Below are positions 1 to 33,500 of a DNA stretch of 33,500 nt, piece after piece. The notes beneath the pieces were generated by a model. It worked only from the letters and a program-made list of their open reading frames with translations. It had not been told where the DNA came from and searched no databases. Made by a program: the position numbers and the translations under genes. Origin of the DNA: Anaerolineales bacterium (lineage in GTDB: Bacteria > Chloroflexota > Anaerolineae > Anaerolineales > E44-bin32); assembly GCA_037382465.1 (NCBI GenBank), contig JARRPX010000016.1:1-33500 (forward strand), read 5' to 3'. Every line of letters begins with the position of its first letter. The first letter of the stretch is position 1.

Positions 1-1
1 G

Positions 2-1705
2 TACCCGTTGTTCACGCCGTTCGTCATAAACTGGCCGCGCGAAGGCTATTATCTCGGTTTTGAATTGATCATGGACATCGGCGGCATCATGATCGTCGTT
101 GGTGTGATCATGGCTGTTCTACGGCGCACCTTCCGCCGTCCGTCCTATCTGCCGAATCGCTGGGACGACTGGTTCTCGTTGGGATTGCTCATGATCCTGG
201 CCCTGCTCGGGTTCGCCACAGAGGCCGTGCGTTTGCAGAGCGTCAACCCGGATTGGCAGTCCTGGTCACCGATCGGCAGTATGCTCGCCGGGCTGCTGCG
301 CAGATCTGGTTTTTCCCTCGACGCTGCGGTTGCGATTCACCCTTATCTGTTCTGGCTGCACGCCGCCACGGGCATGCTTTTCCTCGTCAGCCTGCCCTTC
401 ACCAAGTTGCGGCACATGATCCTGGGCCCGCTCAACATCATCACCCGCTCCCAGCGCCCCAACGGCGCCCTCGAACCGATCGCAGACATCGAGAATGCGG
501 AAAAGCTGGGAGTCGGAGAGATCGACGAATTCCAAAGCCAGCCGCTGCTCATGATCGACGCCTGCGTGCAGTGCGGGCGCTGCGAAGACGTCTGCCCGTC
601 GACGGCTAGCGGTATGCCCTTTTCCCCGCGTGCGCTGCTCGAAGGTCTGGATTTCAGCCTGAAAACCACCCTGACCGCGCCGGTAGACGGAAAGCCGCCT
701 GCATTACTGGGCGAAGCGGTCTTGAAAGAGACGCCCTGGCTGTGTACGACCTGCGGCGCTTGTCTGGAAGCCTGCCCGCTGATGATCCATCCGGTCAGCA
801 CGGCGATCGAACTACGCCGTTATCTCACCCTGACCACCGGTGAGGTTCCCAAGTCCGTCGGGGACACACTCACCCAATTCGAGCGGCGCGGCAATCCCTG
901 GGGGCTGCCCAAGGAAGACCACGCGCCCTGGGTGAAAGAACTGGGTGTGCGCGTACTCCAGCCAGGAGACGAAACCGACGTGCTGTTCTTTATCGGCTGC
1001 GCGTACGGCTACGACACCCGCGGCAGGCAAGCCGGCGCGGATTTGGTACGCTTGCTGCAGCATGCCGGGGTCGATTTTGCAGTCCTCGGCGCAGCGGAAG
1101 GCTGTTGCGGGGAAACCGCACGCCGTCTGGGCCACGAATACCTCTTTCAGGTGATGGCGCAGGAAAATATCGAAGCCTTCGAAACCGTCAAATTCCAACG
1201 GATCGTATCGGCCTGCGCACACTGTTTCAACACGCTGAAGAACGAATACCCGCAGTTTGGCGGTGATTACCGCGTGCAGCACCATTCCGAACTGCTGGCC
1301 GAGCTGCTGGAAGCCGGCAAGTTGCAGACGCGCCCGACGGACGACGGCCGCGTTTTTAGCTACCACGACTCCTGCTACGTCGGACGCATCAACGGCCTTT
1401 TCGCGGAACCGCGCAAAACGCTGAACAGCGTCGATGGTTTGAAGCAGGTCGAATTCGAGCGGAACAAGATCAACGGATTTTGCTGCGGCGGCGGCGGTGG
1501 GCACATGTGGATGGAAATCGACCCGAACACGCGCATCAGCCACAGACGCCTGGCCGAAGCGGTCGAAATCCAGACGGACGTGATCGTGACGGCGTGTCCC
1601 TACTGCACGATCATGCTCGATGACGCCATCCGCTCGAAAGGCATGGGGGAGGAAATGGAAGTCAGAGATATTTGCGAGGTGCTCGCCGCGAACAGCGAAT
1701 TGTAA
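2..1705 (+). CDS. Membrane-anchored HdrD-like (Fe-S) oxidoreductase, NarI-HdrD type, 5' end outside window
   Basis: The reading frame is open to the left edge, so the N-terminus is missing; residues below count from the TTG at position 8. Hydrophobic segments near residues 17-38, 56-75 and 113-133 resemble the cytochrome-b-like gamma subunit of nitrate reductase (NarI/HdrE). Two ferredoxin-type clusters follow: Cys186-189-192-196 and Cys246-249-252-256. The C-terminal half has two cysteine-rich CCG domains of the heterodisulfide reductase D type, with GCCGE near residue 363 and a CCGGGGG stretch near 494. Such fusions are thought to pass electrons between a soluble donor, often electron-transfer flavoprotein, and the quinone pool or a thiol/disulfide couple. 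The donor is not visible here because the upstream neighbours lie outside the window. It ends 12 bases from the convergent radical SAM gene. The family is clear; the physiological substrate is not. Confidence 0.85.
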   Translation, partial: YPLFTPFVINWPREGYYLGFELIMDIGGIMIVVGVIMAVLRRTFRRPSYLPNRWDDWFSLGLLMILALLGFATEAVRLQSVNPDWQSWSPIGSMLAGLLRRSGFSLDAAVAIHPYLFWLHAATGMLFLVSLPFTKLRHMILGPLNIITRSQRPNGALEPIADIENAEKLGVGEIDEFQSQPLLMIDACVQCGRCEDVCPSTASGMPFSPRALLEGLDFSLKTTLTAPVDGKPPALLGEAVLKETPWLCTTCGACLEACPLMIHPVSTAIELRRYLTLTTGEVPKSVGDTLTQFERRGNPWGLPKEDHAPWVKELGVRVLQPGDETDVLFFIGCAYGYDTRGRQAGADLVRLLQHAGVDFAVLGAAEGCCGETARRLGHEYLFQVMAQENIEAFETVKFQRIVSACAHCFNTLKNEYPQFGGDYRVQHHSELLAELLEAGKLQTRPTDDGRVFSYHDSCYVGRINGLFAEPRKTLNSVDGLKQVEFERNKINGFCCGGGGGHMWMEIDPNTRISHRRLAEAVEIQTDVIVTACPYCTIMLDDAIRSKGMGEEMEVRDICEVLAANSEL

Positions 1706-1717
1706 AAGCGTCGGCTC

Positions 1718-2758
1718 TCAGATCTCGATCTCCGACATATACTTCGCCCCGCAGCGGTAGCACACAGCAAGGGGATTCTCTCGCCGGAAGTCGCGGAAGC
1801 GTTCCGCCCGGTCGCCGTTCCAAATCTCCTCGATCGTCGCTTCTCGCACGTTGCCGAGACAATAATCCGGAAAATCGACGCAGAAATTCGCATCGCCGTT
1901 GGGTTGGATGTCGATCAGTCTTTCGACGTTCATGCACCGCTGTGAGCCGACCGGGCTCGTAGCTTCCAGGAACCAGGTCCTGTATTCTTCTACGGACAAC
2001 GGCATGTAGGGAAAATTCTCGAGATCTTCGAGGTTCGCCAGGTAGCGATTGTGCTGTGTTCGAAATTCATCGACATCCACGCCGGATTCCTCGTGATGGA
2101 AACCGCGCCACGAAAACGCCGCGGAGGCGAAATGCGCCTCCAATTCTCGTTCGTATACCTGCCCGACTTGTTCGGGAACATAGTAATACGGCACGATGTT
2201 GATGCTGCCGATTCCCAGGCTGCGGGCGACATCCGGCATCTCGCCAAGGCCGCGGTAGGAGAAGGGACTGATCGTGAAGCAGATCGAAGTGCTGATGCTC
2301 TTACCACCGTCTTGCCCCAACGTCTGGAGCGCTTCGATGCCCTCACGTAAGCGTTGAAAGCTGCCTTCGACGCCGCGCACTTGATCGTGGATCTCTTCCG
2401 GCCCGTCTACCGAAATCGTAAGGTGCATGTCTCCGATGTGGACGAGGTCGGCCGCGTACGTTTTCAACATCGTCCCGTTGGTGTCGATTGAAATGAACAT
2501 CCCGCAGCCGTTGATGTATTCCAGCAGATCGATGATGCCCGGAAATAGAAACGGCTCTCCCCCGCGCAGGAGAACGAAGCGAACACCGCGGTCGGCCAAT
2601 TCATCCACGAGCCGTTTCCAATCATCCAACCCCATCTCCTGCCGCAAGCGCGCTTTATCGGCGTGCATGTAGCCCTCTTCACTCCACTGGCCGCACATCT
2701 TGCAGCGCAAGTTACATACGTTCGTGATGGTGAAAGAAACGAATTTTGGAAAATTCAT
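1718..2758 (-). CDS. Radical SAM protein with SPASM-like C-terminus
   Basis: A 346-residue protein. The radical SAM cluster motif CNLRCKMC places Cys15, Cys19 and Cys22, which would bind the 4Fe-4S cluster that cleaves S-adenosylmethionine; GGEP at residues 66-69 is the usual SAM-contact motif. The C-terminal part has further cysteines (275, 293, 300, 333, 336) spaced as in SPASM or twitch domains, which hold auxiliary Fe-S clusters in enzymes that modify peptides or mature other proteins. No small precursor peptide is evident beside it, so a peptide-maturase role is not supported and the substrate is unknown. It lies 23 bases downstream of a membrane-protein gene on the same strand and probably shares its transcript. 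The ATG at 2758 gives a normal radical SAM N-terminus, although the upstream ribosome site (GAGAGCGG) is weak. Confidence 0.85.
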   Translation of the reverse strand: MNFPKFVSFTITNVCNLRCKMCGQWSEEGYMHADKARLRQEMGLDDWKRLVDELADRGVRFVLLRGGEPFLFPGIIDLLEYINGCGMFISIDTNGTMLKTYAADLVHIGDMHLTISVDGPEEIHDQVRGVEGSFQRLREGIEALQTLGQDGGKSISTSICFTISPFSYRGLGEMPDVARSLGIGSINIVPYYYVPEQVGQVYERELEAHFASAAFSWRGFHHEESGVDVDEFRTQHNRYLANLEDLENFPYMPLSVEEYRTWFLEATSPVGSQRCMNVERLIDIQPNGDANFCVDFPDYCLGNVREATIEEIWNGDRAERFRDFRRENPLAVCYRCGAKYMSEIEI

Positions 2759-2781
2759 GATCCGCTCTCAAGAAGTCGAAT

Positions 2782-3462
2782 TTATTCATGCGGCAAGCTT
2801 CGAAAATACACCGCAACGAAAATCATGGCGATCGGAAACGTGAGCGACCACAACCCGAGGCCCGCAAAGATGAGCAGTGGTAAATCGAACAGCGCCACGA
2901 TGGTGCCGAAGATGCCCAGTCCACCGCTAATGATGAGGAAGGCACGGATCCAACCTGCCAACATTCCCCGGCCAAACACCGGGAGGACAAACAGCGTAGC
3001 CAGGCTGAGGAACATGTATCCGAGCGCCTCGAGCGCGAAGAATACAGAATGTAGATTGGGCATCGCCAATAACTGGAGTCCCTCAAGATTGCCGCTTACG
3101 AGGTTGAGACGTACGACGAACAACTGAATGTAATAATTCGTCGAGATGATCGTGGCATACACTACGGAAAAGGCGATAGCGATCAAGCTGAACACCTTTT
3201 TGGAAGAAGGTGCAATGCTATGGATGCACGCCATCACCACGATGACGGCTATTGTCACGAGTACTACGGGGATCATGTTGAGCATTTGCAGAAAATCGAA
3301 GCCTTCGGCGTATGCTTCGATTCCAGCCCAATCAGGAGGTGAATAAGCGATGGCCAGCACTGCAAAGAGAAGCGAGAAGATGGCAGCGAGAATCGCAGCC
3401 CAAAATCCCAGTTTTTTGACCGTGATTCGAGCGCTCGGTTGCTCTGAAACAAGATGCTGCAT
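2782..3462 (-). CDS. Hypothetical multi-pass membrane protein
   Basis: A 226-residue protein not assigned to a family with certainty. About six hydrophobic segments are visible, near residues 19-41, 61-82, 91-112, 135-162, 171-191 and 196-218, with short polar loops and a basic N-terminus. The size and layout recall DUF4386-like six-helix membrane proteins, but this is only a resemblance. The ATG at 3462 is preceded by AAAGGGAAATCC, a reasonable ribosome site. It lies between brkB and the radical SAM gene on the same strand with short gaps (43 and 23 bases), so the three are probably co-transcribed. No catalytic motif is visible. Confidence 0.7.
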   Translation of the reverse strand: MQHLVSEQPSARITVKKLGFWAAILAAIFSLLFAVLAIAYSPPDWAGIEAYAEGFDFLQMLNMIPVVLVTIAVIVVMACIHSIAPSSKKVFSLIAIAFSVVYATIISTNYYIQLFVVRLNLVSGNLEGLQLLAMPNLHSVFFALEALGYMFLSLATLFVLPVFGRGMLAGWIRAFLIISGGLGIFGTIVALFDLPLLIFAGLGLWSLTFPIAMIFVAVYFRSLPHE

Positions 3463-3505
3463 CAGCGGATTTCCCTTTGCCTATATGCGTGATAGATCTT
3501 CGTTA

Positions 3506-4375
3506 CTACTTCTTGCTCCAATAGCGGTTTTCCAGCACGGAACCAAATGAAGCGCCGAGATAGAGAATCACTCCGGAAAAATAAGCCCAGAGCATCAAGA
3601 TCACCACCGACGCCAAAGAACCGTAGAGTAAGCCGTAATTCGCCAGGTCGGAGTTCAAGAACCAGGCGAAGGCGGAGCGCGCCACACGCCACGCTATCCC
3701 CGCAAGCGCAGCACCCGCCAGCGCGGCGCGAGGATTGATCGTCCGGTTGGGCAAGATACGGAATACGAGCCACAAAAAGATAATGATCAACCCGGGGTCG
3801 ATTAAGAATTGGATCCAAAAACCGAGAGTCGCTCCGCCGCCCGAAATCGGCCAAACCGTCAATGCGCTCAGCCAGACCGAAGCGATGAAAAGCAAACAGA
3901 CAACGATTACGGAAGCGATCGCCGCGGCCCGACGACGGAGCAGCGACCGGTTCGAAGCCCCCCAGATTACGTTCATGGTTTCAAAGACCGAGAAAAAGAC
4001 TGAAGAAGCGCTCCACACGAGCAGCAACCCACCGATCCACCCAAATGAACCCCTCGCTTGCAGAGTCTCATTGACGATACGCATTACCTCGCTGGCGATC
4101 CCGGGAAACGTCGCATTGAGATAATCACTTAACGGTTTACGTACGTCGTAGGCCACGAAAATCTTGCTGCTGAGAAAAATCAGAAACAGCAGCAAGGGAA
4201 AGATGGAAAGCAGCAGATGGTAAGCGACTCCCGCTGCTCGGATGGCACATCCTTGCCTGGTGTAAAGATCGAGGGTTTCGCGAACGATCCGCCAGGCTTC
4301 TTCCAGGAGCGGCTTCAACTTATCCACTCGAGGATCCGGATAGTCGGATGAAAGCCGCTGTTCACGCTCAGGCAT
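3506..4375 (-). CDS. YihY/BrkB family inner membrane protein
   Basis: A 289-residue protein with about six membrane helices. The family signature is visible: an N-terminal amphipathic stretch ending in AAGVAYHLLLSIFPLLLFL, a middle segment around GGLLLVWSASSVFFSVFETMN, and a C-terminal LYGSLASVVILMLWAYFSG motif. The family (UPF0761, once misnamed RNase BN) is widespread but has no agreed biochemical role. The frame continues upstream to 4456, but that extension is cysteine- and arginine-rich and unlike the family. I chose the ATG at 4375, which gives MPEREQ; a GGGAG lies 13 bases upstream. It sits about 100 bases after the prs stop codon on the same strand. No terminator is visible between them. 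Confidence 0.85.
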   Translation of the reverse strand: MPEREQRLSSDYPDPRVDKLKPLLEEAWRIVRETLDLYTRQGCAIRAAGVAYHLLLSIFPLLLFLIFLSSKIFVAYDVRKPLSDYLNATFPGIASEVMRIVNETLQARGSFGWIGGLLLVWSASSVFFSVFETMNVIWGASNRSLLRRRAAAIASVIVVCLLFIASVWLSALTVWPISGGGATLGFWIQFLIDPGLIIIFLWLVFRILPNRTINPRAALAGAALAGIAWRVARSAFAWFLNSDLANYGLLYGSLASVVILMLWAYFSGVILYLGASFGSVLENRYWSKK

Positions 4376-4473
4376 CGATCGTTCATTTCTCCCGGCGCAG
4401 CCCGTAAGTTCGCAGTCTGCGGCACGACATCGACTACTATCGCGAGAAGGAACCAATCTGATCGGGTATGGAA

Positions 4474-5433
4474 TTATTCGTTAAACAATTGGCCGACCGA
4501 GCGACCTTCATGCGCCCGCAGGATCACTTCCGCCAAGAGCGGCGCTACGGACAAGACTTTCATATTTGGCAGGATATTTTCCTTCGGCAGCGGGATTGTG
4601 TTGGTGGTGACGATTTCCTTGATGGGCAAATTGGCCAATTCCTCGAACGCCGGTGGAACGAAAAGCGCGTGGGTGAAGGAAAGATAAACGTCTTTGGCGC
4701 CGTGTTCTTTCACGATTTCCACGGCTTCGCACATCGATCCACCGGTGAGTACTTCATCGTCGACGAGGATCACATCCTTGTTCTCCACGCTCCCGATCAC
4801 GTTTGTCGCCCGGGCACGAGGATGGTCTCCATTCCGTCTCTTCTCGACAAACGCAAGCGGAAGACCCAATTTTTCCGCGAAGTTGCGGCCTTTCTTCGCA
4901 AATCCCAAATCGGCCGTGGCCACCACCGCGTCCTTGAGGTGCTTGGACACGAAATAATCACTGAGGATGTGAAACGCGGTCAGCACATCACCGGGGATGG
5001 AGAAAAATCCCTGGATCTGGCCGGCGTGCAAATCGATCGTTATGTAACGATCCGTTCCCGCCACCTCGATCATGTCCGCGATCATGCGTGCGCTGATGGG
5101 AACGCGCGGCTGATCCTTTTTATCCGATCGGGCGTACGCCATGTAGGGGAACACGGCCGTAATCCGTCCGGCCGAATCACGGTTGAGGCAGTCGATGGTG
5201 ATGAGTAGTTCCATGATGTTGCGATGGACCGGTGAACACATCGTCTGAATGAGGTATACATCCTGCCCACGAATGCTGCTGTTCAGGCGTACAAAAAGAT
5301 TCTCGTTGGGAAATTCGATTAAGTCGTATGATTCCAGGGGAACTTTAAGATAATCGCTGATCTCTTCTGCAAGAGCCGTGCTCGCACTCCCCGCGAGCAG
5401 TTTGATATCTCCATAACCATATTGTTTTTTCAT
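4474..5433 (-). CDS. prs: Ribose-phosphate pyrophosphokinase (PRPP synthetase)
   Basis: A 319-residue cytoplasmic enzyme, the usual length. It makes 5-phosphoribosyl-1-diphosphate from ribose 5-phosphate and ATP, feeding purine, pyrimidine, NAD, histidine and tryptophan synthesis. The PRPP-binding loop DVILVDDEVLTGGS lies at residues 220-233, the flexible ATP loop with YARSDKKDQPR at 100-110, and the metal-binding histidine region (TIDLHAGQIQGFF) near 132-144. The loop reads YARSDKKDQPR rather than the common YARQDRK form, so it may belong to a less common class of PRPP synthetases. The ATG at 5433 has a strong GAGGAGG upstream. It follows meaB by 53 bases and is probably transcribed with mcmA2 and meaB. 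The phosphoribosyltransferase at 16988-17497 uses its product. Confidence 0.93.
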   Translation of the reverse strand: MKKQYGYGDIKLLAGSASTALAEEISDYLKVPLESYDLIEFPNENLFVRLNSSIRGQDVYLIQTMCSPVHRNIMELLITIDCLNRDSAGRITAVFPYMAYARSDKKDQPRVPISARMIADMIEVAGTDRYITIDLHAGQIQGFFSIPGDVLTAFHILSDYFVSKHLKDAVVATADLGFAKKGRNFAEKLGLPLAFVEKRRNGDHPRARATNVIGSVENKDVILVDDEVLTGGSMCEAVEIVKEHGAKDVYLSFTHALFVPPAFEELANLPIKEIVTTNTIPLPKENILPNMKVLSVAPLLAEVILRAHEGRSVGQLFNE

Positions 5434-5486
5434 CTCGGTATTTGTGCCTCCTCGTTCGTCGCTGACTCGTCATGCAGTTCTTTCGA

Positions 5487-6500
5487 TTATGTATTTTCCT
5501 GTTGAAGGAGTTCCCGAGCAGCCTGCCACGGGGACAACGTTCGCTCGACGACTTTTTCCAGAACTTCCTCGAATTTGCCGTCCGGTTGGGAATCAAGAAA
5601 TCGTTCTACCAATCTTTCCCGAATGAGTGAATTCAGGGCAGCGCGTTGGCGTTCCCGTTCACGCTCGCCCCATCCCCCCGAATCGTGCAAGTATTGGCGG
5701 TGCTGCAGGATACCGTCGAGAAGCATATCGAAGCCTTTCCCCTCCGTTGAAATCGTGCAGAGTACGGGCACGCACCACGCCGGCCCCACATCTCGCTTCT
5801 CCCCGTCCAAATCGGCTTTCCCGGGACGCCCCATTTCCAACATCGCCTGCAAAGCTCGCATCGCATTCTCCGTACCGGGCAAGTCCGCTTTGTTGACTAC
5901 GAGAATGTCGGCGATCTCCAGGATGCCGGCCTTGATCGCCTGCACCTCATCTCCCATCCCCGGCGCCGTGACCACGACGGTCGTGTGCGCGGTGCGTGCG
6001 ATATCGACTTCGGCTTGACCTGCGCCGACCGTCTCGATCAGGATCACATCGAATCCGGCAGCATCGAGAGCCTGCGCGACGCCCCCCGTCGTGCTCGCCA
6101 ACCCACCCGGCGCACCTCGGCTGGCCATGCTGCGAACGAAAACACCCGGGTCTCCGCAAAGATCACGCATCCGGATACGATCCCCCAATATTGCGCCGCC
6201 GCTGAAGGGGCTGCTTGGATCGACTGCCACGACGCCCACTTTGATGGATGCTTCCTCACCATCCGGAGTGGCCGCGCGCAGCCGTCGTACCAGCTGGTTG
6301 ACCAGAGTCGATTTTCCCGTCCCGGGCGCCCCCGTTATGCCAATCATGTGCGCGTTACCCGTACGCGGGTATAGATCAGCCAGCGCCTCCAGTCCTTCTG
6401 CTTCTTGATTTTCGATCAGCGATAAAAGACGGGCCAACGCCAGCCGATCGCCGGCCAACACGTTTTCAACCAATCGCATATGAACTTTGGTTTTACGCAC
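5487..6500 (-). CDS. meaB: Methylmalonyl-CoA mutase-associated GTPase MeaB
   Basis: A 337-residue P-loop GTPase of the MeaB/ArgK family, the usual size. It is a chaperone of methylmalonyl-CoA mutase, gating adenosylcobalamin loading and protecting the enzyme. Walker A is GAPGTGKST at residues 57-65; the family motifs [18 protein letters not shown] and [11 protein letters not shown] follow, and NKAD gives guanine specificity. It overlaps the end of the B12-binding subunit gene by 8 bases, which fits coupled translation and matches its partner. The frame opens with GTG at 6500 behind a weak GGGA; an ATG seven codons in, at 6479, is the alternative and has no clear ribosome site. The catalytic (large) part of the mutase is not in this window. 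Confidence 0.93.
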
Positions 6501-6906
6501 GAATCCCAGCGGCTTTCACCGCGTTCTCGATGGCCTCGATGATGTCTTGGGTTCGAGTGCCAGGCCCAAAGACTGCGGCTACGCCCATCGCGTGCAGCGC
6601 CTCCACGTCCTCATCCGGGATAATGCCGCCAATGAATACCTTCACCTGATCCTGGCCTTGTGCTTTGAGGATATCCAACACCCGGGGAACCAGAGCCATG
6701 TGAGCGCCGGAAAGAATCGACAATCCGACCACATCGACGTCTTCCTGCAATGCAGCCTCCGCAATCATTTCCGGGGTTTGCCGTAAACCAGAATAGATGA
6801 CCTCCATGCCTGCGTCGCGCAATGCTCGCGCAACGACTTTCGCGCCTCGATCATGCCCATCCAGACCTGGTTTGGCGATCAACACACGTATTCTATTCTC
6901 TGTCAT
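6493..6906 (-). CDS. mcmA2: Methylmalonyl-CoA mutase, separate B12-binding (C-terminal) subunit
   Basis: A 137-residue protein consisting only of a cobalamin-binding Rossmann-like domain. DGHDRG at residues 16-21 is the DxHxxG motif, in which His18 would be the lower axial ligand of cobalt. The downstream GLSILSGAH and [10 protein letters not shown] stretches match the serine and GG motifs of the same fold. In many bacteria and archaea the mutase is split into a substrate-binding subunit and this small subunit, which together convert methylmalonyl-CoA and succinyl-CoA. The overlap with meaB supports this over other B12 mutases, although a relative such as isobutyryl-CoA mutase cannot be excluded. 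The ATG at 6906 follows AGGTGAT. A promoter is visible at 6944-6973. Confidence 0.9.
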
Positions 6907-6943
6907 ATCACCTGTCCGTGCTTCGCTACTTGGGTTCGAGGCG

Positions 6944-6973
6944 ATTATACACTACTCGACAAACGACGGACAA
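6944..6973 (-). promoter_or_regulatory. Putative sigma-70 promoter for mcmA2-meaB(-prs)
   Basis: On the minus strand TTGTCC (6973-6968) and a perfect TATAAT (6949-6944) are separated by 18 bases. Transcription would start near 6937, about 30 bases before the mcmA2 ATG. It lies in the 144-base gap after trpS, so the methylmalonyl-CoA genes need not depend on trpS read-through. Confidence 0.65.
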
Positions 6974-7030
6974 AACATTCCACCTTACTCTTCGACTTCA
7001 AGGCCTCCTTCGAAATTTCGTGACTCGAGT

Positions 7031-7069
7031 CAGCTCCCTGACTGCCGCATTTACGCCGGCAGGGAGCTG
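7031..7069 (-). terminator. Inverted repeat across the trpS stop codon, possible transcript end
   Basis: CAGCTCCCTG at 7031-7040 and CAGGGAGCTG at 7060-7069 form a perfect 10-base inverted repeat. The minus-strand trpS stop codon (7051-7053) lies in the loop, where CTGCCG/CGGCAG can pair further. No T-run follows on either strand, so this is a stable 3' hairpin rather than a convincing intrinsic terminator. Confidence 0.4.
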
Positions 7070-8055
7070 AATCCCATCGCCTGACGCACGAGCGCCATGG
7101 TCTCGCGGGCTTCCTCACGCATGCGCTTCGTACCCTGCACCAGGATCTCATCCACGAGCGACGTTTGCGCGGCGTACGCCTGCCTGCGCTCTCGAATCGG
7201 CTCGAGAAATCGGTTCAAAGCCAAACTCAGTTTGCGCTTGACCTCGACGTCGCCAACTTTTCCCTTGCGGTAGCGTTCCTCGAGTTCTGCGACCTCATCT
7301 GCATCGTCGTTGAAAGCCTCGTGATAGATGAAAAGCGGGTTGCCTTCCACTTTGCCGGGAACGTCCGCCCGGATTCGCTTCGGGTCCGTATACATAGTCT
7401 GCACCTTGTGCGTCACAATTTCAGCGTCGTCCGAGAGATTGATCACGTTCCCCAGCGAACTACTCGCCTTCGACCGTCCATCGGTGCCCACCAAAATCTC
7501 ACCCAGAAGCGCCTGCGGTTCCGGGAAAACAGCGGCGTACATCCGATTGAAGCGGCGCGCGATCTCTCGCGTCACCTCGACGTGTGCCGCGTTGTCTCTG
7601 GCAACAGGCACGAGGTGGGCACGGGGTAAGAGGATGTCCGCGGCCTGTAGCACCGGATAACCCAGCAAGCCAAACGGCAACGTTTCGAGGCGGGCATCGC
7701 GGGCCATGTCTTTCAAACTGGGGACGCGTTCCAATCTCGGTACACTGACGAGCATCTCGAAAATCAGGTTGAGCGTGTAGGTTTCGGGAATCCCGGATTG
7801 CAAGAAAATCACACTCTTTTCCGGATCGATACCGACCGCAAGATAATCAAGTACGATCTCCCGCGTATAGGCGCGGATTTTGGCGATCGACTCCTTCTCC
7901 GGCTTCGTCGTCAGTGTATGCAGGTCTGCGATGATGTAAAAGCTCTCATATTCATCCTGGAGGAGCAGACGATTTTTCAAAGTTCCCACGTAATGGCCGA
8001 GGTGCAACCGGCCGGTGGGACGATCTCCGGTCAGGATGCGTTGTTTTTTCTCCAC
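7051..8055 (-). CDS. trpS: Tryptophan--tRNA ligase (TrpRS)
   Basis: A 334-residue class I aminoacyl-tRNA synthetase that charges tRNA(Trp). The HIGH-type motif is HLGH at residues 18-21 within GDRPTGRLHLGHYVG. The second signature, normally KMSKS, reads KASSS at residues 196-200 (GRSKASSSLGN), so the second lysine, usually important for the activation step, is replaced by serine. The surrounding segments (LVPVARDNAAHVEVTREIA, YTDPKRIRADVPG, VEGNPLFIYHEAFN) are otherwise typical of TrpRS, and no other synthetase fits. The GTG at 8055 is the start because AAGGAG lies eight bases upstream. A T-box leader with an intrinsic terminator precedes it, so expression should rise when tRNA(Trp) is uncharged. 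Downstream is a hairpin over the stop codon. Confidence 0.92.
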   Translation of the reverse strand: MEKKQRILTGDRPTGRLHLGHYVGTLKNRLLLQDEYESFYIIADLHTLTTKPEKESIAKIRAYTREIVLDYLAVGIDPEKSVIFLQSGIPETYTLNLIFEMLVSVPRLERVPSLKDMARDARLETLPFGLLGYPVLQAADILLPRAHLVPVARDNAAHVEVTREIARRFNRMYAAVFPEPQALLGEILVGTDGRSKASSSLGNVINLSDDAEIVTHKVQTMYTDPKRIRADVPGKVEGNPLFIYHEAFNDDADEVAELEERYRKGKVGDVEVKRKLSLALNRFLEPIRERRQAYAAQTSLVDEILVQGTKRMREEARETMALVRQAMGFSSLPA

Positions 8056-8104
8056 GAGTAACTCCTTCGAAGCGTACGACCATCGCTTTCCATGGGGGAA
8101 TCAT

Positions 8105-8135
8105 AAACGCTCATCCCAGTTGGGGACGAGCGTTT
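8105..8135 (-). terminator. T-box controlled intrinsic terminator upstream of trpS
   Basis: On the minus strand a 13-bp stem (8135-8123 with 8117-8105, one G-U pair) encloses a 5-base loop and ends in TTTATGATT. The U-run is modest. It directly follows the T-box sequence and lies about 50 bases before the trpS start, the standard position for the regulated terminator. Confidence 0.8.
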
Positions 8136-8432
8136 CACTGCCCGCGGTGCCACCCCGTTTAGATCAGCGATCACAAGAAAAATAAACCGCCGATGATGCG
8201 ACGGGATTTGTGAGCCAGCCTCACTCGTTTCAGGCACTACGTCTATTGCGATGCCCTATGCCCGGATAACGGTGGCATCTCCGGCGCGGGCTACTCGATT
8301 TCCCTTTCGCCCTGCAGCTCCGAGGCCCATTCCAAACCGGCGTGCGGGTGGAACTCTCACCTGGTGCCACTCTCTGTGCCGTCGTATCGGTATGTACTCG
8401 CCCTCTTCCCAGCCTTTTGTGTGGTCGTATTT
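8105..8432 (-). promoter_or_regulatory. T-box leader RNA of trpS
   Basis: The minus strand carries the T-box consensus GGGTGGCACCGCGG at 8155-8142, the part that pairs with the free acceptor end of uncharged tRNA. It is followed at once by a terminator hairpin (8135-8105). Upstream, the Stem I region shows an AGAGAG element near 8363-8368. The 3' side has GAATGGGCCTCGGAG, giving a candidate specifier TGG (tryptophan codon) at 8329-8327; a second TGG at 8334-8332 is the alternative. The specifier therefore matches the downstream gene. Transcription should start near 8432 from the promoter at 8439-8467. Uncharged tRNA(Trp) is expected to favour the antiterminator and allow trpS transcription. 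The T-box call is firm; the exact Stem I fold was not computed. Confidence 0.9.
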
Positions 8433-8438
8433 TTTAAC

Positions 8439-8467
8439 ATTATAGGATTCGGGAATCTCACTGTCAA
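8439..8467 (-). promoter_or_regulatory. Consensus sigma-70 promoter of the trpS T-box transcript
   Basis: TTGACA (8467-8462) and TATAAT (8444-8439) on the minus strand, separated by 17 bases. Both hexamers are perfect consensus. The start point should be near 8432, giving a leader of about 375 bases. The promoter lies 62 bases after the trxA stop codon. Confidence 0.9.
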
Positions 8468-8528
8468 CACCGCAGGAACGGGTCCGGTGTTTCTTCCTAT
8501 TCAATCAAAGTCTGTAAAAAAGAACAAC

Positions 8529-8858
8529 TCATGCCGGGATGTGTTCTTCGAGTTTGGAAAGGATGCGATTCTTCGGCATGAAACCGGTAAGCCGGCCAAC
8601 GGGCTCGCCCTTGACGAACAGCAGTAAAGTCGGAACCCCCATGACGCCAAAGCGCATCGTGGTATCGACGTTGGCATCGATGTCCAACTTTACAACTTTC
8701 ACCTTGCCGTTCCATTCCTGCGCCAATTCATCAACGATGGGGTCTAATTGTTTGCACGGGTGGCACCACGCTGCGCCGAAATCCACCAAAACGGGAATGT
8801 CAGATTCGAGTACTTCTGCATCAAAATTTTCGTCCGTGATTTGCGGCAGATTGGCCAT
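8529..8858 (-). CDS. trxA: Thioredoxin
   Basis: A 109-residue single-domain thioredoxin, the normal size, with no signal peptide, so it should be a cytoplasmic dithiol donor. The active site is WCHPCK at residues 31-36, with histidine instead of the glycine of the classical WCGPC; a residue at this place is known to influence redox potential and substrate choice. The cis-proline is Pro76 in GVPTL, and DIDAN near 59-63 is the usual strand-loop. I start at the ATG at 8858 because GGAGGAG lies directly upstream; the frame runs on to 8882 without family similarity. A promoter at 8967-8995 leads a 5' UTR of about 100 bases. Confidence 0.93.
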   Translation of the reverse strand: MANLPQITDENFDAEVLESDIPVLVDFGAAWCHPCKQLDPIVDELAQEWNGKVKVVKLDIDANVDTTMRFGVMGVPTLLLFVKGEPVGRLTGFMPKNRILSKLEEHIPA

Positions 8859-8966
8859 TTCTCCTCCATTGATTGGGCGCATCGGGATGACCCTTGCGTT
8901 GCTATTGTCTATCGGATGATTTCGCAGATACGGATCTTACCTTTCACCCAACATACTCCGGGCGAG

Positions 8967-8995
8967 ATCGTACTTGCCGAACGTTGAATTGTCAA
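8967..8995 (-). promoter_or_regulatory. Sigma-70 promoter of trxA
   Basis: TTGACA (8995-8990) and TACGAT (8972-8967) on the minus strand, 17 bases apart. It diverges from the hrcA promoter at 9126-9154; about 130 bases lie between the two -35 boxes, and I see nothing else in that stretch. Confidence 0.8.
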
Positions 8996-9125
8996 CCCTC
9001 TAATATGCCTATCACAGCTCGGTTACCAAGTGCCGGACACAGAAACAGCCAGCCCTCGTCTGCGAACGCGGTGACTTTCGTATCCCTCCGGAAGCTAGCC
9101 AATCCAGTTGCCCTTTTTAGCTTTC

Positions 9126-9154
9126 TTGACGCCTCCCAAAGCGCATGGTATGAT
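9126..9154 (+). promoter_or_regulatory. Sigma-70 type promoter of the hrcA operon
   Basis: TTGACG (9126-9131) and TATGAT (9149-9154) with a 17-base spacer. The start point would be near 9161, eight bases before the CIRCE element, so repressor bound at CIRCE would block the start site. No alternative heat-shock sigma motif is seen. Confidence 0.85.
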
Positions 9155-9168
9155 CGTTCTTGGCTTTA

Positions 9169-9195
9169 TTAGCACTCTCAATTTGAGAGTGCTAA
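9169..9195 (+). promoter_or_regulatory. CIRCE operator (HrcA binding site)
   Basis: TTAGCACTC (9169-9177), a 9-base spacer, then GAGTGCTAA (9187-9195): an exact match to the CIRCE consensus, with most of the spacer also symmetric. HrcA, encoded 20 bases downstream, is the repressor, so the operon is autoregulated. It lies in the transcribed leader directly after the promoter. Confidence 0.97.
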
Positions 9196-9214
9196 ATTGT
9201 CGTGTGAGGGAAAT

Positions 9215-10246
9215 ATGGAGCCCCTGACGGAGCGTCAGGAGACGATTCTTGCGTTAATCGTTCACGATTACGTCGAGACGGCAAAACCGACGGGATCGAA
9301 GACGCTGGTATCCAAGTATAATCTGGCCGTGAGTTCCGCCACGGTGCGCAACGAGATGGCCTTTCTCACGGAACTCGGCTTGCTGCGTCAACCGCACACC
9401 TCGGCCGGGCGCGTCCCCACGGAAAAGGGGTATCGCTATTTCGTGCGCAAGTTGTTGGGCGACGCCGACCTTCCCGCCGCAGAAAAGCGCCTGATCAGCC
9501 ATCAATTCCATCAAGCCAAACGCGGCAGCGATGAATGGGTCCAACTGGCGGCGACTGTCCTTGCCCAGCAATCCAAATCGGCTTCCCTGGTGACCGCTCC
9601 CAGCCCGGAACGGTCCATATTCAAACAAGTGGAACTGATCGCCACACAAGATCATCAGGTGCTCCTGGTGCTGGTGCTGCAAGGCGGGGACGTGCGGCAG
9701 CAAATGTTGGCCCTGGCCGAAGTCATCAATCAAGAACAACTTCGCGAGGCTTCCACGTTGATCACGCGCCTGTGCAGTGGAAAAAACACGGATCAGGTCG
9801 CCCGCCAGGCGAATCAATTTCAAGGTTTGGCGCAGGAAGTTACGCACCTGATTTCGGAGATCATGGCGCGTGCCGACGCAGTATGGTCCGGTGAAATCTA
9901 CCGCGACGGAATCAGCAACATGCTGGCTCAGCCCGAGTTCGTCGATTCACCCCAGATTCAACAAGTGGTGCGCCTGCTTGAAGAACGCAGTTACCTGGAG
10001 GAGATTCTGGCCAAGGTGCTCAATCCGAAGATCGGCGACGTTCAAGTGGTCATCGGAGGAGAAGGAGCCTGGGAGGAACTCAAGGATTTTTCGATCGTTC
10101 TGGCGCGATATGGTGCGCCGGGCCGCGCAACCGGCGCCCTGGGCGTGCTCGGTCCAACTCGCATGGCCTATGGGCGAACGATCTCAGCCGTCAGCTACGT
10201 GGCCGGTTTGTTGAGCGATCTGGTGATCGGCACGTATTCCGACTAG
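9215..10246 (+). CDS. hrcA: Heat-inducible transcription repressor HrcA
   Basis: A 343-residue repressor of class I heat-shock genes. The N-terminal winged-helix domain (LTERQETILALIVHDYV, then SSATVRNEMAFLTELGLL and HTSAGRVPTEKGYRYFV) is characteristic, followed by the GAF-like dimerisation and inserted domains; the C-terminus (GPTRMAYGRTISAVSYVAGLLSD) is also typical. HrcA binds CIRCE and depends on GroEL for folding, so heat titrates it away. The frame opens with TTG at 9197, right against CIRCE, but the ATG at 9215 has GAGGG four bases upstream and gives the normal N-terminus. It is first in hrcA-grpE-dnaK-dnaJ-prmA, a common gram-positive type order. A 110-base gap without visible signals precedes grpE. 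Confidence 0.96.
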   Translation: MEPLTERQETILALIVHDYVETAKPTGSKTLVSKYNLAVSSATVRNEMAFLTELGLLRQPHTSAGRVPTEKGYRYFVRKLLGDADLPAAEKRLISHQFHQAKRGSDEWVQLAATVLAQQSKSASLVTAPSPERSIFKQVELIATQDHQVLLVLVLQGGDVRQQMLALAEVINQEQLREASTLITRLCSGKNTDQVARQANQFQGLAQEVTHLISEIMARADAVWSGEIYRDGISNMLAQPEFVDSPQIQQVVRLLEERSYLEEILAKVLNPKIGDVQVVIGGEGAWEELKDFSIVLARYGAPGRATGALGVLGPTRMAYGRTISAVSYVAGLLSDLVIGTYSD

Positions 10247-10356
10247 GGCCGTTCCCGTAGCCGCGTTTGCCATGTGAGGAAACCATTCGAGGCGCTGGCA
10301 CACGAGCGGCCGGCCACAAGTGAAAAACAATAACGAAATAGAAAAATGAGGTACCC

Positions 10357-11046
10357 GTGACAACAGAGAAATCAAAAAAACAACCTTCCCAAAATGAAGA
10401 CGCCGAACAGCTTTCGTTTGAAAATTCATCGGAAGACGCCGAAAAGGATCAGGACGAAAGCAGGCCACAAGAGAACGTCGTCCAGGCGGAAGAAGAAAAC
10501 ACCGCAGCAACCGAATCCGATGCGCAGCTTGCCGATGTAGAAGAAGACGTAGTCGAGCTGACGTATGAGGAACTGCAGGAAAAGGTGGAATCGCTGCAGA
10601 CCGAAGTCGAACGCCTGCAAAAAGAGTCTGCGGAATACCTCGACGGATGGCAGCGAGCGCGCGCGGAGTTCGCCAATCTCAAGAAGCGCGTCGAACGAGA
10701 AAAGAGCGAGATGCGGGAACGAATTATCAGCGAGATCATCTCCCATTATCTCGACGTACTCGACGATTACGATCGCGCCCTCAAGGATCGCCCCGAAGAG
10801 AACGTGGATGAAGCCTGGATTGCGGGGCTCGAAATGATCCGCCAAAAGCTGAAAGCCGTTCTCGAGTCGGAAGGAGTCGAGGTCATACCGGCAGAAGGAA
10901 TGGATTTCGATCCGAACTTGCACGACGCCATCAGTTACGAAGACAGCGAAGAATACGAGAATGGTCAGATCATCGAGGTGATCAAGCAAGGATATCGGCT
11001 GGGGGATCGAGTCATCCGTCCGGCCGTGGTGCGTGTGGCGAAGTAG
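10357..11046 (+). CDS. grpE: Nucleotide exchange factor GrpE
   Basis: A 229-residue cochaperone that releases ADP from DnaK. The N-terminal 65 residues are acidic and Glu/Gln/Asp-rich, as expected for the disordered tail. A long coiled coil follows from about 65 to 120 (ELQEKVESLQTEVERLQKES), then the four-helix part and the beta-wing, where MDFDPNLHDAI and IIEVIKQGYRLGDRVIRPA match the family signature. The start is GTG at 10357, with GAGG six bases upstream. The stop codon is nine bases before dnaK, whose ribosome site overlaps the grpE end. Confidence 0.96.
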   Translation: MTTEKSKKQPSQNEDAEQLSFENSSEDAEKDQDESRPQENVVQAEEENTAATESDAQLADVEEDVVELTYEELQEKVESLQTEVERLQKESAEYLDGWQRARAEFANLKKRVEREKSEMRERIISEIISHYLDVLDDYDRALKDRPEENVDEAWIAGLEMIRQKLKAVLESEGVEVIPAEGMDFDPNLHDAISYEDSEEYENGQIIEVIKQGYRLGDRVIRPAVVRVAK

Positions 11047-11055
11047 GAGGCACAC

Positions 11056-12915
11056 ATGAGTAAAATTATCGGCATCGACCTCGGCACGACGAACTCGGTT
11101 ACGGCGATTATGGAAGGCGGAGAGCCCACGGTAATCCCTTCTGCGGAAGGCAGTCGTTTATTCCCTTCCGTCGTTGCCATCAATCCCAAAAACAACGAGC
11201 GCGTCGTCGGCCTGGTCGCTCGCCGGCAGGCGATCGTCAACCCGGAGAACACGATCTTCTCCATCAAACGGTTCATGGGACGAAAAATGTCCGATCCCGA
11301 AGTCCAGCGCTGTTTGCAGTTCATTCCCTACAAGGTCACCGAAGCGCCGAACGGAGACGTGCGCGTGCTGATGGGCGGAAAGGAATACGCGCCGCCTGAA
11401 ATTTCAGCCATGATTTTGGGCAAGATAAAGGCCGACGCGGAAGCCTACGTCGGTGAACCGATCACGCAAGCTGTGATCACCGTACCGGCCTATTTCAACG
11501 ATGCGCAGCGTAACGCCACGAAGGACGCAGGTAAAATCGCAGGGCTGGAAGTCTTGCGTATCATCAACGAACCTACGGCATCTTCACTTGCCTACGGACT
11601 CGGTAAAAAATCCGACGAGACCATCGCCGTGTACGATCTCGGAGGCGGCACTTTCGACATCTCGATCCTCGATGTCGGAGAGGGCGTCTTCGAAGTGCGC
11701 TCGACCAACGGGGACACCTTCCTCGGCGGCGACGACTTCGACCAAAGGATCATCGATTGGGTTGCGGATCGATTTCTCGAGCAGGAAGCGATCGACTTGC
11801 GTTCCGACCGGCAGGCTCTTCAGCGATTGAAAGAGGCGGCTGAAAAAGCCAAAATCGAACTCTCGACGGTTATGGAAACGGAAATCAACCTGCCCTTCAT
11901 CTCCGCCGACGCATCCGGACCAAAACACCTGAACGTCAATCTCACCCGCGCAAAACTCGAGCAGTTGACGGAAGACCTCATCGAGCGCTCGATTGCCCCA
12001 TGCGAACAAGCGCTCAAAGATTCGAATCTGGAAACCAGCGATATCAATGAAATCATCCTGGTGGGAGGCATGACACGCATGCCGGCCGTTCAGGATGCGG
12101 TGCGGAAGATATTCGGCAAGGAGCCACACAAGGGCGTCAATCCGGATGAAGTCGTCGGCCTGGGCGCATCCATACAAGCTGGCGTTCTTGGTGGAGAGGT
12201 GAAAGACGTCTTACTCCTGGATGTGACGCCACTGACGCTTTCCATCGAGACCCTCGGCGGTGTGGCCACGTCGTTGATCGAGCGCAACACGACCATCCCC
12301 ACACGGAAGACGCAAGTCTTTTCGACGGCGACGGACCATCAGCGGGAAGTGGAGATCCACGTCGTGCAGGGCGAACGCCCGATGGCGGACGCCAACAAAT
12401 CCCTCGGCCGCTTTACGCTAGACGGCATTCCTCCCGCACCGCGCGGAGAGCCCCAAGTCGAGGTGACGTTCGACATCGACGCAGATGGGATCCTGAAGGT
12501 CAGTGCCACCGACAAGGCGACCGGCCACAGCCAGCACATCACCGTTACGGCTTCTTCGGGGCTTTCGAACGAGGAAATCGATCGCATGCGCACGGAAGCC
12601 GAAAAACACGCCGAAGAAGATCAGAAACGGCGCGCGCTCGTCCAGTCCAAGAACGCTGCGGACAACGCGATTTACGCCACGGATAAAATCTTGTCGGAAG
12701 CGACATCCGAATTCCTGGAGCAGATCCAAGGAGACGTCACTGAAAAGGTCGCCAAGGTAAGAGAATCACTCGCCACAGAAGACCCCGCATTCATCAATAC
12801 CGCAACGAACGAACTGCTTCAATATCTCCAAAGTATTGGGGCCACGATTCACGAACGACCCTCGCAACCATTGGGTGAGGAGTCGGCAGAAAGCGCCAGC
12901 GCGGCCAACGAGTAA
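11056..12915 (+). CDS. dnaK: Molecular chaperone DnaK (Hsp70)
   Basis: A 619-residue ATP-dependent chaperone, slightly shorter than the E. coli protein. The ATPase domain carries GIDLGTTNS at residues 6-14, the [13 protein letters not shown] and [12 protein letters not shown] phosphate motifs, and the [13 protein letters not shown] signature near 334-346. The [17 protein letters not shown] linker and substrate-binding beta domain follow, then a helical lid and a short tail ending in Ser, Ala and Glu residues. It works with DnaJ and GrpE, both in the same operon, in folding nascent and damaged proteins. The ATG at 11056 follows AGGAGG. About 70 bases separate it from dnaJ, and that gap contains a hairpin. 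Confidence 0.98.
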
Positions 12916-12945
12916 GTCGATGCGGCAGAACTAGGAGAAAAAGAT

Positions 12946-12977
12946 ACTGGGAAGTACCCCCAGCGTGTACTTCCAGT
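12946..12977 (+). repeat. Intercistronic hairpin between dnaK and dnaJ
   Basis: ACTGGGAAGTAC (12946-12957) pairs with GTACTTCCAGT (12967-12977), giving 11 base pairs with one bulged G and a 9-base loop. No T-run follows, so it is not an intrinsic terminator. The only strong ribosome-binding sequence, AGGAG at 12933-12937, lies before the hairpin, while the dnaJ ATG at 12986 lies just after it. Folding would bring the two within about 16 bases. It could be a processing or stabilising element, or tune the DnaK to DnaJ ratio. Confidence 0.7.
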
Positions 12978-12985
12978 TATTCGAC

Positions 12986-14101
12986 ATGGATCAGAAACGT
13001 GATTACTATGAAGTCTTGGAGTTGAATCGCGAAGCCACCGAGGAAGACATTCGGGCCGCCTATCGTCACCTGGCCAAGAGATATCATCCGGATGTGAACG
13101 CCAGCCCGGATGCAGCGGACCGCTTCAAGGAAATCAATGAGGCCTACGCCGTGCTATCCGACCCCGAACGAAAAGCGGCGTATGATCGCTACGGCCATTC
13201 CGGGTTGAAAGGGATGCCTTTCAACTTCGACTTCAACTTCAACGATATTTTCGAGCAATTCTTCGGCTTCGGCACGAGTAGAGGACGCAGCCGCAGAGCT
13301 CCCCGCCGGGGACCCTCGCTGCGCCACGATCTGACGCTTGAGTTCGAGGAAGCCGTTTTCGGTGTCGAGAAAGAGATCGAATTCACTCGATACGAAACCT
13401 GCTCGAGCTGCAACGGTTCGGGCGCCGAGCCCGGAACCACGCCCATTCGCTGCCAGACCTGCGGCGGCAGCGGCGAAGTCCGTCAGGTCCGGCAGACCTT
13501 TCTCGGCTCCATGGTCAACGTGACCACTTGTCCGGCCTGCCACGGCCAGGGAGAGACGATCGAAACACCCTGCCATACGTGCAACGGAGAAGGCCGCGTC
13601 CGCAAAACGGTCTCGCGCCAGATCTCCATACCCGCCGGCGTCGACGACGGAACGCAGGTACGCGTCACCGGCGAGGGAGAACCGGGGGTAAACGGCGGCC
13701 CGGCGGGCGATCTCTACATCGTCATCCAGGTCAAACCGCACAGCTATTTTCGGCGCCGGGGTGACGACATCCTGCTCGACATGTCGATCAACATCGCCCA
13801 GGCGACGCTCGGCGCCGACATCGAAATCCCCACACTCGAAGGCGATCATACGCTCGAAATTCCGGCGGGCACACAGCCCGGCAAAGTGTTCCATCTGAGG
13901 AACAAGGGCGTGCCGCACGTAAACCGGAACGGCCGCGGCGATCAACTCGTGGTCGTCTCCATCGAAGTCCCGCGTTCCCTGACTGCGGAACAGAAGCAGC
14001 TGTTTGAGGACCTGGCGAAATCCCTGGGCACGGAAGTTACCTTTCGCCAGCGCAGTTTCCTCGATTCGCTCAAAGAATTTTTCGGAGGCCTTTCCGATTG
14101 A
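12986..14101 (+). CDS. dnaJ: Chaperone protein DnaJ (Hsp40, type I)
   Basis: A 371-residue class A J-protein. The J domain has HPD at residues 34-36, which stimulates the DnaK ATPase. A Gly/Phe-rich stretch follows (FDFNFNDIFEQFFGFG), then the zinc domain with four CxxCxGxG repeats (CSSCNGSG, CQTCGGSG, CPACHGQG, CHTCNGEG), and the C-terminal substrate-binding domains. The ATG at 12986 gives MDQKRDYYEVLEL, the normal beginning. A GTG at 12965 is in frame but would start inside the intercistronic hairpin. No good ribosome site lies directly before the ATG, so translation may depend on the hairpin or on coupling to dnaK. The stop codon overlaps the prmA start by four bases. Confidence 0.96.
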   Translation: MDQKRDYYEVLELNREATEEDIRAAYRHLAKRYHPDVNASPDAADRFKEINEAYAVLSDPERKAAYDRYGHSGLKGMPFNFDFNFNDIFEQFFGFGTSRGRSRRAPRRGPSLRHDLTLEFEEAVFGVEKEIEFTRYETCSSCNGSGAEPGTTPIRCQTCGGSGEVRQVRQTFLGSMVNVTTCPACHGQGETIETPCHTCNGEGRVRKTVSRQISIPAGVDDGTQVRVTGEGEPGVNGGPAGDLYIVIQVKPHSYFRRRGDDILLDMSINIAQATLGADIEIPTLEGDHTLEIPAGTQPGKVFHLRNKGVPHVNRNGRGDQLVVVSIEVPRSLTAEQKQLFEDLAKSLGTEVTFRQRSFLDSLKEFFGGLSD

Positions 14102-15006
14102 AATGGCTTGAAGTCTCGCTGATCGTGGACGGAGAGCTGGCCGAAGCTGTCGCGGACGTTCTATCCCGGCATGTCCCCAATGGTGTTGCGCTTCAAATCG
14201 AAGATGCTGGAGATCGGGTAAATGCCTCGACCCGCGTTAAAGTCCTCGCCTACCTGAATGTCGACGACGGGACCGAGGCCAGGCGAGAAAAAATCGAGCA
14301 GGGTTTGTGGCATCTGGGTCAAATCCAGCCAATACCGAAACCAAGCTACCGCGTTATCGAAGAACAGAATTGGAATAAAATATGGAAAGCCAGCTACAAG
14401 CCGATACCGATCGGTGAGAGTTTGCTCGTTCTGCCGGCCTGGTACGAAGCGCCCAAGGGGAAACGGCAGGCGATCATCCTCGATCCCGGCATGGCCTTCG
14501 GCACCGGCTTGCACCCCACCACGCAACTCTGCCTTACCGCCATGGAAGATTATCTGGAAACCGGCGCTTCGGTCATCGATCTCGGCTGCGGATCGGGAAT
14601 CCTCAGTATCGCCGCCATCCGACTCGGCGCAGGCACGGTATGGGCGCTGGATACGGATCCCACAGCAATCGAAAACGCACGAACGAACATCAAACGCAAC
14701 GGAATGCCCGAGCGAATCCGCCTCGAAGAGGGCTCACTTCCGAATATACTCAACAACGAATCGGGGCAAGATTCGGCGGATTTGCTGCTGGCGAACATCT
14801 ATTCAACCATCCTCGTTGACCTGCTCGATGCCGGATTGACACGAGCGGTCCGCCCTCAAGGGAGGTTGATCCTGTCCGGGATCATGCGTCATCAATCCGA
14901 GGCGATACGGGCGAAGTGCATGGCGCTCGGAGCGCAGCTACTCGAGACGCGCCGCGACGGGGATTGGGTGGCGCTCGTCCTTCGGAAACTTCCCGAGTTG
15001 CCGTAA
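14098..15006 (+). CDS. prmA: Ribosomal protein L11 methyltransferase PrmA
   Basis: A 302-residue S-adenosylmethionine-dependent enzyme that methylates lysines and the N-terminus of ribosomal protein L11. The N-terminal part resembles the L11-recognition domain; DPGMAFGTGLHPTT at 129-142 is the PrmA signature, and DLGCGSG at 161-167 is the SAM-binding motif I. LLANIYSTIL near 232-241 matches the motif IV region, although PrmA more often reads NI(L/A) there. It starts with TTG at 14098, overlapping the dnaJ stop (TTGA), so translation is probably coupled to dnaJ. Its place at the end of a dnaK-dnaJ operon is common in Firmicutes and related lineages. The gene converges on infA, with a hairpin between them. 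Confidence 0.94.
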   Translation: MKWLEVSLIVDGELAEAVADVLSRHVPNGVALQIEDAGDRVNASTRVKVLAYLNVDDGTEARREKIEQGLWHLGQIQPIPKPSYRVIEEQNWNKIWKASYKPIPIGESLLVLPAWYEAPKGKRQAIILDPGMAFGTGLHPTTQLCLTAMEDYLETGASVIDLGCGSGILSIAAIRLGAGTVWALDTDPTAIENARTNIKRNGMPERIRLEEGSLPNILNNESGQDSADLLLANIYSTILVDLLDAGLTRAVRPQGRLILSGIMRHQSEAIRAKCMALGAQLLETRRDGDWVALVLRKLPELP

Positions 15007-15055
15007 TCCGATCGTGCGAGCCGGCAAGCGCAAATCGACGCTGCATCATTAAACG

Positions 15056-15081
15056 CAGACACCCTCTTGCGAGGGTATCTG
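15056..15081. terminator. Hairpin between convergent prmA and infA
   Basis: CAGACACCCTC and GAGGGTATCTG pair around a TTGC loop, 11 positions with one mismatch, midway between the prmA and infA stop codons. The position suits a bidirectional terminator. Neither side has a strong T-run, although TTTAAT follows on the minus strand, so the assignment is tentative. Confidence 0.5.
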
Positions 15082-15117
15082 ACGATCATTCAATTCATCT
15101 GGATGAATGCTTCGCGT

Positions 15118-15360
15118 TCAGCTTCCCTGATCCGTCACGCGTTTTCTGTAGCGATAGATGATTCTGCCGCGCGTAAGATCGTACGGCGAAACTTCGACAC
15201 GGACTCGATCTCCAAGCAGGATGCGAATGTAGTAGCGACGCATCTTTCCCGAGAGATAAGCCAATACCTCATGACCATTATCGAGCTCCACCCGGAACTG
15301 TGTGCCCGGAAGCGCCTCGATGACGGTCCCTTCCAGTTCGATCTTCTCTTCCTTACCCAT
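15118..15360 (-). CDS. infA: Translation initiation factor IF-1
   Basis: An 80-residue OB-fold protein, slightly longer than the usual 72. The family core is clear: [56 protein letters not shown] in shortened form, that is the EGTV start, the GKMR motif, the GDRV motif and the SPYDL/GRI/YR end. IF-1 binds the A site of the 30S subunit and helps IF-2 and IF-3. The ATG at 15360 has GGAGG six bases upstream. It lies 54 bases after rpsU and is probably the last gene of an S1-S21-IF-1 transcript. This is unusual, since infA more often sits in the rpmJ-rpsM region. Confidence 0.95.
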
Positions 15361-15414
15361 GCATTCCTCCAGATCTTGATTCTTTCCAGAAAATCATCAA
15401 CGCGTGTGTTTATA

Positions 15415-15624
15415 TTAATCCCGATAGCGGGCTTCCATTTTCCGCTGGCGGCGTTTGAGCCGGCGAATGGCTTTCTTGCGTTGAATCCTGCGCAGTTCGC
15501 TCTTAGAAACGAACCAGCGCTTTCTTCGAACGGTGCTTAAGAGCCCGCTCTTCGCCACCTTCTTGCGAAAGCGTTTCAGCAACTGCTCTTGTGATTCGTT
15601 CGGTCTAAGCACGACCGTTGCCAC
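15415..15624 (-). CDS. rpsU: Small ribosomal subunit protein bS21
   Basis: A 69-residue, very basic protein matching S21 (VVLRPNESQEQLLKRFRKKV, then RRKRWFVSKSELRRIQRKKA and an Arg/Lys-rich tail). S21 sits at the 30S platform and helps select mRNA. It lies 44 bases downstream of the S1-like gene and 54 bases upstream of infA, all on the minus strand. The ATG at 15624 follows a GTGAGGTGAGGAC stretch that can serve as its ribosome site. Confidence 0.95.
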   Translation of the reverse strand: MATVVLRPNESQEQLLKRFRKKVAKSGLLSTVRRKRWFVSKSELRRIQRKKAIRRLKRRQRKMEARYRD

Positions 15625-15668
15625 TTGTCCTCACCTCACTCTCACATTTACGTAGTATGTCAGTACAA

Positions 15669-16766
15669 TTAAGAAATTATCTCTTCGTCTTCGAGTGTGG
15701 TTTCCAACGCATCTGCAACGAGTTCTATATCCAATCGCTCGCGTTCCGGGTCGAAGTCGGACACCCGAATACGGACCTGCTGCCCCACGGAAAGCATCGG
15801 CGTTTCGTCATCGACCTGCAGAAGTCCTTCGGGGCCGTCACCGACGAGAATGTACACGCCCGATGCTGCGATGTGAGAAACGATCCCGTCGTGTTCCTGT
15901 CCCGCTTCAATTTTCCCAACCGCCGCTTCCCAGGGACTGGGCTGCAAACGTTTGAGACTCAAGCCAATCCGGTTCGCCTCTCGATCCAGGCGGATGACCT
16001 GGATTTCGATTTCCTGACCGATTTTAACGATCTCACTCGGATCGTCGACTCGATTCCAGGATAGTTCGGATATATGGACCAGACCGTCCGCACCGCCGAT
16101 ATCGACGAAGGCGCCGAACTCGCGCAGGCTGGTTACTCTACCGCTTCGGATTTCGCCTTCCTCGAGCTTGCCGATCATCTCCGTCTTTCGGTCCTGGCGC
16201 CACTGGCGCACAGCTTTTCGTTCAGATAGAACCAGCCGGCGCCGGCGAGGGTCAACCTCAATGACCTTGAAGGGCATTTTTCGGCCGACCATGCGTTCCA
16301 GATGCACCGATCTGCTCGCTTCGTCCAGGCCCTTTGGCAACTCGCTGAGATGGGATGCGGGAACGAAAGCCCGCAAACGGCCGAAAGGCACGATCAGACC
16401 GCCCCGGTTGTAGCCGTTGGGCTTGAGCTCTAAAATTTTCTGCTGATCCATCAAGCGATTGGCACGAATCCAATCTGTGCTTTCTCGGGCCTGAGAGATC
16501 GAGACGATGAGATTGCCGTCACGATCCAATGGATCGATCACCATCACGGCAACTTCATCACCGACATTCGGAGCGGCATCATCGGCAGCAAGCTTATCCA
16601 GGTCTATACAGGGGACGATACCGTCGCGTTTCAATCCCAGATCGACGATCAACCCCTCGGTGTCGATCGCCAGTATATGACCATGCAGCAAATCCCCTCT
16701 CCGGGGATTCGCCATCTCCTCAACGTTATCGAGAAGCGTGGTGAAATCGTCCAATTTATCGGTCAT
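15669..16766 (-). CDS. S1 RNA-binding domain protein (ribosomal protein bS1-like, four S1 repeats)
   Basis: A 365-residue protein with four S1 (OB-fold) repeats, near residues 23-93, 113-185, 203-274 and 288-350. The third (VTSLREFGAFVDIGGADGLVHISELS) is the best match to the S1 consensus; the second and fourth are more divergent. Proteins of this size replace the six-repeat S1 in many gram-positive type bacteria and help mRNA bind the 30S subunit. The acidic C-terminus (LEDEEIIS) is typical. The frame runs on to 16811, but the ATG at 16766 has GAGGGG just upstream. Being first before rpsU and infA supports a ribosomal role. A consensus promoter (16922-16950) and a possible attenuator precede it. 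Confidence 0.9.
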   Translation of the reverse strand: MTDKLDDFTTLLDNVEEMANPRRGDLLHGHILAIDTEGLIVDLGLKRDGIVPCIDLDKLAADDAAPNVGDEVAVMVIDPLDRDGNLIVSISQARESTDWIRANRLMDQQKILELKPNGYNRGGLIVPFGRLRAFVPASHLSELPKGLDEASRSVHLERMVGRKMPFKVIEVDPRRRRLVLSERKAVRQWRQDRKTEMIGKLEEGEIRSGRVTSLREFGAFVDIGGADGLVHISELSWNRVDDPSEIVKIGQEIEIQVIRLDREANRIGLSLKRLQPSPWEAAVGKIEAGQEHDGIVSHIAASGVYILVGDGPEGLLQVDDETPMLSVGQQVRIRVSDFDPERERLDIELVADALETTLEDEEIIS

Positions 16767-16781
16767 CCCCTCTGCATCTTT

Positions 16782-16820
16782 GTTAAATAAACCTGGCCAG
16801 CGCGATCCCAAGCCGGCCAG
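16782..16820 (-). terminator. Possible attenuator hairpin in the S1-like gene leader
   Basis: On the minus strand CTGGCC (16820-16815) and GGCCAG (16798-16793) form a 6-bp stem with some inner GC pairing, followed by GTTTATTTAAC. It ends about 15 bases before the S1 start. S1 synthesis is autoregulated in other bacteria, so a leader structure would be sensible, but this stem is short and the call is weak. Confidence 0.35.
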
Positions 16821-16921
16821 ACCAACTCACCCACCTCGACTCGATTCCTATCCAGCTACCCGCCCTCGCACACTCCTATTGATCTTTATGCAGCCCGAAG
16901 GGGGCTTGCGAACGCATGTTC

Positions 16922-16950
16922 ATTATACTCACGCCAAGGGTGCTTGTCAA
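16922..16950 (-). promoter_or_regulatory. Consensus sigma-70 promoter of S1-like/rpsU/infA operon
   Basis: TTGACA (16950-16945) and TATAAT (16927-16922), 17 bases apart on the minus strand; both hexamers are perfect. The start should be near 16915, giving a 5' leader of about 150 bases with a GCCCCC/GGGC hairpin at its beginning. Confidence 0.9.
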
Positions 16951-16987
16951 ACAAAGTGGGCCTCGAGTCGGGCTTCCCGATAGCTTG

Positions 16988-17497
16988 TTAAGCCTCTGGC
17001 TGATCCCGGAGTACTTTTTCATCCCCGCGGTATAACTCCCAGGGGTAGAGGATGGATGCAGCGGTACTTGCAGCATAGTAATTGGGTTTCGCTTGTGAAA
17101 ATAGGCTTCGGTACGGGTTGAAATGCAGAACACAGGTGTACGGAATTCCCCCTGCTGCAGCAACACGGTTCTTGACCGCCGTTATCGTCCGTCCCGATCC
17201 CCAAACGTCATCAACGACGAGGACGCGCCGGCCCGAAAGCTGGACGTCATTGGGGAACTGTATGAACTGAGGCCATGCAAGCAGCTTCGCAGCCTTACGT
17301 TCGGCCTCGAAGGGAAAATCGACGGAGGCGGTAAGAACGTCTTCAATGTTCAGACGTTCGGCGATCATACCACCCGGGATAATCCCACCCCGCGTGACGA
17401 TCACCATTGCCTCGAACTCGGTTTCAAATTGCGGTGTAAGATGGTCGATCAGGCGGTCGACTTCATCCCATGTGAGTAATTCTCTGCGCTGCGACAT
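16988..17497 (-). CDS. Phosphoribosyltransferase, hypoxanthine/xanthine type
   Basis: A 169-residue type I phosphoribosyltransferase. The PRPP loop VLVVDDVWGSGRT lies at residues 92-104, and MVIVTRGGIIPGGMIAERL near 31-49 is the second conserved region with the RGG turn that binds pyrophosphate. The short hood and C-terminal region (LYPWELYRGD) resemble xanthine-guanine or hypoxanthine phosphoribosyltransferases, which salvage purine bases with PRPP. The precise base cannot be read from sequence. The ATG at 17497 has no good ribosome site but follows a short leader from the promoter at 17532-17560. It is separated from the S1-like gene by its own promoter. Confidence 0.85.
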   Translation of the reverse strand: MSQRRELLTWDEVDRLIDHLTPQFETEFEAMVIVTRGGIIPGGMIAERLNIEDVLTASVDFPFEAERKAAKLLAWPQFIQFPNDVQLSGRRVLVVDDVWGSGRTITAVKNRVAAAGGIPYTCVLHFNPYRSLFSQAKPNYYAASTAASILYPWELYRGDEKVLRDQPEA

Positions 17498-17531
17498 GGT
17501 TCAACATCCAAATCGGGAATCGATCCTCGTA

Positions 17532-17560
17532 ATCATAGCATCAGGTCAACTCGGATACAA
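17532..17560 (-). promoter_or_regulatory. Putative sigma-70 promoter of the phosphoribosyltransferase gene
   Basis: TTGTAT (17560-17555) and TATGAT (17537-17532) on the minus strand with a 17-base spacer. Transcription would start near 17525, about 28 bases before the ATG. Confidence 0.65.
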
Positions 17561-17575
17561 CGCTTCCCGGCTCGT

Positions 17576-17809
17576 TTATAGCCGCGGATTCACCGGCAAG
17601 TAATGGGCCTCGATCCTTCGCCGTCCAGCGTGGGTTCGTCGGTCATTACAGAACGGACACTCGCCCGGTCTCTCGGCATGGATTTCGCAGCCTGCTGTGA
17701 AAAGCGGGACGAGCGATCCATTCGTTGGAAGACATTCGTCCCGAATTCTGCAAGCCGGAAGGAACCGAATCCGGGGTCGTCTGTCGAGTACCGCTGGAGT
17801 TTGAATTAT
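17576..17809 (-). other. Intergenic stretch with an open frame holding a C-x2-H / C-x2-C pattern, start codon missing
   Basis: Between the 59-codon gene and the phosphoribosyltransferase lie about 308 bases with no convincing gene. One minus-strand frame is open for 77 codons to a TAA at 17578-17576 and contains GCEIHAERPGECPFC, a plausible zinc-binding pattern, but has no ATG, GTG or TTG before it. A different frame starts with ATG at 17736 and would join this motif through a single-base frameshift near 17690. It may be a broken small gene or chance. A GGGACGA/TCGTCCC inverted repeat with CTTTT after it (about 17704-17743) could end transcription of the upstream genes. Confidence 0.25.
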
Positions 17810-17985
17810 TCAATCGAGCGTACGAGCTCCAGGAATTCCTGCCACTCCTCGGCAAAGAAATGCACGGTGACCGTGCCCAATTCCAAATGGTAGGTTTCCT
17901 CCCCATCGGGTTCGTTTGCCTTCCAGATCATGAATTGAGACGTCTCACTCAGGGTGGAAGTCTCGATATCGTTTTCTTCCGACAT
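17806..17985 (-). CDS. Small acidic protein of unknown function (59 aa)
   Basis: A 59-residue reading frame starting at ATG 17985. The evidence for a real gene is a very good ribosome site (GGAGGAG, six bases upstream) that overlaps the stop codon of the preceding 102-codon gene, and a coding-like composition. The protein is acidic, with an unstructured first 17 residues (SEENDIETSTLSETS) followed by what look like two beta strands and a helix (FMIWKANE, YHLELGTVTVHFF, AEEWQEFLELVRSI). It has no signal peptide or membrane segment. I do not recognise a family. The tight coupling suggests it works with the 102-residue protein. Confidence 0.7.
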   Translation of the reverse strand: MSEENDIETSTLSETSQFMIWKANEPDGEETYHLELGTVTVHFFAEEWQEFLELVRSIE

Positions 17986-17988
17986 GAT

Positions 17989-18297
17989 TTACTCCTCCAT
18001 CTCCTCGCCGCTGAAGGAAGCCAACACTTTCTCTAAAGCCACAAGGCTGGCCCCGGAATGTCTGCTGGCATCGATCTCCGGCGTGAAATATCTACGTTCA
18101 AATTCGTTGGGGACAAAGTCCGGATCGTTGATCGTCGCTTTAACCACGGCGTGTACACGCCGTCTTCGATCTGCATCCCAGCCGCGTATCAACTGAGTCC
18201 AGTAAACCGCATAAGAGAATTCTGAATCATGAACGTCTTCCTTGGCAGCCATATTTCGCTGCAACAACCTTTTCAAGGCTTCTCTGATCGAAGTCAT
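17989..18297 (-). CDS. Hypothetical protein (102 aa)
   Basis: A 102-residue soluble protein of unknown family. The frame runs on to 18474, but that extension overlaps the AI-2E transporter gene and is cysteine-rich and atypical; the ATG at 18297, 29 bases after the transporter stop, is the likely start. The sequence is mixed charge and appears largely helical (REALKRLLQRNMAAKEDV, then YWTQLIRGWDADRRRRVHAVVKA). Its C-terminal residues GEEMEE overlap the ribosome site of the following 59-codon gene. It is probably translated from the same transcript as the two transporters. No catalytic motif is visible. Confidence 0.65.
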   Translation of the reverse strand: MTSIREALKRLLQRNMAAKEDVHDSEFSYAVYWTQLIRGWDADRRRRVHAVVKATINDPDFVPNEFERRYFTPEIDASRHSGASLVALEKVLASFSGEEMEE

Positions 18298-18325
18298 CTC
18301 GTCATTCCGCAGCGAACAGTAAATG

Positions 18326-19534
18326 TCAACTGCCGTTGCCCTGGCCTTTATTCCGGCGGAGTCTATCGAGCAGATGCACAATACGTGCAGGCGGCGTCCG
18401 CGGTTCCCTGAGCACGTCGATCGGTGGATCCCAGGGGGATAGATCGAACATCTTACGGAACGTATATCTTCCAAGCAAGATCATGGATGCCATCATCGGC
18501 GAGGACAACAGCAAACCCAAAACGCCAGCCAAACTCGCTCCGATCAACAATCCGAACAAGATGAGCACGGGATGCAAATTAAGCGATGCGCCCATGATGC
18601 GGGGCACGACGAGGTAATCGATCAACTGATCGAGGACGACGACACAGACAACGACGAGCAAGCCGTGCGCAAAAGGTGTGAGGCCATACCAGTTGGCAGG
18701 CTGAAACAAAGCGACCAGCGCAGCGACCAGGCCTGCCGTGAACGGACCGAGTATCGGTACAAATTTCGCGATGCCACCGAGAACACCCAACCCCAACGAA
18801 AAACGCAGTCCGAGCGCAGACATCAAAATCCAGGTCAAAAGGCCCGACGTCGTAACCACGAGCAGTTGACCGCGCAGGAACGCATTCCAGATTGTGGCCA
18901 ACGCACTCCGCAATCGATGGAGGTCGTCCTGATACTGGGGGATACCGATATCGTGGACGGCCGAATGGATATGGGGATAATCGATGATGATGAAATAGGC
19001 CACCGCGAAGGTGAAAAAGACGCTCGCCAGGGACTCTATGGCGACCGAAGCCAAAGAGGCGATCAGCGTGCTGACCTGCCCAAAGATGGGTTGAATCGAG
19101 GCCAAGAGATTTTCGGCAAGTGTGGGTAAGTCGAGCTGCGAGAGATTGATGTGCCATGGACCGATCATGAAAGTCTCTGTGGAAATATTAGCCAATTGTT
19201 CGGGAAGCCCCATCAACATCGTCTGCAGAACCTGGAAGAGTGATTGCAACTGGCTCACGACCGCGATTCCGGCCCAGGTCGACAACCCAAGAATGATGAT
19301 CAAAACGAGTAAGAAGCAAATGTTGGCCGCCAAACTCCAGGAAAGTCGCGTGCTCTGATGCAGTAGACGGACGAGAGGCACTTCCAGAAACGCCAGAATC
19401 AACGCCGTGATCAGGATGGGAATCACGCCATGGAAGCGCGATAATAAACCGACGATCAAGAGCAAGAGGATCGCCCCTACGAAAGCTTTCGTCAACAGAC
19501 TCCAGCGCGGGGAGATGTTAGCCTTCGTTTTCAT
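18326..19534 (-). CDS. AI-2E family transporter (second of a tandem pair)
   Basis: A 402-residue membrane protein of the PerM/TqsA/YdiK family (AI-2E transporter). The usual arrangement is seen: two N-terminal helices (residues 14-30 and 34-49), a third near 67-90, a soluble middle region (about 95-155) and a C-terminal set of helices with the family stretch GGIAKFVPILGPFTAG, then NLHPVLILFGLLIGASLAGVLGLLLSSPM. Members have been linked to export of small molecules, including the signal AI-2, and to ion or pH homeostasis, so the substrate cannot be named. Its start overlaps the end of the upstream paralogue by 17 bases, so they are co-translated and may form a hetero-oligomer. Confidence 0.88.
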   Translation of the reverse strand: MKTKANISPRWSLLTKAFVGAILLLLIVGLLSRFHGVIPILITALILAFLEVPLVRLLHQSTRLSWSLAANICFLLVLIIILGLSTWAGIAVVSQLQSLFQVLQTMLMGLPEQLANISTETFMIGPWHINLSQLDLPTLAENLLASIQPIFGQVSTLIASLASVAIESLASVFFTFAVAYFIIIDYPHIHSAVHDIGIPQYQDDLHRLRSALATIWNAFLRGQLLVVTTSGLLTWILMSALGLRFSLGLGVLGGIAKFVPILGPFTAGLVAALVALFQPANWYGLTPFAHGLLVVVCVVVLDQLIDYLVVPRIMGASLNLHPVLILFGLLIGASLAGVLGLLLSSPMMASMILLGRYTFRKMFDLSPWDPPIDVLREPRTPPARIVHLLDRLRRNKGQGNGS

Positions 19535-20774
19535 TTTCTGTCTCGTTCTCTACACGACGATCCTGCCGCGAAATCGACTCCCGCAGTCGATCGACCAGGC
19601 GGTGAAACCGGCCCGGGATGCGGAATTGATCGTCTTCCAATTCAGGGTTCAACACCTCGGTCCAATCGTCAAAACCAACGGTCTTACGATAGATATAACC
19701 CAAAATCACACGCAGCGAGGCTGCCACCGGGGCAGCCAATAGCAGTCCGAGGACACCCGCGATCATCCCGCCCGCCAAAACCGAAATCAAGACGGCGAGT
19801 GGGCTCATGTTCAAGCTCCTGCCGATGATTCGGGGAACGAGCACGTTGTTCTCGACTTGTTGAACGATGATATAGAACGCCAAAATAATGACGCTGTAGG
19901 CCAACGGAGTCACGCCCAGCCAATTCTCCGGTTGAAAAAGCGCAACCAGAACTCCAACGATGGCCGCAATCAAAGGGCCGAACATGGGCACGAATTCCAT
20001 GAAACCCGAGATCAAGCCCAGGACGAGAGAGAATTGTAACTGCAGGATGGTAAGACCTAACGCGACGGTGGTACCGACGACCAAACCCAGAATGGACTGC
20101 CCGCGCAAAAACGAATTCCATACCTGCGTGATTTCATTCAGGATGAGACGGACATCGTTTCGATACAAAGGAGGTATCCAGGCTAGAAAGCCTTCATCGA
20201 AGGTCCCCATATCGAGCAGAAAGTAAACGCTTAAAACCAGCACCAAAATCACGGAAGTGATCGCCGACGCCGTGGCCTTGGCCACAGAGGCAAGAAGACT
20301 CCCTGTCTGCGAGAGTATTGGCTGCAACGCGGAGGCGACATCGGCCAGGAAGGGCTCGAGATTTACGGTCGAAAGATCCACCGTCCACGGTCCGATTTGA
20401 ACCGTTTTCTGCCCCAAGGCGACAATCTGGTCCGGTAGCTCGACGGACAAATCCCCCAGGTAAGAGGCGAGTTGAACGACACCGGACGAAATCGCCACCC
20501 CAACACCCGTCGTGAGAGCCAGCAGGACGGCAATCAAAACGAGGTACACGATCAGGACAGAGATCCCACGCGAGACGCGCAGCTTCCGGCAGATTCTGGA
20601 AGTGATCGGATGCAGCAGATAGGCCAGCAAGAAAGCCAGGACGAGGGGAGCGATCATCTGACGCAGGAGCATCACCAGACCGAGCGCAAATACGAGCAGG
20701 ATGATGCCAAACACGAGCCGCGTTCCGGGCTGCCAGGATGGCGAGTTGGATGGATCCATTGGGGTTGGTTTCAT
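19518..20774 (-). CDS. AI-2E family transporter (first of a tandem pair)
   Basis: A 418-residue paralogue of the next gene. It has the same topology: N-terminal helices near residues 18-55 and 66-95, a soluble segment about 100-150, and a C-terminal membrane core with FMEFVPMFGPLIAAIVGVLVALFQPENW and MSPLAVLISVLAGGMIAGVLGLLLAAPVAAS stretches, here quoted only in part as family landmarks (GPLIAAIVG, GVLGLLLAAP). The acidic C-terminal tail ends in NETENENEG, whose codons contain the start of the second gene. The ATG at 20774 has no strong ribosome site; an ATG at 20759 is the alternative. A promoter overlapped by a palindrome lies about 200 bases upstream, so the pair is probably regulated. Confidence 0.88.
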   Translation of the reverse strand: MKPTPMDPSNSPSWQPGTRLVFGIILLVFALGLVMLLRQMIAPLVLAFLLAYLLHPITSRICRKLRVSRGISVLIVYLVLIAVLLALTTGVGVAISSGVVQLASYLGDLSVELPDQIVALGQKTVQIGPWTVDLSTVNLEPFLADVASALQPILSQTGSLLASVAKATASAITSVILVLVLSVYFLLDMGTFDEGFLAWIPPLYRNDVRLILNEITQVWNSFLRGQSILGLVVGTTVALGLTILQLQFSLVLGLISGFMEFVPMFGPLIAAIVGVLVALFQPENWLGVTPLAYSVIILAFYIIVQQVENNVLVPRIIGRSLNMSPLAVLISVLAGGMIAGVLGLLLAAPVAASLRVILGYIYRKTVGFDDWTEVLNPELEDDQFRIPGRFHRLVDRLRESISRQDRRVENETENENEG

Positions 20775-20971
20775 GCGCCAATCTCGAATTGGATACGTGT
20801 CGTTTCCGATTTTATACTGCCATCCATCGAAGTCGATGTAAGGGAGATTCTACCCATTCCGGGCCGGCAGGCAAACCGTTTCGCCGATGGCGCCGTACGG
20901 GTTTCTACAGCCAGGGCACGATGCTTCCTGCGGCGGACGACCGCCTGCCTGCAATCGTTCCATCGAACACA
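20775..20971 (-). other. Palindrome-rich 5' leader of the AI-2E transporter pair
   Basis: About 200 bases without a convincing gene. It contains an outer inverted repeat GGCAGGC (20866-20872) with GCCTGCC (20943-20949), a tight hairpin GGCGG-ACGA-CCGCC (20932-20945), and a GGCAAACC/TTTCGCC repeat near 20870-20885. The style (short GC-rich hairpins with GGGCACGATGC-like words) resembles dispersed palindromic intergenic repeats that I associate with Chloroflexota and cyanobacterial genomes. It may equally be a folded leader RNA. I could not match it to a known riboswitch. Confidence 0.4.
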
Positions 20972-21013
20972 CATATATAGCAATATATATTGCCATATAT
21001 GCATTTTCTACAA
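20972..21013 (-). promoter_or_regulatory. Putative AI-2E operon promoter overlapped by an AT-rich palindrome
   Basis: On the minus strand TTGTAG (21013-21008) and TATATA (20989-20984) are 18 bases apart. A 30-base palindrome at 20972-21001 spans the end of the spacer, the -10 and the start point: its core GCAATATATATTGC (20980-20993) is perfect and the flanking CATATAT/ATATATG arms add seven pairs after one mismatch. This is the place expected for a repressor operator. A second short palindrome, TACAATTTGTA, lies at 21009-21019 over the -35. Confidence 0.5.
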
Positions 21014-21054
21014 TTTGTAATGCCTCTCCAAAGAAGTGCATCACTCACTCGGGC

Positions 21055-21096
21055 AATAAAACTTGGGAGGTAGGCGGTTCCCGTCTGCCTCCCAAG
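21055..21096 (-). terminator. Intrinsic terminator of pnp
   Basis: On the minus strand CTTGGGAGGCAGACG and its partner (21096-21062) form a stem of about 15 base pairs with two G-U pairs and a 5-base loop, followed by TTTTATT. It begins 47 bases after the pnp stop codon. Confidence 0.9.
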
Positions 21097-21143
21097 CGAC
21101 GAAGCAAGTTGATCTGCGCTGCTCGGTGTCGAGCGGCGCCCGT

Positions 21144-23330
21144 TCAATCCCGATCGCGGGTTTTGGACCGGCGGCCGCCTTGTGAACGATTGCCGGAACG
21201 ACGCCCTGGAGGTCGATCGTGAGCGGCGGCCTCCTCCGGCGTCCATCCTTCCAAAACCGCTTGCCTGGATAGACGGATCTTACCATCCGCGTCAATGTTG
21301 GTCACCATCACGGTAATTTCGTCTCCCACCTGGGCGACGTCTTCGACTCGCTTGACGTGTTCGCTGTCCAGTTGGGAAATGTGCACCAGGCCGTCGACCT
21401 TCGGCAGGATTTCGACGAAGGCGCCGAAATCGGTCACACGTACCACGCGTCCGGTGTATATCCGGCCGACGACGGCTTCTTCCGTGAGCTCTTCGATCAT
21501 CTGCTTTGCTTGTGCCGCGCTGGGGCCGTCCGCCGAGGCAATGTACACCGTGCCGTCGTCTTCGATGTCGATCTTGGCTCCGGTATCCTCCTGGATCTGG
21601 CGGATGATTTTCCCGCCGGGGCCAATTACCGCACCGATCTTTTCCGGATCGATGTTCAATACCGTCATCCGGGGTGCGTGGGGTTTCAACTCCGCACGCG
21701 GCTTCGGAATGCACGCTTCGATCTTGTCGAGAATGAACATCCGGCCTTTACGTGCCTGTTCCATCGCTTGCGACATGATTTCGGTGGTGATGCCGGCGAT
21801 TTTGATGTCCATCTGCAGCGCCGTGATGCCCTTGCGCGTTCCCGCGACTTTGAAATCCATGTCCCCGAGATGATCTTCGATGCCCTGGATGTCCGTCAGA
21901 ATGACGTATTTATCGCTCTCTTTTATCAGCCCCATCGCCACTCCGGCAACCGGGGCCTTGATCGGAACACCCGTGTCCATCAAAGCCAGCGTCGACCCAC
22001 AAACGGAGGCCATCGAGGTCGAACCGTTGGACGACAGCACCTCCGAGACGAGCCGCAGCGTGTAGGGAAATTCCTCCAAGGATGGCAGCACGGGGACCAG
22101 CGCGCGTTCGGCCAGCGCGCCGTGCCCGATTTCGCGCCGCGAGGCGCCGCGCAGCATGCGCGTCTCACCGACGGAGAACGGCGGGAAATTATAATGGTGC
22201 ATGTAACGCTTTTCCTCGACCGGTGATAGACCGTCGAGTTCCTGTCGTTCCCGGGGTGTTCCCAAGGTCGCCAAGGTCAAAACCTGAGTTTCACCGCGGG
22301 TGAAAAGGCCGGAACCGTGCGCTCGAGGACTCAAGTCGACTTCCGCCGAAATCGGGCGTACGGCATCCAAATCCCGGCCGTCCGGACGGTGATGTTGGTT
22401 CAGTATCTGTGCGCGTACGTCGGCCTTCTCCAGCGCCGAAAACGCCTCGCGCACGTCCATGTCGGTAAAAGCCTCGTCGGCCGTCAAGGCAGCCACTGTT
22501 TCGTCCCGCAATTCGTTGAGCGAACGATCGAGATCGGCCTTGGCCAGCGATTGCGAGGCGATTTCCTGCAGCCGATCACCGGCGTACTGCGCCACCGCTT
22601 CGCGCACGTCATCTGCAAGGGCGAAAACGGGATAATCACGTTTTGGCTTGCCGACTTCTTCGCGCATCTGGTTCTGCAGGTCGATCAGCGGCTGCATCGC
22701 CTTGTGACCGGCAGCGAGTGCCGCAACCATGGTGGCCTCATCGACTTCGTTCGAGTTGCATTCGACCATCAAGATGGCATCGCTCGTACCGGCCATGCGC
22801 AAGTTCAAATCGGACTCCTTGATATCGGAATATCCGGGATTGAACAGGAACTCCCCGTCCTTGCGGATCACCCGCAATCCAGCCACGGGGCCATTGAAGG
22901 GGATGTCGGAGATGGTTAAAGCCGCCGAAGCGCCCAGAATGGCGAGCACATCGATCGGCGTTTCCTCGTCCGCGGACAAGGAATACAGGATGACCTGCAC
23001 GTCGTTGCGCATGTCCTTGGGGAACAAGGGACGGATGGGTCGATCCGTCAACCTGGCGATGAGGATCGCCGCTTCGGAAGGTCGTCCTTCACGACGAAAG
23101 AACGACCCGGGGATTCGTCCGCCGGCGTACATGCGTTCTTCGTAATCCACGGTGAGCGGGAAAAAATTGATCCCTTCTCTCGGGGACGATCCCATCGTTG
23201 CGGCGGCGAGAAGGACCGTGTCCCCCTGGCGAACGGTCACAGCACCGCCTGCCTGACCGGCGAGTTTGCCGGTCTCGAGAATGATGGCTCTTCCATCAAT
23301 CTCCGTCTGAAATTGTTTCGTACCTAACAT
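21144..23330 (-). CDS. pnp: Polyribonucleotide nucleotidyltransferase (PNPase)
   Basis: A 728-residue 3' to 5' phosphorolytic exoribonuclease, a core of the RNA degradosome. Two RNase PH domains are visible, the first with FFPLTVDYEERMYAGGRIPG and FFRREGRPSE near residues 55-82, the second with the catalytic region DHLGDMDFKVAGT near 481-493. A KH domain follows (IGAVIGPGGKIIRQIQE, about 560-576), then an S1 domain (VTDFGAFVEILPKVDGLVHISQL, cited as landmark VDGLVHISQL). The basic tail is Arg/Gly/Ser-rich. The frame extends upstream to 23426, but the ATG at 23330 gives the family N-terminus (MLGTKQFQTEIDG) with AAGGGAA upstream. It follows rpsO, the classic rpsO-pnp pair, and ends in a strong terminator. 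Confidence 0.97.
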   Translation of the reverse strand: MLGTKQFQTEIDGRAIILETGKLAGQAGGAVTVRQGDTVLLAAATMGSSPREGINFFPLTVDYEERMYAGGRIPGSFFRREGRPSEAAILIARLTDRPIRPLFPKDMRNDVQVILYSLSADEETPIDVLAILGASAALTISDIPFNGPVAGLRVIRKDGEFLFNPGYSDIKESDLNLRMAGTSDAILMVECNSNEVDEATMVAALAAGHKAMQPLIDLQNQMREEVGKPKRDYPVFALADDVREAVAQYAGDRLQEIASQSLAKADLDRSLNELRDETVAALTADEAFTDMDVREAFSALEKADVRAQILNQHHRPDGRDLDAVRPISAEVDLSPRAHGSGLFTRGETQVLTLATLGTPRERQELDGLSPVEEKRYMHHYNFPPFSVGETRMLRGASRREIGHGALAERALVPVLPSLEEFPYTLRLVSEVLSSNGSTSMASVCGSTLALMDTGVPIKAPVAGVAMGLIKESDKYVILTDIQGIEDHLGDMDFKVAGTRKGITALQMDIKIAGITTEIMSQAMEQARKGRMFILDKIEACIPKPRAELKPHAPRMTVLNIDPEKIGAVIGPGGKIIRQIQEDTGAKIDIEDDGTVYIASADGPSAAQAKQMIEELTEEAVVGRIYTGRVVRVTDFGAFVEILPKVDGLVHISQLDSEHVKRVEDVAQVGDEITVMVTNIDADGKIRLSRQAVLEGWTPEEAAAHDRPPGRRSGNRSQGGRRSKTRDRD

Positions 23331-23520
23331 AAGTAAATGTTCCCTTCCCGCCGTTGGCAGAGACGGGTCAGGGACTGGAGGGCGGCCACCAGGTAGCGAC
23401 AATCCTCCCTGATGGACGGACCCCAATTCCTAACCCTTTGACAAGAGGCCAAGGCGTATATTCTACTTAACTATTTTATTCGATTCGTCAGATTGAGAAA
23501 GCGACATTAGCCCATTACCC

Positions 23521-23551
23521 GCTACGAGTAGATCAATCGTCTACTCGTAGC
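23521..23551 (-). repeat. Perfect 12-bp hairpin between rpsO and pnp
   Basis: GCTACGAGTAGA (23521-23532) and TCTACTCGTAGC (23540-23551) pair perfectly around a 7-base loop, starting 11 bases after the rpsO stop codon. No T-run follows on the minus strand, so it is not a typical terminator. In other bacteria the rpsO-pnp spacer carries a stem cleaved by RNase III that leads to pnp autoregulation; this stem sits in the same place. Confidence 0.75.
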
Positions 23552-23561
23552 GTGGGTGGAC

Positions 23562-23834
23562 TTATTTTCGGCGGATACCCAACCGTTCCGTTAAGTCAAG
23601 ATAAGAAGCCGCATTGTTGCGTTTGAGATAGGCAAGATGCCGTCTGCGCTGACCGACCAGCTTTAGAAGACCGCGTCGAGACGACTCGTCATGTTTGTGC
23701 GTACGCAAATGATTGGTTAACTGCTGGATTCTCTCGGTCAGGATCGCAACCTGCACTTCAGGCGATCCGGTGTCGTTCTCATGCCGATGAAACTCGTCAA
23801 TTATTTTCGTTTTTTCTTCTTTCGATAATGTCAC
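23562..23834 (-). CDS. rpsO: Small ribosomal subunit protein uS15
   Basis: A 90-residue protein, the standard S15 length. The family is clear: [22 protein letters not shown], then [25 protein letters not shown] in part ([12 protein letters not shown]) and [21 protein letters not shown]15 binds 16S rRNA early and organises the 30S platform. The start is GTG at 23834, with AAGGAG about eight bases upstream; an upstream ATG at 23858 is in frame but lies before the ribosome site. The leader from the promoter at 23922-23950 has several short GC stems, and S15 represses its own mRNA through leader structures in many bacteria. It is followed by pnp. Confidence 0.97.
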
Positions 23835-23921
23835 GACATCTGCTCCTTGGCAGGTCACCCTTCGGGAAGATCAACGTTTCCATCTTGTTGCCGCCCGTGG
23901 GTCTAGTCTCTGCAGTTGAGG

Positions 23922-23950
23922 ATTATACCAACCCCTCATTTCGACGACAA
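23922..23950 (-). promoter_or_regulatory. Sigma-70 promoter of rpsO-pnp
   Basis: TTGTCG (23950-23945) and a perfect TATAAT (23927-23922), 17 bases apart on the minus strand. The -35 box overlaps the last codons of the upstream AlkD-like gene. The leader is about 80 bases. Confidence 0.8.
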
Positions 23951-24724
23951 GGTATTCTCCAGCAGCTCGCGCTGCCGTGGCGGAAACGAGTCGAGTATAC
24001 TGTGCGTCATATCCTGCGCCGCTTTGCCCACCCCAGCGATTTCGTCCATCAGGAAGCGCGCGGCTTCGGGTGGGCTGCGCCCCACAAGGGTTTCTATCAA
24101 GCGCCGCAAAGCCCTTTTCTCCTCCAGTTTCGCCGTCGCCGTAAGACCGGCGATCAAGCGGTAGACCGAGGGGATGTCTTTGAATTGGTGATCTTCGACC
24201 GCGGCATCCAAAGCGATCAAGGCAAAAGTGCGCAGCCTGCGCTTCGAATCGTGCAGCCAGGTTTCCACTTCATCCAGGAATCTGGGAACGTCGCGTTCCC
24301 GCCAGCTCTCGAGTCCCAGGCGAGCCATTTCGACGATCACATCTTCATCGTCGCAGTTCACTACGTAATCGACGGCCCATTTCGGTACGTCTGCATTTGC
24401 CTGGCCGCTCAAGATTGCACAGGCGAGCAAGCGCATCTCCCGATAGCTGGCCTCCCACAGCGCTGCGGAAGCCGGGCGCGCATGCTCTGGTTGTTCCTGC
24501 GCGCATCGCCGTAACGCCACACCGATGGCCCGAATGACGGGCTTGGGCACGCGCAGGCTGCGCGCTATTTCATCCGCCGTCTCCAGACGATTCGGACGTC
24601 GGGTACGATCGGCGTATAGATCGAGGACGTCCGCGCATTTCCGGCGCAGCGCCACCGGGTCCGCAATCTGATCGATGATCTCGTCGATTTGCTCGTTGAG
24701 ACGGGCGGGTTTTACCGCAGACAT
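23936..24724 (-). CDS. AlkD-like HEAT-repeat protein (possible DNA alkylation repair family)
   Basis: A 262-residue, mostly helical soluble protein. Repeated helical pairs with tryptophan and arginine anchors (LWEASYREMRLLACAILSG, WAVDYVVNCDDEDVIVEMA, VETWLHDSKRRLRTFALIA) resemble the HEAT-like repeats of the AlkD/AlkC DNA glycosylase superfamily, in which the first of these is the W-x5-E-x2-LA signature. I do not see enough to name catalytic residues, so the glycosylase role is an inference. The frame runs back to a GTG at 24742 against the proS stop, but the ATG at 24724 with GGAGG 11 bases upstream is the better start. It follows proS directly and probably shares its transcript. Confidence 0.6.
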   Translation of the reverse strand: MSAVKPARLNEQIDEIIDQIADPVALRRKCADVLDLYADRTRRPNRLETADEIARSLRVPKPVIRAIGVALRRCAQEQPEHARPASAALWEASYREMRLLACAILSGQANADVPKWAVDYVVNCDDEDVIVEMARLGLESWRERDVPRFLDEVETWLHDSKRRLRTFALIALDAAVEDHQFKDIPSVYRLIAGLTATAKLEEKRALRRLIETLVGRSPPEAARFLMDEIAGVGKAAQDMTHSILDSFPPRQRELLENTLSSK

Positions 24725-24742
24725 GCTGGTGAGTGCCTCCAC

Positions 24743-26176
24743 TCAATAGGCTTTGGCGAATATCGCCCGTTGATCGGCTTTTTTCCCACAGCGGATGCAG
24801 ACTCCTGTTCCGCCTTCCTGATCCAACGGGATGCAGCGGGAAGTCGCTTTTGTCTCCTCTTTGATGGCAGCTTCACAATCCGCATCCATGCACCACCACA
24901 CTTCCGCCCAACCATTCTGTACGACTTCCTTGAAGTCCTCGTAGTCATCCACCCGGTGGGTATTTTCGGCCATGAACGATTTTGCCCGTTCGAAAATCGA
25001 TTTCTGCACGTCGTCCAGCAATTCCGCCACCGCGTGCGCCAGATTCTCCTGCGGAACCACCTGTTTTCCTTCTCTGCCCGGACGATCCCGGCGCGCAAGC
25101 GCAACCGTCCCCTTCTCGACGTCCTTCGGGCCGATTTCGACGCGCACGGGTACGCCGCGCAGTTCCCAATCGTTGAATTTGAAACCGGGTGTTATCCCTT
25201 CGCGATCGTCCAATTTCACCCGGAAATCCCCCAATTGACCTTGCACGGCCTGGATTTGCTCCATCACCTTGCTGCGCTGCGAGTCGTCCTTGAATATCGG
25301 CACGATGACGACCTGATAGGGCGCCAGGCGCGGCGGTAAAATCAGACCTTGATCGTCTCCGTGGACCATGATGATGGCCCCGACGAAGCGCGTCGAAAGC
25401 CCCCAAGACGTCGTCCAACAATACTGCAGGTTGTTGTCCTGATCGAGATAACGGATTTCAAAGGCACGCGAGAAGTTGTCGCCCAGATTGTGGGACGTCC
25501 CGGCTTGAAGCGCACGCGTGTCTCCCATCATCGCTTCGATGCTGTAGGAATGCAGCGCGCCGGCGAATTTCTCACTTTCGCTTTTCCTTCCCTTAATTAC
25601 GGGAACGGCGGCTTCGTTCTCGGCAAAATCGGCGTATACATCGAGCATGCGCAGCGTCTCTTCTTCGGCCTCCTTGGGCGTAGCGTGGGCCGTATGCCCT
25701 TCCTGCCAATAAAATTCCGTCGTCCGCAGGAAAAGCTTCGTGCGCAGTTCCCAACGAACCACGCTGTTCCACACGTTGATCAGGACGGGCAAATCCCGAT
25801 AGGACTTGATCCATTTGGCATACATGTGACCGATGATCGTCTCCGATGTCGGGCGAACGACGAGAGGCTCTTCCAATTCTTCACCACCGCCGATGGTTAC
25901 GACGGCCAACTCGGGCGAAAAACCCTCGACGTGTTCGCGTTCCCGCTCGAGAAAGCTTTTCGGAATGAGCAGCGGAAACGCGGCGTTAACGTGACCGGTG
26001 GCTTTGAAGCGTGAGTCAAGCGCTGCTGTGATGTTCTCCCACAGCGTCCATCCATAGGGCCGCACGACCATACAACCGCGCACGGGAGCATAATCCGCCA
26101 ATTCCGATTGCAAAACCAGACGGTTGTACCACTCAGCAAAATTTTCAGAACGGGAAGGTAATTGGTCTTTTGCCAT
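24743..26176 (-). CDS. proS: Proline--tRNA ligase, archaeal/eukaryotic type
   Basis: A 477-residue class II aminoacyl-tRNA synthetase charging tRNA(Pro). It lacks the editing domain inserted in the longer bacterial type and has the extra C-terminal domain of the archaeal/eukaryotic type. Landmarks are the start NFAEWYNRLVLQSELADYAP, motif 2 around LRTKLFLRTTEFYWQEGHTA, the GDTRALQAGTSHNLGDNF active-site segment near 228-245, and the C-terminal cysteines (WWCMDADCEAAI, then GVCIRCGKKA), which bind zinc in this type. The protein ends in AKAY, where a terminal tyrosine is normal. The ATG at 26176 follows AGAGGAAC. The 146 bases upstream show no T-box. It lies in a run with the APH-fold and metallophosphoesterase genes. 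Confidence 0.95.
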   Translation of the reverse strand: MAKDQLPSRSENFAEWYNRLVLQSELADYAPVRGCMVVRPYGWTLWENITAALDSRFKATGHVNAAFPLLIPKSFLEREREHVEGFSPELAVVTIGGGEELEEPLVVRPTSETIIGHMYAKWIKSYRDLPVLINVWNSVVRWELRTKLFLRTTEFYWQEGHTAHATPKEAEEETLRMLDVYADFAENEAAVPVIKGRKSESEKFAGALHSYSIEAMMGDTRALQAGTSHNLGDNFSRAFEIRYLDQDNNLQYCWTTSWGLSTRFVGAIIMVHGDDQGLILPPRLAPYQVVIVPIFKDDSQRSKVMEQIQAVQGQLGDFRVKLDDREGITPGFKFNDWELRGVPVRVEIGPKDVEKGTVALARRDRPGREGKQVVPQENLAHAVAELLDDVQKSIFERAKSFMAENTHRVDDYEDFKEVVQNGWAEVWWCMDADCEAAIKEETKATSRCIPLDQEGGTGVCIRCGKKADQRAIFAKAY

Positions 26177-26322
26177 ATTGTTCCTCTAGGATTAATGAAC
26201 GGTTTGCGTCGACCGCCGCAGTCTCTTTTCACGCCCGGCTGCCCTGCCAACATCGCCACCAGTGTCTATCACTCGACGTCATCTCTCCGCTGCGCAGTCT
26301 GTCTTGCGGTCCTCTAGAAGCC

Positions 26323-27402
26323 CTACAGCCTTCGCGCTACGGCCTCCGCAACGGGATGCAGCCACACTTCGTCGAGCTGCTCGGCGCGGGCTTCGAGCAG
26401 CGATTCCGGAGACGCGGCCAGCAGGTCGACCCACTCTTGAAGAAAACGCCACATCAGCGCATGATCCCACAAGACCGCCCACTCTTCGTCGTCCCAATGG
26501 GCACCGCATTGTTTTTCCAGACCTTGGCGATACCAGGCGACGATTTCCTCCTGATCCGTCGGCAGGGGATCGAACCACCAGACGCTTTTATTCACGAAAA
26601 GCAGCAGGTCCATGATCCCTGCGCCCACGGAAGCCAACTGCCAATCGTAAACGATCTGGCGTCCATCTTCCAGGATGGCAATGTTCCCCGGCCAGTAATC
26701 GCCGTGCAGGAGCGTAGCCGGTTCCTGCCGCAGCGGGGAAATCACCCGGTCGGCGTTCTTGGTCAAGGCGCTTAGCAGCTGCATCCTTTCTTGAACGCCG
26801 ATTAACAGTTCGGGTTCGCCCTGGCGGAGCGCGCGTTCGATTGCTTTCTCCGCTGCGGCCATGTGAACTTCGAAATCCGCAGACAGCGGCCGGCCCAGCC
26901 AGGGGAAGGCGTCGAAATCGCTTCCCAACCCCCAAAAACGATCGTGCAAATCAACCAGCGCTTCGATCGCCTTGCGGTAATCCGCCTTACGCCAATCCTG
27001 CGGTTCTCTCACGGACTCGAAGGCCTGCATCAGCAGCCAGTCGCCTACCGGCGACGCGGCGATCAAACGCGGCACCTCGATGGGAAAATGATCCGCCAGG
27101 GATTGATAGACGCCCACTTCCCGCCGCCCTGCGCCTGCCAGTCCCGTGCGGGTGGTGCCGCGCGGTTCCTTGACGACGAGACGGCACGTGTTTGTTTCAT
27201 CGCCCAGGAAGTATTCCACCTCCAGGGCGCGCAATCGGCCGATGGCCGGCCTGCGCGACGGCATGGGTAAAGGCGTCACACGGCCGATGGTCACAGAAGT
27301 GTCTTCGAGCATCCGGCGCATGCCAGCCGTAAGGGCCGCAAGGCTGAACGGCCACTTCCACTCTCCGGCGTTTTGCTCGCGCAAATTCCTTTCTCTCTTC
27401 AC
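26323..27402 (-). CDS. APH/choline kinase-fold phosphotransferase
   Basis: A 359-residue protein with the protein-kinase-like fold of aminoglycoside and choline phosphotransferases. The catalytic loop is HGDYWPGN at residues 233-240, the metal-binding aspartate is Asp253 in VYDWQ, and Lys78 in LVVKEP is the likely ATP-binding lysine. The members phosphorylate hydroxyl groups on small molecules; a true antibiotic-resistance role is not indicated, because the neighbours are housekeeping genes and similarity to known resistance enzymes is only at the motif level. The start is GTG at 27402, with GGAAGG further upstream; other in-frame starts are possible. It lies 57 bases after the metallophosphoesterase gene. 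Confidence 0.8.
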   Translation of the reverse strand: MKRERNLREQNAGEWKWPFSLAALTAGMRRMLEDTSVTIGRVTPLPMPSRRPAIGRLRALEVEYFLGDETNTCRLVVKEPRGTTRTGLAGAGRREVGVYQSLADHFPIEVPRLIAASPVGDWLLMQAFESVREPQDWRKADYRKAIEALVDLHDRFWGLGSDFDAFPWLGRPLSADFEVHMAAAEKAIERALRQGEPELLIGVQERMQLLSALTKNADRVISPLRQEPATLLHGDYWPGNIAILEDGRQIVYDWQLASVGAGIMDLLLFVNKSVWWFDPLPTDQEEIVAWYRQGLEKQCGAHWDDEEWAVLWDHALMWRFLQEWVDLLAASPESLLEARAEQLDEVWLHPVAEAVARRL

Positions 27403-27459
27403 GGCACTCGTATGATCCTTCCAATCTCATTCATCGATCGTCTATTCGAATTCTCCCAT

Positions 27460-28074
27460 TCAAGCACGCGGCTGAAGCAAAGTCACGGTGCGAGCGGGAA
27501 ACACATTGATGATCCGGCAGCCCAGATATTCCGTCTCCGCGACCTGGATGTTCTGCAGAATGTGAGTGTGACCATGCAGCATCAAACGCGGCCGGAACCA
27601 TTGGATCAGGCGCAGGAAGACGCGAAAACCCGTGTGCGCCACATCTCTTGCATCGTGAATTCCCCACGCCGGCGAGTGCGTAACCAACACATCCAGAGCT
27701 CGGCCATAACGCATACGGTTGTACAGCAATCGAGGCAGCAATCGGGTTACACGCAAATTCATGTCGAACTCCGTATACTGATGTTTGCCTCGATTCTTGT
27801 AGCGCTGGCTGCCGCCCAATCCCATGATCCAGTACCCGCAAACGTTGACGATGCGTCCGTCGATATTGATTCCGCCCGGAACGATGTATTGATCTGGATC
27901 GTGATTCCCGGGAACGTAGACCAGCGGCGCCGGCAGCATGGTAACGATGTATTCCAGGTATGCCGCCGGTAAATCGCCACAGCCGACGATCAAATCTACG
28001 TCCGCGGAGCTTTTCTTTATCGCAGGACCGTAAATGTGAGATACGACGTTGTCACTCAACGCCAGGATACGCAT
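27460..28074 (-). CDS. Calcineurin-like metallophosphoesterase
   Basis: A 204-residue metal-dependent phosphoesterase. All motifs of the fold are visible: Asp8 in LALSDN, GCGDLP with Asp34, GNHD at residues 56-59, THSPAWG with His133, and HGHTH at 167-171. The first motif lacks the usual D-x-H histidine and reads SDNVVSHIYG, a form found in a subgroup of uncharacterised bacterial members. The substrate could be a cyclic nucleotide, a phosphoprotein or a nucleotide sugar. The ATG at 28074 has only a weak site (GGGCG). It may be expressed from the promoter at 28396-28424 if transcription passes the terminator at 28261-28297. Confidence 0.88.
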   Translation of the reverse strand: MRILALSDNVVSHIYGPAIKKSSADVDLIVGCGDLPAAYLEYIVTMLPAPLVYVPGNHDPDQYIVPGGINIDGRIVNVCGYWIMGLGGSQRYKNRGKHQYTEFDMNLRVTRLLPRLLYNRMRYGRALDVLVTHSPAWGIHDARDVAHTGFRVFLRLIQWFRPRLMLHGHTHILQNIQVAETEYLGCRIINVFPARTVTLLQPRA

Positions 28075-28260
28075 CGTCGCCCATTACGATCGTGTTCGAT
28101 AGCGTGAGTCTTGGTGATCAGCTCTCGATTCAATTTTCACACGCCCTGTGCAGAAAGCGCTGCACGCACTGCGCACGTTCCGCGGCTGAAACAGAAATTC
28201 CTGGTAGACAGGAAGTCGATTTTCGTTCGGGCAGCAACCAAACGCTGCGCCGATTAGAGA
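28075..28260 (-). other. Spacer between candidate small RNA and metallophosphoesterase gene
   Basis: About 186 bases without a convincing gene. A short stem, TTCCTG/CAGGAA, near 28196-28212 is followed by TTTCTGTTTC on the minus strand, and GTGCAG/CTGCAC near 28147-28164 forms a second small hairpin. I see no clear promoter for the downstream gene here. Confidence 0.4.
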
Positions 28261-28297
28261 GAAATGAAAAGCGGCTTCCCTGCGATCTGGAAAGCCG
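28261..28297 (-). terminator. Intrinsic terminator of candidate small RNA / leader
   Basis: On the minus strand CGGCTTTCC (28297-28289) pairs with GGGAAGCCG (28280-28272), a 9-bp stem with one G-U pair and an 8-base loop, followed by CTTTTCATTTC. It lies about 95 bases after the predicted start point and 190 bases before the next gene. Confidence 0.75.
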
Positions 28298-28389
28298 AAC
28301 TTCAGAGGTGATGTCCGCGATGCTTCTACCAGACCAATTGCTCCTGGCTATTTATCTTCCGCAGGGGATGGGACATCGACCAAGTGCAT
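28262..28389 (-). ncRNA. Candidate structured RNA, about 128 nt (small RNA or attenuating leader)
   Basis: The stretch has its own near-consensus promoter (28396-28424) and an intrinsic terminator (28261-28297), and no reading frame of note. The predicted transcript has a closing stem in which GGTC-GATGTCC (28381-28371) pairs with GGACATC-ACC (28316-28307), 10 pairs with one bulge. This encloses a domain with a CCAG/CTGG hairpin, and the terminator follows 10 bases later. This layout, aptamer-like domain then terminator, fits a riboswitch or attenuator for the downstream metallophosphoesterase operon. A free-standing small RNA is equally possible. I compared it by eye with SAM, c-di-GMP, cobalamin, TPP, FMN, SRP and 6S RNAs without a match. 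Confidence 0.55.
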
Positions 28390-28424
28390 AAACGAATTAT
28401 AATTTATGCGCTTGGGGAAGTCAA
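28381..28424 (-). promoter_or_regulatory. Near-consensus promoter overlapped by an operator-like palindrome
   Basis: TTGACT (28424-28419) and TATAAT (28401-28396) on the minus strand are 17 bases apart. A 12-base inverted repeat, CAAGTGCATAAA (28381-28392) and TTTATGCGCTTG (28403-28414) with one mismatch, is centred exactly on the -10 hexamer. Its place would allow a dimeric regulator to block the polymerase. The promoter lies 53 bases after the metK stop codon; an oligo-T stretch at 28423-28428 precedes it. Confidence 0.75.
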
Positions 28425-28476
28425 AAAACCCTGGTCGACTCACGGCGTAATTCAGTCCCACATCAGCGACGGAGAA

Positions 28477-29703
28477 TCAACCCACCATTTCCTGCACCCT
28501 GGCTGCCGAGCGGATGCTCTCCAGTCGATCCAGGCGTTCCCAGGGCAAATCAATATCGTCGCGGCCGAAGTGGCCGTAGGAAGCGGTTTGTTGAAAGATC
28601 GGTTTGCGCAGATCCAAATCGCGGATAATTGCGCCCGGACGCAGGTCGAAATTCGCTTCGATCAGGCGGATGATCTCATCGTCGGGAATCCGGCCCGTGC
28701 CGAAGGTCTCCACGTTGATGGAAAGCGGACGCGCCACACCGATCGCATACGCCAATTGGATCTCACAACGTTCCGCCAGGCCTGCGGCAACGATGTGTTT
28801 CGCCACCCAACGCGAGGCGTACGCGCCGGACCGGTCCACTTTCGTCGCATCCTTCCCGCTGAATGCGCCTCCGCCATGGCGCCCCATTCCGCCGTACGTG
28901 TCGACGATGATCTTCCTTCCCGTCAGTCCGGAATCTCCCAACGGCCCGCCCGTCACGAAGCGGCCGGTTGGATTGACGAAGATTTTCACCTCGTCGTCGA
29001 TCAGATCATCCGGAAGCACGGGTAGAATGACCTCCTCGATCACACCCTCTCGGATTTCCTCGGCATCCACGTCAGGTGAGTGCTGCGTGCTGATGAGCAG
29101 CGTATCGATTCGTTTGGGACGCCCATGGCTGTACTCCACCGTTACCTGCGATTTTCCATCCGGACGGACCCAGGAAAGCACGTTCTCCTTGCGCACGACA
29201 GCCAGCCGCCTTGTAAGCCGGTGGGCCAGATCGATCGCAAGCGGCATCAAGGTTTTCGTTTCGTTGCAGGCGTAGCCAAACATCATGCCCTGATCCCCCG
29301 CGCCGATGGTTTCAACCTCCTCGTCCGTGACTTCTCCGGAACGGGACTCTAACGCATTGTCTACACCCCGGGCGATGTCACTGCTTTGCCGCGCAATTGC
29401 AACCTGAACGCCGCAGGTATTGCCGTCGAATCCTTTGGCACTGTCGTCGTAGCCAATCTCGGTGATTACCTTGCGCGCCAACTCGTCGTAGTTGACCTGC
29501 GCTTCCGTGGTGATTTCACCCATCAGCACGACGAAGCCCGTTTTTGTCGCCACTTCACAGGCCACGCGGGAGTACGGATCCTGCGCCAAACAAGCGTCGA
29601 GCACGGCGTCAGAGATCTGATCGCACATCTTATCCGGATGACCTTCGGTGACCGATTCTGAGGTAAAGAACAATCGACTCGAATTCATGAACGTTGTACT
29701 CAT
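28477..29703 (-). CDS. metK: S-adenosylmethionine synthetase
   Basis: A 408-residue enzyme making S-adenosylmethionine from methionine and ATP. GHPDK at residues 21-25, [12 protein letters not shown] near 135-146 and GGGAFSGKD near 282-290 are the family signatures; [24 protein letters not shown] is cited by its parts because it is nearly invariant. Two differences from the commonest form are a slightly longer loop region ([16 protein letters not shown]) and an extended C-terminus. The frame opens at TTG 29718, inside the terminator and ribosome site, so the ATG at 29703 is the start, with GGAGG eight bases upstream. It is controlled by a SAM-I riboswitch, giving feedback by its own product. 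Confidence 0.97.
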
Positions 29704-29715
29704 GCAGATTGCCTC

Positions 29716-29751
29716 CAAAATGAAATTGCCCCTTCGCAGCGAGAAGGGGCA
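29716..29751 (-). terminator. SAM-I riboswitch expression platform terminator
   Basis: TGCCCCTTC (29727-29735) and GAAGGGGCA (29743-29751) form a 9-bp stem with a 7-base loop; on the minus strand it is followed by ATTTCATTTT. The T-run ends right at the metK ribosome site. Confidence 0.9.
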
Positions 29752-29786
29752 CGATCATCAAGGTGAGCCTCCTCTCATCTCTCAGA

Positions 29787-29886
29787 CACTCTGTCTGGCG
29801 GAATTTGCACCACACCCGTGGTCCGTCAACGGGCAGGTTGCCGAGGTTTCACAGGGCCGTTCCCTCCACCTCTCTGGATAAGAGTG
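29787..29886 (-). promoter_or_regulatory. SAM-I (S-box) riboswitch aptamer upstream of metK
   Basis: The minus strand shows the S-box landmarks in order: CACTCTTATCCAGAGAGG, GTGGAGGGAACGGCCC, TGTGAAACCTCGGCAACC and GGTGCAAATTCC, then a closing strand AGAGTG (29792-29787) pairing with CACTCT (29886-29881) to form P1. When SAM is bound, P1 forms and the terminator at 29716-29751 stops transcription. The leader would begin near 29908. The call rests on several conserved blocks in the right order next to metK. Confidence 0.95.
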
Positions 29887-29914
29887 CGATTGGGGCTATT
29901 TAATTTGTCGAAAA

Positions 29915-29944
29915 ACTATACCACACACCTTTAAAGGGTGTCAA
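29915..29944 (-). promoter_or_regulatory. Sigma-70 promoter of metK
   Basis: TTGACA (29944-29939) and TATAGT (29920-29915), 18 bases apart on the minus strand. The spacer contains a near-palindrome, ACACCCTTTAAAGGTGT (29940-29924), with one mismatch, which could bind a regulator. Confidence 0.8.
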
Positions 29945-29991
29945 TTTCCTCCGTTTTTCGATCGCTCGATCGCCCGGCGTGTTTTTTTGGG

Positions 29992-30306
29992 TTACTCCTT
30001 GGCTTCTTCTCCGCGAACACGGCCGATGCCCCACAGCACGACGGCCATGCCTACGCCGAGGCCAAATCCACCCAGCGTTCCCGGACTGTCCAGCCAATAA
30101 GCGATGAGAACGAAAACGGCAGACACACCCAAAGCCGCCGCCACGGCAAATTGCCAGACCCTCATCTTGACGGCCTGTACTGCCAGCCAGCCGGCGCCGA
30201 GGCCGAATGCCAGCGCACCGAAAGGACGGAGAATCAAACCGAGTATCTCCATCAATTCGTAGACGTCCATCGTAAGATCCAAATTCGACAAGATCATAGC
30301 GTACAT
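29992..30306 (-). CDS. Small membrane protein of unknown function (104 aa)
   Basis: A 104-residue protein with three hydrophobic segments, about residues 21-44, 51-70 and 77-95, and a short charged C-terminus (RVRGEEAKE). No signal peptide, catalytic motif or known family is visible. The ATG at 30306 has GGAGG seven bases upstream, which supports a real gene. It precedes metK on the same strand but is separated from it by the metK promoter and riboswitch; no terminator is evident between them. Upstream, the divergent SpoIID-SLH gene lies 373 bases away. Confidence 0.7.
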   Translation of the reverse strand: MYAMILSNLDLTMDVYELMEILGLILRPFGALAFGLGAGWLAVQAVKMRVWQFAVAAALGVSAVFVLIAYWLDSPGTLGGFGLGVGMAVVLWGIGRVRGEEAKE

Positions 30307-30679
30307 CGTTCGTCCTCCATTCTCTATTTAAGTGCCGTCGTATTTGACGAAAGGATCGTATACAGTATGGCACAAGTTTTGCATTTTCACGTAGCGGAAT
30401 CCCGTCGATTTTGGTGGTTTCCGATCCGAACAACGCAGGTAAACGTACGACGTATCCCGGGCAGGAAATGTTCCCTACCCCAACTGTGGACACTGGTTTG
30501 CATCGAAACCGAAATTGACCCAAAACGGATATAATGTCCTGCCATGACCGAAGGGCTCTTGACAGATTGCCTGTTTTTTCGATCATTATGGGTGCAGCAG
30601 GAGGCGGAGTTTAAGTTCCCAAGGAGCGGGCATCATTACTTCGTGATTCCGACGCAAAGCGGAGTGGATACACACCGTC
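30307..30679. other. Divergent intergenic region
   Basis: 373 bases between the small membrane protein (minus) and the SpoIID-SLH gene (plus) with no gene. On the plus strand TTGACA at 30559-30564 and a weak CATTAT at 30584-30589 (19-base spacer) could be a promoter for the large gene. A perfect TATAAT at 30530-30535 has no fitting -35. I see no riboswitch or terminator, and no convincing promoter for the minus-strand gene. Confidence 0.4.
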
Positions 30680-33433
30680 ATGAGTACCATGTCGAAAGAA
30701 ACCTCGAATAAACGTGCCTTGCGCCTCGAGCCGCGAGTAGGGTTCGTAGTCGTTCTTCTGATCGCCGCTGCGCTGATGTGTTTCACACTCGACGCGGCCA
30801 TTGCGCAGAGCGGACAAGGGGCAAACGTGCGCGGCACAATCGTCACAGCCGAGGACGATTCGCCGATTGCGTTCGCCGAAGTCTCCATCCCACTCCTCGG
30901 GTTATCGACGCAATCGGATAACACCGGACGCTTCCACTTCAACAACATCGAACTTTCCGAAACATTCGTACCGGCGACGATCACCGTGCGCGCAGTGGGA
31001 TACGGCGATTGGACCATCCAGGGCGTGCGCCTGATCGCCGGCGATACCTTGATCCTCAACGTCGAATTGCGCGATGAACCCCAAATCATCGCCGTGCCGC
31101 AAGCGCCTATAGACCGGCCAGACCTGGCTGAAAGCACGCAGGGCGCTCGGCGCGAGATCACCCCCGGTTTCGACGAAACCTGGTATCCCATACCGACGAC
31201 GATCCAGGTGCGGATCACGGGCTATGCCTATTGCGATCTTTCACGACCCTACACCGTAGAAACCATCGATTTCAAGGATTACGCCAAGCACGTCCTGCCC
31301 AACGAGTGGAATCTTTACTGGCACGACGAATCCCTGCGCGCCGGTGCCATGGCGGTCAAAATGTACGCCTGGTCCTACATCGCCGTTGGTGGAAAATGGC
31401 CCGATGCGGACGTTTATGACAGCACCTGCGATCAGGTGTACAACCCCAACTACGAATACGAAAGCACGAATCAAGCCGTTGACGATACCTGGGACTGGCG
31501 GCTGATGCGCGGCGGTTATCTGTTCCGCACTTTTTATCGCGCTTACCTCAGTATGTGTCCCCCCGAAATCGACGGGGAATGTATGGGCCAGTACGAATCA
31601 CGCGACCTGGCCGAGGCCGGGGAACCCTGGGATAAAATCGTCCTCAGCTTCTACGAAATGGGCGAGGTCTTGCTCATGTTGCCGATCGAAGGCGGCTACT
31701 CCATGCGCTTCTACGGCAGGATTGATGACGATCTTCTGGAACTCCCCGCCGACGATGACGGCGATCGGCTGAAAGTCCCCGTCGACGATCCCAGCAACAG
31801 CGATCCCGGTCCACCCGCGGATATCGGCGACACGGATTTCACCATCGAATGGTGGCTGAAAGCCCGACCGGGCGACAACGCCGCTGAACCACAAGAGCCG
31901 ATCTACGAGAATTGGACGCTCGGTAACATCATCCTCGATCGCAGTGTTTTCTACGATGATGGAATTGGCGAATATGGCGTGTCGCTGCAAGGCGGCCGCA
32001 TCGCCTTCGGAACCAGGAACGGCATCCCCTACGAAAGTCATACCATCCTCGGCAACATCGTCGTCACCGACGGCGCCTGGCATCACGTGGCCGTCACACG
32101 CAGCCTCGACGGTTGGATGCAGATCTTCGTCGACGGCCAACTGGACACGGCCGATCAAGGCCCGGTCGGCGATATCAGCTATACGGATGATCACATCGCC
32201 TATCACGTCAACGACCCCTATCTGGTAATCGGCGCCGAGAAGTTCGACCAGAGCACGCGGCTGGACTTCGACGGCTGGTTGGACGAGATGCGCTTCTCCT
32301 CGGTCGTACGCTACACCGAGAATTTCACCCCGCCGAACGCGCCTTACACAACAGACGCTGATACAGTCATCATCTTTCACTTCGATGAAGGTGAAGGGGA
32401 CGACGTTCACGATTTTTCGGAGCACCCCGACGGACCCAGCGACGCGCTGCGCTACCTCGGCGATCGGCCTGCGGGACCGCAGTGGTCGATCGATTCGCCG
32501 CCGGCCTGGTACGTACCGCCGCCCACACCGACGCCCACACCTACCTCCACAGCGACGGCGACAATCGCCGGTTCAACCACTGCTACGGCGACATCGACTT
32601 CAACTCCGACGGCTACTGCAACCCCAACTTCGAGTGCAACCGCCACCGTGACGGCGTCACCAACAGCGACTTCGACAGCAACTCCAACCACAACTGGAAC
32701 CGCAACCGCGACACCTGACGGAAGTGCGACGAACACTGCCACACCTACTAACACGCCTAATGAAACTTCGACCGCGACTGCCACGCCAACCGACACCGCA
32801 ACGCCCACGACCACGGCCACACCGACCAACACGCCCACCGCAGCGCCCACCGCCATCTTCGAAGACGTCCCCTACGGTCATTGGGCCTTCGACTACATCA
32901 ACGCCCTCTACAACGCAGGCTACGTCGCCGGTTGTTCGTCCGAACCGCTGCTGTATTGCCCGGACAACACTATGAGCCGCGCCGAGGCAGCCGTCTTCGT
33001 TGAACGCGGCATCAAGGATCTCTCTTTCTTTCCTGACGATCCAACGACTCAACTCTTCGATGACGTACCACTAGATAATTGGGCCGCGAAATGGGTCACT
33101 GTCTTGTGGGAGGATGGTTATACCGCTGGCTGCAGCCTTACGCCTCCGCTCTACTGCCCCTGGCAAGGGAATACACGTGCAGAAGGTTCGGTGTTCTTCT
33201 TGAAAATGCTGTTTGGGAGAGATTTCATGCCCGAGCAGCCTACCGTTCAGCGCTTCGCGGACGTCCCAATCGATATGTGGTATGCGAAGTGGGTTCATGC
33301 CGCAGATGATGCCGGATTATTGCCTCCTTGTGAGATGAGCCCCGAGTTGATGTTTTGCCCGGATATTCCACTTACGCGTGATTGGTCTGCCTACATGATG
33401 GTCCAGGCCAAGGGCGGTCTGCCGCTGGAGTAG
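30680..33433 (+). CDS. Secreted SpoIID-LamG-SLH multidomain surface protein
   Basis: A 917-residue protein with an N-terminal hydrophobic segment (about 20-43) that should act as a signal peptide. Domains follow in order. A carboxypeptidase-regulatory-like beta sandwich spans 47-131. A SpoIID/LytB-type domain spans about 172-345, with [11 protein letters not shown] giving the putative catalytic Glu209 and [17 protein letters not shown] as its signature helix. A LamG/concanavalin-like domain spans about 383-600 ([27 protein letters not shown]). A 110-residue Thr/Pro/Ala linker (613-725) leads to three SLH repeats (727-778, 792-845, 858-912) with SRAE and TRAE motifs; the third is degenerate (TRDW). 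SpoIID proteins cleave peptidoglycan and SLH domains bind cell-wall polymers, so this is probably a surface-bound wall or carbohydrate enzyme. The ATG at 30680 has no clear ribosome site; 30689 is the alternative. Confidence 0.88.
32516..32853 (+). repeat. Low-complexity Thr/Pro/Ala linker-coding tract
   Basis: Within the surface-protein gene, about 340 bases of ACN, CCN and GCN codons encode the linker between the LamG and SLH parts. Such tracts are prone to length change by slippage and are often O-glycosylated in secreted proteins. Third positions vary, so the tract is an imperfect rather than exact repeat. Confidence 0.85.
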
Positions 33434-33436
33434 TTC

Positions 33437-33461
33437 GATCCGAGAAGTTATGTTTCGGATC
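33437..33461 (+). terminator. Hairpin after the surface-protein gene
   Basis: GATCCGA (33437-33443) and TCGGATC (33455-33461) form a 7-bp stem starting four bases after the stop codon. No T-run follows, so termination is only a possibility. Nothing else is recognisable to the window end. Confidence 0.35.
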
Positions 33462-33500
33462 CTCTACCATCATCCCCAGCAGAAATTGAGCAGCCCCCTT

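Follow-up and report, generated by a model that had tools for sequence, protein, structure and literature searches.

The window, that is, the whole stretch of 33,500 nucleotides that was analysed, comes from an Anaerolineales bacterium whose genome is placed among Chloroflexota MAGs, and carries on its minus strand metK, a spacer and, further downstream, genes for a metallophosphoesterase, an APH-type kinase and prolyl-tRNA synthetase (ProRS), with a HEAT-like gene as well. A sequence-only reading had placed in this spacer, between metK and a metallophosphoesterase operon, an unassigned structured RNA that had a promoter and a terminator of its own. That reading described the flanking genes correctly, but the only gene that stays constant downstream of the element is proS and not the metallophosphoesterase operon as such. 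The gene metK is itself preceded by a SAM-I riboswitch (RF00162, 84.7 bits, 29772-29884, minus strand), with which the terminator at 29751-29727 belongs. The features of the locus are as follows.

29718-28477, minus strand: metK, upstream of the leader
28396-28424, minus strand: sigma-70-type leader promoter, TTGACT (28424-28419), 17-nt spacer and TATAAT (28401-28396); 11 of 12 positions match the consensus; location conserved among family relatives
28348-28389, minus strand: leader ORF MHLVDVPSPAEDK*, ATG 6 nt past the -10 box, Pro at codons 7 and 9; relatives keep the start spacing, the frame and the Pro codons
28371-28381, minus strand: closing stem, 5' arm GGU.GAUGUCC with the first Pro codon at its end, from the minimum-energy fold
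28322-28337, minus strand: predicted antiterminator strand UUGGUCUGGUAGAAGC, with the TCTGG motif that is the stop site of the relatives' ORFs; pairs with 28295-28283
28307-28316, minus strand: closing stem, 3' arm GGACAUCACC, from the minimum-energy fold
28283-28295, minus strand: GCUUUCCAGAUCG, predicted partner of the antiterminator strand, shared in part with the terminator 5' arm; from conserved pairing and the predicted antiterminator fold
28272-28297, minus strand: intrinsic terminator, 9-bp stem followed by CTTTTCATTT, with a short U-run; kept in relatives
27460-28074, minus strand: calcineurin-like metallophosphoesterase (Pfam PF00149), first gene after the leader in the window
26323-27402, minus strand: APH-type phosphotransferase (kinase; Pfam PF01636), second gene
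24743-26176, minus strand: proS, prolyl-tRNA synthetase (NCBIfam TIGR00408 above cut-off, and synteny), constant partner of the element

Both the promoter and the 9-bp terminator with its U-run (28297-28272) claimed by the sequence-only reading are borne out, and they enclose a leader of roughly 100 nt; in 6.1 kb there were five promoter-like sites, compared with an expectation of 2.3 in shuffled sequence. The claimed closing stem is indeed present in the minimum-energy fold, but the whole 146-nt leader folds no more stably than shuffled sequence (z -0.10, with 92 of 200 dinucleotide shuffles at least as stable), and because of this the window structure alone is unremarkable. On the window sequence alone, the finding depends on the promoter and the terminator. 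That the leader matches no known class also stood, since a search of the whole window with all Rfam families at gathering score found SAM alone and left the leader without a match, and a permissive scan of the spacer (E <= 10) gave one chance-level match outside the element core.

Direct DNA search of 101 relatives returned mostly chance matches of 16-30 bases, and one weak match (G022), lying in the right spacer, prompted a comparison based on synteny. The plasmid search gave no match to the element, viral contigs held only distant phosphoesterases and a scan of public genome contigs added few family members. Within the family the gene order metK, element, mazG, phosphoesterase, APH kinase, proS and HEAT-like gene is widely kept, and the spacers share TTGAC-17/18-TATAAT, an ATG 6 or 7 bases further on, a C-rich stretch, the motif CTGGTCTGG and the terminator CGGCTTCCCAGAT..GGAAGCCG, whose U-run adjoins the start codon of the next gene. 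The suggestion of an attenuator was right in kind; what is conserved is a promoter-leader-terminator unit adjoining that gene. The strict pattern TTGAC-N18-TATAAT-N6-ATG has 12 matches in 27 family genomes, with 10 of these at this operon and two others (G010, G021) unrelated to it; three family members (G017, G009 and G010) contain proS with no recognisable element.

The conserved ATG opens a short reading frame, starting in the window at 28389, and the earlier statement that no protein is encoded was overturned by the conservation of this frame in relatives. ATG-started family leader peptides are MFSSVNPDPCPPKGTCPRRWSG, MLFIVIPVPCPPTRTCLFCWSG, MISILYPAPAPNTETCITRWSG, MESGMSKLPFPPCPPRSACWPG and MMFRKQSPRMPPYQRGECRSG, and GTG-started ones are MLATRMPSPEPKMAHPTWSA and MSPIRIPSPITPSPEPGLVQPFWSG*. 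Their lengths vary by whole codons and the stop lies on or beside the TCTGG motif; between the motifs the sequence diverges freely, while reading frame, start and stop are kept. A single conserved aptamer, also considered, was dropped in favour of the leader ORF. The window ORF ends at codon 14, as compared to 17-25 codons in relatives, and beyond the Pro codons it is out of frame. Published work describes leaderless genes with a TAtaaT signal in Chloroflexi (PMC3160421). In the DNA of the relatives, other genes included, the TATAAT-to-ATG distance peaks at 6-7 nt, and since this peak fits leaderless starts, the leader ATG is probably also the transcript start.

Rearranged operons show which gene the element stays with. 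In G015, G014 and G003 it precedes APH-proS without mazG or phosphoesterase, and the idea that it serves either of these two was dropped because it stands before APH-proS or proS lacking both. A first covariance model, built from 12 family elements, was run on 400 genomes from the order and located further copies in a second family, f11 (E-values of the covariance models built here are rough). Here proS lies downstream in 66 of 71 loci and is directly the next gene in some. Judged by this linkage, proS is the downstream gene shared throughout, with phosphoesterase and mazG coming and going. In genus g13 (6 genomes) there is no proS of this kind, and the model search gave no element above chance.

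The f11 loci yielded 74 leader ORFs with 69 distinct peptides of 17-25 codons, for example MLMNPNPSPRMCKSSRSG and MIAQNPSPAPRWQTSWSG, from a search that allowed starts only 5-10 nt past a -10-like hexamer and preferred SG or PG ends; a separate search without the end preference gave the same picture. All 74 contain at least two Pro residues and 73 contain Pro-x-Pro, with Pro-Pro in only 3, and nearly always they end in SG-stop, coded TCT GGN, on the TCTGG motif. A point against proline-codon attenuation, the reading proposed below, is that f11 shows frequent CCN triplets in each of the three frames; within the Pro codons, positions 1 and 2 are nearly fixed and position 3 is variable.

The stop site has a second predicted role. 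In the family, CTGGTCTGGnTGAGGC is complementary to GCTTC-CCAGATCGG in the terminator 5' half over 14 pairs, and 84% of the cells of this antiterminator are paired; shifting the partner by 1-3 columns lowers this to 34-67%. In f11, the paired share is 95% of cells for TCTGG:CCAGA with its neighbours and 90% for a stem GAACC:GGUUC that joins the first Pro codon with bases after the stop and lies at the place corresponding to the closing stem of the window. The sequence of the closing stem is not conserved in the family. From this conserved complementarity, antiterminator and terminator are predicted to be mutually exclusive. An antiterminator had been part of the sequence-only reading and was right in kind, but its proposed pairing of GGAAG (near 28358) with CTTTCC is weaker than that of UUGGUCUGG..GAAGC (28337-28322) with GCUUUCCAGAUCG (28295-28283), which is the pairing conserved in relatives. 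It had also proposed a covariance model and a look for compensatory changes in the closing stem: the element proved to be conserved in relatives and the model could be built. For the antiterminator, covariation is weak, with no excess over shuffled letters in the family (449/500) and a modest one in f11 (7/500), a weakness explained by motifs that are nearly invariant. A first automatic count of antiterminator extension pairs had mis-picked the sites (p 0.10) and was discarded as support.

How ribosome position might select between the two folds was modelled by masking the ribosome footprint on an RNA that extends just beyond the CCAGA segment. A ribosome stalled at codons where Pro occurs gives an antiterminator probability of 0.84-0.95, which drops to 0.2 six codons before the stop and to 0 nearer the stop; this amounts to consistency and not proof, because the mask by itself forces the value of zero at the stop. 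In f11 and most family members the stop is placed for a terminating ribosome to cover the antiterminator strand, and in the window copy it is not.

Comparison among relatives thus brings together a conserved promoter, start codon, reading frame and Pro codons, two predicted exclusive pairings and linkage to proS. We consider the element to be, with a probability of about 0.8, a ribosome-mediated attenuator that acts on transcription of the proS operon through proline codons in a leaderless ORF; the start of transcription, translation, stalling and the direction of the response are what we infer. Transcription would begin at or beside the ATG, and therefore translation of the leader ORF would proceed with no Shine-Dalgarno leader; the sensor would be its Pro codons, arranged in most members as Pro-x-Pro-x-Pro. 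When Pro-tRNAPro is plentiful, the ribosome would reach the stop codon and cover the TGGTCTGG..GAGGC segment, allowing the CGGCTTCCC/GGGAAGCCG hairpin to form and transcription to stop short of the structural genes. Under a shortage of Pro-tRNAPro the ribosome would stall on the Pro codons and leave this segment free to pair with CCAGATCGG and GCTTC of the terminator 5' arm, and antitermination would carry transcription into mazG (where present), the metallophosphoesterase, the APH gene and proS. The modelled geometry is that of classical attenuation, in which the stalled ribosome frees the antiterminator and the terminating ribosome hides it.

The window copy departs from this scheme at one point. 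Because the ORF stops at codon 14, a ribosome terminating there would leave the antiterminator segment uncovered, and in the mask model the antiterminator can form at every ribosome position of the shortened ORF, with no ribosome dependence. Read-through is therefore predicted to be more or less constitutive, unless the contig carries an indel. The copy may be a decayed relic in which the frame is broken, mazG is gone and regulation is lost, a reading that we regard as a serious contender, if somewhat less probable than its opposite. It would account for the early stop, for the predicted ribosome-independent antitermination and for a genome without mazG: the mazG-like NTP pyrophosphohydrolase gene of relatives is missing at 28075-28266 (minus strand), no match to it was found elsewhere in the genome at 1e-15, and alignment of this 190-nt gap revealed no mazG remnant better than shuffles. 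However, the copy has kept its promoter, start codon, Pro codons, antiterminator and terminator intact, the element scores as a full-length member in the covariance model, and one contig error would look alike. Another copy, L294 of f11 (genome G283), has a leader frame that runs beyond the usual stop and resembles the frame loss of the window. Because of this similar break, contig error and real decay are both possible, and the window copy would be either decoupled or the bearer of a contig indel.

Beyond the two families, a second covariance model, built from both and run on 396 genomes of the class, revealed more Pro leaders before mazG-phosphoesterase or proS (MFSVNPLPTPAPSPLDHLSG, MFIVYPLPRPFPIKLDVLSG and MMLGFPLPCPIPRSFPAPGSG), of which the MMLGFPLPCPIPRSFPAPGSG leader is SD-led and lies 32 nt before proS. 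The same model found Lys-rich leaders before homocitrate synthase and one Arg-rich leader before argC (genes assigned by NCBIfam equivalogs). Its matches in a further family, f64 (L352, L353, L355, L360, L362, L367), were discarded as artefacts made up of a coding gene's 3' end and its terminator. Scans unselected for composition gave 12 Lys leaders with 3-5 Lys each upstream of homocitrate synthase, for example VDSLSALLAKQSKSKKPDLWSG, and 10 leaders upstream of argC, 9 of them with 2-4 Arg, for example MMILHVLPRSPRLQPDLMSG. A loose TCTGG/CCAGA pattern in 20 genomes gave mostly chance matches, and among them one leader with RRSR before argG and one with KRR before lysW/lysX (gene names by eye). 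Lys cassettes before homocitrate synthase, and one before lysW/lysX, were recorded in other Anaerolineae families (L402-L431, L357, L364, L368, L370, L396), and Arg cassettes (L432-L449, L359, L369, L382) before argC and in one case argG.

The match between sensor residue and operon exceeded that of every label shuffle (p <= 5e-5, with related genomes weighted in full) and offers the strongest indirect evidence that the ORF, and not an aptamer, would be the sensor. On balance it seems probable, with less assurance than the attenuator reading itself, that Anaerolineae own one modular attenuator cassette reused for several amino acids and reprogrammed by codon swap. Its parts would be interchangeable sensor codons, an (often PD..)SG-stop end doubling as antiterminator strand and a CCAGA terminator, and it would serve proS with Pro codons, the aminoadipate lysine pathway with Lys codons and arg genes with Arg codons.

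Other readings of the conserved unit fare less well. Sensing of proline-dependent slow elongation, as under low EF-P activity, or of a nascent-peptide signal in place of tRNAPro charging would suit the Pro-rich peptides, the presence of Pro-Pro in 7 of 12 family leaders and the known slowing of ribosomes at proline codons (PMC8129111), but it is improbable given that the f11 leaders favour Pro-x-Pro (73 of 74) and only 3 have Pro-Pro, the EF-P motif, and that the parallel cassettes carry Lys and Arg before operons making those amino acids. Even less likely is a metabolite-binding riboswitch of an undescribed class, with the conserved bases as its aptamer, as the sequence-only reading had entertained. 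Closing stem, inner hairpin and terminator do lie within one leader of about 130 nt, next to a metK that has its own SAM-I riboswitch; however, Rfam 15 gave no match to a described aptamer, the closing stem sequence is unconserved in the family, and the core is a short ORF whose frame, start and stop persist through freely diverging sequence and whose sensor codons become Lys or Arg when the operon changes. The stand-alone small RNA that the same reading had offered, compatible with a promoter-terminator gap of about 100 nt and a terminated transcript of about 120 nt, is the least credible of all, since the core is a short ORF, the U-run adjoins the next gene's start codon in relatives and the element tracks proS, the constant downstream gene, through operon rearrangements; a released leader RNA may be a by-product.

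Ribosome-mediated attenuation is a well-known mechanism, and the element shares with the classical leader-peptide attenuators (trp, his, pheST type) a short ORF carrying codons for the amino acid of the operon, an antiterminator and a terminator that here are predicted to exclude each other, and a U-run before the structural genes. It differs from them in an ATG at the predicted transcript start (leaderless), a proS target with proline codons, an Anaerolineae host and the predicted use of the ORF's own SG-stop end as antiterminator strand. A leaderless start is also used for translation of Sinorhizobium peTrpL, an attenuator leader peptide that differs in sensing tryptophan, in belonging to another phylum and in having no common sequence. 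It is the leader peptide of the trp attenuator (PMC7298713). In Salmonella, mgtP and the mgtA-leader ORF contain proline codons and sense charged tRNAPro (PMC3641672); the likeness of these short proline-rich leader ORFs is in working only, since they control magnesium transport and virulence genes, are unrelated in sequence and are not leaderless, mgtP having a Shine-Dalgarno-like sequence (PMC3641672). T-box riboswitches likewise place synthetase genes under tRNA-charging control via a terminator, whereas sensing here would proceed through ORF translation, and the window has no match to RF00230. Attenuation of aminoacyl-tRNA operons was the subject of a comparative study by Lopatovskaya et al. 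2010 (as cited in PMC4833913). A literature search, with subscription journals mostly outside its coverage, found no report of a leader-peptide attenuator for Anaerolineae/Chloroflexi or for prolyl-tRNA synthetase, and Rfam has no model for this element.

If the proposed reading is true, ProRS would be under proline-charging control by a leaderless leader ORF in at least two families of one order, and with the Lys and Arg versions conservation would be class-wide. An annotation rule, namely a short ORF ending in SG-stop on TCTGG and followed by a CCAGA terminator, would then find amino-acid-controlled operons in uncultured Chloroflexota, and evolutionary re-targeting of one attenuator scaffold by codon change alone would become testable.

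Two further observations concern the window. A 13-bp inverted repeat, CCAAGTGCATAAA / TTTATGCGCTTGG (28380-28415, 12 of 13 positions complementary, 10-nt spacer), is centred on the leader -10 box and is operator-like in appearance; no such repeat was seen by eye in the promoters of relatives. On the plus strand, 30680-33433 encodes a 917-aa protein with SpoIID and laminin-G-like domains and a long Thr/Pro/Ala-rich linker.
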